Source: Bacillota bacterium (GTDB lineage: Bacteria > Bacillota > Bacilli > Paenibacillales > NBRC-103111). From it: DNA of 64,000 bases. Positions 1 to 64,000 of the stretch are shown one piece after another (position 1 is the stretch's first letter; each line of letters opens with the position of its first letter). A model generated the notes under the pieces. The model made no database searches. It was not told where the DNA came from and saw nothing but the letters and a program-made list of their open reading frames with translations. The DNA lies in the NCBI GenBank assembly GCA_023386955.1, contig JAEWIS010000020.1:3916-67915 (forward strand), written 5' to 3'. The translations under genes and the position numbers were made by a program.

Positions 1-14
1 CTCTATGCTTACAC

Positions 15-59
15 AAAAAAAACACCGGAACTCCTCCGTCGAGGTTTCCGGTGTTTTTC
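15..59. terminator. Bidirectional rho-independent terminator
   Basis: An inverted repeat (AACACCGGAA pairing with TTCCGGTGTT) has an A-run on its left and a T-run on its right, so it could stop transcription on both strands. It sits directly behind the stop codon of the minus-strand thioredoxin gene at 67. Confidence 0.8.
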
Positions 60-66
60 TATCCTT

Positions 67-603
67 TTAAATCCCTATCAGCTTCTGCAGCTTCTTCTCC
101 AGCTCCTCGGGGGTGAGCAGGTTGATCACGTCCACAATGTTGCCGTTGGTATCGATGAGGAAGCTGGTGGGAATCACCTGGAACCGGTACTTTTTCGCTG
201 CCTCCAGCTTGTAGTCCAGAAGAACGGGGAAATGGAACTTGAACCGGTTGGTAAAGGCCTTTACCTGGTCAAAGTCATCATTTTCCGTCAAATTAACGGC
301 ATACAGATCAAGCTTGTCCTTGTACTTGTCGTACAAGCTGGCCAAAGCAGGGGCCTCTTCTTCGCAGGGGCTGCACCACGACGCCCAAAAATTCAACAGC
401 AGCGGCTTTTCCCGCGGGCCTCCTACCTGGTAGGTCGCCCCATCCAAAGCCGTCAGCTGGAAGGAAGGTGCAGCCATGTTCAGCCGCGGTGCTGCTTCTG
501 CCGGAAGCACGGCCTCGGCCTGTCCGCGTGAGCCGTAATGGTACAGCAATGTCCCCGTGAGCAACAGGCCTACGGCCAGTGCCACGATCCGGTTGCGGTT
601 CAT
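67..603 (-). CDS. TlpA/ResA-like membrane-anchored thioredoxin
   Basis: This 178-residue protein has an N-terminal membrane anchor or uncleaved signal (about residues 6-22) followed by an AhpC/TSA-TlpA type thioredoxin fold. The active site is WCSPC with Cys77 and Cys80, and the cis-Pro context VIPTSFLID is present further on. Family members face outward and reduce disulfides, for example in apocytochrome c maturation (ResA) or oxidative stress repair. No cytochrome maturation genes are next to it, so the substrate is unknown. It is a single-gene unit ending in the bidirectional terminator at 15-59. The family call is firm; the ResA versus generic TlpA assignment is open. Confidence 0.88.
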   Translation of the reverse strand: MNRNRIVALAVGLLLTGTLLYHYGSRGQAEAVLPAEAAPRLNMAAPSFQLTALDGATYQVGGPREKPLLLNFWASWCSPCEEEAPALASLYDKYKDKLDLYAVNLTENDDFDQVKAFTNRFKFHFPVLLDYKLEAAKKYRFQVIPTSFLIDTNGNIVDVINLLTPEELEKKLQKLIGI

Positions 604-755
604 GATGTGGCCTCCTGTCCTAAATTCTAGTTCATTAAAATGATTCTAACATGATTGCCGACATCCAGGCCAATTATACCACGCTTCTCCAGCATGACCG
701 AATACCCGTTGGGACAGATTAGGGATATCCCCCACGAGAAGAGGCTGAAACATAT

Positions 756-2066
756 ATGGAGAAGACGAAGCAAAAGCCCTTGGAGGTTGTGTTTGAAAGC
801 CTGATTAAGGATGACGGCGAGGAGACGGCCGATAAAAAGGAGCCAAATTCCAAGTCCAAGTCTAAAAAAGCGGAAAAAGGCCACGGCTGGCAGTTCGCAG
901 CCATTGCTACCGTCCCATTGGTTCTGGTGCTTGGCAATTCCATGCTGATTCCGATTCTGCCGGATATGGTGCAGGAAATGCAGATTTCCGATTTCCAGTC
1001 CAGTCTGGTCATTACCTTGTTTTCCGTTACGGCAGGTTTGTTTATTCCCGTCAGCGGATTTCTGTCCGACCGTTTTTCCCGGAAAGCCGTTATGATTCCT
1101 TCTCTTATCGTGTACGGCTCGGCAGGGATTCTGGCCGGCTTCGGAGCCATCTGGGGCTCCTATTCGGTCCTTATTGGCGCACGGGCCTTGCAGGGTTTGG
1201 GTGCAGCGGGGACGGCCCCCATTGCCATGGCGTTGGCGGGGGATCTTTTTAGCGGCGCAACGGAGAGCAAGGCTCTGGGTCTGACCGAAGCCTCCAACGG
1301 CACCGGCAAGGTGGTCAGTCCCATATTGGGGGCGGCACTGGCGCTGATCGTCTGGTATCTGGCCTTTTTTGCCCTCCCGGTATTCTGCGCCATCTCCCTT
1401 CTGGCCGTGATTTTCCTGCTGAAGGAGCCAGGCCGGGACGGCCCTCCCATGAAGCTGGGGGAGTATACCCACACCACGCTGAAGCTCATTAAAGAAAAAG
1501 CCAAATGGCTCCTCACCAGCTATCTGGCAGGAGCATTGGCCTTGTTTGTCCTGTTCGGCGTGTTATTTTATCTGTCACAGATTTTGGAGGAACCGCCCTA
1601 TTCCATCGACGGGGTTGTGAAGGGGCTTGTGCTGGCTATCCCTCTTTTGGGAATGGTCATCACCTCATACACCACCGGCGCCGTCATCAAAAAGAACGGT
1701 ATCCTCATGCGCAAGCTAATGCTGATCGGCCTGGCTGTAATGACCGCCTGCTTAACCGCAGCGATCTTCCTGAACGGCAACATCTACTGGCTCATCGGCC
1801 TGCTTACGGCCAGCAGTGTAGGCACCGGCCTGCTGCTGCCCTGCCTCAATACCATGATTACCGGCTCGGTGGAAAAGGAGCAGCGCGGCATGATCACCTC
1901 CCTCTACAGCAGCTTGCGCTTTCTGGGGGTGGCAGCAGGTCCTCCCTTATTCGAGCTGATGATGAACCGTTCGGACATGCTGGTGTTTATCACCGTATCG
2001 GTTCTGGCTCTGATCGCTTTGACCCTGGTGTTCTTCCTGGTCAAACCGGAGGCGGAGGTGGCGTAA
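756..2066 (+). CDS. MFS drug-exporter-like transporter (DHA1 type)
   Basis: The 436-residue protein begins with a charged, Lys/Ser-rich cytoplasmic tail of about 40 residues and then has about twelve membrane segments. The loop after TM2 carries the MFS signature SGFLSDRFSRKAV, and the fourth-helix RALQGLGAAG motif is typical of drug/H+ antiporters. Such proteins extrude small molecules using the proton gradient; the substrate cannot be read from the sequence. The ATG at 756 follows a modest GAAGAGG Shine-Dalgarno. Its last 26 bases overlap the 3' end of the convergent DUF454 gene. Confidence 0.87.
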   Translation: MEKTKQKPLEVVFESLIKDDGEETADKKEPNSKSKSKKAEKGHGWQFAAIATVPLVLVLGNSMLIPILPDMVQEMQISDFQSSLVITLFSVTAGLFIPVSGFLSDRFSRKAVMIPSLIVYGSAGILAGFGAIWGSYSVLIGARALQGLGAAGTAPIAMALAGDLFSGATESKALGLTEASNGTGKVVSPILGAALALIVWYLAFFALPVFCAISLLAVIFLLKEPGRDGPPMKLGEYTHTTLKLIKEKAKWLLTSYLAGALALFVLFGVLFYLSQILEEPPYSIDGVVKGLVLAIPLLGMVITSYTTGAVIKKNGILMRKLMLIGLAVMTACLTAAIFLNGNIYWLIGLLTASSVGTGLLLPCLNTMITGSVEKEQRGMITSLYSSLRFLGVAAGPPLFELMMNRSDMLVFITVSVLALIALTLVFFLVKPEAEVA

Positions 2067-2484
2067 AGCCGCTTTCGGCTCCTTTTTTCCGTTCAAGGGA
2101 ATGAGATGCCTTTTCGGACGGCACTGTTTTGATATGGGTGGCGAAATAATAATGAAGATAAGCAGCCACCACCAAGATAAATAGACGGAGGAACAACAGA
2201 TCCGTAAGGATAAAAGCCACCGCCAGCATGGTGGAAGCAAAACTTAATATATACACCTTGGTCCTGCGGGGCATGGAGCGGGACTCAATAAATGACTCCA
2301 GATGCTTCTTGTACAGGCCTGTGGATAAGAACCAGCGATTAAACCGCTCCGACCCTCTGGCAAAAAAGAACGCCGCCAACAGCAAAAAGGGTGTGGTGGG
2401 AAGCACCGGCACAACCGTTCCGATTGCACCCAGCCCAAAAAAGAAAAAGCCCAAAAACAAAAACAAAATCTTCATGACCACCAT
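2041..2484 (-). CDS. DUF454 (YbaN-family) small membrane protein
   Basis: This 147-residue protein has an N-terminal hydrophobic hairpin with the family-typical stretch VVPVLPTTPFLLLAAFFFA, then SERFNRWF, and a second membrane hairpin near residues 80-115. This layout and wording match the YbaN/DUF454 family, whose function is unknown. The C-terminal tail is proline-rich and its coding end overlaps the 3' end of the convergent MFS gene by 26 bases, so the tail may have arisen by read-through of an older stop. No neighbours hint at a role. Confidence 0.85.
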   Translation of the reverse strand: MVVMKILFLFLGFFFFGLGAIGTVVPVLPTTPFLLLAAFFFARGSERFNRWFLSTGLYKKHLESFIESRSMPRRTKVYILSFASTMLAVAFILTDLLFLRLFILVVAAYLHYYFATHIKTVPSEKASHSLERKKGAESGFTPPPPPV

Positions 2485-2521
2485 CCTACCGAAATTGGAG
2501 TATCTTCATTATACTATAAGC

Positions 2522-2544
2522 TAGGGCGTGTCTGACACGCCCTA
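2522..2544. repeat. Short perfect inverted repeat resembling MITE ends
   Basis: Two 11-bp arms (TAGGGCGTGTC and its complement) are separated by one base and have TA at each outer edge. The outer bases match the ends of the roughly 165-bp repeat found at 7228-7393 and 10856-11020. It could also act as a weak hairpin in front of the JAMM gene. Confidence 0.6.
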
Positions 2545-2564
2545 AACCCCATTCGGAGGAAGAC

Positions 2565-3011
2565 ATGGATATTTTCTTTAAACCGGAGCTGTTCCGGGAC
2601 AATCACCGTCCGGATAGCTTGGCCGCCGCCTGCCGGTTAGCCTTCCCGCGGGAATGCTGTGGTATTCTGACGGGGCACAACCGGGATGGCTCCCTGTATG
2701 TAGAAGGGTTCCAATGTATGCGCAACATGGCAGCTGATCCGGTTACGGCCTTTGCTTTTGATCCGGCGGAATGGGTGGAGACGGTCTATCGTTATGCTCA
2801 GACAGCAACGGGATTATCACTAGTGGGCCTGTTTCATTCCCATCCCAATTCCCCTGCCATCCCTTCTGCCGCGGATATGGACAGCTTATGGGACACGGCG
2901 CTGCATCTGATTATTTCTCTCCAAAACAACAATACGCCCGAGCTCCGCTGCTACCTTCCCCGGGGAGGCCGTTCCTGGGAGGAACAGGCCATCAGGTACC
3001 GTAGTGGCTGA
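2565..3011 (+). CDS. JAB/MPN (JAMM) metallopeptidase, M67 family
   Basis: The 148-residue protein carries a complete JAMM zinc site: Glu30 (FPRECCG), then HSHPNSPAIPSAAD with His91, His93, Ser101 and Asp104. Bacterial stand-alone members (Mec/RadC-like relatives) cleave isopeptide or small-adduct bonds, for example in sulfur-carrier systems, but no sulfur-carrier gene is adjacent here. The ATG follows a good GGAGGAAG site. The last 20 bases overlap the 3' end of the convergent exonuclease gene. The family is secure; the substrate is unknown. Confidence 0.88.
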   Translation: MDIFFKPELFRDNHRPDSLAAACRLAFPRECCGILTGHNRDGSLYVEGFQCMRNMAADPVTAFAFDPAEWVETVYRYAQTATGLSLVGLFHSHPNSPAIPSAADMDSLWDTALHLIISLQNNNTPELRCYLPRGGRSWEEQAIRYRSG

Positions 3012-3729
3012 GATGGGCGTATAAGTCGCCAAGATTGGTAATCTCCTTGGCTGCAATATCCTTTAACATTTTGGCCCACAAATGGGCGGTCATAATGGAG
3101 TCCTCCAGCGCATGATGGCGGTGCAGCACCTCCACGTCGTACAGATTCAGCATAGAATCCAAGTCGAAGTGGCTTCGTTTAGGGTGGAGCCACATGCCGA
3201 TCATCATGGTATCCAGCAGCCTGTGGGACAGGTTTACCTTGGAGGTTTTCCATAATGCTGAATTCAAGAAATGCTTGTCATGTCCGCTGCCATGGGCGAT
3301 AAGCACCCGGTTGCTGACAAATTCCAGAAAGCCCTTTAGCCCGTCGATAAGATCCGGGGCCCGGCCCGCCATTTCATTGGTGATTCCGGTTAAAGCCACA
3401 ATCTCATCCGGCACCTGGCGTTTGGGATTGACCAAGGTATAGAAGGTTTCCTCACATACCTGATCCCCCTTCACCAGAATGGCGCCGATGGACAGAATCT
3501 CATCCCCGTTATAAGGAGAGAATCCTGTGGTTTCCAAATCAAAAACCACCGCTTCCAGCGTATCCAGCTGCACATCATACAGGGAATTTTTGCGCTGCTC
3601 CTTCATGACGGACCGGATAAAGGCCATTTGCTGCGCATTCCGTGAATCGAACATGGAGGTGATGGCAGGCGTCAGCCCTCCCATCTTATACAGCTGCCAC
3701 ATTCGGCCTGCAGGTCCCGGATCCTTCAT
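2992..3729 (-). CDS. DEDDh 3'-5' exonuclease (DNA Pol III epsilon/PolC-like)
   Basis: The 245-residue protein has about 55 N-terminal residues of unknown type and then an exonuclease domain: the first metal-binding motif is FDLETTG, the second lies in LIAHGSGHDKHFL, and the third is HHALEDSIMTAHL with the DEDDh histidine. It removes nucleotides from 3' ends; proofreading, repair and small-RNA decay are all possible. It is probably the last gene of a unit with the DUF294 protein (76-bp gap) and perhaps amt upstream. A DUF294 protein next to an epsilon-type exonuclease is a pairing I recall from other bacteria. Confidence 0.88.
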   Translation of the reverse strand: MKDPGPAGRMWQLYKMGGLTPAITSMFDSRNAQQMAFIRSVMKEQRKNSLYDVQLDTLEAVVFDLETTGFSPYNGDEILSIGAILVKGDQVCEETFYTLVNPKRQVPDEIVALTGITNEMAGRAPDLIDGLKGFLEFVSNRVLIAHGSGHDKHFLNSALWKTSKVNLSHRLLDTMMIGMWLHPKRSHFDLDSMLNLYDVEVLHRHHALEDSIMTAHLWAKMLKDIAAKEITNLGDLYAHLSHYGT

Positions 3730-3805
3730 CCGTATCCCTTCTTCCCGTTAAACTTCCCCACAAAGTGAAGTGTATCTCCGAAGCCCATACCGATTCCCGA
3801 ACCTT

Positions 3806-4879
3806 CTATATCTCCTCGTCTTGCATTTCTTTCTCTACATATTTATGAAGCTTCTGACCAACCTTCAAGGCGAATTTCAATTCGTTCTTCCGTTCCTTGG
3901 TGAGCTTGGACCCGGGCAGGATGCCTCCAGACTGGTAGAAGCCGTCTTCCAGCTTGGAGGTGGTTAACGAACGCAGCTTGAGCACCGTCAATACCGCCTG
4001 GCGCCATTGTTTGATCGCTTCCGGGTCCTCCGCCTTCTGCTCTTCCATCACGGCTAACCTGTCCAAGGTATTGGAGAGGGAGATGCCGTGGCTGATGGCA
4101 AGCAGGCGAATCCCGTTCACCAAAGGAATGTACGCACCGTACTTAATATCGATCCCGCCCATATCCTCCCCGAACCGTTCGGGTATCAGATTCCCCAAGA
4201 CACCCAAGGAAATCTTGCGCCGGAGGGTATTGCGGAGCATATGCACCAGCAGTCTGCGGTCGGAAGCCACCCGGTCCAGCACCAATCGCTTCAGGCTTTC
4301 GCCAAGCCTCTGGTCCCCGCTGATGCAGCGGGAATCGGCAATAATCAGGATATACCGGATATTCTCCCAGTTGGGCTCATCCAGCCAAGCATTGATGGTG
4401 GCATACCAGTTGTCGGCACTTTGTGTCCATGCCGGATTGCTGCTCATCACATCCCCTTCACAGGGAGGATAACCCAACTGGAACAACACCTTCACAATTT
4501 CCGATCCCAGCCGTTTAAAAAAAGCATCCGCCGCTTCCTTCATGGACGCTTCCGGCTCTTCATAAATCAGGCCGCTGTCCTGGTCGCTCCACAACGTCTG
4601 CTCGCGGCGCCCGCCGCTGCCGAACAAAACAAAGGCGTATGGAAGCGGTGGGGTTCCCAATCCCGCCTGTTGCAGGTTGTCCTCCGCTTTTTTTACGGCA
4701 AACTGAATCAGAGCGTCATGGACTGTATTGATCCAGTCGTTCCAATCCCCGGGAAATGCGTCAAGGGGCTGCGCCAGGAGCTTCTCATGGATTTGGTCTC
4801 GCAATCCGCGCAATGTGTCGGGGTCCGAGCTGCGCGCAATGGTCTTACGAATCTCCTCCAGATGGAGTTCCATAGACAT
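3806..4879 (-). CDS. DUF294 putative nucleotidyltransferase (GlnD-like N-domain)
   Basis: This 357-residue protein has a central nucleotidyltransferase signature: FGSGGRREQT followed by WSDQDSGLIY, as in the catalytic half of GlnD and in DUF294 proteins. An N-terminal helical region and a C-terminal DUF294_C-like helical domain frame it. The CBS pair often seen in DUF294 proteins is absent. It starts 124 bp after the amt stop on the same strand and is followed by the exonuclease. The position beside amt suggests, but does not prove, a link to nitrogen sensing. No glnK is present in the window. Confidence 0.82.
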   Translation of the reverse strand: MSMELHLEEIRKTIARSSDPDTLRGLRDQIHEKLLAQPLDAFPGDWNDWINTVHDALIQFAVKKAEDNLQQAGLGTPPLPYAFVLFGSGGRREQTLWSDQDSGLIYEEPEASMKEAADAFFKRLGSEIVKVLFQLGYPPCEGDVMSSNPAWTQSADNWYATINAWLDEPNWENIRYILIIADSRCISGDQRLGESLKRLVLDRVASDRRLLVHMLRNTLRRKISLGVLGNLIPERFGEDMGGIDIKYGAYIPLVNGIRLLAISHGISLSNTLDRLAVMEEQKAEDPEAIKQWRQAVLTVLKLRSLTTSKLEDGFYQSGGILPGSKLTKERKNELKFALKVGQKLHKYVEKEMQDEEI

Positions 4880-5002
4880 TGTCCCCTTCCGTCTTTAGCC
4901 CTAAAACAGAATCAGAAGGTAACGGCCCCGGTTGGGAGCCACCTCCTGATTCCATTTTAACATAGATGGATTATTTCTAGCGGCCCGATGATTCCAGCTG
5001 GA

Positions 5003-6364
5003 TCAGCCTGTTACGTTGTAGCCAGTGCCAGCTTTCTTCATTTGTTCCGGATAGCCGTAGGAGCCGTGTTCGCTCAAGTCCAGACCGATCACTTCCTCCT
5101 CTTCGGTTACGCGGAGGCCAATTGCCTTCTTGATGAGCCACAGGGCTGCGAAGGATACTACGAATGCGAATACGCCGGAGGTGATCACACCATAAAGCTG
5201 AACCACCAATTGATCAACGCCGCCGCCATAGAACAGACCCGCTTTACCTACACCAACCTTCTCAGCCAGTTCACCTGTTGCGAAGAAGCCGGTGGAAATG
5301 GTACCGATGATACCGGCAACGCCGTGAACGGAGAGTACGCCGACCGGATCATCAACCTTAACCTTGTCGAAGAACTTCATAGTGAAGTACATCAGACCGC
5401 CTGCGACGATACCGATTACCACAGCCGCCCAAGGTTCGACGAAGGCACAGGATGCAGTGATTGCTACAAGACCTGCCAATGCGCCGTTCAGCATAGTCGG
5501 GATATCTGCCTTGCCAAGGAAAATCCAGGATACAATCAAAGCGGCTACTGCGCCTGCACCTGCAGCCAGTTGGGTATTGAATGCAACATAACCGAAGAAA
5601 CCATCGCCTACAGCAACCGTGGAGCCGGCGTTGAAGCCGAACCAGCCTACCCACAGCAGCAGTACGGATACAGTGGAGAATACTTGGTTGTGGCCTTGAA
5701 TAGCGTTCACAGTGCCATCCTTGTTGTACTTGCCGATACGGGGCTTAAGCAGGATTGTAGCTGCCAGAGCCGCTGCTGCGCCGGTTAAGTGAACAACCGT
5801 GGAGCCTGCAAAGTCTTGTTTGCCGTGGGAAGCCAACCAGCCGCCGCCCCAGATCCAGTGTGCGATAACCGGGTAGATGACAACGCCGAAGATAATGGTG
5901 AAGATCAGGTATACGGACAGCTTGGCGCGTTCTGCGAAGCCGCCCCATGCAATGGAGAGGGAAACGGCCGCAAAAGCCAGTTGGAAGAGGAAGAAGATGG
6001 AGGTACCGGCGATGCCGCCTTCCACAATCTTGCTGGGGTTAAAGAAGGCTTCGGACAAACCGCCCAGGAGGGAGGTGCCTTCGGTGAAAATCAGACTGTA
6101 GCCCACTGCCCAGAAGACCAGGGTGCAAAGGCCTGTTGCAAAGATGGTTTTGCCGGCTACGTGACCGGCGTTCTTCATGCGGGTGGAGCCAACTTCGAGA
6201 AGAATAAATCCCCCTTGCATGAGCAGAACCAGAACCGCTGCAACCATTACCCACAAGCTGTCCAGCGAGAGGCTCACAGTAGCCACCGGATCATCTGCTG
6301 CAAAAGCCAAGGTTGGGAATAATAAGCTCATGATACCCGTTGCATAAAGCATTTTCTTTACCAT
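5003..6364 (-). CDS. amt: Ammonium transporter Amt
   Basis: The protein has a signal-like first segment ending LAFAADDP and then eleven membrane segments of the Amt/Mep/Rh family. Recognisable blocks are LLMQGGFILLEVGSTRMKN, VVHLTGAAAALAA and VHGVAGIIGTI, which hold the pore histidines. It conducts ammonium into the cytoplasm at low nitrogen. I place the start at the ATG at 6364, 11 bases after an AAGGG site; a GTG at 6376 in the same frame would leave no room for that site. A sigma-A promoter (6426-6454) and a perfect GlnR/TnrA box (6388-6404) lie upstream. A glnK partner is missing. Confidence 0.95.
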   Translation of the reverse strand: MVKKMLYATGIMSLLFPTLAFAADDPVATVSLSLDSLWVMVAAVLVLLMQGGFILLEVGSTRMKNAGHVAGKTIFATGLCTLVFWAVGYSLIFTEGTSLLGGLSEAFFNPSKIVEGGIAGTSIFFLFQLAFAAVSLSIAWGGFAERAKLSVYLIFTIIFGVVIYPVIAHWIWGGGWLASHGKQDFAGSTVVHLTGAAAALAATILLKPRIGKYNKDGTVNAIQGHNQVFSTVSVLLLWVGWFGFNAGSTVAVGDGFFGYVAFNTQLAAGAGAVAALIVSWIFLGKADIPTMLNGALAGLVAITASCAFVEPWAAVVIGIVAGGLMYFTMKFFDKVKVDDPVGVLSVHGVAGIIGTISTGFFATGELAEKVGVGKAGLFYGGGVDQLVVQLYGVITSGVFAFVVSFAALWLIKKAIGLRVTEEEEVIGLDLSEHGSYGYPEQMKKAGTGYNVTG

Positions 6365-6387
6365 ACTAACCAACACCCTTTCTTTAA

Positions 6388-6404
6388 TGTCATGTTTTTT
6401 AACA
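6388..6404 (-). promoter_or_regulatory. GlnR/TnrA box in the amt leader
   Basis: Read on the minus strand the site is TGTTA, seven bases, TGACA, an exact match to the known GlnR/TnrA consensus TGTNA-N7-TNACA. It lies about 15 to 31 bases downstream of the transcription start inferred from the promoter at 6426-6454. That position fits repression by GlnR better than activation by TnrA. Confidence 0.75.
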
Positions 6405-6425
6405 TCTTATGAAATTCTTAATGTC

Positions 6426-6454
6426 ATTATATACGGGTATGTTGCGTTTGACAA
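6426..6454 (-). promoter_or_regulatory. Sigma-A promoter of amt
   Basis: On the minus strand TTGTCA (-35) and TATAAT (-10) are separated by exactly 17 bases. The predicted start near 6419 gives a leader of about 55 bases containing the GlnR/TnrA box. Confidence 0.7.
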
Positions 6455-6597
6455 CAACTAATTTTTCAAAAAACGAAAAATTAACGTATCAATTCTGATA
6501 ATAATTCGTGTTTTCTTAACATATGGGATGTTAGAGTACATGCATTGTACTATTTACCATATGTTAGGACGCTCGGAACATTCCAATCTATATAAAT

Positions 6598-6653
6598 CTG
6601 ACATGAGATCACGAATATTCAATTATTCCGTTCAAGCGCTTTATTCATGTCAG
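6598..6653. repeat. Inverted repeat in the amt-MerR intergenic region
   Basis: CTGACATGA at 6598-6606 is mirrored by TCATGTCAG at 6645-6653, with 38 bases between. It lies in the 409-bp gap between amt and the MerR gene, which is AT-rich and also holds the dyad around 6516-6538 (AACAT/ATGTT). It could be a regulator site; nothing ties it to a known protein. Confidence 0.35.
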
Positions 6654-6724
6654 GTTTTCGCTTATAATTAGATTTTCAACCTCGTTTACCGATCTATAAT
6701 GTAGCTCTTCCAAAAGCATAACGT

Positions 6725-6753
6725 TTTACTGTACGGTTTTTGTGGTGTACAAT
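6725..6753 (+). promoter_or_regulatory. MerR-type promoter with dyad in the spacer
   Basis: TTTACT and TACAAT are separated by 17 bases, and a TGTAC/GTACA dyad (6730-6734 and 6747-6751) sits across the spacer. Operators in the spacer are characteristic of MerR-family self-regulation, and the next gene encodes a MerR protein. Confidence 0.5.
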
Positions 6754-6773
6754 AGAAGATGGAGGTGATCCCA

Positions 6774-7211
6774 ATGGAAGAACGGACTCTCTACCGGGTA
6801 GGGGAATTGGCGAAGCTGACCGGTGTCAGTCAGAGGACCATCGATTATTACACGCATTTGGGATTAATCCATCCCATCAAACGGGCCGATAATAACTACC
6901 GCTACTATAATGATGAAACCATCCACCGTTTGAAGCGTATTGAATCGTTGAAGCAGGAGAAGCTCACCCTGGAGGAAATCAAGGCAAGCCTGGATCGTTT
7001 GGACCGGATAACCGGGGAAGCAAGTGTGGCAGATAAACTGACAGATCTTCAGCTCCACATGCAGCAGCTTCTGAAGGAAGTCAAGGAAATCGAACCGATC
7101 CTGGAGCAATTGAAGCCTAACCAGGCGAAGAACTTTTTCAAGCTGATTACACCAGCCGGAATCGCCTGCTTGGAAGCCCTGCTTGTCCTCTTCGGCAAAG
7201 ATCCCTTTTAG
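6774..7211 (+). CDS. MerR-family transcriptional regulator
   Basis: The N-terminal domain has the MerR helix-turn-helix and wing (YRVGELAKLTGVSQRTIDYY, then GLIHPIKR and RYYNDETIHRL), followed by a coiled-coil dimerisation helix near residues 75-110. The C-terminal 30 residues (NFFKLITPAGIACLEALL) are hydrophobic and lack the Cys or ligand domain of metal or drug sensors. The ATG at 6774 follows GGAGGTGA with seven bases spacing, better than the ATG at 6759 inside that site. It is divergent from amt, but its HTH is not obviously GlnR or TnrA. The effector is unknown. Confidence 0.85.
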   Translation: MEERTLYRVGELAKLTGVSQRTIDYYTHLGLIHPIKRADNNYRYYNDETIHRLKRIESLKQEKLTLEEIKASLDRLDRITGEASVADKLTDLQLHMQQLLKEVKEIEPILEQLKPNQAKNFFKLITPAGIACLEALLVLFGKDPF

Positions 7212-7227
7212 GGCAGTACGCACACCC

Positions 7228-7393
7228 TTGGGCGTGTTTGCAAACTCCGAGGGGAGCAGCTAATACCCAAATTTTCGTTCCAGGCAAGGCACTTTCGTGA
7301 AGGCGTACCGGGGGTAGGTCAAGCGGAAGTAACGATGCAAGGGACGAAAAGGCGGTGAAAGATGCCCTCAAGCGAGTGTGCAAACACGGCCTA
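7228..7393 (+). mobile_element. MITE-like repeat, copy A
   Basis: This 166-bp segment is about 90% identical to the reverse complement of 10856-11020. Its ends are inverted repeats around GTTTGCAAAC (left GGGCGTGTTTGCAAAC, right end complementary to GGCCGTGTTTGCACAC), and TT/TA dinucleotides lie at the edges, as expected of IS630/Tc1-like TA insertion. It contains no ORF of note and fills the gap between the MerR and YugP genes. Confidence 0.75.
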
Positions 7394-7447
7394 GCATGGC
7401 TTACCGCTAACCACATTTACCGCAAACAAAAAAAGGAGTGAGGCACG

Positions 7448-8128
7448 ATGCTGTTTACCCCATGGACGCCCCTGATACTGCTGGCTTTTGGCCTCAGCAT
7501 ATGGGCGCAGTTCCGAGTCAAAGGCACATTCGCCCGGTTTGGCCAGGTTCCCGTCAGTACGGGCATGACCGGCTACGAGGCGGCAAGACGGATGCTGGAT
7601 GACGCAGGCCTGTACAACATCCCCATCGAACCCGTACCGGGACAGCTGTCCGACCATTATGACCCTATCGCCAAAACTGTACGCCTCTCCGAGGCTGTAT
7701 ACTACGGAAACTCCATCTCCTCCGTCAGCGTCGCCTGCCATGAAGTGGGCCACGCTATCCAGGACAAGGTCCGGTACCCGATGCTGGTGGCGCGCCACCG
7801 GATGTTCCCGGTTGTCAACTTTGCCAGCGGCATTGCACCGCTTCTGTTAATCGGAGGGTTCCTCTTCAAATTCAGCGGCCTGATTCTCCTGGGCATCATC
7901 TTCTTCAGCGCCGCAGTCCTGTTCCAGGTCGTCACCCTGCCGGTGGAGTTTAACGCCTCTACCCGGGCCAGAGACAACATGGTGGCCCTTGGCTTCATCC
8001 GCAACGATGAAGAAGGCTTCGCCGCCAAGGTGCTCAACGCAGCAGCCCTGACCTATGTCGCGGCAGCCGTCATGAGCATCCTGCAGCTCCTGGAGTACAT
8101 CTGGATCTTCAACCGCTCAGACGATTGA
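7448..8128 (+). CDS. YugP-family membrane zinc metallopeptidase
   Basis: The 226-residue protein has an N-terminal membrane segment (residues 5-21), a zincin motif HEVGH at 98-102, two membrane segments around 120-165, and one more near the C-terminus. This is the layout of the YugP/neutral zinc metallopeptidase family (Pfam Zn_peptidase_2). The ATG is preceded by AAAGGAGTGAG. The substrate is not known in any species as far as I recall. A strong terminator follows at 8208-8254. Confidence 0.9.
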   Translation: MLFTPWTPLILLAFGLSIWAQFRVKGTFARFGQVPVSTGMTGYEAARRMLDDAGLYNIPIEPVPGQLSDHYDPIAKTVRLSEAVYYGNSISSVSVACHEVGHAIQDKVRYPMLVARHRMFPVVNFASGIAPLLLIGGFLFKFSGLILLGIIFFSAAVLFQVVTLPVEFNASTRARDNMVALGFIRNDEEGFAAKVLNAAALTYVAAAVMSILQLLEYIWIFNRSDD

Positions 8129-8167
8129 TTCGCGCTCGTTGGAGCTTATTCGGTGGACAGTGATGAA

Positions 8168-8191
8168 ATAACGGAAACGCGTTTCCGTTAT
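8168..8191. repeat. Perfect 24-bp palindrome, TAACGGAAA family
   Basis: Two 12-bp arms (ATAACGGAAACG and its exact complement) meet without a spacer. Related TAACGGAAA or TAGCGGAAA hairpins follow at 8211-8250, about 8283-8305 and 8335-8356, so the 245-bp gap is built largely of this motif. Confidence 0.6.
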
Positions 8192-8207
8192 CTCCCCCAA
8201 AACCTAA

Positions 8208-8254
8208 TAAAAAGAGCATTAGCGGAAACAGTTTTCCGTTAATGCTCTTTTTTA
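8208..8254 (+). terminator. Rho-independent terminator of the YugP gene
   Basis: An 18-bp stem (AAAGAGCATTAGCGGAAA pairing with 8233-8250, one G-U pair) with a four-base loop is followed by a T-run. Confidence 0.85.
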
Positions 8255-8373
8255 TTGCGTGAGGCAGAATAAAATCCTGCAATAACGGAAATCTCCTTCC
8301 GGTATTCACCCAATGGATAAGGCAAACTCTCTTTAGCGGAAAATAGCTTCCGCTATTATGTCAGGCTTACATT

Positions 8374-9042
8374 TCACCTCAGATATTTGGATAATCTCTC
8401 ATCCTTATTTACCTTATACCTGCGGACCCGATGGTTGCCTGACAAGGGTACCAGCAACCCTTTGGTTACCAAGGATTTCAACCATTTTCTTGCCGTCCGT
8501 TCGCTAATTCCCAGTTCTTCCGCAACCTTGCCGGGAACAAGCTCCTCTTGCTGAATGGCAATATGAAGAATAAACCGCTCCAAGTCAGCTAATCGATATT
8601 TTTGATCATACCCTCCAAACCACTTTCCCTGAACCTGCTGCAGCGTCCGCTCACACAGCCTCGGCCTGTCTTTCACATCATCATAGGAGAACCGGATGAC
8701 AATCCAATCATCCAGCACCAAATCATTCTGCCGCTGTATTTGATCGGCATACTGCCACCTGCTGACATCCCGCTGATGCGGCCCATACCCATCGATCTCA
8801 ATGCAGATCCGGTATGGGCTTCTTACCCAGGCAAAATCCAGAAAGCGGCTGCCTCCCTTAAAATCCGTCACCTGATACTCCGGAATCAAATCATCAAACT
8901 GCCCAAAGGCCGGCCACCACACCTGCTCCAGAAACAATCGTTCCGCATGGCCATGTCCTTCATCCAAACGCCGTAAATCCTCGCCACTCCTCCCTTTTCT
9001 GTGTTTGCTCATAAAGGCTTCATACGCTTCCCGAAAAGCCAT
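8374..9042 (-). CDS. PD-(D/E)XK nuclease-like protein with C-terminal winged helix
   Basis: The middle of this 222-residue protein reads FLDFAWV then ICIEIDGYGPH, followed by DWIVIRFSYDDV. This resembles the D...E-x-D/K core of DUF559/Vsr-type restriction-like folds. The C-terminal 70 residues form a winged helix (LGISERTARKWLKSLVTKG). The ATG at 9042 is preceded by GGGGAGAG; the ORF extends to 9063 but lacks a site there. It stands alone with no methylase, so it is not a conventional restriction system. The nuclease call is inference from motif spacing. Confidence 0.6.
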   Translation of the reverse strand: MAFREAYEAFMSKHRKGRSGEDLRRLDEGHGHAERLFLEQVWWPAFGQFDDLIPEYQVTDFKGGSRFLDFAWVRSPYRICIEIDGYGPHQRDVSRWQYADQIQRQNDLVLDDWIVIRFSYDDVKDRPRLCERTLQQVQGKWFGGYDQKYRLADLERFILHIAIQQEELVPGKVAEELGISERTARKWLKSLVTKGLLVPLSGNHRVRRYKVNKDERLSKYLR

Positions 9043-9231
9043 GTGACTCTCCCCTTCCGGCAAAAATAAAGCCGCTGCATCCCCTTTTTATGAAAAGGAG
9101 ACCAGCGGCGTGTGCTTCACGACCATATGTGGTTTACATGCTTTACAAGCCTATTTTACCTTGAAAAAACATGGCCTGCAACAGCATCCGGCAAGGAGTC
9201 ACATATTTAGGATTGGTAGCGGATGTACCCC

Positions 9232-10122
9232 TCACCCCAGCTTGAAGTAGTTCATAAGGAAGCTGCGGAACAGCTCCGCCACCGGTGTCAGCTTTTCTTC
9301 CTTGCGCCGGACCAGGCCGATGGTACGGGTCACCTTGGGTTCGCTGATGCGGATTTTGGCCGGCTCCAGCGGGCTGATCTCCGTCAGCGCCATCTCCGGC
9401 AGCAAGCCCACTCCCAGCCCCGCGGCCACCAGACCGCGGATGGTGTCCGTCTCCTCTCCCTCGAAGCCGATCTGCGGCACAAAACCCGCGGCGCGGCAGC
9501 CGTCCAGCACAATGGACCGCAGCGAATACGCGTCACTGAACATCACGAAGGGATCGCCGCTCAGCTCGTCCAGCCGGATCTCCTCCCGTTCCGCCAGGGG
9601 ATGGTTCACCGGCACCACTGCATACAGCTCCTCCGTAAGCAGCAGCTCCCCGGTAACCTGGTCGTGGGATTCGGGAAACGGGGAAACGAAGGACAAATCA
9701 ATCTCCCCGCTGATCACATCCCGCAGAAGACTGGAGTACGTCCCCTGCCGCAGGCGGAACTTCACGCCAGGATGCTCTTTGCGGAATTGGGCGACCACCG
9801 TGGGCAGCAGGCTGATCCCCATGCTGTGGGGAAACCCGATGCGCACCTCGCCCAGCTCCGGATCGAGAAACTCGCGCACCTCCCGGACTGCCCGCTCCAG
9901 GTCGGTAAATATATTTTCCACCCGGTCCAGAAACAGCTTGCCTACCGGGGTCAATTGCAGATTACGTCCCTTCTGTACAAACAAAGATACCCCCAGCTCC
10001 TGCTCAAGCTGGTGAATCTGGCGGCTGACGGCGGACTGGGCCACATGAAGCTCCTCGGAAGCCTGGGTCACATGCTGCTTTTGCGCAACCTTGATAAAGT
10101 AGTGCAGTTGTCGAAGCTCCAC
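9232..10122 (-). CDS. LysR-family regulator, GltC-like
   Basis: The N-terminal winged helix reads ELRQLHYFIKVAQKQHVTQA and SAVSRQIHQLEQELGVSLF, and the effector domain contains LDPELGEVRIGFPHS and RQGTYSSLL. These blocks closely follow my recollection of Bacillus subtilis GltC, activator of glutamate synthase, but gltAB is not adjacent. It is divergent from tpx across 126 bp, so it may control that gene and itself. I choose the GTG at 10122 (AAAGGA eight bases upstream) because LysR proteins normally start right before ELRQL; the ORF is open to 10173. Confidence 0.85.
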   Translation of the reverse strand: MELRQLHYFIKVAQKQHVTQASEELHVAQSAVSRQIHQLEQELGVSLFVQKGRNLQLTPVGKLFLDRVENIFTDLERAVREVREFLDPELGEVRIGFPHSMGISLLPTVVAQFRKEHPGVKFRLRQGTYSSLLRDVISGEIDLSFVSPFPESHDQVTGELLLTEELYAVVPVNHPLAEREEIRLDELSGDPFVMFSDAYSLRSIVLDGCRAAGFVPQIGFEGEETDTIRGLVAAGLGVGLLPEMALTEISPLEPAKIRISEPKVTRTIGLVRRKEEKLTPVAELFRSFLMNYFKLG

Positions 10123-10248
10123 GGCAGCGATCCTTTCAAAAAAAAGTTTTTGTCGAACTGTGACATTTATCATTTCTTAATTGGACAAGTCCATCATAGC
10201 CATATTATAATGAAAAAAACGTTTTTTTGATACAGGAGGAAGAAACTA

Positions 10249-10752
10249 ATGGCACAGGCTACCTTTAAAGGAAATCCCCTTACTCTCGCAGGCAATACGG
10301 TGAAGGTGGGCGGCAAAGCCCCTGATTTCACATTGAACAAGGATCTGGTTACTGAGGTTTCTCTCAAGGACTACACAGGCAAAATCAAGCTGATCAGCGT
10401 TGTCCCTTCCCTGGACACAGGAGTCTGCGACGCCCAAACCCGCCGCTTCAATGAAGAAGCCGTTAAGCTGGGTGATCATGTGGTGGTCTTAACCGTTAGC
10501 GTGGACCTGCCCTTTGCCCAAGCCCGCTGGTGCGGTGCCGCAGGCATTGAGAATGTCATTACCCTCTCCGACTACAAGAAACACTCCTTCGGCAAAGCCT
10601 ACGGCGTGCTGATCGAGGAATTCCACCTGCTCATGCGCTCCATCTTCGTGATCGACGCCAATGACACCGTACAATACGTGGAGTATCTGGGCGAAATGAC
10701 CGATCATCCCAACTATGAAGCAGCCGTGGAAGCCGTCCGTAAGCTCATCTAA
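10249..10752 (+). CDS. tpx: Thiol peroxidase Tpx
   Basis: The 167-residue peroxiredoxin has the Tpx signature [19 protein letters not shown] with peroxidatic Cys60 and resolving Cys95, and full family length. It reduces H2O2 and organic peroxides with electrons from thioredoxin in the cytosol. A strong AGGAGGAAG site precedes the ATG, and a terminator follows at 10799-10836. The divergent LysR gene suggests redox- or metabolite-linked control. Confidence 0.96.
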
Positions 10753-10798
10753 TCGTCCGGGCTTGGCCAACAGGACAAACCGGTTTTTAAGGACACAG

Positions 10799-10836
10799 AA
10801 AAACAGCGGGGGAATTTCAATTCTTCCGCTGTTTTT
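10799..10836 (+). terminator. Rho-independent terminator of tpx
   Basis: AAAAACAGCGG pairs with CCGCTGTTTTT, 16 bases apart, giving an A/T-flanked GC stem that ends in a T-run. Confidence 0.85.
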
Positions 10837-10855
10837 GTTGTGGAGCAGGCCGGCC

Positions 10856-11020
10856 TAGGCCGTATTTGCAAACCCGCTTGAGGGCATCTTTCACCGCCTT
10901 TTCGTCCCTTGCATCGTTACTTCCGCTTGACGTACCCCCGGTACGCCTTCACGTAAGTGCCTTGCCTGGAACGAAAATTCAGCCAAATCTGCTCCCCTCG
11001 GAGTTTGCAAACACACCCTA
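10856..11020 (-). mobile_element. MITE-like repeat, copy B (inverted)
   Basis: This 165-bp segment is the reverse complement, about 90% identical, of copy A at 7228-7393. TA dinucleotides lie at both edges (10856-10857 and 11019-11020), and both ends contain an inverted GTTTGCAAAC/ATTTGCAAAC motif. The largest difference from copy A is a stretch of about 11 bases after GAGCAG. It has no coding potential of its own. Confidence 0.78.
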
Positions 11021-11035
11021 GCAGCTGTATCCGCT

Positions 11036-11419
11036 TTATATTTTGTATGGAGCCAGCTTCCGGTCAAGCTCCCTGTAAATTTCCAGAATTATGCGATAAT
11101 TGGAGCCGAGATCTCCCATCGAACCACGCGAGGCGGAATAAATATCCACTGCTGATTTGCTGGGCCCCAGATCGAATACAGTCAGTGTAATGTCCTGTGT
11201 CCGGCCTGTAATGGTTCTGCGCTCCAATACAATCTCGCCCACATTGGGAACCTCATGGAGTAGCTTATACCCGTTCATTTTCTTTAGAGTCGATACGACT
11301 TCATCCCATGCCTTGGCTTTCGGCAGCTTGTAGTGTTTGGTTTTCAAGGCCGGGTCCTTGGCCTTCTCTCCGGTCAGCTCATGACTGCGGATGATGCCGA
11401 TCAAGGTTCTCTTAAGCAA
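11036..11419 (-). CDS. DUF1499-like protein
   Basis: The 127-residue protein ends with VDIYSASRGSMGDLGSNYRI, which resembles the vDvRSaSRvGxsDxGxN motif I associate with DUF1499. No signal peptide or membrane helix is visible. DUF1499 has no established function. The gene is monocistronic, flanked by copy B of the MITE and the end of the galactose operon. The family call rests on one motif. Confidence 0.65.
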   Translation of the reverse strand: MLKRTLIGIIRSHELTGEKAKDPALKTKHYKLPKAKAWDEVVSTLKKMNGYKLLHEVPNVGEIVLERRTITGRTQDITLTVFDLGPSKSAVDIYSASRGSMGDLGSNYRIILEIYRELDRKLAPYKI

Positions 11420-11541
11420 AACGCGAATCCCCCTTTTGGTAAATCGGAATGAAGCAAAATCCTCAAGTTCTGACCTTTCTATATTACCACTCTTTTGGGC
11501 ACAGCAAAAGAGGTGATTGAAAATGCTTATGAAAACCTGTG

Positions 11542-12474
11542 TCAGGATATAGGTTCAATCCGGATTTCGCCCAGCAAGGCTCTCATATCGTTCAGATTGA
11601 CGCCGCCTGCCTCTTCCGTGAGGGCATTGGCCGCTCCCGTTGCCGCTGCCATACGGATGATTTCCTCCACTGGCGTTCTCCGGTAATATCCTGCACACAT
11701 GGTGCCGACAAAAGCATCCCCACAGCCTACTACATTCACTGCCTTCAGGACCGGAACATGTACCCGGAACAGCTGACCGTCTATCCCTACCACGGCACCG
11801 CGTTCGCCCAAGGTCGCCGCCACACAGGAAATCCCTTTGTCCGCAAGACGCTGGACCGCTTCATAAACATCCTCATCCGACTCGGCTTTCCGGCCAAGAA
11901 CGGCAGCCAGCTCATCCTCATTGGGCTTCACACAGGTGGGACGGGCTTCGATTCCAGCAAGCAAGGCCTCGCCGCTGGCATCCAGAATGGAGATGATCCC
12001 CTCATGATGGGCCATCTCAATAAAATCGGCATACAGCGTCACCGGGGTCCCCTCCGGCATACTGCCGCAAATCGCCAGCACCGAGGAGGAAGCCACCGAC
12101 GCCCGAACCTTATCCCGGATCGCCAAAACATCATCCGCCTCAATCTGGGGGCCACTCTCCAGAATCTCCGTGGTTTTTCCCGAAAAGCGGTCAATAATGT
12201 TGAGACTCACTCTGGACTCTCCGTCAATGCGCACAAAATCGTGAAGGAGCCCCCGTCTGGAAAGCTCCGTCTCAATAAATGATCCGTTAAACCCGGCTAC
12301 AAATCCTGTTGTCAGAACAGGGCAGCCCAAATCATGGGCCACCCGCGCTGCATTGATGCCTTTGCCGCCGGGAAAACACCGCATGTCAGGAACCCGGTTA
12401 ACCATCCCGATCCGGAGATCTCCTACAAAGCAGGTTTTATCCATCGTGGCATTTAATGTTACTGTGGTAATCAT
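11542..12474 (-). CDS. PfkB-family hexose-phosphate kinase (FruK/LacC-like)
   Basis: The 310-residue protein begins MITTVTLNATMDKT and has PGGKGINAARVAHDLG, both typical of 1-phosphofructokinase and tagatose-6-phosphate kinase. The catalytic motif reads VVGCGDAFVG, with Cys where the family usually has Ala in GAGD; the catalytic Asp is kept. It starts 8 bp after the DUF4380-like stop and closes the galactose operon. It may phosphorylate fructose-1-phosphate, tagatose-6-phosphate or another sugar phosphate; sequence alone does not decide. Confidence 0.85.
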   Translation of the reverse strand: MITTVTLNATMDKTCFVGDLRIGMVNRVPDMRCFPGGKGINAARVAHDLGCPVLTTGFVAGFNGSFIETELSRRGLLHDFVRIDGESRVSLNIIDRFSGKTTEILESGPQIEADDVLAIRDKVRASVASSSVLAICGSMPEGTPVTLYADFIEMAHHEGIISILDASGEALLAGIEARPTCVKPNEDELAAVLGRKAESDEDVYEAVQRLADKGISCVAATLGERGAVVGIDGQLFRVHVPVLKAVNVVGCGDAFVGTMCAGYYRRTPVEEIIRMAAATGAANALTEEAGGVNLNDMRALLGEIRIEPIS

Positions 12475-12482
12475 AGGATTGC

Positions 12483-13400
12483 CTAACCTTTAAGGAAATG
12501 CTTCATTTCCCGGCTTAGCTGGAATTCCTCTTGAAGGGGAAGCTCTACTGTGCGGAAAAGATTCCAGGTTTCGGTATGAGCAGTTGTTTGACCGGGAGCA
12601 AGCTGCACCAGCGGGCCCAAGCTCTCCAATTCCAAGAAATGATCGTTTACATAGGCTTCGAACGAAACGCCGAAGTCAGGATATGCAGCTTCAGGCTGAT
12701 GCTTGTAATACTTCACAAACAGGTTGCCTTCATTATAATAAGCCGCCCAGCCGTTTTCATTGTTGGTACCAATCTTGAACGGAGTCGGGCCGTCCGCCTG
12801 GCGAAGCAGGATATAATCCTCCCCCCAGGTGACGCGCGGATCATTCATCCGGCTATATGGCCAGAGGGCAAGAATCCGGTTGCCCAGCAGGCCGGTTTCC
12901 CGTTTAACCTGGGGAATGACCGCCGTGCCACCCTTGGCCATAACGGATAGCGCCCATGGAGCCAATTCCACTGTCCATGCTCCGGTATTGGCAATCCGGT
13001 GATGGACTGTCACTTCCCCGCTGTCATCCATGGAAATTTCCATTTCCTTCTGCAGATGGTTCCACTTCTCAGCGGAAGGTGTCAAAACCACTCCTGTTTC
13101 TGTCGCACGCCAGGCCACCGGCTCATTGTCCGGATAATAGCTGCGGGGATGAGCTTCCGGGCTGGTCCACAGACGGTGTCCGCCGTAAATAAACCAGGTA
13201 TCCTCAACACCCTCGTACTGCACCGGATTGGTGATGGCGCGCTCTGTGTCTTCCTTGAACAGATTCGCCTGCCCCTTAAAACCGTACCGGATAACGCGGG
13301 GGCCCAGGTCCACAGTCGCGACCACATCTACAATGCCGTTGGATATCTCAACGCAGTTGCCCCACCCGCCGTAAGTGATTGTCTTCACCGTAATTGCCAT
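12483..13400 (-). CDS. DUF4380-like protein, possible sugar mutarotase-fold enzyme
   Basis: This 305-residue soluble protein opens with GGWGNCVEISNGIVDVVATV and has GGHRLWTSPE near residue 75, resembling DUF4380 and the beta-sandwich of aldose-1-epimerases (compare the GG-x-x-x-W-PAPE wording). It lies between galT and the PfkB gene with gaps of 32 and 8 bp and has a good AAAAGGAGA site. The operon has no galM, so it may do the mutarotase job or act on another sugar. That role is inference from position and fold resemblance; the typical galM catalytic His/Glu pattern was not confirmed. Confidence 0.6.
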   Translation of the reverse strand: MAITVKTITYGGWGNCVEISNGIVDVVATVDLGPRVIRYGFKGQANLFKEDTERAITNPVQYEGVEDTWFIYGGHRLWTSPEAHPRSYYPDNEPVAWRATETGVVLTPSAEKWNHLQKEMEISMDDSGEVTVHHRIANTGAWTVELAPWALSVMAKGGTAVIPQVKRETGLLGNRILALWPYSRMNDPRVTWGEDYILLRQADGPTPFKIGTNNENGWAAYYNEGNLFVKYYKHQPEAAYPDFGVSFEAYVNDHFLELESLGPLVQLAPGQTTAHTETWNLFRTVELPLQEEFQLSREMKHFLKG

Positions 13401-13432
13401 GTTTATCGTGTCTCCTTTTAAGCGAAAGAGAA

Positions 13433-14989
13433 TTACACCCTGCGAAAGCCCATATGCTCCATAAACCGGTCATAAGCGGCCATTCCCGCTTCCGTACGCT
13501 TGTATACACCGGCATCAGCCAGTACCGCGGCGAACTTCAGTCCCACCTCACGCTGCATAGCGGCCGTTGCTTCCTGCTCGTTCAGAGAGGAGCCGTAACG
13601 GGTGATCAGCTCACCGATCCACTCGGCATGTTTCGACAATGGATGCTCATTCTTATTCCATTCGCCATCGGCACCCCATTCTCCTTTTAAAATTCCAGCA
13701 ATTTCATCAAGCTCTTGAAGCAGCCGTCCCGGAAGCACGGCAAGCCCCATCACCTCGATCAGGCCGATGTTCTCCTTCTTGATGTGGTGCAGGTTGGCAT
13801 GGGGGTGGAAAATACCCATAGGATGCTCCTCGGAGGTCCGGTTGTTGCGGAGCACCAGGTCCAGCTCAAATTCTCCGTCACTGTTGCGGCGGGCAATAGG
13901 CGTGATGGTGTTATGGGGCACAGGCGCCCCGTTCTCTCCCGCGGATTCCGCGAAAATTCCTGCCGCCGCATCCGTATAGCACCGCCAGGTATCCAGCAAG
14001 GAACTGGCCAGTTCCACCAGCTGCTCCTTGTTTTTACCGGAAATGCGGACCACGGACATAGGCCACTTGACGCGTCCGATTTTGACACCGGGATAAGCTT
14101 CCGCTTGGTAGGTTTGCTCCACAGGAGCTTTTTCCATAGGGAAGATGTGCCTTCCGCCCTGGAAGTGGTCATGGCTTAGGATCGAGCCGCCCACAATGGG
14201 CAGATCTGCATTGGAGCCGATAAAATAATGGCCAAATTGGCCGATGAAGTCCAGAAGCCGCACGAAGGTCCGCTCCGAGATCTGCATGGGCGTATGCTCG
14301 GCGTTGAAAATGATGCAGTGCTCATTGTAGTACACATAGGGCGAATATTGGAAATACCAGGGGTTGCCCTCCAGCTTCAGCGGGATCACCCGATGGTTCT
14401 GGCGTGCAGGGTGGTTCAACCGCCCGGCATACCCTACATTCTCCACACAAAGCAGACACTTGGGGTATTTGCTCTGGGGAAGTGCCCGCTCGGCGGCAAT
14501 TTCCTTGGGGTCCTTCTCCGGTTTGGAGAGGTTGATGGTTATCTCCAGATCACCGTATTCCGTCGGCGCAGGCCAATAGCCGTTTTTGCGGATGCGGTCC
14601 ATACGGATGTAGTTGGAATCGATGGACAGCTTGTAGAAGCGGTCCGTCGCCTCCTCCACCGAACGGCTGCCGGCGGTTTCCCAGAACTCCCGGGCCACCT
14701 CGGATTGGCGGGGCATCAGCAGGCCCATAATCCGGGCATCCAGCAGATCCCGGTACCCGGTTGTATTGTCCGGCAGAATCCCCTTGTCTGCGGCATAGTC
14801 CAGAATCCGGCCAAGAATAGCCGGGCTCTCCTCCCGCACCTCAGACAGCGGCCCCTCATAGGGCTCCGCCACCTGAAGCAGATCCAAAAGGCCGTTGACG
14901 GCAACAATATCGTCGCCTTCACCCAGCATGCCGTTTTCAACTCCAAAACGGACCAATAACGCGATATCCTGCGCAATGTTGTAGGACAT
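13433..14989 (-). CDS. galT: UDP-glucose--hexose-1-phosphate uridylyltransferase, Firmicutes type
   Basis: The 518-residue protein is the long GalT form found in Firmicutes. It contains NPWYFQYSPYVYYNEHCIIF, GSILSHDHFQGG and FHPHANLHHIKKENIGLIEV. It transfers UMP from UDP-glucose to galactose-1-phosphate in the Leloir pathway. The start at 14989 (MSYNIAQDI) has AAGGAGAGAG upstream, while the longer ORF to 15100 runs antisense-like into galE. It follows galE by 13 bp. Confidence 0.95.
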   Translation of the reverse strand: MSYNIAQDIALLVRFGVENGMLGEGDDIVAVNGLLDLLQVAEPYEGPLSEVREESPAILGRILDYAADKGILPDNTTGYRDLLDARIMGLLMPRQSEVAREFWETAGSRSVEEATDRFYKLSIDSNYIRMDRIRKNGYWPAPTEYGDLEITINLSKPEKDPKEIAAERALPQSKYPKCLLCVENVGYAGRLNHPARQNHRVIPLKLEGNPWYFQYSPYVYYNEHCIIFNAEHTPMQISERTFVRLLDFIGQFGHYFIGSNADLPIVGGSILSHDHFQGGRHIFPMEKAPVEQTYQAEAYPGVKIGRVKWPMSVVRISGKNKEQLVELASSLLDTWRCYTDAAAGIFAESAGENGAPVPHNTITPIARRNSDGEFELDLVLRNNRTSEEHPMGIFHPHANLHHIKKENIGLIEVMGLAVLPGRLLQELDEIAGILKGEWGADGEWNKNEHPLSKHAEWIGELITRYGSSLNEQEATAAMQREVGLKFAAVLADAGVYKRTEAGMAAYDRFMEHMGFRRV

Positions 14990-15002
14990 GGATGCTCTCT
15001 CC

Positions 15003-15989
15003 TTATTTAGCGTATCCGTTCGGATGGGCTTCATGCCAATTCCATGCGGTTCCGATGATGTATTCCAGATTATCGAACTTCGGTGTCCAACCCAGCACAT
15101 CCTTGGCCTTTTGGGAGGAGGCGATCAGCACTGCAGGATCTCCCGCGCGGCGGCCCTCCACCTTCACGGGAATGGGGTGTCCGGTTGCCTTGCGTGCTGC
15201 CTCAATTACGGCGCTAACGGAATAACCGGTGCCGCTGCCCAGGTTGAACACATTGCTTTCGCCGCCGTTGCGCAGGTAATTAACAGCCTTCAGATGGGCA
15301 TCCGCCAGGTCTGTGACATGCAGGTAATCCCGGATGCAAGTGCCGTCCTCTGTCGGATAGTCATCGCCATAAACAGAGATGAACGGCCGTTTTCCCAGTG
15401 GGACCTCGAGAATCAGCGGGATCAGGTGGGTTTCAGGATTGTGGTCTTCCCCGATTTTGCCGCTTTCATGAGCGCCGCAGGCGTTGAAGTAACGCAGGGA
15501 CACATATTTTACATTATGGGCGATATCGAACCATTTCATCATTTTTTCCATCGCCAGCTTGGTTTCACCGTAGGTATTCGTGGGGAAGGTGCGGTCGGAT
15601 TCCAGAATCGGCACATTCTCCGGCTCGCCGTAAGTGGCTGCGGTGGAGGAGAAGACAATTTTGCTGACACCGTATTCGTTCATTTTTTCCAAAAGGCAAA
15701 GAGTTCCGTACACGTTGTTGTGATAGTATTTGGCCGGGGCCTTCATGCTCTCGCCCACCAGGGAGTTAGCGGCAAAGTGAACCACAGCGTCGATGGTGTT
15801 TTCCTTAAATACCGTATCCAAAAAATCCTTGTCCCGGATATCGCCTACATACAGCTTGCCGCCCAGCACAGCGTCCTTATGCCCTTGGTACAAATTATCG
15901 ACAATGACTACCTCTTCGCCTGCAGTGATCAATTCTGCCACTGTATGGGAACCGATATAGCCGGCTCCTCCCGTTACCAATACTGCCAT
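15003..15989 (-). CDS. galE: UDP-glucose 4-epimerase
   Basis: The 328-residue short-chain dehydrogenase fold has the NAD motif TGGAGYIGSH at the N-terminus, the catalytic Ser and YxxxK (NTYGETKLAMEK), and the family blocks RYFNACGAH and GDGTCIRDYIHV-like EDGTCIRDYLHV. It interconverts UDP-galactose and UDP-glucose. It sits between galK and galT in the operon. Confidence 0.97.
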   Translation of the reverse strand: MAVLVTGGAGYIGSHTVAELITAGEEVVIVDNLYQGHKDAVLGGKLYVGDIRDKDFLDTVFKENTIDAVVHFAANSLVGESMKAPAKYYHNNVYGTLCLLEKMNEYGVSKIVFSSTAATYGEPENVPILESDRTFPTNTYGETKLAMEKMMKWFDIAHNVKYVSLRYFNACGAHESGKIGEDHNPETHLIPLILEVPLGKRPFISVYGDDYPTEDGTCIRDYLHVTDLADAHLKAVNYLRNGGESNVFNLGSGTGYSVSAVIEAARKATGHPIPVKVEGRRAGDPAVLIASSQKAKDVLGWTPKFDNLEYIIGTAWNWHEAHPNGYAK

Positions 15990-16046
15990 GTGGATACACT
16001 CCTTTTTATATATGATATAACTTAACAGCTTTTATAATTGGGGGCT

Positions 16047-16097
16047 CCCCCGAAAGTAATCGGAATAAACTTCGGAGCTTCGCTTCACTTTTGGGGG
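16047..16097 (-). other. Hairpin-forming galK-galE junction
   Basis: CCCCCGAAAGT near 16047 is nearly complementary to ACTTTTGGGGG at 16087, and a GGGGGCTCCCCC palindrome overlaps the first arm. The two hairpins exclude each other, so this 95-bp gap may tune mRNA stability or translation inside the operon. No regulator is implied by sequence. Confidence 0.35.
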
Positions 16098-17263
16098 TTA
16101 AACTCGCTTGCGCCGTCCCCGATATCTGCTACGTAGAAATCCGCCTTGTAGTCGGTCCGTTCGCCATAGGCCTTGCCGACCTTCTCGATGAACTCCTCCA
16201 CCTTATCCTCACGGACCAGGGAAACCGTACAGCCGCCGAAGCCTGCACCTGTCATCCGGGAGCCCAGCACACCTTCAATCTTGAGTGCTTCCTCCACCAT
16301 AACATCCAGCTCCTTGCAGGTCACCTCATACAGCTCCCGCAGGGAAATGCCGGATGCAGTCATAAGCTGGCCGAAGCGGACCAGATCATTCGCCTTCAGC
16401 GCTTCCACGGATTTCAGCACCCGGTCGATTTCCTCCACGACGTGGCGGGCACGCATCAGCACAATCACATCCTTGATCAGATGGGCATTGGCTTCGAATT
16501 GCTCCAGGGTAAGCTCACCCAGCAGCTTCAGGTCGGGGAAAGCAGCCTGCAGGTCGATCACCGCCTGTTCACATTGGGCCCGGCGGGTATTGTATTCGGA
16601 GTCTACCAGCCCGCGGCGCTTGTTGGTATTACCGACGACAATTTTGTAGCCCTTGGCCTGGAAAGGCACCAGCTGATATTCCAGCGTGCTGCACATCAGA
16701 AGCACCGCATGATCCTTCTTGCCGTTAGCGATAACGAATTGGTCCATAATGCCGCATTGGACACCCATAAATTGATTTTCTGCTTCTTGGGCTGCCAAAG
16801 CAAGCTGTATCCGGTCAATAGGATGTCCTTCCATGGTCATAAAGCCGATAGCGGTTGCCAAATGGATGGACGCGGAGGAGGAAAGTCCTGCCCCGTTGGG
16901 TATTTCGCCATGGTACAGCACGTCGTAGCCGCCGAAGGTGAAGCCCCGCTTGGCCAGATGAACCAGAATGGACTTGGGATAATTGCCCCAGTCATGGGCT
17001 TCTTCATAAACCGCGCCCTTCAGCTTAAAATCCACCTGCAGCTCAAAGTTGGTGGAGGCCAGACGAATAACATCGTCCTCCCGCTTGCGGATCAGCATGA
17101 AGGTGCCGAAGGTCAGGGCAGCCGGAAAAACGTAGCCGCCGTTGTAGTCTGTGTGCTCGCCGATCAGGTTAACCCGGCCGGGGGCGAAGAACACCCGGAT
17201 ATCTGCCGCGCTGCCGCCGTGCAACTCCACAAAACGCTGCTTCAATTGCTCCACATTTGCCAT
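16085..17263 (-). CDS. galK: Galactokinase
   Basis: The 392-residue GHMP kinase has the galactokinase signature GRVNLIGEHTDYNGGYVFP, the ATP-binding GGAGLSSSAS-type block (PNGAGLSSSASIHLA) and the C-terminal MTGAGFGGC. It phosphorylates galactose to galactose-1-phosphate. It starts 18 bp after the ROK regulator stop, so the regulator and the pathway are most likely one transcript. Confidence 0.97.
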   Translation of the reverse strand: MANVEQLKQRFVELHGGSAADIRVFFAPGRVNLIGEHTDYNGGYVFPAALTFGTFMLIRKREDDVIRLASTNFELQVDFKLKGAVYEEAHDWGNYPKSILVHLAKRGFTFGGYDVLYHGEIPNGAGLSSSASIHLATAIGFMTMEGHPIDRIQLALAAQEAENQFMGVQCGIMDQFVIANGKKDHAVLLMCSTLEYQLVPFQAKGYKIVVGNTNKRRGLVDSEYNTRRAQCEQAVIDLQAAFPDLKLLGELTLEQFEANAHLIKDVIVLMRARHVVEEIDRVLKSVEALKANDLVRFGQLMTASGISLRELYEVTCKELDVMVEEALKIEGVLGSRMTGAGFGGCTVSLVREDKVEEFIEKVGKAYGERTDYKADFYVADIGDGASEFNPQK

Positions 17264-17281
17264 GGATGATCATCCTTTTTA

Positions 17282-18517
17282 TTAAGTATTGTATTGATTG
17301 GGATTGCTGAAAACACTGCGCAGAATCAGGGTGGCGGCGCCGATAATGCCGCAATCGTCCCCCAGCCCGGCTGGCCCGATATAGATATGCTCGATATTAT
17401 GCTGCATGGACCGGTTGGCCACTTCCTCCCTGATACCTTGGAAAATAAAGTCCCCGCCGTTGGCAACGCCGCCGCCGATCAGCACCATCTCGGGGTTCAG
17501 CAGATTGATAACCAGGGACAGTGCACCGCCGATATGCCGGCCCGCCTGATCCAGCAAACCGATGGAGAACTCATCACCCTGCAAGGCTGCCTGGTGAATC
17601 AGTTCGCCTGTAATGGCATCAGGCTCACCGTTACTGAGCTGTGCCAGCAGCGGCGCCATCCCTCTGTGCACGGCCGTCCGGGCGATGTCCTCCAGAGCGG
17701 GACCGGAAGCAGCGGTGGATAGGCAGTCCGTTTTGCCGCAGAAACAGGGCTTTTCCTGGTGGCTGGCGATGCGGATATGACCGATCTCCCCTGCCCCGAA
17801 GTGGGCCCCCTTCAGGAGCTCGCCGTTGAGATAGATGCCGGACCCGATACCTGTTCCGATATTCAGGAAGAAAAAGTTAGAGACAGACTGGGCCTTGCCG
17901 AACCACTTCTCACCCAAAGCCATGGCACGCGCATCATTATCGATGGAGACGGGAAGCCCGAACTGCTCGCTGAACAGCTGGGCGACCTCGACATTCTTCC
18001 ATTGAAAGGCCGGGGCAAAAAGTGAAATCCCCCGGTCGGGATCCACCAGCCCGTGGATGCCCATACCGATGCCGAGAATCCGTTCGGCGGCTATTTCCGA
18101 AGCATCCAGCACGTTACGGATAGCTTGCCCGATGATGCCCATAATCTCTTCCGGCTCGGATGCTCCTCCAAAAGGAAGCGTGCTTTTGCAGCGGATATGA
18201 CCTTCCAAATCCGTAATGCCTACAGCGACATCGGTGGTTCCCATATCCACACCGACCACATAATACGCCTCGGGGTTCAGCTCCAGCAGGAGCGGCTTCC
18301 GCCCGCCGCTGGACACGCCGATCCCGGTTTCCCTCACCAGTCCCAGCTCCATCAGCCCTGCCGTATTGCTGGATACAGTGGCGGGGTTAAGCCCTGTAAT
18401 CTTGGAGATTTCCGCACGGGAGATCGGCCCCTTGGTACGGACAATCTGGAGAATGGTCGAGGTATTCATGTCCTTGATCAGACTTTTGTTGGCGGTATTA
18501 AATGTTTCCATAGACAC
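17282..18517 (-). CDS. ROK-family transcriptional regulator (XylR/NagC type)
   Basis: The 411-residue protein has an N-terminal winged helix (ISRAEISKITGLNPATVSSN) and a ROK sugar-kinase-like domain with VVGVDMGTTDVAVGITD and the zinc-site block CFCGKTDCLSTAASG. ROK repressors bind sugars and release operators. It is first in the galactose operon and divergent from xylB, with XylR-like dyads between, so it may control both directions. Whether the inducer is galactose, xylose or both cannot be read. Confidence 0.9.
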   Translation of the reverse strand: MSMETFNTANKSLIKDMNTSTILQIVRTKGPISRAEISKITGLNPATVSSNTAGLMELGLVRETGIGVSSGGRKPLLLELNPEAYYVVGVDMGTTDVAVGITDLEGHIRCKSTLPFGGASEPEEIMGIIGQAIRNVLDASEIAAERILGIGMGIHGLVDPDRGISLFAPAFQWKNVEVAQLFSEQFGLPVSIDNDARAMALGEKWFGKAQSVSNFFFLNIGTGIGSGIYLNGELLKGAHFGAGEIGHIRIASHQEKPCFCGKTDCLSTAASGPALEDIARTAVHRGMAPLLAQLSNGEPDAITGELIHQAALQGDEFSIGLLDQAGRHIGGALSLVINLLNPEMVLIGGGVANGGDFIFQGIREEVANRSMQHNIEHIYIGPAGLGDDCGIIGAATLILRSVFSNPNQYNT

Positions 18518-18524
18518 CTACTTT

Positions 18525-18543
18525 CTTTATTGACTAAATAAAG
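18525..18543. promoter_or_regulatory. Candidate ROK/XylR operator 1
   Basis: A near-perfect palindrome, CTTTATT and AATAAAG arms around a five-base centre, lies just upstream of the regulator start codon. The A/T-rich dyad resembles XylR operators but is shorter. Confidence 0.45.
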
Positions 18544-18630
18544 TATCTGTTGAATCCATTTTAGCAGTCTGGCCGGGATTATACAATAGGTTTTGTGAGG
18601 CGCTCTCAAAAAAGTTTTCCGCTAAAAATC

Positions 18631-18654
18631 TAAGTTTATTCATTTAACAAACTA
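18631..18654. promoter_or_regulatory. Candidate ROK/XylR operator 2, overlapping the xylB promoter
   Basis: TAAGTTTATT and AACAAACTA form an imperfect dyad like the known Bacillus XylR operator (TTAGTTTGTT...AACAAACTAA). The xylB -10 element TATAAT at 18658-18663 follows within four bases, so a bound repressor would block RNA polymerase. Confidence 0.6.
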
Positions 18655-18701
18655 TGTTATAATGAAGCTCAAATCATCACTTTTACAAGGAGCACGATAC
18701 G

Positions 18702-20234
18702 ATGAATTATTTCTTGGGCATTGATCTCGGCACTTCAGCCGTCAAGTGCATTCTGGTGGCAGAGGACGGCTCTGTCGCCGGCAGCCACAGTGAAGAATAC
18801 CCGCTCCTGCAGCCGCATCCCGGTTGGGCGGAGCAGCATCCCGAGGATTGGTGGAATCAGTCCGCCGCCTGCATTCGCGGCCTTCTGGCCAAAACAGGAA
18901 TTCCCGCAGCGCAAGTGGCCGGGGTTGGTTTGTCCGGGCAGATGCACGGCTCGGTATTCCTGGATGAGGAGCTGAAGGTGGTACGCCCCGCTCTTTTGTG
19001 GTGCGACCAGCGTACCGAGGCCGAATGCACCTGGATTGAAGAAACCATCGGCAAGCAAAGGCTTGGCGAGCTGACCGGCAACAAAGCGCTGACCGGCTTC
19101 ACCGCGCCGAAGGCGGTTTGGCTGAAGCGGAATGAACCCGAGCTGTTCGAACGCACCCGTCATCTGATTTTGCCCAAGGATTATGTAAGACTTCATCTGA
19201 TAGGCAAGCTGGGGATGGATGTGGCAGATGCCAGCGGTACCCTCCTGCTGAATGTGGCCAAGCGGGCTTGGTCCCAAGAAGTGGCTGACGCTCTGGGTAT
19301 TCCCTTCGAATGGCTGCCGCCTCTTTATGAAAGCAATGACATTGCTGGCCACCTGCTGCCTGAAGCGGCTGAAGCTACAGGCTTGGCTGCCGGTACTCCC
19401 GTAGTTGCCGGTGGCGGGGACCAAGCCTGCGGCGCTGTAGGGGTAGGCGTGGTGAAGAAGGGTATTGCTTCCGTTGCCTTGGGCACCTCCGGTGTGGTTT
19501 TCGTACATGACGAGGAATGCCATATGGACAGTGAGTTCCGACTCCACTCCTTCTGCCATGGTGTGCCCGGCAAGTGGCACCGGATGGGAGTTATGCTCTC
19601 CGCCGGCGGCTCCTTCCAATGGTGGCGCAACCAGTTCGGCTACGAGGAGCTGGAGAAGGCAGCCAAGGAAGGCCGAGATGCCTACGAATATCTGACTGCC
19701 CTGGCGGAGACCGCTCCTATCGGCAGTGAGGGCCTTCTGTTCCTGCCGTATCTCACCGGCGAACGCACACCCCACCCCGATCCGCGGGCACGCGGCGCTT
19801 TTATAGGCTTGAACCTGCGGCATACCAAAGCCCACCTGACCCGTGCGGTGCTGGAAGGCATCACCTTCGGCCTGCGGGATTCCCTGGAGCTGATGAAGGA
19901 ATCCTCCGTGGAGATCAGTGAGCTGCGTGTCAATGGCGGCGGCGCAAGAAGTCCCTTCTGGCGGCAGATGATCGCCGACATTTTCGGTTACCCGGTGGTG
20001 ACGGTGAACTCCACCGACGGCCCGGCTTACGGCGCAGCCGTGATGGCTGCTTCCGGTGTGCTCAACCGCGACATCTCCACCTTGTGTGAGGAATGGATCC
20101 GCGTGGAGCACAGAACCGAGCCTAACCCGGACAACAGCGCCCGCTACGAGGCGTATTACAAGCTTTACCGCAGCATGTACCCGACCCTGCGCGACTCCTT
20201 CCATCAACTGAGCGCGCTGGCCGTCCAGCAATAA
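18702..20234 (+). CDS. xylB: Xylulokinase (FGGY family)
   Basis: The 510-residue kinase has GIDLGTSAVKC at the N-terminus, GLSGQMHGSV, LWCDQRT, and the C-terminal GGGARSPFWRQMIADIF typical of XylB. It phosphorylates D-xylulose for entry into the pentose phosphate pathway. The ATG follows AAGGAG. No xylose isomerase gene is nearby, so isomerisation must come from elsewhere, or the kinase serves another ketose. It has its own terminator. Confidence 0.92.
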   Translation: MNYFLGIDLGTSAVKCILVAEDGSVAGSHSEEYPLLQPHPGWAEQHPEDWWNQSAACIRGLLAKTGIPAAQVAGVGLSGQMHGSVFLDEELKVVRPALLWCDQRTEAECTWIEETIGKQRLGELTGNKALTGFTAPKAVWLKRNEPELFERTRHLILPKDYVRLHLIGKLGMDVADASGTLLLNVAKRAWSQEVADALGIPFEWLPPLYESNDIAGHLLPEAAEATGLAAGTPVVAGGGDQACGAVGVGVVKKGIASVALGTSGVVFVHDEECHMDSEFRLHSFCHGVPGKWHRMGVMLSAGGSFQWWRNQFGYEELEKAAKEGRDAYEYLTALAETAPIGSEGLLFLPYLTGERTPHPDPRARGAFIGLNLRHTKAHLTRAVLEGITFGLRDSLELMKESSVEISELRVNGGGARSPFWRQMIADIFGYPVVTVNSTDGPAYGAAVMAASGVLNRDISTLCEEWIRVEHRTEPNPDNSARYEAYYKLYRSMYPTLRDSFHQLSALAVQQ

Positions 20235-20241
20235 TACGCAG

Positions 20242-20278
20242 AAGCCCGGCTTTTCCCGTATGGGAGGCCGGGCTTTAT
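20242..20278 (+). terminator. Rho-independent terminator of xylB
   Basis: AAGCCCGGC pairs with GCCGGGCTT across a 16-base loop and is followed by TATTATT. Confidence 0.8.
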
Positions 20279-20280
20279 TA

Positions 20281-20899
20281 TTGAGGCTGCTTACTGACTC
20301 TAACGGACCCAGGAGCCTTTATTTCACCAAAAACACCCTTTTCGCCATTCTTACAGACTCAGCTTCCGCTATTCCGGCCAAAACAGCACTTTGGTCAGCC
20401 CGCATACCCGAATAACGTCCCCTGAGTCCGCAAACGGCATGAAAGGGGCTATATTGTTCAAATAGAGGCTGTACGGTCCGCAAGAACACCACATTGAGCA
20501 TTCAGGGTAAACCACGTCCATTATCATGACCATTCTACGCCTCACTCGTCACACGCCTCCACCCCAACTAACCTCATACGCCCGCCTATGTACAAATACA
20601 ATCTGTCCCCGCTGCCAGCGCCCCCATGAAACACCAAAAACTCCTTCCGAAGAAGGAGTTTTTGGGTTACCCGCCTATGCCGTCCAGTCCTCTATGCTTC
20701 AAACCCGCTCTCGCAGGTGGGTGACCGCAGCCGCGCTTTTGAAGTCCCCCGCATCAGGGGGGCAGGTCAGCCGCACGACAATCTTGATCTCCCTAGAAAC
20801 ATTCATTGGTTCAAAACAATGGAGGACCAATACGCACATCGCAGGAATGTGTCTTTATTATAATCTTCGCTGAAGCAAAAGTAAAATATCAGAATATAC
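20281..20899. other. 619-bp non-coding gap with a hairpin
   Basis: I see no convincing gene here: the small ORFs lack ribosome sites and recognisable content. It holds a TAACGGA-type motif near 20299 and a strong terminator hairpin at 20634-20665. Confidence 0.5.
20634..20665. terminator. Perfect 14-bp stem, CGAA tetraloop terminator
   Basis: CCAAAAACTCCTTC is followed after CGAA by its exact complement, with T-runs inside each 3' arm. It can work on both strands; on the minus strand it lies about 235 bases after the DUF624 stop codon. Confidence 0.7.
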
Positions 20900-21667
20900 C
20901 TACAGTTTGGTTGGTGCGTTCAGCTCATCCTCTTCGGCTTCTTCCAGCTCTCCGGCCTTTTCCTTGGCCTTCTCGGCCTTGTCCTGCAGCCGTTGGAACC
21001 CGCGGTAGAAATACCAGAAGGTCACGAAGGCGCTGACGCTGCCCATGAAGAAGGGGATCAAAAACGTGTACCGGGTACTGATATACACAATTACCGCATT
21101 GGTAGCCAGGATCCCAATGGAGGTGAACGGCTGTCCCATAGTCATTATAAACGCATTCTTCACCAGTTGAAGCAGCTTCATATGAAAATGGACCATCAAC
21201 GAAAAGAAATTCAACAATGCGCCGACATACACGACGCCAAAGGAGATAAACAGAAACGACAGCCAGCGCAAAGCATTGGTCTGGGAGGAATAAAACCGGA
21301 TACAGACAATCAGCAGAACGCCGATGACCAGAAACAGCAGGCCGCCCAGCATGGCTTGTTTGTAATTTTCTTTATAACAACGGAAATAGGTTTTGAACAA
21401 AGGAACATCCGTATCCCCCATCACCCACTTGCGGGCAACACCGTACATTGCCACTGTGGCGGGAATCAATGTAAACGGACACAAAATTGCGATTATCCAT
21501 AAAGAAGAAAGCATAACATCCACAGTCATTTCCGGCGATGCCAGCATGGTCAGCAGCATAAAAAAGACCGGGATGGAACAAATCACCCACAAAATATTGA
21601 TGGCGCTCAACCGCATAATCCATTCCGATACACGGTAGAACCCGCCCATAATGCCCCGCATTTCCAA
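20900..21667 (-). CDS. DUF624 (YesL-family) membrane protein
   Basis: The 255-residue protein has about five membrane segments and the family-typical opening INILWVICSIPVFFM, then PATVAMYGVARKWVMGD. The C-terminal 35 residues are highly charged. DUF624 proteins often sit in carbohydrate ABC operons of Bacillales but their function is not established. Here there is no ABC transporter next to it. A TATAAT lies about 50 bases upstream on the minus strand. Confidence 0.85.
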   Translation of the reverse strand: MEMRGIMGGFYRVSEWIMRLSAINILWVICSIPVFFMLLTMLASPEMTVDVMLSSLWIIAILCPFTLIPATVAMYGVARKWVMGDTDVPLFKTYFRCYKENYKQAMLGGLLFLVIGVLLIVCIRFYSSQTNALRWLSFLFISFGVVYVGALLNFFSLMVHFHMKLLQLVKNAFIMTMGQPFTSIGILATNAVIVYISTRYTFLIPFFMGSVSAFVTFWYFYRGFQRLQDKAEKAKEKAGELEEAEEDELNAPTKL

Positions 21668-21853
21668 AAGAAGCTCCTCCTTAACATAGTGCCAGAATCA
21701 CATCATGCATATATTATAGCCTATTTCCGGCAAAATCGGTAGCGGCTCCCCCGCCTCCATTACTTGGTCCACGCCGAGGGCTGGATAAGTAATGAAGGCC
21801 TCGAAATGGGCAAGGCCCATTTGAGGGGAATCGCTCCAGGATGGGGAGGGATA

Positions 21854-22951
21854 TTACCCCACGATGCCCCGCGGCTCCTTATACAGCTCGGATATTTCCA
21901 GGAAGCGGCGCTCGCATTTCAGGAACACCTCGATAATATCCGGGTCGAAATGGACCCCCGCTTCCCGTGCGATATGCTCAACGGCCTGATCATGGCTGAA
22001 GGCATCCTTATATACCCGCTTGCTGGTTAACGCATCATACACATCCGCCACCGCCATCAGGCGCGCCGACAGGGGGATAGCCTCCCCCGCCAGCCCGTCG
22101 GGATAGCCGGTGCCGTTCCATTTCTCGTGGTGGGAATAGACAATTTCCTTGGCGTAATGCAGGAACGTTTCCGTTTCATCCATCACCCGCTCCGCCCTGT
22201 CTATCGCTTCTCTGCCCAATACGGTATGAGTTTTCATAATATCAAATTCCTCGGGCGTCAAGCGGCCGGGCTTCAGCAGAATATGGTCGGGGATCCCCAC
22301 CTTCCCGATGTCATGAAGAGGCGCGGAGGTGACGATCAGATCAATGTTTTCCTGATTGAGCTGCTTGCTGTATTTGCTTGTTTTGGAAAGCCATTTGGCC
22401 AGTTCCTGTATGTATAGCTTGGTGCGCTGTATGTGGTTGCCTGTATCCGTATCCCGGATTTCCGCCAAGGCGGCCATGGACATGATGGTGGCCTCCTGGA
22501 TGCGGGAAATCTCCTTGATCCGCCGCGAGATCTCCAGCTCCAGAAACTCGTTCTGGTTTTTCAGAAAATCCTTAGTCTGCTTTAGCTCCAGATGGGTTTT
22601 TACCCGGGAGAGGAGAATGGCGGAGCTGATGGGCTTGATAATATAATCCACCGCTCCGCAGGCAAAGCCCTTGTTTTCGTCCTCCGTATCACTTTTGGCT
22701 GTCAGGAAAATCACGGGAATGTCCGTTAAAGCCTCGTCCTCCTTAAAGTGCCGGCAGGTCTCGTAGCCGTCCATCACGGGCATCATAACGTCCAGCAGCA
22801 GCAGATCGGGCGGCGAGGCTTTGGCAATCTGCAAAGCTTTAGTGCCGGAGGTGGCTACCTTTACCTTGTAGTGCTCCTTCAACAAACCGCTTAATAGGGT
22901 CAAATTATCGGGTGTATCGTCAACTACCAGAATAACGGGCTTACTATTCAT
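21854..22951 (-). CDS. Response regulator with HD-GYP c-di-GMP phosphodiesterase domain
   Basis: The 365-residue protein has an N-terminal receiver (VVDDTPDN, LLLLDVMMPVMDG, IKPI) and a C-terminal HD-GYP domain with HDIGKVGIPD, KTHTVLGREAI and HHEKWNGTGYPDGLAG intact. Family members hydrolyse cyclic di-GMP when phosphorylated. Its start codon overlaps the stop of the hybrid histidine kinase by four bases, so translation is probably coupled and the two are likely a phosphorelay pair. Confidence 0.95.
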   Translation of the reverse strand: MNSKPVILVVDDTPDNLTLLSGLLKEHYKVKVATSGTKALQIAKASPPDLLLLDVMMPVMDGYETCRHFKEDEALTDIPVIFLTAKSDTEDENKGFACGAVDYIIKPISSAILLSRVKTHLELKQTKDFLKNQNEFLELEISRRIKEISRIQEATIMSMAALAEIRDTDTGNHIQRTKLYIQELAKWLSKTSKYSKQLNQENIDLIVTSAPLHDIGKVGIPDHILLKPGRLTPEEFDIMKTHTVLGREAIDRAERVMDETETFLHYAKEIVYSHHEKWNGTGYPDGLAGEAIPLSARLMAVADVYDALTSKRVYKDAFSHDQAVEHIAREAGVHFDPDIIEVFLKCERRFLEISELYKEPRGIVG

Positions 22952-25900
22952 AGGCAGTCATGGCTCCTTTCCTTCATAGCCGGATGGCGGGCAAGAACGG
23001 CCTCAATAACGGTGGCCGCCTCTTCCAACTCATAAGATTTAAGGCAATGTCCCAGGTGACTTTCTTCATCCGGCAAAAGAAGCGTGGCCAGTTCATGCTT
23101 GATGGCTTCATAATAATCAACAGCCTCACTATCGCTGTCCTGCAGCATGCCCAACAGCTTCTGCAGGGCTTGAACGGTGGGCTCCGCGCGGAATTTCATC
23201 TCGGGTTTAGCCTCGGGCTCCACAGGAATCAGCTCCTTGATGTCAAAAGCGATCCGGCGGAGAAGCTGCTCCAGCTCCTCGGCTTCCTTGTTAAGCTCCT
23301 GTTCTTCGCCATCATGAGACAGCTTTTTCTCGATCCGTTCACATAAGCCGCTGACAACCCATATGCCCAGATTGGCGGTGACTCCCTTCAGGTTATGGAT
23401 CAGGCGCTGCACCGTCTCCAGATCCCCTTGGCGGAGGGCATAACGGACCGGCACGGCCGTATCCGTCTGGTTATCCGCGAAGCTCAGCAGCAGTCTCCGG
23501 TACAGCTCCAGATTATGGCCTACCCGGCGCAGGCCGTCCTCCAGGTCGACACCATGGATGCTGGGCGGCCATTGCCCCAGCCTATCCGACTCCGGCGCTC
23601 CGTTATCGCCCGCCCGGATGTCCCCGGCAGCCGCTGCCACCTCGGGGAGAGCAGCCAGCCCAATCCGCCGGATAGCGGCAAACAGAATATCCGGATCAAT
23701 GGGCTTCGCCACGTGATCGTTCATTCCCGCGGCCAGACACCGTTCCTGCTCCTCCTGGAGCGTGCGGGCCGTCATGGCGATAATAGGCAGCGTATGCCCC
23801 ATGGCCCGGATCCGCTGGGCCGCTTCGAAGCCGTCCATTTCCGGCATCTGCAAATCCATCAGAATAAAATGGTACGGATCAGCAGACAAAGCCTGGTTTT
23901 TCATTTTTTCCACCGCAATGACGCCGTTGCCCGCAACATCCACCCGCAATCCCCGGCTGGTCAAAAGCTCCACAGCAATCTGCTGGTTAATCTCGTGATC
24001 CTCCACCAGCAGCACATATCCTTCCAGATCAGCACCGGCTGAGAGGCTATCCCGGCCCTCCAGCAAGGCAGGCGGCGGTGCGAAGTTCCGAACCAATGCA
24101 TCGAACAGCATGGATTCGCTGACCGGCTTCACCAGATAATCGTTGACCATAGCCGCCTCCGCCTGCTTCTTCAGGCTGTCCTCACCAAAGGCGGTGACCA
24201 GAATAATGGCCGGCTGGTGCCGGATGGACGGATCATTGCGGATGAGGGTGGAGGTTTCCAACCCGCAGATCCCCTCCATTTTCCAATCCAGCAGGATCAA
24301 ATCGAAGGGCCGGTCTGCATCCGCCAGGGCTACTGAACGGAGGGCTTCCTCACCGGATTCGGCGGTTTCCACCCGGCAGCGCATCTGCCCCAGGTATTCA
24401 GAGAGAATTTCCCGGGCCGTCATATTATCATCCACCACCAGAACCCGGAGGCCGTCCAGCCGTTCCGGCACGATCCGGCTGTGGATCAGCGCCGTTTCGG
24501 GAACCTCAAACCAGGCCTTGAAGCTGAATACACTGCCTTCCCCTTCCACACTCTCCACCCAGATGGAGCCGCCCATCATTTCCACCAGTTCTTTACTGAT
24601 GGCCAATCCCAGGCCTGTCCCCCCATACTGCCGGGTTGTGGAATTGTCCGCTTGCATAAAAGCCTGGAACATCCGAGCCCTGGCCTCTTCGGACATGCCG
24701 ATTCCCGTATCGGATACGGAGAACTTCAGCTCCAGCTTATCCCGGTAACCGGAGAGCATCTCAATCTGAAGCTCCACCTGTCCCTCCCGGGTAAATTTAA
24801 CGGCATTGCTCAGGAGATTCATCAGAATCTGCCCCAGCCGCAGAGGATCTCCCTTCAGACTCCGGGGGATACCCGGGCCCAAACGGGACAGCAGCTCCAG
24901 CCCCTTGTCATGCGCCTGCTGGCTGACAAGACCGATGGTTTGGCTGATTACATCCTCCAGTACAAAATCCACATGCTCCATTTGGAGCTTTCCGGATTCG
25001 ATTTTGGAGATGTCCAGAATATCATTTAGAACCCCCAACAGGGATTTTCCTGCGTTATGTATTTTGGTGACATAATCCTTTTGTTTGCCGGTCAGCTCCG
25101 TACGGAGGGCCAGATAAGCCAGCCCGATAATGGCATTCATAGGAGTCCGGATTTCGTGGCTCATATTGGCCAGAAACTGGGACTTGGCCTGAGTGGCCTC
25201 CTCCGCAAGCCGCAGAGCCTCCTCCAGCTGCTTTTCCTTCAGCTTCAGCTCCGTGATATCCTCCGAGATGCCCAACAGATGGGTTTGATGCCCGTCCGCA
25301 TCCACCATGGGTAGCTTGGTGGCATGGATATACCGGGTGCCCTTATCCTGCGTATGGACCACTTCAATTTCACTAACCGGTTTGCCTTCCCTCAGCACAC
25401 GCCCACCCGTTTCGTCCAGCGCCTTCGCCACATCCTCCGGAAAAATATCCAGATTGGTCAAACCGTTCATAGCCTGAGGCGTAAGCCCGAAGAAATCGCT
25501 GCAGGCACGGTTAACCTTATCGAAGCTCAGGGTATCCGCATTCTTCACATAGAGCATAAGCGGCAGGCTGTCGATAATCGTATCCAGAAAATGATTGGTG
25601 TTCAGCAGTTCCTTTTCCTTTTGCTTCAGGTCGCTGATGTCAGTCATAATCCCCAAATACCCGCCGGTGCTTCCGTCGGACAGCCGGTATGTCGAGACCG
25701 TATAGAGAATATCCCGCTCCAGCCGGTCGGCGAATATCCGCTTCATCATAATGCTCACCGGTTTGCCCGTATCCTGCACCTGCTGGCGGGCGCAGCTGAA
25801 TTCCTCATAGCTCTTGGCGGATACATGGGCGAAATCACGAAGCTTGAGCCCCCGGAGCTGGCTGCGGTTAATTCGGAAGGCGTCCTCGTATGCCCGGTTG

Positions 25901-27366
25901 CAGCCGACAAACCGCTCCTCCTTGTCTACATAGAACAAGGGATTAGGCAGGGTATCAATCAGCTGATTAATAAAATAAAGCTGGTTGGACAGCTCCTTGC
26001 GGATACGCTTGTACTCGGAGATATCCTCCTTAATGCCGACGAAATGGGTAATCCTGTCCTGCGCATTCTTAATGGGCGAGATAATAACGGCTTCTTCATA
26101 TTCCTCGCCGCCCTTCTTCCGGTTGACAAACTCGCCTTTCCAAATGTCCCCCTTCAGGATCGTCTCCCACATGTCCTCATACACATCTGCAGGCGTTTTG
26201 CCTGTGCGCAGAATCCGGGGATTTTTGCCCAACGCCTCTTCCTTGCGGTACCCGGTGACCTTGGAGAAAAAAGGGTTGGTGTATTCAATATTGCCGTCCG
26301 TATCCGTAATCAGGATGGACAAGGGAGATTGCTCAATTACATTCAGATACAGCTGCAAGCTTTCGGTGTATTGGCGCTCCGTATCCAGCAGCCTCTTCGT
26401 TACCCGGACTTGCTTGGCGTAAAGCCGGACAAGGAAGTAGGACATGATAATAATGGAAAAATAAAGCAGCACATTGGTGGATACACCCTTCATAAATAGC
26501 ACCAGGACCGGATATGCGGCAAACAGAATCCCCGCCTTCAGGGAACGGTCTCCCAGCATCAGCCAGCTCCATCTGGAGCCGCTGGCGGGCTGCCGTATCG
26601 GCCGGTGATAGACCAATATTCCTGCGGTCATCAGAAGGGTTCCGGACTTGTAGATAACATCAACCAGGGGACCGGAAAACACCCGAAAATGCAGCGTTTG
26701 GATCAAATCCGTGGAGGTCCACATGCCGATGCCCAGGAGCAGCAGAACCAAGCCGGCGGTGCGGGATTTTTTGTCTGCGTACAGCGAAACCAGCAGGATC
26801 AAGGACAGAACGGACAGAGACAGAACCGTATAAACCAGCGCAATGAACGCCTTCACATCGAACCCGGAGATGTGAAACGGATTGTTCTGGAGATAAATAA
26901 ACCACACTGTGCCAACAACACATTCGAGAATAGTGATCCAGTCCCAAAGCAGCTCCATCCGGGTATGGCCGCTCATGAAGCGGCGGGCGTAACTGATCAG
27001 AAACAACAGAAAGCACAGCCTGGGCAAAAGATAAATCAGCAGCTTGACAGCGGTAAAGGCAAAGCTGCCTGCCTCACCGGAGGGGAAAAATGCAGCTCCG
27101 GCCACCGCAAACAGATTACCGGCCAGATGGAAAAGAAAAGCGGCCTCCAGCAGCAGTCTGCAGCTTCGCCGCTCCGGCGGAAACCGGGAATAGAAACGGC
27201 AGGCCAGATATGCCAGAAGCGGGGGTATGAGCGTGGCGGCGCCGAGCGCCGCCGGATTGGAGATAAGGAGCAGGACCACATACAGCGCTGCATATACGGC
27301 CAAAGCCGCCCACAGCCAGGATGGGGAGGAACGTCGTGGATTGTCACCGCTTGATGATGTCATCAT
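22948..27366 (-). CDS. Large hybrid sensor histidine kinase (PAS3-HisKA-HATPase-REC2-HPt)
   Basis: The protein is about 1470 residues. About ten membrane segments occupy the first 320 residues. Three PAS domains follow, the first containing LSILITDTDGNIEYTNPFF and each ending in a GI-x-x-DI type PAC motif. The kinase core has the H-box FLANMSHEIRTPMNAIIG and G1/G2 boxes (DTGIGMSEE, GTGLGLAI). Two receivers (LLDWKM and LMDLQMPEMDG) and an HPt (LIHNLKGVTANLG) complete a full internal relay. I choose the ATG at 27366, with GAGAAGG eight bases upstream; the frame is open to 27405. The output is most likely the overlapping HD-GYP protein. Confidence 0.94.
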   Translation of the reverse strand: MMTSSSGDNPRRSSPSWLWAALAVYAALYVVLLLISNPAALGAATLIPPLLAYLACRFYSRFPPERRSCRLLLEAAFLFHLAGNLFAVAGAAFFPSGEAGSFAFTAVKLLIYLLPRLCFLLFLISYARRFMSGHTRMELLWDWITILECVVGTVWFIYLQNNPFHISGFDVKAFIALVYTVLSLSVLSLILLVSLYADKKSRTAGLVLLLLGIGMWTSTDLIQTLHFRVFSGPLVDVIYKSGTLLMTAGILVYHRPIRQPASGSRWSWLMLGDRSLKAGILFAAYPVLVLFMKGVSTNVLLYFSIIIMSYFLVRLYAKQVRVTKRLLDTERQYTESLQLYLNVIEQSPLSILITDTDGNIEYTNPFFSKVTGYRKEEALGKNPRILRTGKTPADVYEDMWETILKGDIWKGEFVNRKKGGEEYEEAVIISPIKNAQDRITHFVGIKEDISEYKRIRKELSNQLYFINQLIDTLPNPLFYVDKEERFVGCNRAYEDAFRINRSQLRGLKLRDFAHVSAKSYEEFSCARQQVQDTGKPVSIMMKRIFADRLERDILYTVSTYRLSDGSTGGYLGIMTDISDLKQKEKELLNTNHFLDTIIDSLPLMLYVKNADTLSFDKVNRACSDFFGLTPQAMNGLTNLDIFPEDVAKALDETGGRVLREGKPVSEIEVVHTQDKGTRYIHATKLPMVDADGHQTHLLGISEDITELKLKEKQLEEALRLAEEATQAKSQFLANMSHEIRTPMNAIIGLAYLALRTELTGKQKDYVTKIHNAGKSLLGVLNDILDISKIESGKLQMEHVDFVLEDVISQTIGLVSQQAHDKGLELLSRLGPGIPRSLKGDPLRLGQILMNLLSNAVKFTREGQVELQIEMLSGYRDKLELKFSVSDTGIGMSEEARARMFQAFMQADNSTTRQYGGTGLGLAISKELVEMMGGSIWVESVEGEGSVFSFKAWFEVPETALIHSRIVPERLDGLRVLVVDDNMTAREILSEYLGQMRCRVETAESGEEALRSVALADADRPFDLILLDWKMEGICGLETSTLIRNDPSIRHQPAIILVTAFGEDSLKKQAEAAMVNDYLVKPVSESMLFDALVRNFAPPPALLEGRDSLSAGADLEGYVLLVEDHEINQQIAVELLTSRGLRVDVAGNGVIAVEKMKNQALSADPYHFILMDLQMPEMDGFEAAQRIRAMGHTLPIIAMTARTLQEEQERCLAAGMNDHVAKPIDPDILFAAIRRIGLAALPEVAAAAGDIRAGDNGAPESDRLGQWPPSIHGVDLEDGLRRVGHNLELYRRLLLSFADNQTDTAVPVRYALRQGDLETVQRLIHNLKGVTANLGIWVVSGLCERIEKKLSHDGEEQELNKEAEELEQLLRRIAFDIKELIPVEPEAKPEMKFRAEPTVQALQKLLGMLQDSDSEAVDYYEAIKHELATLLLPDEESHLGHCLKSYELEEAATVIEAVLARHPAMKERSHDCL

Positions 27367-27429
27367 TTCGACAACCTTCTCTGGTTTTACTACACATTTT
27401 ACCATGATTCGAGCTTTTTTTCAGCAACA

Positions 27430-27453
27430 AAATAGAGGCCGAGGCCTCTATTT
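27430..27453. terminator. Terminator between ABC module and hybrid kinase
   Basis: AAATAGAGGCC and its exact complement are separated by GA and flanked by T-rich sequence on the minus strand. It closes the two-component/ABC operon. Confidence 0.7.
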
Positions 27454-27463
27454 CTGCGCACCC

Positions 27464-29800
27464 TTACTGGGCATTTATGGTATCGACAATCGAAAGGTTC
27501 TGAATCTGCCGCACCGGACCACGAACCGCCAGGAAAGAAGCTGAAATCACAATCAGGCTAATGACGGCAAACGAGCCGTACGGGACCTGCCACACCTCTC
27601 CCCAATAGCTGGTAATCATACTCCCGTACAGAAGCCGGTGCACAGGCAGCCCGAGAGCGCAGCCTACAGCGGTCCCGCAGACCGCATAAACAGCCGCTTC
27701 CGCCAGAATCATTCTGACCAGCTGTTGGCTGCTCATTCCGATAGCCCGCATGGCCCCATATTGCTGGATACGGGAGCGCACACTCATGGCTATGGTATTG
27801 ACGATATGGAAGATGGTAATCAAGGCGATCACCGCTAAAAACCCGTAGATAAACAGCGCATAAGAAAAGTAGCTCCCTCTCGCCTCACTGTTGCTCGTAC
27901 GTCGGTCGGAGAAGGCAGCCTCTCTACCGGCAAGGGTCTGGATATCCTGTACCGTCTCATCGGAAGCCCCTTTGGAGAACTGGACATCGATCACCGTATA
28001 ACCGGTTTGACCGGTCAGCCTCCTGAACAGCTCCTCGGAGCAAATTACCGTTTCTACGCCGGCCTGGCTGTCAAAGGGGCTGTTGGACAGAATTCCTGCA
28101 ACCTTCACCTGCTGCGACACTCCATCGACCTGAAGCTGCAGGAGCTCGCCGACCTGTAGGGAGCTGTCTTTCCTGTAAACCGCCAGTACCTCCATACCCG
28201 GCTGGCGCAGAGGCTCAATGGAGCCGGCCAGCAGGCTCTCCTCCGCCCATTTTAACTGATGCGTTTCATAGGAGACGAGATCCGCTTTTTTGGGCCCGTC
28301 TGCAGTTTCCATTGGAAGCCCGTAGGCAAACATCCGGCCGTATACCCGCTTCACATGGGCCATCCCCTCCAGCCGTTTAATGAAGGCAGGGTCGAGAGAG
28401 GTAGTTTTGTCCACACTGGCAAGGGAAAAATCCGGGTTCCACGGCTTCAACGGCCGGATAGCATGGTGCATAAAGTCAACCGTGGTGGAAAAGGACAGAT
28501 ACAGGACAATGCTAAGCGCAAATGAACCTACCACCATCAGGAAGCTTTTTTTGCTGGCTACTGCGTGATGGAGGCCAAGGGCCGTTTCCACCTTGAATAA
28601 GGAGGTGCGGGCAGCCATACGGACAGGCCGCAGGGTGTGGACGCTTCCGGTGGAGGCGGCCAAGGGCGAAACCCGGGAAGCCCTTCGGGCAGGGGATCGG
28701 GCAGCCAGAAGCACCGTAAGCAAACCGACCACCACGCCCGCTCCAACACCAATCCAGCTCACTCCAAAAACCGGAAGCTCCGCAAATTGGCTGGGATTGG
28801 CCATTTTCAGAACCGCGCACAACCCCCAGACCACGGCTATCCCCGCACCGATCCCCCACGGCATGGCGGTTTTGCACCATTGCAGCGCCTCCCGGCGGAC
28901 AAAACGCATAATCTGCCGGCGGGTTGCACCCAAACAGCGCATCATTCCGAAAAACTCCGTTCGCCGCATCACATGGCTGTTGAGGCTGCTGGCAATCATC
29001 AGCACGCCCGCCAGCACGATAATGCCGGAGAGAACGGCTGCGCTGGCATACAGCTGCAGGACATAGCTGTTTCTGCTTTGCCCCATTGCCGCCAGAAGAT
29101 TCCCGTTTTGCTGGATCTGATCCTCGCGCAGTTGAAGCTGCTTGACCATGTCCGCAATCACCTTCTGCATATTGCTGAACCGGGACAGCTTCATGAGCAG
29201 GCTGCTGTCATACATGTCCCGGGGCACTGTATGCCGAAACCCATCCTCCGAGAACATCAGGACAAAGCTTCCCCGGCTCATCATGGAGGATGTCCCTTCC
29301 ATAATACCGACGACATTCAGCCGTACGGGGCCGGTTCCCGGCCGCTCCAGCGTGAGCGTATCGCCCAAACCAGCGCCCAGGCTGAACACGGCATTTTCGC
29401 TTAAGGCGATTTCCGTATCCTTCTCCGGATACCTTCCTTCTGTAATATGGAGAGGGAACATATCCTCAGAGGTTTCCTTATCCAACCCGGCGAGCTGAAC
29501 AGGCTTTCCCGCAACCGTGAAACCATTCCAGTCCCCCAAAAACGCATACCCTCCTGCGGAGGTAACCTCCGGCCTGGCCTTCAGCATGGCCTGGGTTTCG
29601 GCATTGACTCCCGTAACCAAAACATGCCAACTGCCTGAGCTTTCGATAACCTGCAGCTTTTGGCCGCGGATAGCCATATCCGCCATTCCGAAAACCGCCG
29701 TTACCAGGAATACCGATAAAACAATACAAATAATCGTCATCCGGTTTTGCTTTTGATGGACCCTTGCAAAAATCGGAACCAAGTCCAGGTAGCTTTTCAC
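27464..29800 (-). CDS. ABC transporter permease, FtsX/MacB type
   Basis: The 778-residue protein has an N-terminal membrane segment (about 18-38), a large extracytoplasmic region, an FtsX core near 255-365 with FFGMMRCLGATRRQIMRFVRREA, a second outer region, and a second FtsX core near 650-775 with QQYGAMRAIGMSSQQLVRMI. The duplicated layout is that of MacB/LolCE-like and antimicrobial-peptide detoxification permeases. Its start overlaps the ATPase stop by four bases. Substrate unknown. Confidence 0.9.
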   Translation of the reverse strand: MKSYLDLVPIFARVHQKQNRMTIICIVLSVFLVTAVFGMADMAIRGQKLQVIESSGSWHVLVTGVNAETQAMLKARPEVTSAGGYAFLGDWNGFTVAGKPVQLAGLDKETSEDMFPLHITEGRYPEKDTEIALSENAVFSLGAGLGDTLTLERPGTGPVRLNVVGIMEGTSSMMSRGSFVLMFSEDGFRHTVPRDMYDSSLLMKLSRFSNMQKVIADMVKQLQLREDQIQQNGNLLAAMGQSRNSYVLQLYASAAVLSGIIVLAGVLMIASSLNSHVMRRTEFFGMMRCLGATRRQIMRFVRREALQWCKTAMPWGIGAGIAVVWGLCAVLKMANPSQFAELPVFGVSWIGVGAGVVVGLLTVLLAARSPARRASRVSPLAASTGSVHTLRPVRMAARTSLFKVETALGLHHAVASKKSFLMVVGSFALSIVLYLSFSTTVDFMHHAIRPLKPWNPDFSLASVDKTTSLDPAFIKRLEGMAHVKRVYGRMFAYGLPMETADGPKKADLVSYETHQLKWAEESLLAGSIEPLRQPGMEVLAVYRKDSSLQVGELLQLQVDGVSQQVKVAGILSNSPFDSQAGVETVICSEELFRRLTGQTGYTVIDVQFSKGASDETVQDIQTLAGREAAFSDRRTSNSEARGSYFSYALFIYGFLAVIALITIFHIVNTIAMSVRSRIQQYGAMRAIGMSSQQLVRMILAEAAVYAVCGTAVGCALGLPVHRLLYGSMITSYWGEVWQVPYGSFAVISLIVISASFLAVRGPVRQIQNLSIVDTINAQ

Positions 29801-30480
29801 TCCCGCATCCCCCCCAAGTCGGCAAGCACTCCGTCCGCTACCTGGAAGACCCGGTCCACAGCGGACGTCAGGTTCACATTATGGGTAATCATGAGAATGG
29901 TCTGCTGGTAATGCCGCGAGGCTTGAATCAGCATGTCCAGAACATCCCGGCTGTTCCGGGAATCCAGGTTGCCGGTGGGCTCATCGGCCAATATCAGCAT
30001 GGGCTTGGCCATAAGCGCCCGCCCGATGGCGACGCGCTGCTGCTGGCCGCCGGAAAGCTGGTTGGGCAGATGCTTGCGCCTGGTTGTGAGGCCCAGGAGC
30101 TCCAAAAGCTCATTCACGGCTTTTTGCTCCGGCTTGCGGTGATCCAGAAGCAGGGGAAAAATCATGTTCTGCTCCACCGTCAGCTCCGGCACCAATTGAA
30201 ATGATTGGAAGATAAAGCCGATATTCTGGCGCCGGAATACGGTCCGTTCAGATTCCTTCAGGGAAAACAGATCGCACCCGTCCAAATACACCTTCCCCGA
30301 GGAGGGGTTGTCCAGACCTCCGATGCAGTTCAGAAGTGTGCTTTTCCCCGATCCCGATTCGCCTACAACCGCGGCAAACTCGCCCTTTTCCATAACGAAG
30401 GATACATCCTTCAAGGCATGTATGCCCGCTTCGCCCTTGCCGTATTGCTTGTTCAAATGGTCTACTGTCAACAGCTTCAT
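29797..30480 (-). CDS. ABC transporter ATP-binding protein (MacB/LolD/BceA type)
   Basis: The 227-residue ATPase has Walker [10 protein letters not shown], signature [15 protein letters not shown] and Walker [13 protein letters not shown], the latter typical of the LolD/MacB group. It powers the FtsX-type permease that overlaps it. It follows the sensor kinase by 61 bp in a four-gene unit. Confidence 0.95.
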
Positions 30481-30541
30481 ATACTGTCCCTCCTTTCCCT
30501 GAAGGTTACCAGACGCAGCTTACTATCCGGTGAAGGGAAGC

Positions 30542-31771
30542 TTACGGATTTGTAAGGAAGCTGAAGGTGAAGACGGTTCCCTGCTTCAGGGCACTTTGGA
30601 CGCTGATAATTCCCCCTTGTCCTTCAATAATGGCTTTTGCCAGGGGCAACCCCAGACCCAGCCCTTGCCGGCCCGCCGCATGCGTGCTCCGGTAGAAACG
30701 TTTGAATATATGGTGGATATCCTCCTGTGCAATGCCCGATCCATGATCCGATACTGTAAGGCGTACCATACCGGGATGACGTTCCCACTGAACCAGAATT
30801 TCCTTGTCCGGACCGGAATGCTCCTGGGCGTTATGGATAATATTCCCCAGCGCCTCCCGTGTCCAGTGCAAATCACACCGGATCTGCTCACTGGAATCCC
30901 CGATGATTCTTATCCTGCTGCTCCCTGCTTCGCCCCAAACTCCGCAATATTCCACAGCCTGGGCTACAACCTCCGAAACCTTACAGAGTTGCTTGTCGAA
31001 GGTGATGCTTCCCGCATCAAGCCGCGCCATCTTGAGCAGAGCCTGGATCAGCTGCTCCATCCTGCTTAACGCACCTGCCGTTTTTTCCGCAAAGCGGGAT
31101 ACTGTCCCGGGCTGATCCGGTTCGCCGGTTATGATTTCGTTGTACATTTGAAGGGCTGCCAGAGGTGTTTTTAACTGATGGGAGATATCGGAGATGGTTG
31201 TTTTGAGGAATTCCTTGGACCGGTACTGGGCCTCCCCTTTGGCTTGCAGAGCAGTGGCAACATGATTAACGGCTCCGAAGAGCTTGTACAGCCCCCCATC
31301 GCCATTCCGCGGCAGACGCTCAGAGAAATCCCCCTCCGTAAAACGGCGGATGACTGTGGTGGCACACCCATAGTGCTTCTCCCGCCGCGTCAGATATACC
31401 CAGCATGCGGCAGCGAGCAGCAAGGTATAAAGAAGGCAGACTGTAACGGAATAAAAGGCAGTATGGACTGCATAACCTCTCGCCGCGGGAAGAAACCGGA
31501 CCGCCGTCTGCCGGGAAAGCCCTAGCTGTGTGAGCAGTTCATACCCTTGTCCCTCATGGGTCCGGGAAGTGACAGCGGCAGCAATAATATCGGGCCGCAC
31601 CCCCTCCTGCAACAAGGCTCCCGCCACTCTGGCATTGTGCTCCAGCAGCAGTTCCCTGGCCGAATGGGCTTGCTCCAGAACGAGCAGCACCGCGGAGATC
31701 AGCAGAAGTATGGACAATCCGATAACAACCTGAAAGAAAAGGCGGGATTCCCGGTCTCTCCAAAAGCTCAT
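30542..31771 (-). CDS. Sensor histidine kinase of the ABC module
   Basis: The 409-residue kinase has two membrane helices (about 13-33 and 105-127) around an extracytoplasmic domain of about 70 residues, a HAMP-like linker, the H-box SDISHQLKTPLAALQMY, and ATP-binding boxes (IIHNAQEH, DHGSGI, GLGLGLPLAKAI). Its start overlaps the response regulator stop by four bases. The sizeable outer domain differs from the very short one of BceS-type kinases, so it may sense its signal directly. Confidence 0.94.
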   Translation of the reverse strand: MSFWRDRESRLFFQVVIGLSILLLISAVLLVLEQAHSARELLLEHNARVAGALLQEGVRPDIIAAAVTSRTHEGQGYELLTQLGLSRQTAVRFLPAARGYAVHTAFYSVTVCLLYTLLLAAACWVYLTRREKHYGCATTVIRRFTEGDFSERLPRNGDGGLYKLFGAVNHVATALQAKGEAQYRSKEFLKTTISDISHQLKTPLAALQMYNEIITGEPDQPGTVSRFAEKTAGALSRMEQLIQALLKMARLDAGSITFDKQLCKVSEVVAQAVEYCGVWGEAGSSRIRIIGDSSEQIRCDLHWTREALGNIIHNAQEHSGPDKEILVQWERHPGMVRLTVSDHGSGIAQEDIHHIFKRFYRSTHAAGRQGLGLGLPLAKAIIEGQGGIISVQSALKQGTVFTFSFLTNP

Positions 31772-32469
31772 GGGTGCACCTCATTCCATTGGTACCCGAA
31801 GCCGCGCACTGTCGCCAGCCGCTCCGGATGGGACGGATCACGCTCAAGCTTCTCCCGCAAGCGGCGGATATACACCGACAAGGTATTGTCATCCACATAA
31901 TCCCCCGTACCGTCCCACAGGCTGTCCAAAATCAGATTCCGGGGCAGCACCCGGCCTGTATGACGCACCAGAAGACAAAGCAGACGGTATTCCATCCCCG
32001 TCAGCTCCACTGGCTTCCCCTGCAGCATAACACGGCTGCCCAACAAATCGATCCGCAAGCCGCCCGACTCCAAAACCGAATCGGAGCCGTCCAGCCCCAG
32101 CTTTCCCGCCCTCCGCAGCAGTGCCCGGATCCGGGAGCAGAGCTCCCCCAGCTTAAAAGGTTTGGTCATATAATCATCCCCGCCTATATCCAGCCCGCGA
32201 ATCACGTTCACTTCTTCATCCGATGCAGTCAAGAAGATAATAGGGACGGCATTGCCCTGCCGCCTGATCCTCTCGCATACCTCAAAGCCGTTCCCGTCGG
32301 GCAAAGCCACATCAAGCAGCAATAAATCATAGGTCCGCTCCAAAAGAAACGCTTCCGCCTCAGCAATGGTATGAGCCACTTCTACGGAAAAGCCGTTTTT
32401 CGTGAGAGCATACTGCAGGCCGTCTATAAGGCTTCGGTCATCTTCCAAGAGCAAAATGGTCGGATTCAT
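31768..32469 (-). CDS. OmpR-family response regulator of the ABC module
   Basis: The 233-residue protein has a receiver (LLEDDRSLID, LLLDVALPDGNGFEV, TKPFKLGEL) and an OmpR winged helix (LTGMEYRLLCLLVRHTGRVL, DDNTLSVYIRRLREKL). It is the first gene of the four-gene operon and probably activates the ABC genes. No clear operator was seen upstream. Confidence 0.95.
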   Translation of the reverse strand: MNPTILLLEDDRSLIDGLQYALTKNGFSVEVAHTIAEAEAFLLERTYDLLLLDVALPDGNGFEVCERIRRQGNAVPIIFLTASDEEVNVIRGLDIGGDDYMTKPFKLGELCSRIRALLRRAGKLGLDGSDSVLESGGLRIDLLGSRVMLQGKPVELTGMEYRLLCLLVRHTGRVLPRNLILDSLWDGTGDYVDDNTLSVYIRRLREKLERDPSHPERLATVRGFGYQWNEVHP

Positions 32470-32505
32470 GCCTGTTCCCCTTATTCGTTTTTGTTACTTC
32501 CGCAC

Positions 32506-32551
32506 AAAAAAAGCATACACCATCTTCCCGGATTCGGGAATCGGTGTATGC
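32506..32551 (-). terminator. Rho-independent terminator of the helicase gene
   Basis: On the minus strand GCATACACC and GGTGTATGC, with an inner TTCCCG/CGGGAA stem, are followed by seven T residues. Confidence 0.85.
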
Positions 32552-32563
32552 CTGAAGGTTTTC

Positions 32564-34162
32564 TTAACGGTTGGCGAAATCTCCCTCACGGTTGGAGCCG
32601 GAGGAGCCTTGCGGACGGTCGCCGCGGTCGCTGCGGTTGCCTCTGTAGCCTTCGCCGCTTTTATTGCTGTTATAGGAACGGCCTTCATAACCGCCCTTGC
32701 CTTGGGAGGAGGAGCGGTAGCCGCCGCCGGGACGGTCGCCTTGTCTTCCACCGCTGCTGCGGTTGCCGCCGTTATAATAGCCGCTTCCAGTGCCGGGACG
32801 GCGTCCCTGAGAACGGATGTCCCCGCCTTGACGGCGCTTCACGCGGATCGGATCCTCCGGTGTAAGCTCGATCGGCACTTCCTTGCGTTCGCCTGCCATC
32901 AGCTTAAGGGCGGCGCTCAGGAGAGCTACAGAATCATATTGCTCCAGCAATTGGATAGCCACTGCCTTGAACTCGTGGCTGTCACCGTTCTCCACAACCT
33001 CCAGCACCTGTTGGGCCAGAATCCGCTGCTTGCCTTCCATAGCCTCGGCAATGGTGGGCAGTTGGCGCTTGGTGATGCGGTGGCGGGTAACCCGCTCAAT
33101 CAGGTGCAGGTGATCCATTTCACGGGGAGTAACGAAGGTATAAGATGTGCCTTCCTTGCCTGCACGGCCGGTACGGCCGATCCGGTGCACATAGCTTTCT
33201 GGGTCCTGCGGAAGGTCGAAGTTAATAACGTGGGTAACACCGGACACGTCCAGGCCCCGTGCAGCTACGTCGGTGGCAACCAGAATGTCAATGCTGCCAT
33301 CGCGGAACTTGCGCATCACGTTATCCCGTTGGTTTTGGGACAGGTCGCCATGAAGTCCTTCCGCGGTATATCCGCGCTTCTGAAGAGCCTCGGAAAGTTC
33401 ATCCACACGGCGCTTGGTGCGTCCGAAGATAATGGCCAGCTCGGGAGCTTCCATATCCACCAGGCGGCAAAGTGCGTCGAACTTGGCTTTTTCCTGAACC
33501 TCGATATAGCTTTGTTGGATCAGAGGCGCGCTAACTTGCTTCGGAATAACGGAAACATGCTCCGGGTTCTTCAGGAACTGCTGGGCAAGCTTCTGGATGT
33601 TGGGCGGCATGGTTGCGGAGAACAGCATGGTGTGGCGGGTTTCCGGAACCAGGGACAGGATGCTTTGGATATCCTCCATAAAACCCATATCCAGCATTTC
33701 GTCAGCTTCATCCAGAATAACGGTTTGCACATCATCCAGCTTGATGGTTTTGCGGTTGATATGGTCCAACAGACGTCCCGGTGTGCCGATGATGATTTGG
33801 GGACGCTTCTTCAGGGCGCGGATCTGCTTCACAATATCCTGGCCGCCGTAAATCGGCAGAGAGCGGATGCCCTTGAACCGGCCCAGCTTGCTGATTTCTT
33901 CCGCTACCTGGATGGCCAATTCGCGGGTGGGACACATAATAAGGGCAACAATGCGGTCTTCGCTGACATCGATCTTGTGGATCAGCGGCAGGCCGAATGC
34001 AGCGGTTTTACCGGTACCGGTTTGCGCCTGGCCGATCAGGTCGCGGCCTTCCATGGCCAGAGGAATAGCTTTTTCCTGGATCGGGGTGGCTTCCTCGAAG
34101 CCCATCTCCGTAACGGCGCGGACAATTTTTGGCTCCAAGCCAAATTCATTAAATGTTTTCAA
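32564..34162 (-). CDS. cshA: DEAD-box RNA helicase CshA
   Basis: The 532-residue helicase has the Q motif ([10 protein letters not shown]), motif [13 protein letters not shown] in [12 protein letters not shown], and [10 protein letters not shown]. After about residue 430 comes a Gly/Arg/Ser-rich tail with many RG and GGY repeats, as in CshA-type RNA-binding tails. It remodels RNA in the degradosome and in ribosome assembly, notably in the cold. A leader of about 80 bases and a TATACT -10 element near 34251 are visible. Confidence 0.92.
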
Positions 34163-34611
34163 TACGTTCGATCTCCTTTTTTGCGTGCCGCTTCAACGCT
34201 TTCGTTCGTTCAAAGCTCACGTCTTGGTGATTTACCCTTAAGCGCGACTTAGTATAATAATGAAGCAATGGTTTCAATCATGCTTCTTTGGGCAGCGGGG
34301 CACATCCCCTCCAAAGCAGCGCATGCAATCAATGCCGAGGATTCAGCGGATATACGGGAAGTATTCCCCCATCCAGGCAGATCTATATGGACTGTTGTCG
34401 ATGTCATGCCACGGTACGGCACATCCTGGAAACCAAGGAAAATACAGCCGAACTTAAGAATATCTCTAATATTGTAGCATATGTCCGTTCCATTTCGCCA
34501 CTTTTATGAAAGTCATCATCAATTATTTTCATTTCCGAAACCGGCGCCGCTTTGCCGCGTATAAGGGAGCATCGGATTGAAACGAATTTATAAGAGGAGC
34601 GCTGACCTTTC
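34163..34611. other. 449-bp divergent intergenic region
   Basis: This holds the helicase promoter and leader on the minus strand and the leader of the DUF4178 gene on the plus strand. I saw no repeat, RNA gene or conserved small ORF; the three overlapping plus-strand ORFs from 34260 lack ribosome sites. Confidence 0.4.
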
Positions 34612-35151
34612 ATGTCCATATTCAAACGGATCGGTTCCATCATGCGTAGCAATAAAGAAGTACCCGCAGCCCCAAGCCGCAACCCGTATGAAGATTCACA
34701 GGTGGGGGACATTGTCAATGTAGATCTCGAGCAATACGTTGTCACGGGTAAGGTCATTTATTTTGACCGGGGCTACGCCCCCCACCGCTTCGCCTATTAT
34801 ATCCAGAGCGGACGCAAAATTTCCTGCCTGCTCGTGGAGAAGGGCCGCAGCTATGAATGCTTCCTGTGCGACTTTCTGGAAGGCTCTCTGAGTGATCCCC
34901 AGGATGTGCCCAACCGTCTGGATATTGACGGCGATTCGGAATTCCAGCTGGACCACCAGCGTACGGATCTCACCCGGGTGGAGGGCAATACAGACTTCCG
35001 CAACGGAGACGACCTGATGTTCTGGCGGTATTACGGTATCAGCGGGAACACGGACGAATACTTTTTCCTGCAATGGCAGGACGGGCGCTTTATCGCCATG
35101 CGGGGCGAGCAAACATCAGCCGCACAAGTTAAATTTATGAGCAGCCGTTAA
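34612..35151 (+). CDS. DUF4178 protein
   Basis: The 179-residue soluble protein contains SQVGDIVNVDLEQYVVTGKV and FRNGDDLMFWRYYGISG, matching the beta-rich DUF4178 domain (GDIV...VxG...W). DUF4178 proteins often neighbour DUF350 and spermidine-synthase-like genes in other genomes, but none is here. Function unknown. A terminator follows at 35171-35208. Confidence 0.8.
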   Translation: MSIFKRIGSIMRSNKEVPAAPSRNPYEDSQVGDIVNVDLEQYVVTGKVIYFDRGYAPHRFAYYIQSGRKISCLLVEKGRSYECFLCDFLEGSLSDPQDVPNRLDIDGDSEFQLDHQRTDLTRVEGNTDFRNGDDLMFWRYYGISGNTDEYFFLQWQDGRFIAMRGEQTSAAQVKFMSSR

Positions 35152-35170
35152 TGATAGCATGATTTTGGCG

Positions 35171-35208
35171 ATTCCGGCAAGCCGCATCTGCGGATGTGCC
35201 GGATTTTT
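35171..35208 (+). terminator. Terminator of the DUF4178 gene
   Basis: ATTCCGGCA pairs with TGCCGGA at 35197, with an inner CCGC/GCGG stem, and is followed by TTTTT. Confidence 0.8.
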
Positions 35209-35220
35209 GCATGCCTATTT

Positions 35221-35249
35221 TTGCGTATGCGCCCCCAATCCACTATACT
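35221..35249 (+). promoter_or_regulatory. Sigma-A promoter of the YitT-family gene
   Basis: TTGCGT and TATACT are 17 bases apart, about 40 bases before the start codon chosen for the next gene. Confidence 0.6.
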
Positions 35250-35286
35250 GGCAGTACAAGATGCAGATTTGAGGAGGCATTCGCAT

Positions 35287-36132
35287 TTGACACGCAGCTT
35301 TTGGATCAAGAATATTTCGGATGTGATGATTTCGGTAGCCGGAGCGGCTTTGGTGGCTGCCGGCTTCAATTTGTTTCTCATTCCCCACGGCTTGCTCAGC
35401 GGCGGGATTTCGGGCATTGCCATGATCGTCGGTTATGTGACCTCATGGAACATCAGCCTGCTCTACCTTTTGTTTAATTTGCCAGTCATTCTATGGGGCA
35501 TGATGGTTTTGGGGAAACGCTTCATTACCCTAAGTGTCATCAGCGTTGCGGGCACCGTCTGGTTTATGCAGCTGATCCCGGAGCTATCGGTTACTCAGGA
35601 CCCGATTATCGCAGCAATCTTCGGCGGAGTTGTGGTAGCGGCAGGTACGGGAATCTGCTTGCGCATCGGCGGTTCAACCGGGGGCTTCGACATCGTAGGC
35701 TCCATTATCACCATGAAGAGCGATTTCCCTCTGGGGATGCTGCTTTTTGCACTGAATGGCTTTGTTATTATTGCATTGGCCTATGTACAGGGAGAATGGA
35801 CTGCCGCCCTGCGCTCTATGCTTTGCATCTACATAACAGGCAAGGTCGTGGACACGATCCATATCCGCCACGTGAAGGTCACCCTGTTTATTATCACCAA
35901 AAACAAGGACGCCCTTCTGGAGAAAATGCTCCTGCATCCCCGCGGCGTTACACTGATGAAGGTGGAAGGCGCCTTCTCCCATCATGAAAGCGACATGCTG
36001 ATGACGGTCACCACTCGCTATGAACTGGGCGAGCTGCGCAAGCTGATCCGCGAAACCGATCCCCACGCCTTCGTCAATATTGTGGAAACGGTTGGTGTGC
36101 TGGGTCAATTCCGGCGGGGCAAGGACGCCTGA
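35287..36132 (+). CDS. YitT-family membrane protein (DUF161 + DUF2179)
   Basis: The 281-residue protein has about five or six membrane segments with GFNLFLIPHGLLSGGISGIA and RIGGSTGGFDIVGSI, then a cytoplasmic DUF2179 domain from about residue 200 (RGVTLMKVEGAFSH). These are hallmarks of the YitT family, whose role is unknown. I choose the TTG at 35287 because GAGGAGG lies nine bases upstream; the open frame to 35194 covers the promoter. Confidence 0.9.
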   Translation: MTRSFWIKNISDVMISVAGAALVAAGFNLFLIPHGLLSGGISGIAMIVGYVTSWNISLLYLLFNLPVILWGMMVLGKRFITLSVISVAGTVWFMQLIPELSVTQDPIIAAIFGGVVVAAGTGICLRIGGSTGGFDIVGSIITMKSDFPLGMLLFALNGFVIIALAYVQGEWTAALRSMLCIYITGKVVDTIHIRHVKVTLFIITKNKDALLEKMLLHPRGVTLMKVEGAFSHHESDMLMTVTTRYELGELRKLIRETDPHAFVNIVETVGVLGQFRRGKDA

Positions 36133-36299
36133 CAGCTTCCCTATCTTTATAAACGGATGGAAATCCACGAGAAACGGATGTACAATCCCGGCTCTTGTGG
36201 TATAATGGGTTGTAATTTCATATCTGTTCTGGTATTACGAGAGTGATCGTGCACCTTCTATTCCTATCGCAATTACAACGATAAGGGAGGATGATTCAC

Positions 36300-36488
36300 G
36301 TGGAAACCGTCAAATTATCCAGGATCGTAATGAAATTAACGCCCGAGCTCCATACCTTTCTTAAACCGGGTGAACTGGATTCCGACATCGTGCTGATGCA
36401 TGGAATCGACGCGCTTTTGGAAGAAGATGCCATTGAAATTATTCAGTTCAGCATATCCGAGCATCAGAAGAACAACTATCTACAATAG
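36300..36488 (+). CDS. Small hypothetical protein
   Basis: A 62-residue acidic soluble protein, not recognised. It has a GTG start nine bases after GGGAGG (an ATG at 36291 overlaps that site) and a good terminator after it, so it is likely expressed. It has no Cys cluster, signal or membrane helix. It stands alone between the YitT-family gene and the glycoside-hydrolase-like gene. Confidence 0.6.
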   Translation: METVKLSRIVMKLTPELHTFLKPGELDSDIVLMHGIDALLEEDAIEIIQFSISEHQKNNYLQ

Positions 36489-36495
36489 ATTTCAC

Positions 36496-36534
36496 AAAAG
36501 AGCCCCGTGCATTTGGGGGCTTTTGTTATTTTTT
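36496..36534 (+). terminator. Terminator of the small hypothetical gene
   Basis: AAAAGAGCCCC pairs with GGGGGCTTTT and is followed by a T-rich run. Confidence 0.8.
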
Positions 36535-36645
36535 GACAGCAGCAACCGGCAGATTTCCACAAATTCCGTCCATTTGCCCTGTACGGCTTTTGAAGCTGTG
36601 GCTTATAATAAAGCTACAAAGAAAAGAGACAGGGAGAGGTTCATA

Positions 36646-37821
36646 ATGGAATTGCTTATTGCCGCCATGCTGATGCTATGGGGAAATGTGACGGATGGGA
36701 ATCCGGGAGTGACCCTTGACCAAATCGCCCAGATTGCTGAGCTGCCGCCCGCTGCTATTGTGGTCCAGCCGGACGGAACCAAGTCCGTGGACCCGCTGGT
36801 TCCCGCAGGCAAAGCCGATCCGCAGGCGGGAAGCGCCCCCACCGTTAAAGGGGTTTATGCCACTGCTCACAGTGCAGGCGGGGCAAGGCTCGAAACGCTC
36901 TTGAAGCTAATGGATGAAACCGAGCTGAATGCTCTGGTGGTGGATGTGAAGGATGATTTCGGCTACATCACCTACAAAACGGGGAATGCCGAGCTGGAAG
37001 CCATGGAAACTACGAAGAAGATCATCACCGACATGCCTGCCTTGATGAACAAGCTGAATGAGCATAAGGTTTATCCCATTGCCCGGATTGTAGTGTTCAA
37101 GGATACGGTGCTGGCCAAAAAGAAACCGGAGCTGTCCTTCCTGAACCCGGACGGCACTCTGTGGAACAACGGCAAGGCCTCGGCGGACAGCTTCGTAAAT
37201 CCCTACAGCAAAGAAGTATGGGATTACAACATAACCGTCGCCAAGGAAGCGGTGAAGGCGGGCTTTAAGGAAATCCAGTTCGACTATGTCCGTTTCCCCG
37301 AAGGCTTCGAAACCCGTGCGGATAAGCTGCAGTATACCAAGGATGAACGGTCCAGGGTGGATGCGGTCACGTCCTTCGTGAAATATGCCCGTGAGCAGCT
37401 TGCCCCCTTGGGGGTCCGAACCTCCGTGGATATCTTCGGCTACGCGGCATCGGTTCCGGCAGCTGAGGGCATCGGCCAGGATTTCATCAAGATCGCCCAG
37501 AATACCGATGTGCTTAGCCCCATGATATACCCCAGCCACTACAGCACAGGCTGGTTCGGCCAGAAGGTGCCCGATGCGGCACCGTACGCCACCATCAACG
37601 GGGCTTCCGTAGACACCAACAAGAAGCTGGAACCGCTTGAGACGCTGAAGCCCATTATCCGGCCGTGGATTCAGGATTTCACCGCATCCTGGGTGCAAGG
37701 CTACATCAAGTACGGCAAACATGAGGTGGAGGAGCAGATCCGGGCCTTAAAGGACAACGGCGTGGAGGAATTCCTGCTCTGGAATGCAGTTAATACCTAT
37801 ACCGCGGGAGTGGCGTATTAG
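36646..37821 (+). CDS. Putative glycoside hydrolase (DUF4015/GHL family)
   Basis: The 391-residue protein starts with a short hydrophobic segment, then a TIM-barrel-like domain. Typical blocks are NALVVDVKDDFGYITY, EIQFDYVRFPEG, and SVDIFGYAAS...VLSPMIYPSHY, as in DUF4015 proteins related to alpha-amylase-type barrels. The substrate is unknown. The ATG at 36646 follows GGGAGAGG; the longer frame from 36400 overlaps the previous gene. It is probably secreted or membrane-tethered. Confidence 0.85.
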   Translation: MELLIAAMLMLWGNVTDGNPGVTLDQIAQIAELPPAAIVVQPDGTKSVDPLVPAGKADPQAGSAPTVKGVYATAHSAGGARLETLLKLMDETELNALVVDVKDDFGYITYKTGNAELEAMETTKKIITDMPALMNKLNEHKVYPIARIVVFKDTVLAKKKPELSFLNPDGTLWNNGKASADSFVNPYSKEVWDYNITVAKEAVKAGFKEIQFDYVRFPEGFETRADKLQYTKDERSRVDAVTSFVKYAREQLAPLGVRTSVDIFGYAASVPAAEGIGQDFIKIAQNTDVLSPMIYPSHYSTGWFGQKVPDAAPYATINGASVDTNKKLEPLETLKPIIRPWIQDFTASWVQGYIKYGKHEVEEQIRALKDNGVEEFLLWNAVNTYTAGVAY

Positions 37822-37842
37822 CATAACCGCTGCACCGCAAAG

Positions 37843-37879
37843 AAAAAGCCCGGGAAGATTTCGCATCCCTGGGCTTTTT
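37843..37879. terminator. Bidirectional terminator
   Basis: AAAAAGCCCGGG and CCCTGGGCTTTTT form a stem between the convergent glycoside-hydrolase-like and FMN reductase genes. Confidence 0.85.
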
Positions 37880-37895
37880 GGCGCACGTGCACCGT

Positions 37896-38432
37896 TCACT
37901 TTCGCAGCTGTTCAGCCAGCTTCAAAAAATAATCCGTCGCCTGGCTGATTCTCGCCCGGACCCGCGGCTCCGTAAAATCCCCGGCCGGGTCTGTTTCCCG
38001 TTCTGAGCTGCCAATGGAGATCCATTCCGGCGAGTTGATGCCGTGCAGGTTCCGTACAATCGCCTGCAGCTGGTTTAAGGCGCCGAAGGCCGCCACTCCA
38101 CCGGAGCAGGCTGCGGACAGGACAGGTTTGCCGTCAACATGCTCATGAACCAAATAATCCAGAGCATTCTTCAGCACGCCCGAGATGGTGCCGTGATACT
38201 CCGGGCTGACCAGCACGATGCCGCGGGCCAAGTATGCGCCATCCACCAGTTCCTCCACCGCCTGATTCCCGCTGTAATCTTCATCAGGATCAAACATGGG
38301 CAGCGGCTTGGCATGCAAGTCGAACAGGGACACCTCATGCCCCTTTTCTGTGATCCGCCCGGCAATCGCCTTGGCAAGCATTCTGCTGGAGCCGGTCTTG
38401 CGGTTGCTGCCGGCCAACACAAGGATCTTCAT
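37896..38432 (-). CDS. NADPH-dependent FMN reductase
   Basis: The 178-residue flavodoxin-like enzyme has the FMN phosphate loop GSNRKTGSSRMLA and the SPEYHGTISGVLKNALDYL block of the NADPH:FMN/azobenzene reductase family. It reduces flavins, azo dyes or quinones in the cytosol. A strong GGAGGAGGAG site precedes the ATG. It lies 33 bp after the DUF3906 gene. Confidence 0.93.
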   Translation of the reverse strand: MKILVLAGSNRKTGSSRMLAKAIAGRITEKGHEVSLFDLHAKPLPMFDPDEDYSGNQAVEELVDGAYLARGIVLVSPEYHGTISGVLKNALDYLVHEHVDGKPVLSAACSGGVAAFGALNQLQAIVRNLHGINSPEWISIGSSERETDPAGDFTEPRVRARISQATDYFLKLAEQLRK

Positions 38433-38465
38433 GGCCTCTCTCCTCCTCCCGTGAAGGCGGGCAAT

Positions 38466-38675
38466 CTAGAATTCCCCGGTCTCAATCACATAGCCGCTGC
38501 CCTTTTCCACCCGTTTTTTCTCCACAATGACGGTTTCCAGAACCTCCGGTTTTTTGATAAAATGCCGGACCAGATGGCCCTCCGCATAACCGAAGGCCGC
38601 CTCATCGGAGTCCGCCAGGACAATCAGGCATACATTCATTCCGGTTAATTTGATTTCCAGCTTATACAGAAACAT
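38466..38675 (-). CDS. DUF3906 small protein
   Basis: The 69-residue protein (MFLYKLEIKLTGMNVCLIVL, then ADSDEAAFGYAEGHL) matches my memory of the DUF3906 family of Bacillales. It has no signal or membrane helix and no known function. It is probably co-transcribed with the FMN reductase. Confidence 0.7.
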   Translation of the reverse strand: MFLYKLEIKLTGMNVCLIVLADSDEAAFGYAEGHLVRHFIKKPEVLETVIVEKKRVEKGSGYVIETGEF

Positions 38676-38803
38676 CGGTCATTTCCCGCCTTTCGGGGTA
38701 AAGATTCAGATAGCATTAGCATCTCGGATGCTTTATCCGGGTAAACTTGAGTTTTATCTTACCAGAAATCGCGTTATGATGAAAAGAAAAGGGGGAATTC
38801 GCT

Positions 38804-39769
38804 TTGAAAATTATCGTTTATGCGCCAAAGAATGCGGACACCCTGCTGGCACTCCTGGAAGAAGGCCTTCCCGAGGGGCTCACCCTTGTCCACTGCCGAA
38901 GCCGGGAGGACGTTTCAGCCCTGGCTGCGGATGCCGTAGGTTTTATTGCCGCGGGCGGCGGAATGCCCGATTCCGCTATGCTGGAGGAGCTGCCACGGCT
39001 GGCCTGGGTACAAATTCTATCCGCCGGAGCGGATAAGCTGCCCCTGGAGGAGCTGCACCGGCGGGGAATCCGCTTGACCAACGCCAAGGGTGTCCACCAG
39101 ATTCAGATGAGTGAGTTTGCCCTGCTGCAGATGCTCCAATGGGCCAGACGGGCGGATCTGCATTTCTCCAACCAGCTGGACAAAAGATGGGGCCGGCGGG
39201 TCCCCTCGGGAGAGCTCCACGGCCAAACCGTCGGTATTCTGGGTACCGGCAGCATCGGCCAGGCCATTGCCGCCAAGGCCCAGGCCTTCGGCATGCGTAC
39301 CCTGGGATATAATACCAGCGGCCGTCCCGAGCTTCATTTTGACGGGGTGTTTCATGGAGCGGACGGGCTGTTAACTGTACTTGGGGAAAGCGACTATGTG
39401 GTAGTAATTGTCCCCTCCACCCCGGATACCCAGGGTCTGATCGGACAAGAGCAGCTGCACGCCATGAAACCCTCCGCATGCCTGATTAATCTGGCCAGAG
39501 GGACAGTGGTCTCCGAGCCGGAGCTGATTGCCGCTCTCCAGAACGGCATCATTGCCGGAGCGGCCCTGGATGTGTTCGAGGAGGAGCCGCTTCCTCCGGA
39601 ATCTCCCTTATGGGAGCTGCCCAATGTGTTGATCACGCCCCATGTGGCCGGAGCCAGCCCCCATTATAACGAACGGGCAGCCGGAATTGTCCGGGAGAAT
39701 CTGCGGAGGCTGGCGGAGGACCCGGATGGGCCTCTTCACAATGAGGTGGATTTGAGCCAGGGGTATTAA
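38804..39769 (+). CDS. D-2-hydroxyacid dehydrogenase
   Basis: The 321-residue protein has the NAD-binding GTGSIGQAIAAKA motif and the catalytic Arg (NLARGTVV), Glu (DVFEEEPLP) and His (TPHVAG). Family members reduce 2-keto acids to D-hydroxy acids or the reverse. The start is TTG, eight bases after GGGGG. The substrate cannot be decided; its closest kin are often annotated as phosphoglycerate-dehydrogenase-like. Confidence 0.92.
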   Translation: MKIIVYAPKNADTLLALLEEGLPEGLTLVHCRSREDVSALAADAVGFIAAGGGMPDSAMLEELPRLAWVQILSAGADKLPLEELHRRGIRLTNAKGVHQIQMSEFALLQMLQWARRADLHFSNQLDKRWGRRVPSGELHGQTVGILGTGSIGQAIAAKAQAFGMRTLGYNTSGRPELHFDGVFHGADGLLTVLGESDYVVVIVPSTPDTQGLIGQEQLHAMKPSACLINLARGTVVSEPELIAALQNGIIAGAALDVFEEEPLPPESPLWELPNVLITPHVAGASPHYNERAAGIVRENLRRLAEDPDGPLHNEVDLSQGY

Positions 39770-40188
39770 TCAGCCTTTAGTCCGAGGTACGGCCGGGCGG
39801 GCTGAGCTGGTTGAGCTGGCTAGGCCGCTGCGTAACGGGACTCAACGACTCTTAAAGGCTATAAATCGGCCGTTTAGAATTCTAACGGAACTGGCGGAGC
39901 CTTAGCGGGATGGTGGGCAGCGATAAAGCCGCTTTTTCCCCTGTAAGTGTCTCTCCGTTCCGTTACGCCGGAAAAAACGCTTAAATTTGCCTCTAAGCGT
40001 CTCGTAGTTCCGTTAGAGCCTGTAACAGTTAATCTTGCCACCGTTGCATAGCGTAAGTAAAACCCCCTGCCGACGCAATAAATCCGGAACGCCGCCCAGC
40101 CCGGGTCGGCGTTTTTGGGCATGAAAAAAACCCCGATCATCCGGAGCATTCGCGCCGTCTTAACCAGGGATTGTTGATGTTGATCCGA
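39770..40188. repeat. Repeat-rich intergenic region
   Basis: The 419-bp gap has four copies of a bipartite repeat (TAACGGAACT, 4-7 bases, GACNCTTAG): direct at 39832 and 39881, inverted at 39943-39964 and 39991-40018. The last part holds two terminator-like hairpins, ACGCC/GGCGTTTTT near 40089-40117 for the plus strand and a GC stem before a T-run near 40126-40150 for pfkA. I see no gene; the minus-strand ORF 39874-40149 is made of these repeats. Confidence 0.6.
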
Positions 40189-41157
40189 TTATTGGGAAAG
40201 ACGCAAGGCCAGCTCGTACATGTCCATGTTGAATTCCTTCTTGGTGGTAATGACCTTGTGGATGTCTGTTGCCACCAGTTGGCCGTTAATCACGCCGCAG
40301 CCCTTGCCGGAGTCGCCTGCAATCAGCTGGCGTACGGCGAAGTCGCCCAATTGGCTGGCGAGAATCCGGTCCTTGTGGGTCGGTGTGCCGCCCCGCTGAA
40401 TATGGCCCAGCACGGTAAGGCGGGCATCGATGTTCACACGGGAGGTAATGGACTTGGCAATCTCCTCGCCGCTGCCTACTCCCTCCGCCACAACCACGAT
40501 GGAGTGACGTTTGCCGTTAACGAAGTTTTCCTTCATTCGGTCAGCAACATCTTCCACGTTGAAGGGAACTTCCGGGATCAGGATACTTTCCGCACCACTG
40601 GCAAGACCTGCATGAAGGGCAATGTCACCACAATGGCGGCCCATCACCTCAACGATGGAGGCCCGCTCGTGGGAGGACATGGTATCCCGCAGCTTGTTGA
40701 TGGCGTCCACGACAATGCCCACGGCGGTATCGAAGCCGATGGTATAGTCGGTGTAGGAAATATCATTGTCAATGGTGCCGGGCAGGCCCATTGTCTTGAT
40801 GCCCAGTTGAGCCAGCTTGTCTGCACCTTGATAGGAGCCGTCGCCGCCGATCACAACCAGGCCATCAATGTCCCGCTTGCGCAGATTGTCCGCGGCGGTC
40901 TTCTGACCCTCCAGCGTCATCATTTCCTTGCAGCGGGCAGTCTGGAGAATGGTGCCGCCCCGCTGGATAATGTCACCCACGCTGCGCAGGTCCATTTTGC
41001 GGATATCATCATGAATAAGTCCATAATAGCCACGCTGCACCGCGTACACGTCCAGCCCATAATAAATAGCGCTGCGCACAACCGCGCGGACCGCTGCATT
41101 CATCCCTTGGGAGTCGCCTCCGCTGGTAAGCACTGCAATTGATTTGACTTCACTCAT
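40189..41157 (-). CDS. pfkA: ATP-dependent 6-phosphofructokinase
   Basis: The 322-residue enzyme has the PfkA motifs TSGGDSQGMNAAVRA, IGGDGSYQGA, GLPGTIDNDI (catalytic Asp) and VEVMGRHCGD. It commits fructose-6-phosphate to glycolysis. AAGGAGG lies before the ATG at 41157; the frame extends to 41205 without a site. It begins 20 bp after the ytpB stop and may share its transcript. The usual pyk neighbour is absent. Confidence 0.95.
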   Translation of the reverse strand: MSEVKSIAVLTSGGDSQGMNAAVRAVVRSAIYYGLDVYAVQRGYYGLIHDDIRKMDLRSVGDIIQRGGTILQTARCKEMMTLEGQKTAADNLRKRDIDGLVVIGGDGSYQGADKLAQLGIKTMGLPGTIDNDISYTDYTIGFDTAVGIVVDAINKLRDTMSSHERASIVEVMGRHCGDIALHAGLASGAESILIPEVPFNVEDVADRMKENFVNGKRHSIVVVAEGVGSGEEIAKSITSRVNIDARLTVLGHIQRGGTPTHKDRILASQLGDFAVRQLIAGDSGKGCGVINGQLVATDIHKVITTKKEFNMDMYELALRLSQ

Positions 41158-41177
41158 AAGTAGTAGCCTCCTTAAGA

Positions 41178-42281
41178 TTAATTCAATGAAGAGAACCGAA
41201 TCCAAACACTGTTCACCCAGAAAAACAGGCGTGTCATCGGGCTGTTCCGCATGAGCCGGCGTTTGATTTTGACCACATCGGCCTGGGTCTTGACCTTGGG
41301 ATCGGACAGATACAGGGCGATGAGGCCCTCAATGACCAGACGGTGAAATTTAGGGGCGGCCAGGCCGTCCGCTTTGGTCCGGGCAGAGTCCACAACCATG
41401 GACATTCTGTCCAGCGCTTCCCCCTGGCTGTAGTAATTGCAGAAATTCAAGTCGCCCCCCTGCCGGTCCTCCTCCTGGTCGATGAGGTAGTCCAGCAGAA
41501 TATGCAAACCGCATATGTATGGAAAATAAGCTTCCCGGACGGCGGTTACCTCCGCATGCTCCAGGCTGGGATCGGAAGCGGCCAGAAACAGCATAAACAT
41601 ACCCAGAGTGGACCCGGTGGCGGCGGCAAACTCATTCCACCGCAGAGCCGGATACCGCTCCCGGTGCAGCTCCCACCAGCGGAGCAGCTCCCCTTCCCGG
41701 AGGTCCTTGCGGATATGCTTGTATACCTGGAGATCGCAATAATACGAAACCAGTTCCCGGACCTGAGCCTCCACCAGTGCATAGGAGGGCAGCATCAGGA
41801 TGCAGCTTTGGCAGGTGCGCACCAGCTTCTCCAGATAACCTCCGTCTTCCTTTTCCTGGCGGAAAGCGTAGTAATCGTTTACAGGCGAGGCAGGGTCAAC
41901 AGCATCCAGCATGGCTTGATGAAGCATCCGGAAATCCTGGGGGTCCAGGGAGGTGCTGCGGTCGCACAGGTTATCGAGATAGTCGCTGATGGTCTGAAGC
42001 GCCACGACCAGCGGAATAAGCACATGCCGGGCATTCACATGGGCCGCCGCATAGATGGAGCCGCCGATGCAGTGAAACTCCTTGTCCCGCATGCTGGCCA
42101 GCGCCTGCTTCCGCAGCTCCGGATCCGGCATACGCTCCGCCTGCTCCCGCCACTGCGCCAGCTGTCCTTTAACCTCGGGCAGCACATAGCGGTATACCCG
42201 CCGCATCATGGCGAAGGGGCCCTCCGGATATTCAAATGTATTATCGGTTAAATGGCTCAATGGTCTGTCCCCCACAGGCAT
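41178..42281 (-). CDS. ytpB: YtpB-type tetraprenyl-beta-curcumene synthase (DUF2600)
   Basis: The 367-residue protein has QTISDYLDNLCDRSTSLDP and GLHILLDYLIDQEEDRQGGD, which match what I remember of Bacillus subtilis YtpB almost word for word. YtpB cyclises heptaprenyl diphosphate (C35) to tetraprenyl-beta-curcumene. The two Asp-rich motifs are complete. The start may be the ATG at 42209, which has GGAGGG ten bases upstream and better matches YtpB length. In the longer form it overlaps the previous gene by 41 bases. Confidence 0.92.
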   Translation of the reverse strand: MPVGDRPLSHLTDNTFEYPEGPFAMMRRVYRYVLPEVKGQLAQWREQAERMPDPELRKQALASMRDKEFHCIGGSIYAAAHVNARHVLIPLVVALQTISDYLDNLCDRSTSLDPQDFRMLHQAMLDAVDPASPVNDYYAFRQEKEDGGYLEKLVRTCQSCILMLPSYALVEAQVRELVSYYCDLQVYKHIRKDLREGELLRWWELHRERYPALRWNEFAAATGSTLGMFMLFLAASDPSLEHAEVTAVREAYFPYICGLHILLDYLIDQEEDRQGGDLNFCNYYSQGEALDRMSMVVDSARTKADGLAAPKFHRLVIEGLIALYLSDPKVKTQADVVKIKRRLMRNSPMTRLFFWVNSVWIRFSSLN

Positions 42282-42858
42282 TGCGGTAGGAATACTCCAG
42301 CAGCGTGATGATCTCCTGCTTCTGCAGTGCCGTAAGAATTTTCTCGAGTTTGGTTTCGTAGCCGGTGGTAACCGTACCCTGGACTAAATCCACGAACAGG
42401 ATCGGATCCCAGGTGCGTTGGACGTACAGCTGATGCAATCCTACCCGCAGCTCATGGCTTGTGGCATATTCCCAATCGCCGTCATAGACGATATCCTCCT
42501 TGATAAACTGGAGGCGGCTGAAGATGGGATGTTTACCCGCCTTCTCGAACCAATATTTCGAATTGTCATAATCGCCCTCCATACGGTGCATCAAACCATG
42601 CCAATAGCATCCGGTGGTATTCAGGATATCCTGGCTGAGCACGTGGGAACGGTGCAAACTTTCATTCCACAGGTGAAGTCCGGCTTTGACTGCCATTCCA
42701 TAGGCGAGGTCGAATTGGGAGCGGTCCTCTGCGAGACTGGATGTCACCAGATCCATGATCTCCTGATCCAGCTCCTCGTTCCAAACACCCGTTGGGAACA
42801 ATCCCGGATCGTGGTCGCGCAAACGTTCCACCAATACGGTGAACGCCGGTCCCCTCAT
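42241..42858 (-). CDS. Conserved-looking protein of unknown function
   Basis: The 205-residue soluble protein is not assigned. It contains CYWHGLMHRMEGDYDNSKYWF and KAGKHPIF, a His/Trp/Asp-rich block I have seen in unannotated proteins of other phyla. The His and Asp residues could bind a metal or act in catalysis. The ATG at 42858 has GGAGG eight bases upstream. It overlaps or abuts ytpB and leads that operon, so it may act in the same pathway. Confidence 0.75.
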   Translation of the reverse strand: MRGPAFTVLVERLRDHDPGLFPTGVWNEELDQEIMDLVTSSLAEDRSQFDLAYGMAVKAGLHLWNESLHRSHVLSQDILNTTGCYWHGLMHRMEGDYDNSKYWFEKAGKHPIFSRLQFIKEDIVYDGDWEYATSHELRVGLHQLYVQRTWDPILFVDLVQGTVTTGYETKLEKILTALQKQEIITLLEYSYRNACGGQTIEPFNR

Positions 42859-43031
42859 TATTCCTTCCTCCATTTCCAATGCCAATTTCGATTATACCGT
42901 AAAGCCGGGCTTTCCCAAAGAACAAATCCCGAACTTTATGTGGCTCTCGTGAAATTTTTCGCAAACTCGACTTGTCATCATCATTGCTTGCATTATATTT
43001 TATCTCCTACCCACAGTCAATCGTGTTATAC

Positions 43032-43062
43032 TAGGGTAATGTTTGCAAACACCGGGGGTAAG
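43032..43062 (+). repeat. Possible remnant of a MITE end
   Basis: TAGGGTAATGTTTGCAAAC followed by ACCGGGGGTAAGC resembles the first 30 bases of MITE copy B read in reverse. The rest of the element is missing. It overlaps a TATACT -10 element of the next gene, so it may be coincidence. Confidence 0.3.
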
Positions 43063-43116
43063 CAAATCGCACCGGAGTTTCAATCCGACCATCATGTGAG
43101 ACAGGAGTATGTATTC

Positions 43117-44475
43117 ATGCATTCACAAGGAACCGGACAGCTCCCGCCTGAAAAATCGGGAGTCCGCCTCTCCCAAATGTTCGCTTTTTTTATTCCCTTA
43201 AGTCTATCGGCAAGCCTCGTCACCATCTCCCACGTTATTATCAACGGAACGTTGACCAGGGCCCCCAACCCGGAGGAGATCATCGCAAGCTACGCGGTGG
43301 CTATGAGTCTCCTGGGGATTACCGAGAAACCAGCTATTCTTCTGCGCCAAACCTGCTCCGCCCTTGTGCGCGACCGGATCTCCTTCCGGGCCGTGGCACG
43401 AGTGGCTTTCTATTTATTGGCGGCTATCTTCACCTTCGGCGTCCTTGTATCCTATACCGCTCTGGGTGACCTGATCTTCGGCACCCTGTTCGGGGCGAAG
43501 GGCGAAGAAGTGGAGCCGATTATGCATGTGTACCGGGTCGTGATGTTCGTCAGCATCTTCTCCGGCATCCGCTGTTTGTTCCACGGCATCATCATCTTTA
43601 ATAAACGCACCTTCTGGCTGACCATCGGGATGGTGATCCGTCTGCTGGGCATGTACGCCTTATCCCAATATTACATTGCCAGAGGTGTGGACAGCAGCCA
43701 GGTGGGAGCAGTCATTTTCCTGACCGGTATGATTATTGAAGCGGCTGTGGCTTTTTTCGAAGGCTCCCGTTTGTACCGGCGGACCCTCCCTGAGAAGGTG
43801 GAGAATCATCCTTACGAACGCCCCAGCCAGATCTTTTCCTTTTACCGCCCGCTGCTTTATTCTTCGTTAATCGCGGTTATCATCAGCCCTGCTATCAATA
43901 TCGCTCTGGGCAAAACCCCGGATGCGGCGCGCTCCATTGCAGCCTTTGCGCTGGCGGGGAGCGTCTGCCAGCTGGTGCTGAGCATGTTCTCCTATTTGCA
44001 TCAGATCGTGCTCAACTTTTACCGCACCGATCCGCAGCAGGTGAAACGCTTCACTCTGCTGCTGGCTTTTATGCCCGGCCTTTTACTGGCGCTCCTGAGC
44101 TTTACCCCTGCCGGCGCCTGGGTGATGACCCATCCCTTGGGGGCCAAGGAGCTGCTGCTGGAGGAGAGCCTCCGGGCGCTGCGCATCTTTGTGATTATGA
44201 CCGTTGCTTTTACCTGGCTGGACGTGGCCAACGGCCTTCTGATGTTGAAGGGACAGACGAAGATTATGGTCTGGTCCCAAGCCGCCAATGTGTCCGTTGT
44301 GCTGCTTACTCTGGTGATCTGTCTGACAGCCGCCCCGGGCCTGAACAGCCGGGTTGGGGCGTTGGCCCAATCTCTGGGAGTAGCCGCCGAGCTTATCTTT
44401 GTGCTGTGGGCGCTGCGCTCCGCCCTCCGGGGAGAAAAGTCCGCAGCACCGCCCGGGAAAGCCCTGCCGGGTTGA
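43117..44475 (+). CDS. MATE/MOP-superfamily flippase-like membrane protein
   Basis: The 452-residue protein has about twelve membrane segments and blocks such as FFIPLSLSASLVTISHVIIN and SYAVAMSLLGITEKP, in the style of MOP-superfamily (MATE or lipid-linked sugar) exporters. The ATG at 43117 has AGGAG ten bases upstream; the frame runs back to 42418 over the divergent gene. It precedes an MFS gene by 25 bp. Substrate unknown. Confidence 0.75.
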   Translation: MHSQGTGQLPPEKSGVRLSQMFAFFIPLSLSASLVTISHVIINGTLTRAPNPEEIIASYAVAMSLLGITEKPAILLRQTCSALVRDRISFRAVARVAFYLLAAIFTFGVLVSYTALGDLIFGTLFGAKGEEVEPIMHVYRVVMFVSIFSGIRCLFHGIIIFNKRTFWLTIGMVIRLLGMYALSQYYIARGVDSSQVGAVIFLTGMIIEAAVAFFEGSRLYRRTLPEKVENHPYERPSQIFSFYRPLLYSSLIAVIISPAINIALGKTPDAARSIAAFALAGSVCQLVLSMFSYLHQIVLNFYRTDPQQVKRFTLLLAFMPGLLLALLSFTPAGAWVMTHPLGAKELLLEESLRALRIFVIMTVAFTWLDVANGLLMLKGQTKIMVWSQAANVSVVLLTLVICLTAAPGLNSRVGALAQSLGVAAELIFVLWALRSALRGEKSAAPPGKALPG

Positions 44476-44500
44476 ATACCGAACGAAAGAAGGACAGATC

Positions 44501-45679
44501 TTGAAGAAGCAAGAAGCCGTTATCAATTCCTTTTCGTTTTCCTTTTTTATGACCATGGCCCTGGTGGTCTCTTTTTTCCCGCTGTATTATGATTCCCTCG
44601 GCTACAGCAAGCTGCAGATCGGCGCCCTGTACTCCATCGGCCCGGCGGTAGGCATTATATCCAATCTGTTCTGGGGCCTGATCAGCGACCGGTTCCAAAC
44701 TCTCAAAAAAACCATCATTGTCATTTTGTTCGGCCAGTTGGCCATGGTCCTGCTCCTGTTCAGCACCGACGTATACTCCGTGCTGTTCGTCATTGTCACC
44801 GGTTTTTACTTTTTTCAGACCCCGCTGAACGGGCTGAATGACAGTCAGATTCTTCTGTACACCCGGGTGAGCGGCAAAAGCTACGCCTTTTTCCGCATGT
44901 GGGGCTCCTTGGGATTCGCCTTTGCGGCTGTGATGGTGGGTCTGGTATTGAACAAGCTTGGTGTTGGGGTCATCAGCATCCTGGCCGTCTGCAGCGTCAC
45001 GCTGTCGCTGTGCCTCGCCTTTCTGTTGAAGGATAGCCGGGCAGGCATGAAGAAAATGGATCTCTCCGGCGTTGTAAAGGTTATTTTTAACCGGAAGCTG
45101 CTGTTGTTCCTGGGGCTTATCTTCTTCATGTCCATCGCCCATCGGGCCAATGACGGTTTCCTGTCCACTTATCTAAAGGACCTTGGCGGCAAAAACCTGG
45201 TGGGCATCGCCTGGATGACCTCCGCCTTGAGTGAAGTGCCGGTGTTCTTCTATCTGAACAAACACGGGCACAAATATAAGGAGCTGCCGCTTCTGGCCGT
45301 AGCGTGCAGCGTTTACGTGGTCCGCTTCCTCCTGATGAGCCTGGTCACCGGTCCGGGCTGGATCATTCCGCTGCAGGCGCTGCACAGCCTGTCTTTCGGT
45401 ATCTTCCTGGTGACCGCCCTGCGTTACCTGCAGCAGCTGGTGCCGGATGAATACCGGGCCACCGGCCAGGCGGTATTCAATATGACCTGGAGCGGCTTCT
45501 CCGGGCTGGTCAGCGGCTTCGTAGGCGGCCGGGTGTACGATGCCTGGGGCGGGGCCATCCTATATAGAGTTGCGGCTGTCTCCGCATTTATCGCTTTTGT
45601 CGGCTTTTTGGTGACCCATCTGTATACACGCAATAAGGAAGGGAAAATGGATACGATGATGAAAGGGGCATCCCGATGA
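44501..45679 (+). CDS. MFS transporter (MFS_1-like/LacY-like branch)
   Basis: The 392-residue protein has twelve membrane segments, with LFWGLISDRFQTLKKT as the loop 2-3 motif and RMWGSLGFAFAAVMVG in TM5, common in the LacY/PPP-like branch. The start is TTG at 44501 after AGAAGGA. It is followed by a CYTH gene overlapping its stop by four bases. Substrate unknown. Confidence 0.87.
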   Translation: MKKQEAVINSFSFSFFMTMALVVSFFPLYYDSLGYSKLQIGALYSIGPAVGIISNLFWGLISDRFQTLKKTIIVILFGQLAMVLLLFSTDVYSVLFVIVTGFYFFQTPLNGLNDSQILLYTRVSGKSYAFFRMWGSLGFAFAAVMVGLVLNKLGVGVISILAVCSVTLSLCLAFLLKDSRAGMKKMDLSGVVKVIFNRKLLLFLGLIFFMSIAHRANDGFLSTYLKDLGGKNLVGIAWMTSALSEVPVFFYLNKHGHKYKELPLLAVACSVYVVRFLLMSLVTGPGWIIPLQALHSLSFGIFLVTALRYLQQLVPDEYRATGQAVFNMTWSGFSGLVSGFVGGRVYDAWGGAILYRVAAVSAFIAFVGFLVTHLYTRNKEGKMDTMMKGASR

Positions 45680-46179
45680 ACCAGGAAATTGAACGCAAGT
45701 TTTTTCTGTCCGCGTATCCGCAAGGGTTATTGGACAGCGGTGAGCTGAAGCTGGCGGGACGGGAGGTCATTGAGCAGACCTATCTGGCCTTGACCGAAAC
45801 GGAGGAAATCCGCATCCGCCGGCTCGCTCCCGCTGATGGCGGGACGGCCCATTACACCCATACGTACAAACGCGGCCACGGCCTCTCCCGCGGCGAAGCA
45901 GAGTATGACATCAGTGAGGAGATTTACAAGCAGCTGCTGGAGGGCTCCGGGCGGCTCCCCCTGATCAAAACCCGCACCAAGGTCATGGACGCATCCGGCA
46001 GGCTGTTCGAAATCGACGATTACCACCAGTTTAATCTTCAAACGGTGGAGGCGGAGTTCGCTTCGGTAGAGGAAGCGGAAGGGTTTGTTGCGCCGGTGTG
46101 GTTCGGCGAGGAAGTCGGCAGCCAGCAGGAATACCGGAACAAAACCCTGTGGCGGGAAGTCCAGGGGATCGGGGACTAA
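45676..46179 (+). CDS. CYTH-domain phosphatase/cyclase-like protein
   Basis: The 167-residue protein begins NQEIERKFFL, the EIERKF signature of CYTH (CyaB-thiamine triphosphatase) proteins, and has RIRRL and KTRTKV basic strands lining the tunnel. Members hydrolyse inorganic triphosphate or thiamine triphosphate, or make cAMP. The ATGA overlap with the MFS gene implies coupled translation. Confidence 0.93.
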   Translation: MNQEIERKFFLSAYPQGLLDSGELKLAGREVIEQTYLALTETEEIRIRRLAPADGGTAHYTHTYKRGHGLSRGEAEYDISEEIYKQLLEGSGRLPLIKTRTKVMDASGRLFEIDDYHQFNLQTVEAEFASVEEAEGFVAPVWFGEEVGSQQEYRNKTLWREVQGIGD

Positions 46180-46618
46180 GGGGCTGCCATCGGGCAGGCA
46201 GACGCCGGGGCGGAGCTAGAACGCCGCCAGGCTGGCACTCGCGGGTGGTGGGCTATTGCTTCCCGTATGCCCAATGTAAGCGCCAAACAATGTACGCTAT
46301 TGGGCCGCTTCACCCACTTTTTACTTGAATAGCGATCATAAAATGTACGCTATTCACTGTTTTCAACTGAATTATCGGTCCATTTTCGCCAATAGCGTAC
46401 ATTTTAGGTTTGCTGTTTGGCAAAAATGCAGCCCTTTTCCGGAATAGCATACATTTGCTGTTCGCTATCATTCTGCCATAGCTCCCTTTCCTACCACTCC
46501 CCCTTCTCCAGCAATATACAAAGCCGCTCCACGCTTAAAAGGACCTTCCAAACCGCACATTTGCGGAAGGAAGGTCCCTTTCTTTTACACAAACCTGATT
46601 ACTTTAGCATGTACCGCT
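46180..46618. repeat. Intergenic AATGTACGCTATT repeats
   Basis: The 439-bp gap contains four copies of AATGTACGCTATT in both orientations: 46289-46301, 46342-46354, 46391-46403 and 46443-46455 (one mismatch). The second forms a hairpin with an upstream GAATAGCG. I see no gene; a terminator lies at the end. Confidence 0.6.
46537..46584. terminator. Terminator of the methyltransferase gene
   Basis: AAAAGGACCTTCC pairs with GGAAGGTCC, with an inner CCGC/GCGG stem, and has A/T runs on both sides. Confidence 0.8.
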
Positions 46619-47329
46619 TCACCAGGGCTTGCGGATCACCAATAGCTGGTGCGAACCCGGTATAAAAGAAAGCGAGGACACCTCCAGTGCCGGTGACAGC
46701 GCATGGCCTTCCAGGACAGCCATCAGCTCCTCCAGTCCCGTAAACGGGTCCCATTTCAAATCCAGCAGCGGGTAAATCCTGACCTCGCCTCCGGGCCGGA
46801 CCACCCGGGCCAGCTCCAGAACCGCCTCCCGGTGGAAGTCCTCCCCGAACTGTTCCCCATACAAAAACAGAAAGTGACTGCACAGCACCCGGTCGAAGCT
46901 TTCATCGGCAAAGGGCAGCCGCGGCAGGGCAGCGGATACATAGGCCTCCGTTCCGTACAAACGCCTGTAATCCTCCAGAAACAGTTCCAGAGACTGGCGG
47001 CGGAGGGTTTCATGCTGTGAAGCCGAGCCATAATAGCTCCAGGTATAAACATGCTGCAGCTCTGCCAGCTTGGCGGAGGCCTCTTCCAGCTCCTGCAAGC
47101 CGCGCCGGGCCATCGCCTCCGGCTCCAAGCTATAAAGCGGATCGGCGGATACCGCCTGAATCCCCAGCTTGCGGGCAGCAGCCGCGAAGGATGATGCTCC
47201 TGCAGCCACATCCAGCACCCTTTCCCCCGGCTCAAAACCGCATGAAAACATACGTCCATACTCCTCAAAGCTCCGGCAGGTCATGGCGACCCCGGCTTGA
47301 GGATACCGTTCCTTCTGCTCTCCACTCAT
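46619..47329 (-). CDS. Class I SAM-dependent methyltransferase
   Basis: The protein has the SAM-binding motif RVLDVAAGASSFAAAARKLG, an acidic second motif (VSADPLYSL) and a later FDRVLCSHFLFLYG block, so a Rossmann-fold methyltransferase is likely. I choose the ATG at 47329, with AGGAG upstream; the frame is open to 47464, where it would overlap the kinase gene. It lies downstream of the ComP-like kinase on the same strand. Substrate unknown. Confidence 0.82.
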   Translation of the reverse strand: MSGEQKERYPQAGVAMTCRSFEEYGRMFSCGFEPGERVLDVAAGASSFAAAARKLGIQAVSADPLYSLEPEAMARRGLQELEEASAKLAELQHVYTWSYYGSASQHETLRRQSLELFLEDYRRLYGTEAYVSAALPRLPFADESFDRVLCSHFLFLYGEQFGEDFHREAVLELARVVRPGGEVRIYPLLDLKWDPFTGLEELMAVLEGHALSPALEVSSLSFIPGSHQLLVIRKPW

Positions 47330-47460
47330 CTTCTGCTCAGCTCTCCTTGTCTTGTCCGCCCCTTTTGCCTCGGGGCCTGGCAGCACCCGGCCTGTGCCGG
47401 AAGCTGCTTCCATTGTACTATAAGACAGCAGCAGGCGGAAGATCCTGTTTGTTGGGACTA

Positions 47461-49806
47461 TCACACGCTTTTGCGGCTCGCCTCTTGCTCCTGCTCCTGC
47501 AAAGGAATGGAAATAACCATTTGGGTACCCGGACGGGGGAGATCAACCATTTTCAGCGAACCCTGCATCAGCAAAATACGTCCTTTCATTTGTTCCATTC
47601 CAATCCCGGACCCGCCGATTTCCCGCGATCCCGGTTCCATAGGCCGGATGCCAATACCGTCGTCCTCGTAGATGAGTTGGAAGTGCTGGGACGTAGAAGT
47701 CAACCGGAAGCTCACTTTGGAGGCTTGCGAATGTTTTTTGGCATTGTTCAGCAGCTCCTGGACAATCCGCAGCAGATGCCGTTTGGTGGTCAAGGACTCC
47801 TGCTCTACCCGTCCCGCTCCACTCTCCGGTTCAAAATGGATATGGAACGCAGCTACATACGCTTCCTTCTCCAGATATTGCCGCAGCGTGCCAATCAGCC
47901 CGATCTCACGGAGCAGATGGGGATTCAGCTCAAAGCAGCTTTGGCGCAGGCTGGCGTTAATCAGATCGACAAACTTGAGGATATTGTCCAGATGCTCCTT
48001 ATCCTCCCGGTTCATTACATACTTGTCCATTAAACCGGAAAACCGCCGTTTTAAGAAAAATAAATCCTGCATCGTCGTATCATGCAAATCCGAAGCAATC
48101 CGGATACGTTCTTCCTCCTGCAATTCAAACATGACCTTGCGGAACCATTGAAACTCCACCGCCGACGTATCATCGCTGAATCGGGAGGACAGGTCCTGCA
48201 GCTTGGCGGTCAAAGTCCGGATCAGATGCACATTCTCCAGACTGACCTCCAGATAAGAGGTAATCAAGCCCAGCCATTGCTGTTCCTCCCGGCTCAAGAG
48301 AACATTGGTGCGTTTGCGGGTCATCACCAGATAGTTTGTAGACTCCTCCGTCCGGCTGATCTCCATGCACGTATAACGTTCACTTTCGCTCCACTCTTTT
48401 TGGGCCAGAATCGCCTTGATCTCCTCTTCATTCACCTCTCCTGCCGAAATGGTTTCCACACTATCCGGGTATTGGCAAACAATGGAACCGCCTTGAACAT
48501 CCAGGGTCTGGACGATATCCGCCAGAAAAATATCCTTCATTTCCCGCATGGTGGATACCGTACTCAGATTCCGGGATATCTTTTTGAGCGAATTATTGAG
48601 CATGGCCTTCCTCGGGAAGAAAATCGGCTCCAGCCGGGTTGTCAGGTATTCGGTGGAATATAGCATCAAGGCCAAAGCCAGCAGGCAACTGAAAAAAACA
48701 AATACAATCATCTGGTTGGTTGCGGTCTCCTGGAAAAAGGCCATAAATAGACCGGTGACAATCGAGGCAGGCACCAGAGCCAACAAACAGCCAAACAAGA
48801 ACCGCCGGAAGACCAGACCGATATCGTAAAGCTGGTCGGACGCGATCAAATAGGCAAAGGAAGCGGGAAAGAGCAACAGGAATCCACTGGTGTAAACAGC
48901 GTCAACAATAGAACTTCCCGTTACGATCATCGGCGCGAAAGAAAGGCTGACAATGGGCAAAAAAGAAACAAAAAGGGCATACCAAATCGATTTAATAATG
49001 GATGCTAAATAGGATCTATTTCTTCCATGTTTAAAGTAAAAGAACACCAAAAAGGCCAAGTTGTAAAATACGGTGATTACGAATAATCCAAGAGATGCCG
49101 TAGGCGCTATATCGTGAACGAATGAAGTCCATTTGTTGGAGAACAGATAGGGCAATCTGAATAAAAATTCTGCAAATGCAATGGAATAGAAAAATATTAA
49201 CATTTTTTTGGAAAGAGTGATATTGGCTTTTTCCTTGAAGAAAACAATTAAGAAGTGAAAAAACAGAATCGGCAGTATGGACAGGGATGTTTCGATGCTG
49301 ATTTTAGCTAAGCCCTCTCCCCTGATGGATGCCCCCTGGCTCATATAAGTAACAGCACCGGACAAAAACACGATAGCAAGAAGAGCAGCTGAAGGTGAGT
49401 TGGGTATGCGGATAAATATTATTCCTGCTAACAACAAGCAGACTAGACTTTCAATAATAGAGGTAGCATCATACAGTGTCATACCTTGATTCTCAAAAGA
49501 GATCAGAATAACTTCTTGCCCTCGTAATACCTCTACATTCTTATGGTCGGCAAGACTGCCCCAATTCCGAAGCGCCTGGTTTTCACCGGGTAATGTATTG
49601 TCTAATGAAAGAATTTCATCACCGACTCGAAGACTGTGCTGCCCGATCCCTTTTGTGGAAAGTTCTGTGACCATCCATTTTTGTAAATCATTTTGTTCTA
49701 CTGTTACACCTAAATATGGTTTGCTGACCGTCACAAGCGCCAGCCATCCCATTAATATAAAAAGAGCAGACAGGATAACGTAATTTTTTGTATTTTTCAG
49801 CTTCAT
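47461..49806 (-). CDS. ComP-like quorum-sensing histidine kinase
   Basis: The 781-residue protein has one membrane helix (8-26), a PDZ-like outer domain (to about 110, with RVGDEILSLDN), about eight more membrane segments to about residue 400, a GAF-like linker, and a HisKA_3/HATPase core with IASDLHDTTMQDLFFLKRR (His575) and LLNNAKKHS. Order, length and wording follow Bacillus ComP, which senses the prenylated peptide ComX. No comA, comQ or comX of normal arrangement is next to it. A divergent short ORF ending GDNWS is 84 bp away. Confidence 0.9.
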   Translation of the reverse strand: MKLKNTKNYVILSALFILMGWLALVTVSKPYLGVTVEQNDLQKWMVTELSTKGIGQHSLRVGDEILSLDNTLPGENQALRNWGSLADHKNVEVLRGQEVILISFENQGMTLYDATSIIESLVCLLLAGIIFIRIPNSPSAALLAIVFLSGAVTYMSQGASIRGEGLAKISIETSLSILPILFFHFLIVFFKEKANITLSKKMLIFFYSIAFAEFLFRLPYLFSNKWTSFVHDIAPTASLGLFVITVFYNLAFLVFFYFKHGRNRSYLASIIKSIWYALFVSFLPIVSLSFAPMIVTGSSIVDAVYTSGFLLLFPASFAYLIASDQLYDIGLVFRRFLFGCLLALVPASIVTGLFMAFFQETATNQMIVFVFFSCLLALALMLYSTEYLTTRLEPIFFPRKAMLNNSLKKISRNLSTVSTMREMKDIFLADIVQTLDVQGGSIVCQYPDSVETISAGEVNEEEIKAILAQKEWSESERYTCMEISRTEESTNYLVMTRKRTNVLLSREEQQWLGLITSYLEVSLENVHLIRTLTAKLQDLSSRFSDDTSAVEFQWFRKVMFELQEEERIRIASDLHDTTMQDLFFLKRRFSGLMDKYVMNREDKEHLDNILKFVDLINASLRQSCFELNPHLLREIGLIGTLRQYLEKEAYVAAFHIHFEPESGAGRVEQESLTTKRHLLRIVQELLNNAKKHSQASKVSFRLTSTSQHFQLIYEDDGIGIRPMEPGSREIGGSGIGMEQMKGRILLMQGSLKMVDLPRPGTQMVISIPLQEQEQEASRKSV

Positions 49807-49840
49807 TCATCTCATCCCCTGTTTCAAAATCCGCTATTTT

Positions 49841-49869
49841 TTGATAATCTAAATGAAGGACTATATACC
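49841..49869 (+). promoter_or_regulatory. Promoter of the short peptide ORF
   Basis: TTGATA and TATACC are exactly 17 bases apart, and the -10 ends about 21 bases before the ATG at 49891. The divergent kinase gene shares this 84-bp region. Confidence 0.6.
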
Positions 49870-49890
49870 TTTACAGAGGAGTTGTTGTGG

Positions 49891-50076
49891 ATGCAATCTA
49901 TTACTGTTACACCCAGTTTGGCCAAGGCTGTCCGCAATTCGCAAAAATGTGGTTTAGCGACTCGTGCAAATGATATGCCGGTAACTCCAGCGGAAAAGAA
50001 ACAAATTTCGAAAGTATTCTACAATCATACTCTCATTACAAATGAATACGAAACTGCAGGCGACAATTGGTCCTAG
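49891..50076 (+). CDS. Short peptide, candidate ComX-like pheromone precursor
   Basis: This 61-residue ORF has a good promoter, AGAGGAG nine bases before the ATG, and no resemblance to an overlapping gene. Residues 28-45 are polar and helical-looking, and the C-terminus is NEYETAGDNWS. ComX precursors are 52-73 residues, are cut to 5-12 C-terminal residues, and carry a Trp that is prenylated; one natural variant, as I recall, is YTNGNWVPS. The GDNWS ending beside a ComP-like kinase is suggestive. Against it: divergent orientation and no ComQ. I am unsure of the function but fairly sure the gene is real. Confidence 0.55.
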   Translation: MQSITVTPSLAKAVRNSQKCGLATRANDMPVTPAEKKQISKVFYNHTLITNEYETAGDNWS

Positions 50077-50291
50077 CCCCCCACTTGATTTTACCAAGCG
50101 TTGAAGGAAATGTCTATCGACCAATTTGCGGCTCTCCTCGTGCTTTTTGGGGAGAGTCCTGCAGCAGATTTTTTAGGCCGTTAGTATTATATTACTTTTC
50201 TCTCCTCATAGAAACCCGCAAGCTTTAATTCGGCGCTATACCACCCCAATCACTTTTCCCCTTTATTTATTTCCGCTAGTATACGTACGGA

Positions 50292-50320
50292 TTGCCTCCT
50301 TTTGCCAACGCTCCTATAAT
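50292..50320 (+). promoter_or_regulatory. Sigma-A promoter of the receiver-TPR operon
   Basis: TTGCCT and TATAAT are 17 bases apart, about 47 bases before the TTG start at 50367. Apart from a CTCTCC/GGAGAG hairpin near 50133-50157, the rest of the 290-bp gap shows nothing. Confidence 0.65.
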
Positions 50321-50366
50321 AGAACTATTTTATTAAATCGAATCTATTAAACCGGGAGGACTTCTA

Positions 50367-50921
50367 TTGAAACAGGCGCTGATCGTTGACGACACGAAAT
50401 CCATCCGGGTCCTTCTGACCAAGGCGCTGGAGCACAAGGGGTTCTCAGCAGATCTGGCTGCCAGCGGTCTTGTGGCCATGGATATGCTGAAGGCTCAACC
50501 CTATGATGTTGTTTTTCTGGACATGAAAATGCCCGGTCTAAGCGGCAAGCATGTGCTGAACTGGATGGTCCAGCGGGGTATCACCACACCGGTGGTGGTG
50601 ATTACGGCCTTTGGTACCGTCAAGAACGCCGTGGAATGCACCCGGCTGGGCGCATCCGCCTATCTGCAAAAGCCGTTTACCGTAGAAAAAATACACCGCC
50701 TGCTGGCGGAGCTGGAGCCCCCGCGTTCCAATGCCACTCAAGAGGCCAGTCAGCTGCTGGAGGGGGGCCATTGGGAAAAAGCACTGCCCCTGCTCTCCTC
50801 TGCCCTGGCCGTTTCTCCCGCCAATCCGGAGATTTACCGGCTGATGGGACTGGCCTACCGTCAATCCGGCCGTGTGGAGCAGGCCGACAAGTTCCAGCAG
50901 ACCTACGAAATCATGAAATAG
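50367..50921 (+). CDS. Response regulator with C-terminal TPR region
   Basis: The 184-residue protein has a receiver with Asp8/Asp9, phospho-acceptor Asp52 (FLDMKMPG), Thr80 and Lys102, and then two TPR-like helical hairpins (LLSSALAVSPANPEIYRL) instead of a DNA-binding domain. It probably acts by protein contact. The start is TTG after GGGAGGA. It is followed by a soluble kinase 50 bp on and a diguanylate cyclase, so all three may be one signalling unit. Confidence 0.88.
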   Translation: MKQALIVDDTKSIRVLLTKALEHKGFSADLAASGLVAMDMLKAQPYDVVFLDMKMPGLSGKHVLNWMVQRGITTPVVVITAFGTVKNAVECTRLGASAYLQKPFTVEKIHRLLAELEPPRSNATQEASQLLEGGHWEKALPLLSSALAVSPANPEIYRLMGLAYRQSGRVEQADKFQQTYEIMK

Positions 50922-50971
50922 CCACCCCTATTACAGATTGGGTGTAAGCAACTAGAAAAGGAGTTTCTGTT

Positions 50972-52162
50972 ATGGATTCACGTTTACCGCGAGAGCGTGT
51001 TGTCCGGCAGGCGGAGGAACTGGCCCGGAACAGCGCGCTGCAAGGGATATTCCAGCTTCTGCCCTACCTGGTGCTGGTCCTCAATAAACAACGCCAGATT
51101 ATTTATTCCAACAACGGCCTGCTTCAGGTGCTGGGGATTGTGCCGCTTCACGAACGGTTGGGCTGCCGGCCCGGCGAGATGCTCCGCTGCATCCATTCCT
51201 GCAAAACCCCAGGGGGCTGCGGCACAACCGCCTATTGCACAGTATGCGGGGCCAACACAGCTATTCTTGAGGTGCAGCAGACCGGACAGCCCGTCTACCG
51301 GGAATGTCTCCTGACCATCTCTGCAGACGGACAGCATACAGAGAGCCATGAGCTTTCGGTTCATGCTATGCCGGCAGGCCAGTCCAACCCGGATGCCATC
51401 CTTTTTATGATCCGCGACATCAGCGAGGAAAAACGCAAGAAGGTGCTGGAGCAACTGTTTCTTCATGATTTGTTGAACAGTGCAGGTGCAGCCAGGGGAT
51501 TTATGGAGCTGACCCATATGACAGAGGACCTGCCCCAGCTCCAGGAGCTGTGCGGCTGTGCCAAGGATGCCGTCGAGGTGATTATCGGGGAAATTGAAAA
51601 CCACCGGGACCTAATCCATGCGGAAAAAGGGGAGTTGGACGTGAGCCCGGAGCCCGTCCACCTGAATGGCCTGATCCGTGCCGTTGCGGATTCGGTGCAG
51701 AATGCGGCGGAGCATGCGGTGGATATCCGGTTGGATTGTGAGGAGAAGCTTGTTGTGGTGAGCGACCCCATCCTCCTTCGCAGAGTGGTCAACAATATGG
51801 TGAAGAACGCCGCCGGGGAGCAACCGATCCGCATCAGCACTTGCAGACAGGGGAACAGCATCGCTATTGAAGTGCATAACGGGATATGTATGCCTACGGA
51901 GATACAGCTCCAGGTTTTCAAACGCTCCTTCAGCACAAAGGGAGAGGGCCGCGGCTACGGGACGTATGGTATGAAGCTGTTCGGAGAGAGGTATTTGAGA
52001 GGGGAAGTCCGGTTTATTTCCAGTCCTGAATCGGGAACGCTGTTCACTTTTATCCTTCCCGCAGACTACCGACAATCCCAGGGAAGCGAATCCCGAAGCA
52101 AAACGCCGTTACAGCACGAAACACTTCGAACGAATGGGATTTCTTACATAAACCAGATGTAG
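50972..52162 (+). CDS. Soluble histidine kinase with Cys-rich PAS domain
   Basis: The 396-residue protein has no membrane helix. Residues 25-150 form a PAS domain carrying Cys65, Cys73, His75, Cys77, Cys83, Cys89 and Cys92 in the pattern GCRPGEMLRCIHSCKT then GGCGTTAYCTVCG, which could bind iron, zinc or a cluster. The H-box is FLHDLLNSAGAARG (His165), and the ATPase domain has MVKNAAG and GYGTYGMKLF boxes. AAAAGGAG precedes the ATG. It probably phosphorylates the receiver-TPR protein. Confidence 0.88.
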   Translation: MDSRLPRERVVRQAEELARNSALQGIFQLLPYLVLVLNKQRQIIYSNNGLLQVLGIVPLHERLGCRPGEMLRCIHSCKTPGGCGTTAYCTVCGANTAILEVQQTGQPVYRECLLTISADGQHTESHELSVHAMPAGQSNPDAILFMIRDISEEKRKKVLEQLFLHDLLNSAGAARGFMELTHMTEDLPQLQELCGCAKDAVEVIIGEIENHRDLIHAEKGELDVSPEPVHLNGLIRAVADSVQNAAEHAVDIRLDCEEKLVVVSDPILLRRVVNNMVKNAAGEQPIRISTCRQGNSIAIEVHNGICMPTEIQLQVFKRSFSTKGEGRGYGTYGMKLFGERYLRGEVRFISSPESGTLFTFILPADYRQSQGSESRSKTPLQHETLRTNGISYINQM

Positions 52163-52179
52163 AAGAACCGGATAAAGCC

Positions 52180-53190
52180 GTGGACCTCCCCTCCTCTTCG
52201 TTTCCAACCGGATGGTTGGTGCGGTATGATTTTTTTAATAAAGCGGGACGGGGGTCAAACGTCCTACTACAGCAAAGAAGAAGATGCCGGTCCGCCCCTT
52301 CCGGAGAGAAGCCGGCTTCCTTATACGCTGCGGGGGGTAACGAATTGATTGCTTTGCTGCGTTATGTGCCTTCTCTATATATCAAGCTGTTCGAGCATCA
52401 TCCGTTTGCTATGCTGACTATAACCGCAAAGGGCCGCCCGTTGCTGGCCAACGCCCAAGCCAGAGCTCTGCTGGAAGCCGGTTCAGATGGATCTGCGGCG
52501 TCCGCCCTTCTGGCAGACAGTCGGCTTCTGGAGAAGCTTGCAGAGAACAAAAGCTTCGGCGGTCTCGATATCTCGGTTTATCAGGCGGGAAGACGGCGGG
52601 AGTTCCGGATCGACAGCAGCCTTATCCGGGGCCTGTTCCGTCCCGTTTTTTTGTTGTCTGTCCAGGATGTGACGGCATCCAGCCGGCATCTGAGGAGACT
52701 GCGCCACCAAGCGACCCGGGACTCCCTCACCGGAGTTTGGAACCGTGGAGCCTTCCTGGAAAAGCTGGAGGCTGCCATTGTCCTGGCGGAGCAAGAAGGG
52801 TACACACTGGCTGTGCTGTACATCGACGTCGACGAGTTCAAGGAAATCAATACGGCTTACGGCCATGAAGGGGGAGACGCCGTCCTGGCCGGTGTTGCCC
52901 GGATCATTGCGCGGATTGTCGGCAGAAAAGGTGCTGTGGGACGCTTGGGAGGCGATGAGCTGGCCGTATTCATGCACCCTGTCCCCTCTTATACGGAAAT
53001 CAGCGGAACCCTGCTGGAGCTGACCAATGCCATCCGCGCCATGGACATCCCCTACAAGGGCCAAACCATCCGGGTGGAAGCAAGCTTCGGGGCAAGCCTG
53101 TATGCGGAGAACGGCGAGGATGCCGCCACTCTGCTGAACCGGGCGGACAAGGCCATGTACCGGATGAAGGAGGTCCCCCTTTTTGACTAA
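52180..53190 (+). CDS. Diguanylate cyclase with N-terminal PAS-like domain (GGDEL)
   Basis: The 336-residue frame has a PAS-like region (about 65-170) and a GGDEF domain with DSLTGVWNRGAFL, YIDVDEFKEINTAYGHEGGD and RLGGDEL at 255-261. The last residue of the motif is Leu rather than Phe; the catalytic Asp/Glu pair is present. It makes cyclic di-GMP. The GTG at 52180 has no good site, and the first 55 residues look non-coding; a TTG at 52345 after GGGGGGT is a real alternative. No I-site RxxD is evident just before the motif. Confidence 0.88.
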   Translation: MDLPSSSFPTGWLVRYDFFNKAGRGSNVLLQQRRRCRSAPSGEKPASLYAAGGNELIALLRYVPSLYIKLFEHHPFAMLTITAKGRPLLANAQARALLEAGSDGSAASALLADSRLLEKLAENKSFGGLDISVYQAGRRREFRIDSSLIRGLFRPVFLLSVQDVTASSRHLRRLRHQATRDSLTGVWNRGAFLEKLEAAIVLAEQEGYTLAVLYIDVDEFKEINTAYGHEGGDAVLAGVARIIARIVGRKGAVGRLGGDELAVFMHPVPSYTEISGTLLELTNAIRAMDIPYKGQTIRVEASFGASLYAENGEDAATLLNRADKAMYRMKEVPLFD

Positions 53191-53199
53191 TCCGAGAGG

Positions 53200-54168
53200 T
53201 TAATTCACGCTTCCTTTGTACATATTGCCCGACGGGCTGCGCGTATTGTTGGATGCTGCAGCCGTCGCGCCGCTATCTGCGTTCACAACATAAGCTGTAG
53301 CATTGTCAAGATACACCGTGTTTCCGGTAAATGAGGCGTTTTGTCCCCACCCGCTTGCACGCTCATGGACCTGGAAGGCATCTACGATCTTGCTGTTTCC
53401 ATTGCGGTAGCCGGTGTTATTCCGGATGATGTCATCATTCCCCTTTACATCCATAAAGCTGTCCGCATAATTGGCCCCTGAAATGCCCGTTCCGTCAAAC
53501 GTACAATTCTCTACCACGGTGCCTGTTGATCCCTCCTTAATATCCACATGCTCAGCCCGGACATTGGGGCCGAAGGATACCCCGGAGATCCGGTTATGGT
53601 CCGTTTCTTTCTTGTAACTCCCCCATTTGCCTACATCCGAGCCGACATATACCCCTTCCCCATATTCCGGATTCAGCTTTCCTGTATCATACACGCTGGA
53701 ACTTTTGATTACATTATTAGAGCTGCCGTCCCGGAAATGTACTCCTTCTTCCCCGATGTTGTATACCTCAAGATACTCCAGCCAATTGTTGTTGGCGTGA
53801 TCAAGCATAATGCCCTTTTTGGCGTTGGTTATCTTCACATTGCGCACATCATAATAGTCGCCGGTAATATACAAGGCGTAGCCACTGGAGGTTGTGCCCC
53901 CGTTCAAAACCGGCTTATTCGTGGAGCTTGCTCCCTTAATGGTGATTTTGGCGGATGAGGTGCCGTTTTTGGATGCTACGAAGTTCCCTGTGAAGGTCAC
54001 TCCCGCTGCAAGCGTAATCACGTCCCCAGGCTGCGCATTGGCAAGGGCTGTGGTCAAGCACGACGTTGTGCTGCAGGTTACGGACGCCGCCTGAGACGGT
54101 GCGGGTACGGACAAGGACGCGGCAGCCAGCATGGCCGCTGCAATTGCGAGCTTAAACCATTTGTACAT
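53200..54168 (-). CDS. Secreted right-handed beta-helix protein
   Basis: The 322-residue protein has a signal peptide (KWFKLAIAAAMLAAASLSVP, cut near SQAAS) and then Asn/Gly-rich repeats such as NNWLEYLEVYNIG and RNNTGYRNGNSKIVDAFQVH, characteristic of pectate-lyase-like beta-helices. It may be a polysaccharide lyase (for example PL6-like) but no catalytic set was confirmed. A cre-like site lies 84 bases upstream, implying catabolite control. No sugar transport genes adjoin. Confidence 0.8.
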   Translation of the reverse strand: MYKWFKLAIAAAMLAAASLSVPAPSQAASVTCSTTSCLTTALANAQPGDVITLAAGVTFTGNFVASKNGTSSAKITIKGASSTNKPVLNGGTTSSGYALYITGDYYDVRNVKITNAKKGIMLDHANNNWLEYLEVYNIGEEGVHFRDGSSNNVIKSSSVYDTGKLNPEYGEGVYVGSDVGKWGSYKKETDHNRISGVSFGPNVRAEHVDIKEGSTGTVVENCTFDGTGISGANYADSFMDVKGNDDIIRNNTGYRNGNSKIVDAFQVHERASGWGQNASFTGNTVYLDNATAYVVNADSGATAAASNNTRSPSGNMYKGSVN

Positions 54169-54251
54169 AAATTACACACTCCTTAGATAGATTTGGTTTT
54201 GATGTTAAGCAGACAGGTTAACCTCCTTCTTAATAGAGATTCACTTATTTA

Positions 54252-54266
54252 TTAAAGCGCTTACAA
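54252..54266 (-). promoter_or_regulatory. cre-like CcpA site
   Basis: The minus-strand sequence TTGTAAGCGCTTTAA matches the consensus WTGNAANCGNWNNCW at all but one fixed position. It lies upstream of the secreted beta-helix gene. Confidence 0.5.
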
Positions 54267-54435
54267 AATAAACATACAGGATTTCCCTTTTCCCGTCTTG
54301 TGGTATTCACAGGTATTTTTGTTGTTTTTTAAGGGCATCCACCGGGATGAACAATAACCCTCCTTTTGATTAATGCCCCGCTTCATGCTAAAGTGTTAGG
54401 AAGCAATGATAAACCACTTAAGCGGGGGAAATACG

Positions 54436-54681
54436 GTGAAAAGCAACAGAATCAAGACGGTAGAAGTCTATAAACGCGACAAATGGAACATGTTAAACGT
54501 AGAGATCAACGGAAAAACCCTCATCCTCCGGGAAATCTCCGAGGAATGGGGCGAGGAATGCCATACCTTTCTGAGCCGGCCTGCCATGATGCACTGGGCG
54601 GAGGAGCGGTTTTCGCCGAAGCGCTTCAAGGGAACGGAAGAGGAGCGGCTGCAGATCCTGGAGAATTTCCGCAAAGTTTGA
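54436..54681 (+). CDS. Hypothetical protein
   Basis: An 81-residue soluble protein with basic and acidic clusters, not recognised. It uses a GTG start with GCGGGGGAA upstream; the frame from 54406 lacks a site. A Trp/Glu-rich centre (ISEEWGEECHTFLSRPAMMH) stands out. A terminator follows at about 54712-54744, so it is likely an expressed single gene. Confidence 0.65.
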   Translation: MKSNRIKTVEVYKRDKWNMLNVEINGKTLILREISEEWGEECHTFLSRPAMMHWAEERFSPKRFKGTEEERLQILENFRKV

Positions 54682-54711
54682 CCGGTGAGATGAGCGGTGG
54701 ACAAGGAACGG

Positions 54712-54744
54712 ACTTCCCGAAGTGGAATGTCCGTTTTTTTGGCG
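54712..54744 (+). terminator. Terminator of the hypothetical gene
   Basis: ACGGACTTCC and the complementary GGAATGTCCGT form a stem followed by a run of T. Confidence 0.75.
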
Positions 54745-54803
54745 TGGAGAGGCATTCCTCCCCTGCTACCGCCGCCACTCTGATGTAAGCGCCATAAAAA
54801 TCA

Positions 54804-54845
54804 AAAAAACCAGGAAGGACATCATGTCCCCCCTGGTTTTTATTT
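54804..54845. terminator. Terminator of the TerC gene
   Basis: AAAACCAGG pairs with CCTGGTTTT, with an inner GGACAT/ATGTCC stem, and has A/T runs on both sides. Confidence 0.85.
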
Positions 54846-54892
54846 AGGCTTGGCCCAAAACCGCCTGGCGCCCAGCCTGCATGTTACCATAA

Positions 54893-55699
54893 TCAGCCCA
54901 TTTGCTTTTCCAATTCCTTGGCGCCCGGTGTGGGCTTAGAATCATTGTTCTTGCCACCGCTCAGGAACCAGCCTGCCGCGGCAATTCCCACCAGGACGAC
55001 ATAGAAGCTGAGCTTCCAGGCTGTGCTGTGAGCGAAATCCTCAGACAAAATCGCGATATCCGGGTGTGCCAGCGTAATAACGGCCAGCTTGACGCCTACC
55101 CAGCCCACGATGACAAACGCGGCGATTTCCAGGTTGGGACGGGATTGCAGCAGCTTAACGAACAGGTTAGCCGCAAAACGCATAATGATCAGTCCGATGA
55201 AGCCGCCTGCGAAAATCACCAGGAATTGTCCGCCGTCCATACCGCCGATCTTGGGCAGTCCGCTGGCGGGAAGGGCTACGGCCAGTGCTACCGCGGCCAG
55301 GATGGAGTCGATTGCAAAGGCGATATCCGCCAATTCAACCTTCAGTACGGTCATCCAGAAGCCGGGTTTTTTATCCTCCACTACAACGCCTGTGGTTTCC
55401 TCAATCTTCTTGTTCTTGAACATGACCTTCCGGAAAATGTGGTTGGCTGCGATAAACAGCAGGTAAAGCGCGCCTATCGCTTGAATCTGCCAGACGTCCA
55501 CCAGAAACGAAATCACGAACAGGGAAAGCGCACGGAACACGAAGGCTCCCGCCAAACCGTAAAACAATGCCCGTTTCCGCTCTTCCTCGGGAAGACGTTT
55601 AACCATAATTGCCAGCACCAGCGCATTATCCGCGGCCAGCAAACCCTCCAGCGCCACTAATACCAGCAGCACCCATCCATACTCCAAGAATAATTCCAA
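54893..55699 (-). CDS. TerC-family membrane protein (YkoY/MeeY-like Mn exporter)
   Basis: The 268-residue protein has seven or so membrane segments with the TerC motifs EGLLAADNALVLAIM and ELADIAFAIDSILAAVA, whose acidic residues line the metal path. In Bacillus the homologues YkoY (MeeY) and YceF (MeeF) export Mn2+ to secreted enzymes. A yybP-ykoY Mn riboswitch lies right upstream, which supports the Mn role here. The C-terminal tail is Lys/Gly/Asp-rich. Confidence 0.92.
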   Translation of the reverse strand: MELFLEYGWVLLVLVALEGLLAADNALVLAIMVKRLPEEERKRALFYGLAGAFVFRALSLFVISFLVDVWQIQAIGALYLLFIAANHIFRKVMFKNKKIEETTGVVVEDKKPGFWMTVLKVELADIAFAIDSILAAVALAVALPASGLPKIGGMDGGQFLVIFAGGFIGLIIMRFAANLFVKLLQSRPNLEIAAFVIVGWVGVKLAVITLAHPDIAILSEDFAHSTAWKLSFYVVLVGIAAAGWFLSGGKNNDSKPTPGAKELEKQMG

Positions 55700-55719
55700 G
55701 CTCCACTCCTCCTTATTAT

Positions 55720-55890
55720 CTATACATTGAAAATAATAAAGACCCCTACCGCAAAAGTATCCCTCTTCGTCGAAGAAGTAATACTTCAGGGTAAAGGTCT
55801 CGCTAACAGGTGTAATAATGCCAATAAAACCGGAGCAGGAATGCCTCGTAATGACGATTTTATTGTACAGCTACTCCCCTTTACAGGTAT
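55720..55890 (-). ncRNA. yybP-ykoY manganese riboswitch with terminator
   Basis: On the minus strand the conserved blocks are AAAGGGGAGTAGC (5' side, from about 55883) and TTAGCGAGACCTTTACCC (3' side, ending near 55786), as in the yybP-ykoY family. The following hairpin pairs AGACC...ACC and AAGTAT with ATACTT...GGT...GGGTCT and ends in TTTATTATTTT, so it is a terminator that overlaps the aptamer 3' strand. Mn2+ binding would favour antitermination and TerC expression. Confidence 0.9.
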
Positions 55891-55923
55891 TCAGTTGGGA
55901 ATTGCGGTAAGGCTCTTGAATAG

Positions 55924-55953
55924 AGCATAATCGAAGCACGGGGATATTGTCAA
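55924..55953 (-). promoter_or_regulatory. Promoter of the riboswitch-TerC transcript
   Basis: On the minus strand TTGACA and TATGCT are 18 bases apart. The predicted start near 55917 leaves a 30-base lead before the aptamer. Confidence 0.6.
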
Positions 55954-56063
55954 TACGAAATGAACAATTCCGACGGAATTACAATGAAACGGGCTTTGTG
56001 GTAAAATAATGAATCAAACAGCTCTTCCCGCTGCCAAGTACATATGTTAGGTGGTTTTTCGGT

Positions 56064-56246
56064 ATGGCTGATCCGCAGGTCATTGCAACCTTTGTAATTA
56101 TTTCCTTTTGCTTCGCTTTGGTGCTACTCTTAAAGAAGGACACCATCGCCCCCGGCTTTAAACGCGGTCTTGCCATTATGGCCGTCGTGATGGTCAGCTT
56201 TTCATTCTTTCTGATTTTGTACAGTTTTTTTACAATGGGACGATAA
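56064..56246 (+). CDS. Small two-helix membrane protein
   Basis: A 60-residue protein with two hydrophobic segments (about 7-23 and 36-55) and a basic loop between (KKDTIAPGFKRG). AGGTGG precedes the ATG. Not recognised, but the layout is that of small conserved membrane proteins of Bacillales. It precedes pepF by 211 bases. Confidence 0.65.
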   Translation: MADPQVIATFVIISFCFALVLLLKKDTIAPGFKRGLAIMAVVMVSFSFFLILYSFFTMGR

Positions 56247-56457
56247 AGGCAGAATAAGCCGCGGGGACAGCCGCACATACTAATAGGCAAACTTTGGTCT
56301 CTTTTTGGGCCAAAAGGTTGCGGAGGTTAGTGCCTTGTCCCCTTTACGACTGCTGTCCCTCATCCTGTGCGCCGGGCTGCTGGCATCAAGCACTGCTCCC
56401 GCGGCAGGAGCCGCTGTCCGCCTGGACAGCCAATTCAAACCCGATAGGAGGATTCCC

Positions 56458-58251
56458 ATGAGCCAGGTCAAAAAACGTACGGAAACCGCTCCTGAGCACC
56501 GTTGGAAGCTGGAGGACATTTTCCCCAGCCAGGAGGCGTGGGACAAGGAGTATCAGGACACCAAGGAGCTGCTGAAGAAGGCGGAGGATTTTCAGGGAAA
56601 GCTGTCCAGCCCCGACGCGGTCAAAGCCTGCTTCGAGCTGGAGGACAAAATCTCCCTGCATACGGAACGTCTATATGTCTATTCCAATATGAAGCATCAC
56701 GAGGATACGGCGGAGCCGGAGTATCAAGCCCTGTCGGAGAAATCCAAGAAGCTTTCGGTTGAAGCGGGCGAGGCCTTATCCTTCATTACGCCGGAAATTC
56801 TGAGCTTAAGCGACGATGAGCTGAACAAGCTGATTCAGGCTCCCGAGCTGGCCTTTTACAAGCTGACCCTGGAGGAAATGCTGCGGCAGAAGGCCCACGT
56901 GCTCTCCAAGGCCGAAGAAGCCCTGCTTGCCCAGGTTGGCAATATTTCCAGCGCCCCCAGCACCATCTTCTCGCTGATCAACAATGCGGACATGAAGTTC
57001 CCGAAGGTGAAGAATGAAGACGGTGAGGAAGTCGAGCTCACCCACGGCAGCTACATCACCTTCCTGGAGAGTAAAAACCGGGATGTGCGCCGGAACGCCT
57101 TCAAAACCATGTACGAAACCTACAGCAAGCAAAAGAACACGCTGGCCGCGACCTTATCTGCCAATGTAACCAAGAACCTGTTCTACTCCCGGGCCAGAAA
57201 ATATCCATCCGCTCTGGAAATGTCCCTGTTCGGCGACAATATCGACAAGGCTGTCTACACCAACCTGATCGACACCATCCATGAAGCCCTTCCCCTGCTG
57301 CAGCGGTATATGACCCTGCGCAAGAAGCTGCTCAAGGTGGATGAGCTGCATATGTATGATCTTTTTGCCCCGCTGGTAGAAGAGTTCGATATGAAAATTA
57401 CATACGACGAAGCCAAGGAAATCGTCACTGACGCCTTGAAGCCCCTTGGTCAGGACTATCTGGAAGTGTTGAAGGGCAGCTTCAACAACGGCTGGATCGA
57501 CATCTACGAAAATGAGGGCAAACGCAGCGGCGCATACAGCTGGGGCGCTTACGGCACCCATCCTTATGTGCTGCTGAACCACAAGGACAACCTGAACAGC
57601 ATGTTCACCCTTGCTCATGAGATGGGCCATGCGATGCACAGCTACCTGTCCGATACGAATCAGGAATACCGGTACGCCCAATACACCATTTTCCTGGCCG
57701 AGGTGGCCTCTACCCTAAACGAAGCGCTTCTGATGGATTATCTCCTGAAGAAAACCACCAACCCCAAGGAAAAGATGTACCTGCTGACCTATTATGCCGA
57801 CCAGTTCCGGACCACCGTTTTCCGGCAAACCATGTTCGCCGAATTCGAAATGCTGATCCATGCCCGTGCCGAAGCCGGCGAGTCCCTGACTCCACAGGAT
57901 TTCAGCAAAATCTACTATGATCTGAACGTGAAGTACCACGGCACAGAGATGGCGGTGGATAAGGACATCGAGATGGAATGGGCGCGGATCCCCCATTTCT
58001 ACAACAGCTTCTATGTGTACAAATATGCCACCGGCTTCTCTGCGGCCACCAGCTTCTCCAAGCAGATTCTGGATGAAGGCCAGCCTGCGGTGGACCGCTA
58101 TCTGGGCTTCCTGCAGTCCGGCGGCAGCGACTTCTCCCTGAACATCCTGAAGAAGGCCGGTGTGGATATGTCCTCGCCTGAGCCGATCCGCCAAGCCATG
58201 GACGTATTCAAAGGTTTGATCGAGCAAATGGAAGAGCTTACCGGGAAGTAA
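56458..58251 (+). CDS. pepF: Oligoendopeptidase F
   Basis: The 597-residue M3 metallopeptidase has the zinc motif LAHEMGHAMHSY and the downstream Glu of the FLAEVASTLNEAL block. It cuts short peptides in the cytosol. The ATG at 56458 has ATAGGAGGATTCCC upstream. The frame is open to 56305 and would add a signal-like segment, but I prefer the ATG with the strong site. Terminator at 58291-58328. Confidence 0.95.
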   Translation: MSQVKKRTETAPEHRWKLEDIFPSQEAWDKEYQDTKELLKKAEDFQGKLSSPDAVKACFELEDKISLHTERLYVYSNMKHHEDTAEPEYQALSEKSKKLSVEAGEALSFITPEILSLSDDELNKLIQAPELAFYKLTLEEMLRQKAHVLSKAEEALLAQVGNISSAPSTIFSLINNADMKFPKVKNEDGEEVELTHGSYITFLESKNRDVRRNAFKTMYETYSKQKNTLAATLSANVTKNLFYSRARKYPSALEMSLFGDNIDKAVYTNLIDTIHEALPLLQRYMTLRKKLLKVDELHMYDLFAPLVEEFDMKITYDEAKEIVTDALKPLGQDYLEVLKGSFNNGWIDIYENEGKRSGAYSWGAYGTHPYVLLNHKDNLNSMFTLAHEMGHAMHSYLSDTNQEYRYAQYTIFLAEVASTLNEALLMDYLLKKTTNPKEKMYLLTYYADQFRTTVFRQTMFAEFEMLIHARAEAGESLTPQDFSKIYYDLNVKYHGTEMAVDKDIEMEWARIPHFYNSFYVYKYATGFSAATSFSKQILDEGQPAVDRYLGFLQSGGSDFSLNILKKAGVDMSSPEPIRQAMDVFKGLIEQMEELTGK

Positions 58252-58290
58252 TATCCCTGCTTAACTGGCCCCCTATGCTTCTGACTTGTC

Positions 58291-58328
58291 GCTGTCTGTT
58301 CCTTCTTTAAGGGCAGACAGCTTTTTTT
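58291..58328 (+). terminator. Terminator of pepF
   Basis: GCTGTCTG and CAGACAGC pair across a 15-base loop and are followed by seven T residues. Confidence 0.85.
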
Positions 58329-58414
58329 ATGAAAAAAAACCGGGATTCTACTCATAAACGTTTACCTGTTGAGAAAAGGCTTAATGCGGCTTTTCCTATT
58401 TGGGAGGAATGCTA

Positions 58415-59143
58415 ATGTTCGTTTCCTGTGATGATGAAGGTTTGTTTGCCTGTCTGGATAAAGTGGGACTGCAAGAGAAGGTTTTGCGGGAGCATACGGT
58501 GCTGTTGAAGATTAACCTGGCCCGTCCGGCTAAGCCCAACCATCCGCGCACAGATGCCGGGCTGCTTGCCAAGATGATCGAATACGTTAGCGCTTGCGGA
58601 GGAAGCTGCGCCATTGCGGAAAGCGCCAACGGTTATTTACGGGAGAATCTGGAGCAGGCCGGACTGACGGGTTTGATCCAAAAGCACAAGGTCCGGGTAA
58701 TCGATTTGGATTTAGAGGAGGCTGAGCAAGTTATCATTGATGGCGAGAAGCACTATATCCCGAAGTGCTTCAGGAATTATAGCCTGCGAATCGGCCTGCC
58801 CGCCACCTCCAAACGGCCTGGAATGATCTATTCCAACAATATTAAATTGTTCGTAGGAGCAGTGCCCAGGAGCATGTATCAGCTTGAGGAGCAGGTGGTG
58901 GACTGGCGTCCCCGCGTACATGTGGATCTCCACCGCTCCGTGGCCAATATTTTCAAGGCAGTGCAGACGTATGCTCCCTTCACCTGGTTTATTAACGGCG
59001 GCTTAGCCATGCACGAGAGCCGCGGTGAGTTTATGCTGGATGGCATTCTTGTCGGCAATGATGCTGCCGAGCTTGATCTTTATGTCCAGGAGCGTTATTT
59101 TTTCGACTTGGAAAAGCCAGATTATTTGAACCGGCTGGCCTGA
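58415..59143 (+). CDS. DUF362 protein
   Basis: The 242-residue protein has VLLKINLARPAKPNHPRTDA near the N-terminus, VRVIDLDLEEAEQVII, and NIKLFVGAVPRSMYQLEEQ, in line with DUF362 (compare the K-x-N and G-x-x-P blocks). No ferredoxin domain or Cys cluster is attached, so an iron-sulfur role is unlikely. The ATG at 58415 has GGGAGG seven bases upstream. It precedes the secreted beta-propeller gene by 86 bases. Confidence 0.8.
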   Translation: MFVSCDDEGLFACLDKVGLQEKVLREHTVLLKINLARPAKPNHPRTDAGLLAKMIEYVSACGGSCAIAESANGYLRENLEQAGLTGLIQKHKVRVIDLDLEEAEQVIIDGEKHYIPKCFRNYSLRIGLPATSKRPGMIYSNNIKLFVGAVPRSMYQLEEQVVDWRPRVHVDLHRSVANIFKAVQTYAPFTWFINGGLAMHESRGEFMLDGILVGNDAAELDLYVQERYFFDLEKPDYLNRLA

Positions 59144-59229
59144 TGAAGGGTGCAACCTTTTCTCCTCCCGTCACGTCTGGATGGAAACAGGCTGATATTG
59201 GAAAATTCCAGGAGGAGGATTGCACTTTT

Positions 59230-61704
59230 ATGAAACGCTTCTCTATTATCACTGCCGCATCGGCTATCACTCTGGCAGCAGTCATTGCAGGCAGTATCGC
59301 ACTTGGCGCGGCTCCGGCCGAATCCCGTGAGCAGACCTCAGCCGCTTCCCAGCCAACCGCCGCCGTACCCGCGAATGACGCCAATCTGCCGCCGGTCCCG
59401 CTCACCGGATTCACCATCGCCGTAAATGGAAAGCTGCTGGAGCCGGATGCCCTTCCGTATCTTGCCGGGGATACGATGCTGGTGCCTTTGCGGGCTCTGA
59501 CCGAGGCGTTGGGCGCTGTCGTTAGCTATAATGAAACTGCCGGTTCCATCATAGCCGTCAAGGACGGAAGCAGCATTGTGCTTATACCCGGTGACTCCAT
59601 TGCCACGAAAAATGGTACACCCGTCCAGTTGGCCGCCGCCCCCGTAAGAGATGGGGATGTAGTGCTGGTGCCCCTGCGGTTTTTTGCCGAAGCCTTCGGC
59701 ACCTCGGTGAAGTGGGATGGCGCTGCCAAACGGGTGACGGTGGAGTCGGAGGACTATCTGCTGCCAGCTATCGGCAGTTACGCGAAGCTGAAGGAGCTGT
59801 TGGCTAGCGCGCAGGATCAAGGAATTACCATCGGGCCAGGAGACGGAATGCAGGTATTTGTGATGGAGGATTCAGCTGTCGCCCGGTCTGAAATTGCCAC
59901 AAGCGCTGCCCAGAAGCAAAACGCCAGCGCTGCCCCGAAGGGGGATTTTTCCGCCACCAATGTACAGGTTCAGGGGGTGGATGAAGGCGATGTGGTGAAA
60001 ACCGACGGGGAGTTTATTTATCAGGTAAACGGCAGCCGGGTCATGATCGTGCGGGCTGCGCCGGAAGACAAGATGACATTGGAGTCTGTCCTCCAATTGG
60101 AGGAAAAGACTTTTGCCATTCAGGAGCTGTATGTGGACGGAGACCGCCTTACGGTCATTGGGTCCTCCAGCAGGAAGCAGGAGCCGCAGAATCCCGACGT
60201 ATCCTCCGCCAAGGAAAGTTTGTCTGTTGGGGGAACGGCCGCTAAACGCCGGATTGCCCCTGCAGCCCCCTCCACGGTCAAAACCCTCGTCTACGATATC
60301 GCAGACCGCAAGGCACCCAAGCTCCTGCGGGAGGTGGAGACGGAGGGCAGCTATGTCTCCTCCCGCCGAATCGGCGGTGAAGTGTATGTGATTGCCAACC
60401 GGTATTTGAACAGGTACGGCATTATACAGGACAACAGGGAATCGGCCGCAGTGCCTGCTTACCGGGATACCGCCATGTCCGGACAATGGACGGAGGCCAA
60501 GTACGAGGATATCCGCTACTTCCCTGACTCCCTCTACAGTGCATATCTGGTTGTAGCCGGGATCAGCACAGCCTCTCCGTCTGTACCTGCGGAGGTCTCC
60601 ATATACCTGGGTTCGGCGGAAAATGTGTTTGCTTCAGCGGATCATCTATATGCGGCCTTCCCTCGACGCCAGGTGAGTGAGGACCGGGTAAAACCAGCAG
60701 CAGGCGCTTCTGCGGATGTTGCAGCCGAATATATCCGGATTAACGTGGATGAAACCACTCAGGTATACAAATTCCGGCTGGACAAAGGCAAGGCGAGCTT
60801 TGCAGCCAAGGGTCAGGTGCCGGGAACGGTGTTGAACCAATTCTCCATGGATGAGCATAACGGCTACTTCCGCATCGCCACCACCAAGGGCAAGGAATGG
60901 GGCAGAGCCGGCGAGAAGCTGACCAACAATGTCTATGTGCTCAACGAGGATATGGGCATCAGCGGTCAAATCGAAGGAATTGCACCTGGGGAAAGCATTT
61001 ATTCCGTACGCTTTATGGGCAACCGGGGTTACATGGTCACCTTCCAAAAGGTGGACCCGCTGTTTGTGCTGGATTTCTCCAATCCCGCCTCCCCCTCGAT
61101 CCTGGGCCAGCTGAAAATCCCCGGGTACAGCGACTATTTGCACCCGTATGATGAAAACCATCTCATCGGCTTCGGCAAGGATGCGGTGGTGGTCACAGAT
61201 GAGCGCTACGAAAAAAGCCCCCAGCCCACAGACGGCACGGCCTATTACCAAGGCATGAAGATTTCCATGTTCGACGTCACCGACGTGTCCCGCCCCAAGG
61301 AGCTATTCCAGACCGTCATTGGGGACAGAGGGACGGATTCGGAGCTTCTGCGCAACCATAAGGCCCTCTTGTTCTCCCGGGACAAAAACCTGCTGGCCTT
61401 CCCCGTCACGGTAGCGGAGGTGCCTGCGGGCCAGAAGAACAATCCGATGGCGTACGGCCAGTTCGCCTTCCAGGGCGCTTACGTGTACCATGTGGACCTG
61501 CAGGAGGGCTTCCGCCTCCGGGAGACTGTCACCCACCTCGGTGAGGACGAGCTGAAAAAAGCAGGCGGAAGCCTGTACGAGAGCAATCACCAGATTGGGC
61601 GGCTGCTCTATATCGGCGATACGCTGTACAGTCTGTCTCCCGGCCAGATCCGGGCCCAGAATCTGGAGACCCTGGCCGAGACAGGACGGCTTGAGCTGCC
61701 TTGA
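59230..61704 (+). CDS. Secreted copper-amine-oxidase-N / beta-propeller protein
   Basis: The 824-residue protein has a signal peptide (MKRFSIITAASAITLAAVIA), a copper-amine-oxidase N-terminal type domain near 55-150 (NGKLLEPD, then VPLRALTEALGAVV and VPLRFFAEAFG), and a long C-terminal region with repeated strands such as VYVIANRYL and GYMVTFQKVDPLFVLDFS, typical of the secreted beta-propeller (Beta_propel) family. It probably sits outside the cell, perhaps wall-bound. The ATG at 59230 has AGGAGGAGG upstream. The binding target is unknown. Confidence 0.85.
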   Translation: MKRFSIITAASAITLAAVIAGSIALGAAPAESREQTSAASQPTAAVPANDANLPPVPLTGFTIAVNGKLLEPDALPYLAGDTMLVPLRALTEALGAVVSYNETAGSIIAVKDGSSIVLIPGDSIATKNGTPVQLAAAPVRDGDVVLVPLRFFAEAFGTSVKWDGAAKRVTVESEDYLLPAIGSYAKLKELLASAQDQGITIGPGDGMQVFVMEDSAVARSEIATSAAQKQNASAAPKGDFSATNVQVQGVDEGDVVKTDGEFIYQVNGSRVMIVRAAPEDKMTLESVLQLEEKTFAIQELYVDGDRLTVIGSSSRKQEPQNPDVSSAKESLSVGGTAAKRRIAPAAPSTVKTLVYDIADRKAPKLLREVETEGSYVSSRRIGGEVYVIANRYLNRYGIIQDNRESAAVPAYRDTAMSGQWTEAKYEDIRYFPDSLYSAYLVVAGISTASPSVPAEVSIYLGSAENVFASADHLYAAFPRRQVSEDRVKPAAGASADVAAEYIRINVDETTQVYKFRLDKGKASFAAKGQVPGTVLNQFSMDEHNGYFRIATTKGKEWGRAGEKLTNNVYVLNEDMGISGQIEGIAPGESIYSVRFMGNRGYMVTFQKVDPLFVLDFSNPASPSILGQLKIPGYSDYLHPYDENHLIGFGKDAVVVTDERYEKSPQPTDGTAYYQGMKISMFDVTDVSRPKELFQTVIGDRGTDSELLRNHKALLFSRDKNLLAFPVTVAEVPAGQKNNPMAYGQFAFQGAYVYHVDLQEGFRLRETVTHLGEDELKKAGGSLYESNHQIGRLLYIGDTLYSLSPGQIRAQNLETLAETGRLELP

Positions 61705-62243
61705 GGGTGGGCAGAGCTTACTGGCATCGGCCGGGCTTACTGGCTCACTGGCATCAGCCCTACTCCCGGTTCACCGACATCAGTTCTACTCCCGGCTCAC
61801 CGGCCTGGGCTCTAACGGAACTATAAGACTTTTAGCCGGTCAGAATCAGGTTGGTGGGACGGTAACATACGGATTGAAACCTCTGGCCCGCTCTAACGGA
61901 ACTCTCGGACACTTAGCAGCCTGAATTCAGGTTGGTGGCGGGGTAACGGATGGGTTAGCACCACTGACCCCGCTCTAACGGAACTATCCGACTCTTAGCG
62001 GTCTAAAATTAGGGGTTTGGCGCGGTAACGGAACTATGACGCTTTTAGCGCACAATTTTTACTGTTTTGCCACCGCCTAGAGCAGCTAAGCGCTTCTGAG
62101 TTCCGTTACATTTCTAACACACCAATTATTGGCCTTTAAGGGTCGCTGAGTTCCGTAAGACGAGGCGCGGGATGCACGGGAGTGCAGATGGGACCAAAAA
62201 ACCGGGGATAATGGCGGAAGGAGCCAGGCAACTGGGGGAATGC

Positions 62244-62415
62244 GGATAATAGTAGTGTGCCGCGGACTCGAAGACTGTGGATGATGGTAGTGTGTCAGTG
62301 ACTGGAGACTGCGGATAATGGTAGTGTGTCAGTGACTGGAGACTGTGGATGATGGTAGTGTGTCAGTGACTGGAGACTGCGGATAATGGCAGTGTGCCAA
62401 GTAACTAAAGATTGT
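62244..62415. repeat. Five-unit 34/35-bp tandem array
   Basis: Units begin at 62244, 62279, 62313, 62347 and 62381. Most share GTAGTGTGTCAGTGACTGGA, and units alternate GGATGATGG and GGATAATGG, so a 68-bp higher order is visible. The outermost units are more divergent. Confidence 0.85.
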
Positions 62416-62492
62416 AAGTGGTGGAAGAGGCTTAACGGATGGAACCTTGGGATGTAACAGGAAGAGTATTGGCCCCACCCAACAGAGACAGC

Positions 62493-62539
62493 AAAAAAGG
62501 ACAGTCCCGGCAGATTAACTCTGCGGGATTGCCCTTTTT
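62493..62539 (-). terminator. Terminator of the FAH-family gene
   Basis: A long stem (AAAAAAGG with CCTTTTTT, then CCCGGCAGA against TCTGCGGG) closes before T residues on the minus strand. Confidence 0.8.
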
Positions 62540-62567
62540 TTGCACATGTTTGCGACTGGACGGAGGG

Positions 62568-63197
62568 TTATTGCAGGCTTACTGTAAAGGCTCCTGCCGC
62601 TTCCCCGCCCCAGAACAGCTCCAGCCGGTCATTGTCCTTCACCGGGCCAACTCCCTCGGGGGTTCCGGTGAAAATAATATCTCCTTGGCCCAACCCATAC
62701 TCCGCGGCGCAGAAGTCAATAATCCGCTGCAGGTCGAAGATCATGCGGGAAACATTGCCCCGCTGGGCCTCCTCCCCATTCTTCAGCAGCGTAAAGTCCT
62801 GCTCGGCCAGCCGGGCCGCACCCGGGAAATCCAGCCACGGGCCCAACGGCGCAGAACGGCGGAAACCCTTGGCCGGCAGCCAAGGCAGCCCCTTGGCCTT
62901 AATGCCGGATTGCACATCCCGCAGGGTAAAGTCGATGCCGAAGGCCATGCTGTCGATAAGCTCATCGGCAGACAGACCCGGCTCGTAGCTGCGTCCGATG
63001 CGGATGACCAGCTCCGTCTCGAAGTGGAGCTCTCCCCGCAGCCCCGGCAGAACGATGGCCCCCCCGTCGGCAGGTGTCAGGGCATGGCTGGGTTTCATGA
63101 AAATCATTGGCTCCTTGGGCAGCTCATTCCCAAGCTCCTCCGCATGGGCCTTATAATTGCGTCCTACACAGTATACGTTGCGGATAGATGAAAACAT
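62568..63197 (-). CDS. Fumarylacetoacetate hydrolase (FAH) family protein
   Basis: The 209-residue protein starts RNVYCVGRNYKAHAEELGN, has the metal-binding HFETELVIRIG and the GDIIFTGTPEGVG motif of the family. Small FAH proteins act as acylpyruvate hydrolases, decarboxylases or 2-oxo acid hydrolases. Close to a polysaccharide deacetylase gene but not obviously linked. Substrate unknown. Confidence 0.93.
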   Translation of the reverse strand: MFSSIRNVYCVGRNYKAHAEELGNELPKEPMIFMKPSHALTPADGGAIVLPGLRGELHFETELVIRIGRSYEPGLSADELIDSMAFGIDFTLRDVQSGIKAKGLPWLPAKGFRRSAPLGPWLDFPGAARLAEQDFTLLKNGEEAQRGNVSRMIFDLQRIIDFCAAEYGLGQGDIIFTGTPEGVGPVKDNDRLELFWGGEAAGAFTVSLQ

Positions 63198-63256
63198 TGG
63201 TATCCTCTCCTTTATCTGTTTCGGTATGTCCCCTGGAATACCCAGATTACCTGCGA

Positions 63257-64000
63257 TTATTCCAAAAAATGAACGGCACGGCTGTCCTTGTGCAGCACCT
63301 CGAAGCGGAAGCCTAGCTCCCGCAGCCCCCGGATCACCTCGGGCAGGGCTTCGACGGTGGTGGTTTTGCCCCGGGCGTCGTGCATCAGCACGATGGCGTT
63401 GTTTTTGTTGGCCGCGGCGTACAGCACTGCGCCTACAATCTCTTCCTTGGGCTGCACCGCCTGCGCAGCGTCAGTGGAGGAGACGTTCCAGTCGAAATAC
63501 TGGTACCCCTCCTCCTGTACCCGCTTGACCAGCCGCGGCAGCATCCATGGGCTCCCCTTGGCCTGGCCCAGCCTGGTGTTGGAGCCCCCCGGAAACCGGA
63601 GCAGCTCCGTGGCCGAGCCTGTCAGCTCCTGGAGCGCCCGGTCCAGCTTATGTACATCCTCCATAAAGGCAGCCTCGCTCCGGTACAGGCGGTAATCATG
63701 AGAATAGGTGTGGTTGCCCAGTACATGCCCCTCTGCCGCCATCTGTTGGATCAGCTCCCGGTGCTGCTCCAGCCCGGCTCCGGTTACGAAGAAGGTGGCG
63801 CGAATATTCTCGCGCCGCAGAATGGACAGGACCTGCGGCGTCAGGCCCGAAGGGCCGTCGTCGAAGGTCAGATAGGCGGTGCGCGGAGCAGCCGCACCGC
63901 TGCCGGGTTCAGGGGCGGGCTCGGCCCCCGCCCGCCCCTGCACTGCCCCGGGCCCGGCCACGGGGGGCCCGGCTAACGCGCCCGGCCGGCCAGGCTCCGC
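63257..64000 (-). CDS. Polysaccharide deacetylase (NodB), 5' end cut by window
   Basis: The visible 235-odd residues contain the NodB motifs YLTFDDGPSG, GNHTYSHDY, LRFPGGSNTR and IVLMHDARGKT, so a metal-dependent peptidoglycan or chitin-type deacetylase is likely. The GTG at 63961 is only one option: the frame stays open to the window edge through a Gly/Pro/Ala-rich linker, which suggests a longer protein with a signal or membrane anchor beyond. The start is therefore unknown. Confidence 0.88.
   Translation of the reverse strand, partial: AEPGRPGALAGPPVAGPGAVQGRAGAEPAPEPGSGAAAPRTAYLTFDDGPSGLTPQVLSILRRENIRATFFVTGAGLEQHRELIQQMAAEGHVLGNHTYSHDYRLYRSEAAFMEDVHKLDRALQELTGSATELLRFPGGSNTRLGQAKGSPWMLPRLVKRVQEEGYQYFDWNVSSTDAAQAVQPKEEIVGAVLYAAANKNNAIVLMHDARGKTTTVEALPEVIRGLRELGFRFEVLHKDSRAVHFLE

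Follow-up and report, generated by a model that had tools for sequence, protein, structure and literature searches.

The window, by which we mean the whole stretch of 64,000 nucleotides that was analysed, contains a gene for a histidine kinase of 781 residues (P), facing a short frame that encodes 61 residues (X). The two genes are divergent, with a gap of 84 bp between them (49807-49890). The frame of X opens with ATG at 49891 and closes with the stop codon TAG at 50074-50076, and its product has NEYETAGDNWS as its C-terminus. These traits of the pair, together with the AGAGGAG site and the GDNWS end, had been picked out by the first-pass annotation and are all confirmed. The features of the locus are as follows:

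47461..49806, minus strand: P, ComP-like histidine kinase of 781 residues (open reading frame list, Pfam, AlphaFold2 model, family profile)
49875..49881, plus strand: AGAGGAG, ribosome-binding site of X, 9 nt 5' of its ATG (read from the sequence)
49891..50076, plus strand: X, ComX-like precursor of 61 residues with Trp as its penultimate residue (open reading frame, four database homologues, X profile)
50050..50073, plus strand: last eight codons of X, ETAGDNWS, the presumed signal core, with the Trp codon at 50068-50070 (read from the sequence)
50088..50116, minus strand: promoter-like TAGACA-17-TAAAAT, directed toward P and lying past the stop of X; TG precedes its second hexamer (consensus scan, conserved box)
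50130..50158, plus strand: hairpin downstream of X, a possible terminator, with no T run directly behind it (z-score -2.26 over 50077-50160)

The length given to the core would follow, by analogy, that of ComX as described in part of PMC5331326. Four database proteins are homologous to X; each has 61 residues, is 69-89% identical to it and ends in GDNWS. X had no match in Pfam at E 0.1 and none in NCBIfam at E 0.01.

In P, Pfam finds HisKA_3 and HATPase_c at residues 566-770. The sensor, at about residues 1-400, consists of a PDZ-like outer domain and membrane helices. An AlphaFold2 model from an alignment of 14 rows (mean pLDDT 71.5, pTM 0.47) begins with a single helix at the N-terminus, continues with a small alpha/beta domain (residues 34-103 or so) and eight to nine helices, and closes with the cytoplasmic part. 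Pfam and the model support the domain order of ComP that had been proposed for this kinase, the PDZ match (E 0.015) lying under the Pfam cut-off. A Foldseek search with the model returned histidine kinases, the best of which fitted the catalytic part (DesK, VraS); it was uninformative for the sensor. Neither a ComQ-like nor a ComA-like gene was found beside the pair, which is true to the earlier reading of the window, and no ComQ-like frame occurs across its 64 kb. Next to X, at 50367-53190 on the plus strand, receiver-TPR, PAS/HATPase and GGDEF genes stand in a row, none of them ComA-like.

Pairing and transcription of kinase and precursor

A first scan of named genomes gave 13 relatives of the kinase. 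With a 14-row kinase alignment (A2) as query and a match threshold of E <=1e-90, P is present at 147 places in 82 genomes, out of 104 in the family to which G001 (Paenibacillus sp. YN15) belongs. At most 10 candidates were scored per genome, which may leave some paralogues out of the count; 7 of the genomes surveyed for P and for the ComQ-like enzyme (Q) discussed below had supplied rows of the query. Ten of the 147 places, shorter than 1800 nt, were left out, and 137 kinase loci were fetched.

A divergent frame of 35-110 residues, within 400 nt of the kinase and with Trp in its last two residues, occurs at 116 of the 131 loci that have at least 1 kb upstream. The kinase strand of the same stretch gives 5 such frames, the two strands of a stretch 600-1000 nt away give 1 and 8, and the mean over dinucleotide shuffles is 2.1 (maximum 8). 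The divergent Trp-ended frame is therefore not there by chance. X was called at 122 of the 137 loci, which bears out the expectation that the frame would be conserved beside related kinases; a 123rd call, at L057, was false and was removed. As the calling rules demand a Trp in the last three residues, every called X has one. The Trp nearest the C-terminus is the penultimate residue in 95 of the 122, the final one in 25 and the third from the end in 2. An alignment of 115 X (A4), made of 110 of the 122, the window frame and the four database proteins, shows an invariant Trp, a leader consensus like MxxIxxSPxLxxxVxxLK and a middle motif LSxxExxA. Duplicates and frames with doubtful starts had been dropped from it (L090, L114, L129, L130, L135, L138, L162-L165, L169 and L185). 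PF05952, the Pfam model of ComX, matches 7 of the 115 weakly, at best with E 7e-4, and leaves the window X unmatched; by its own sequence, X is tied only weakly to ComX.

Two further observations concern what surrounds these kinases. At six loci (L158, L163, L164, L166, L167 and L174) a conserved frame of 56 residues, of the LNNEQFEYMF type, lies beyond X and divergent to the kinase, about 310-690 nt upstream of it, with its last Trp about seven residues from its end. Eight ComP-like kinases have no Trp-ended divergent frame called (L152, L153 and L179 of G026, L181, L186 and L187 of G004, L172 of G005, L174 of G055). Six of these eight have a ComA-like gene adjoining or stand in tandem with others, and it is possible that such kinases are receivers that have no signal of their own.

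The promoter first proposed for X (TTGATA/TATACC, 17-bp spacing) was not returned by a consensus scan of 49700-50250. The sole promoter-like site there is on the opposite strand, at 50116-50088, and, as shuffles of the interval average 1.3, this single match is not significant alone. It is the window's form, TAGACA-17-TAAAAT, of a box that recurs in the family. At 97 of the 121 loci with 120 nt beyond X, the box TGGTAAAAT is found toward P beyond the stop of X with at most one mismatch; the other orientation gives 3, the P-X gap 2 of 123, and mononucleotide shuffles a mean of 6.2 (maximum 11). The family form of the box has TATACA 17 nt before TAAAAT, at a median distance of 15 nt from the stop of X. 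Within the P-X gaps, TATAAT directed toward X is enriched (69 of 124, against 18 in mononucleotide shuffles) and TATAAT directed toward P is not (10 of 124, against 16.8). All this suggests that transcription of P starts past X and runs through it in antisense; if true, sending and receiving would be wired against each other. The box might also be part of a terminator of X. In two relatives a strong hairpin follows X (z -7.6 and -6.8). That of the window is weaker, and the sequence scan did not return it as terminator-like.

Joint variation of precursor ends and kinase sensors

Distances were computed between 134 kinases longer than 740 residues, that of the window included. For kinase pairs, not independent of each other, with catalytic parts no more than 8% apart, the mean number of mismatches in the eight core residues is 0.14 when the sensors are less than 0.10 apart (14 pairs), 2.54 at 0.10-0.20 (13 pairs) and 5.43 at 0.20 or more (70 pairs). 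Loci that have no Q, taken alone, follow the same course (0.5, 3.8 and 6.5, for 4, 5 and 24 pairs). Mismatches in the 18 residues of the leader also rise over these bins, from 1.4 to 4.2 and 6.1. Where distant sensors go with near-identical catalytic parts (46 pairs), residues 1-320 have an identity of 0.50-0.74 and those after 400 one of 0.92-0.99. Over 649 pairs with a catalytic distance below 0.35, core mismatches remain associated with the membrane part once the catalytic part is corrected for (0.32, reached by 0 of 500 permutations), whereas the reverse correction leaves hardly any association with the catalytic part (0.10). Over all pairs the association of core and sensor is weak (partial 0.043, reached by 21 of 500 permutations). 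The idea that the last residues would vary with the outer domains of the kinase holds, then, for closely related kinases, and weakly over all pairs. We take this joint variation to be the pattern of pherotypes. Within single genomes, none of 59 pairs of X is alike in the last three residues.

With a precursor called at 122 of 137 loci and ends that track the outer parts of the kinases, it is very probable, as had been surmised, that X is the precursor of the kinase ligand. X might instead be no signal at all, but a small protein with a regulatory role, or else an antimicrobial peptide, that stands beside the kinase by chance. It is true that an export signal or a protease site was not identified in X, and that leaders vary as well as cores. 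Yet the last residues co-vary with the outer part of the kinase and not with its catalytic part, and the whole setting is homologous to ComQXPA, as described below, which makes such a role quite improbable.

The ComQ-like enzyme and the regulator

A search for polyprenyl synthetases in eight kinase-bearing genomes returned strong housekeeping hits and one weak hit in each genome (two in G004). Several of the weak synthetases lie directly behind the kinase with a LuxR-type regulator (A) in between, so that the complete locus has X divergent, then P-A-Q; the divergent order, seen at once in the window as unlike comQXPA, is that of the relatives' complete loci as well. For comparison, PF05952 was run over 200 genomes of Bacilli, where it gave 14 matches above its cut-off and 19 at E <=0.01, and 16 canonical ComX loci were fetched. 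The P profile of the family finds ComP at all 16 (E 2e-117 to 7e-71; the ComP of L208 is split in two). The Q profile finds ComQ at 9 of them (E 1e-66 to 3e-37), the other 7 having no Q within the fetched stretch. On these matches, P and Q are homologous to ComP and ComQ. No NCBIfam model names Q as ComQ, and the isoprenyl synthase models match it far below their cut-offs. Both DDxxD and NDxxx are present in all 77 Q that adjoin a P. According to the parts of PMC5331326 that deal with the enzyme, ComQ requires these two motifs, and a change of N to D cuts its activity drastically.

Over the whole order, Q is found at E <=1e-20 in 166 of 392 genomes. Twenty loci were fetched across the order, the Q of most being a more distant one, and 17 of them run collinearly as Q-X-P-A; at two of these, L261 and L264, X is a Trp-ended frame missing from the matches of the X profile. 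One locus outside the family of G001 (L267) has the order X / P-A-Q. Four deep-branching kinases (L188, L189, L190 and L265, of G021, G027 and G028), in genomes with a more distant Q, have no Trp-ended divergent frame; at L265, A comes after Q.

The pair of the window had been described as a possible ComX-like system without ComQ. For the family this is unsupported. Q (E <=3e-51) occurs in 80 of the 82 P-bearing genomes and in none of the other 22, 10 of which have only matches of 1e-10 to 1e-13, such as ordinary prenyl synthases give. The two genomes with P and no Q at threshold, G015 and G083, are both of 4.3 Mb. This count rejects, for the family, a ComQ-free ComX-like system as a kind. Q is often away from the pair. 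It stands directly behind P at 77 of the 137 loci, usually with A in between (at 7 of the 77 no A was found there). Of the 60 loci that have no Q, 13 have no X either and 47 have one, either as X-P-A (15) or as X-P only, as in the window (32). Thirty-seven genomes carry a Q-less X-P pair. Q is elsewhere in 35 of them, sometimes a few kb away, and 28 have exactly one Q. In 31 of 78 genomes, X-P pairs outnumber Q. The window's own organism would presumably also carry a Q.

The precursors of solo and Q-linked loci belong together. A profile built from 75 Q-linked X detects the window X at E 8.6e-7 and 42 of 48 X from Q-less loci at E <1e-3; with the last 12 residues cut off it still detects 43 of the 48, against 0 of 960 shuffled sequences. 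The leader of solo X is, by this comparison, the leader of Q-linked X. In a FastTree phylogeny the window kinase groups with those of two solo loci (L054 of G002 and L055 of G001), next to the Q-linked L056 and L057 of G002 and G001 and the solo L058 of G001. No fewer than 23 changes in whether Q adjoins P are needed on the kinase tree, which makes the linkage of Q loose.

Loose linkage, with Q and A missing beside 32 of the 47 Q-less pairs and beside that of the window, would also be found if solo X acted on its kinase unmodified and Q modified only the X that adjoins it. This we think unlikely. The Trp does not vary in the alignment of 115 X (and is there in every called X by the calling rule), solo and Q-linked X have a common leader, and all but two of the 37 genomes with Q-less pairs possess Q. 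Moreover, Q is kept where its own neighbour has decayed. In Paenibacillus sp. YN15, the X beside Q (L057) has no start and no leader, only its end, DDNWY, being left; yet Q is retained (Ka 0.08, Ks 0.67 against G002), along with two solo X-P pairs. In G008, a metagenome-assembled genome, the kinase beside Q (L268) aligns in two end parts only, as if a large internal piece had been deleted, and beside that Q no X was found; full-length frames of Q and A and four X-P pairs that have no Q are retained. Both cases would fit a Q kept for other customers. The deletion in G008 is possibly an error of assembly, and Q may owe part of its conservation to a common history. An earlier reading had modification as either trans-acting or absent: with Q elsewhere in most of these genomes the former is the better reading and the latter is disfavoured. 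The passages of PMC5331326 on recognition report that ComQ of strain RO-E-2 accepts a Trp at position two, three or four counted from the end, and that precursors have no obvious leader sequence for recognition. This tolerance, with no leader consensus, is what an enzyme common to several precursors would need.

Decay of this kind, together with the 13 Q-less kinases that have no X, might suggest that solo X-P pairs are but non-functional leftovers of duplicated loci. Such an origin is hardly credible, given that the frame of X is intact at 47 of the 60 Q-less loci and that X and P are both intact in the window and in its two nearest relatives. Selection argues against it as well: in five close pairs of Q-less X, pN/pS is 0.11-0.37.

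Over 17 close pairs of X, pN/pS ranges from 0 to 0.59. The window X, compared with its two nearest, those of L054 and L055, has pN/pS of 0.57 and 0.61 (Ks >1.3), much looser than its kinase (0.17 and 0.21). The window X is thus a protein that is conserved and yet changes fast.

We therefore consider it likely that the pair of the window stands as a solo comX-comP module in a rearranged family of the ComQXPA type, with Q and A encoded elsewhere. X would be made as a precursor of 61 residues, the penultimate Trp of which would be prenylated by a ComQ-like enzyme whose gene lies at another place in the genome. A short C-terminal piece would then be cut off and exported, and would bind the kinase encoded opposite, at its PDZ-like outer and membrane part; the kinase would in turn phosphorylate a ComA-like regulator of the LuxR type, again encoded elsewhere. 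Comparison of sequences shows the recurring pair of genes, the homology of P and Q to ComP and ComQ, the co-occurrence of Q by genome, the two ComQ motifs in Q and the joint variation of precursor end and sensor; from these we infer prenylation, processing and export of X, the action of Q and A in trans, and a Q in the window's own organism. The solo X-P modules probably share one prenyltransferase. A bolder proposal, which we hold with some doubt, is that one ComQ-like prenyltransferase serves up to four precursors per cell, in parallel private channels, and that in each module the transcript of the receptor runs antisense through the pheromone gene.

If these predictions are right, signalling by Trp-prenylated peptides extends to a majority of the 104 genomes surveyed in one Paenibacillus-like family (the kinase is in 82), and 122 candidate precursors are now at hand with their receptors. 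They make it possible to ask by experiment whether one ComQ modifies many peptides in trans, and whether paralogous channels are kept separate in one cell. YN15, where the X next to an intact Q has been lost, offers itself as a test case.

Comparison with known systems

Two systems invite comparison before ComQXPA of Bacillus subtilis and its relatives. The first is PalXPQ of Paenibacillus alvei (PMC10853753), which in the portion of that article bearing on the system likewise combines a histidine kinase, a precursor and a Trp prenyltransferase of the isoprene-synthase type, PalQ. There, in contrast, PalX has an NHLP-type leader and a Trp as its last residue, the place where PalQ needs it. The window X has its Trp second from the end and matches no family, NHLP-type leaders included, in NCBIfam or Pfam; its membership of PalX was rejected. 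The second is the set of loci surveyed by Dogsa et al. 2014 (PMC4008528), in the relevant sections of which a hypothetical comX on the opposite strand appears in some strains of B. cereus and in L. fusiformis; Paenibacillus curdlanolyticus is named there as having a com-like locus. These sections place X between Q and P, unlike the present family, and mention neither Q-less pairs nor the order X / P-A-Q. Among the matches listed in a literature search that covered few subscription journals and no preprints, judged by the parts of those sources that were at hand, neither solo X-P pairs nor this order is described.

The family has in common with ComQXPA a short precursor with a Trp near its C-terminus, a ComP-type kinase with a PDZ-like outer domain, many helices, HisKA_3 and HATPase_c (an outer PDZ-like domain and many helices are described for BaComP in part of PMC9620489), and a ComQ-type enzyme with DDxxD and NDxxx. 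The LuxR-type regulator is there in the complete loci of the family, and closely related kinases display joint variation in the style of pherotypes, a term used in the relevant part of PMC4408185. The differences are those of arrangement and number. X is divergent from P in the family and Q comes after P-A, whereas canonical loci are collinear, Q-X-P-A, with Q before X. X-P pairs without Q make up 47 of 137 loci, 32 of them without A too. The Trp is mostly second from the end, in contrast to Bacillus ComX, for which the cited part of PMC5331326 gives third or fourth. At the window locus itself, X escapes PF05952, and ComQ and ComA are missing. As judged from these comparisons, the family is a variant of ComQXPA: it is rearranged, its receptor transcript would overlap the pheromone gene in antisense, and its solo X-P modules have multiplied.
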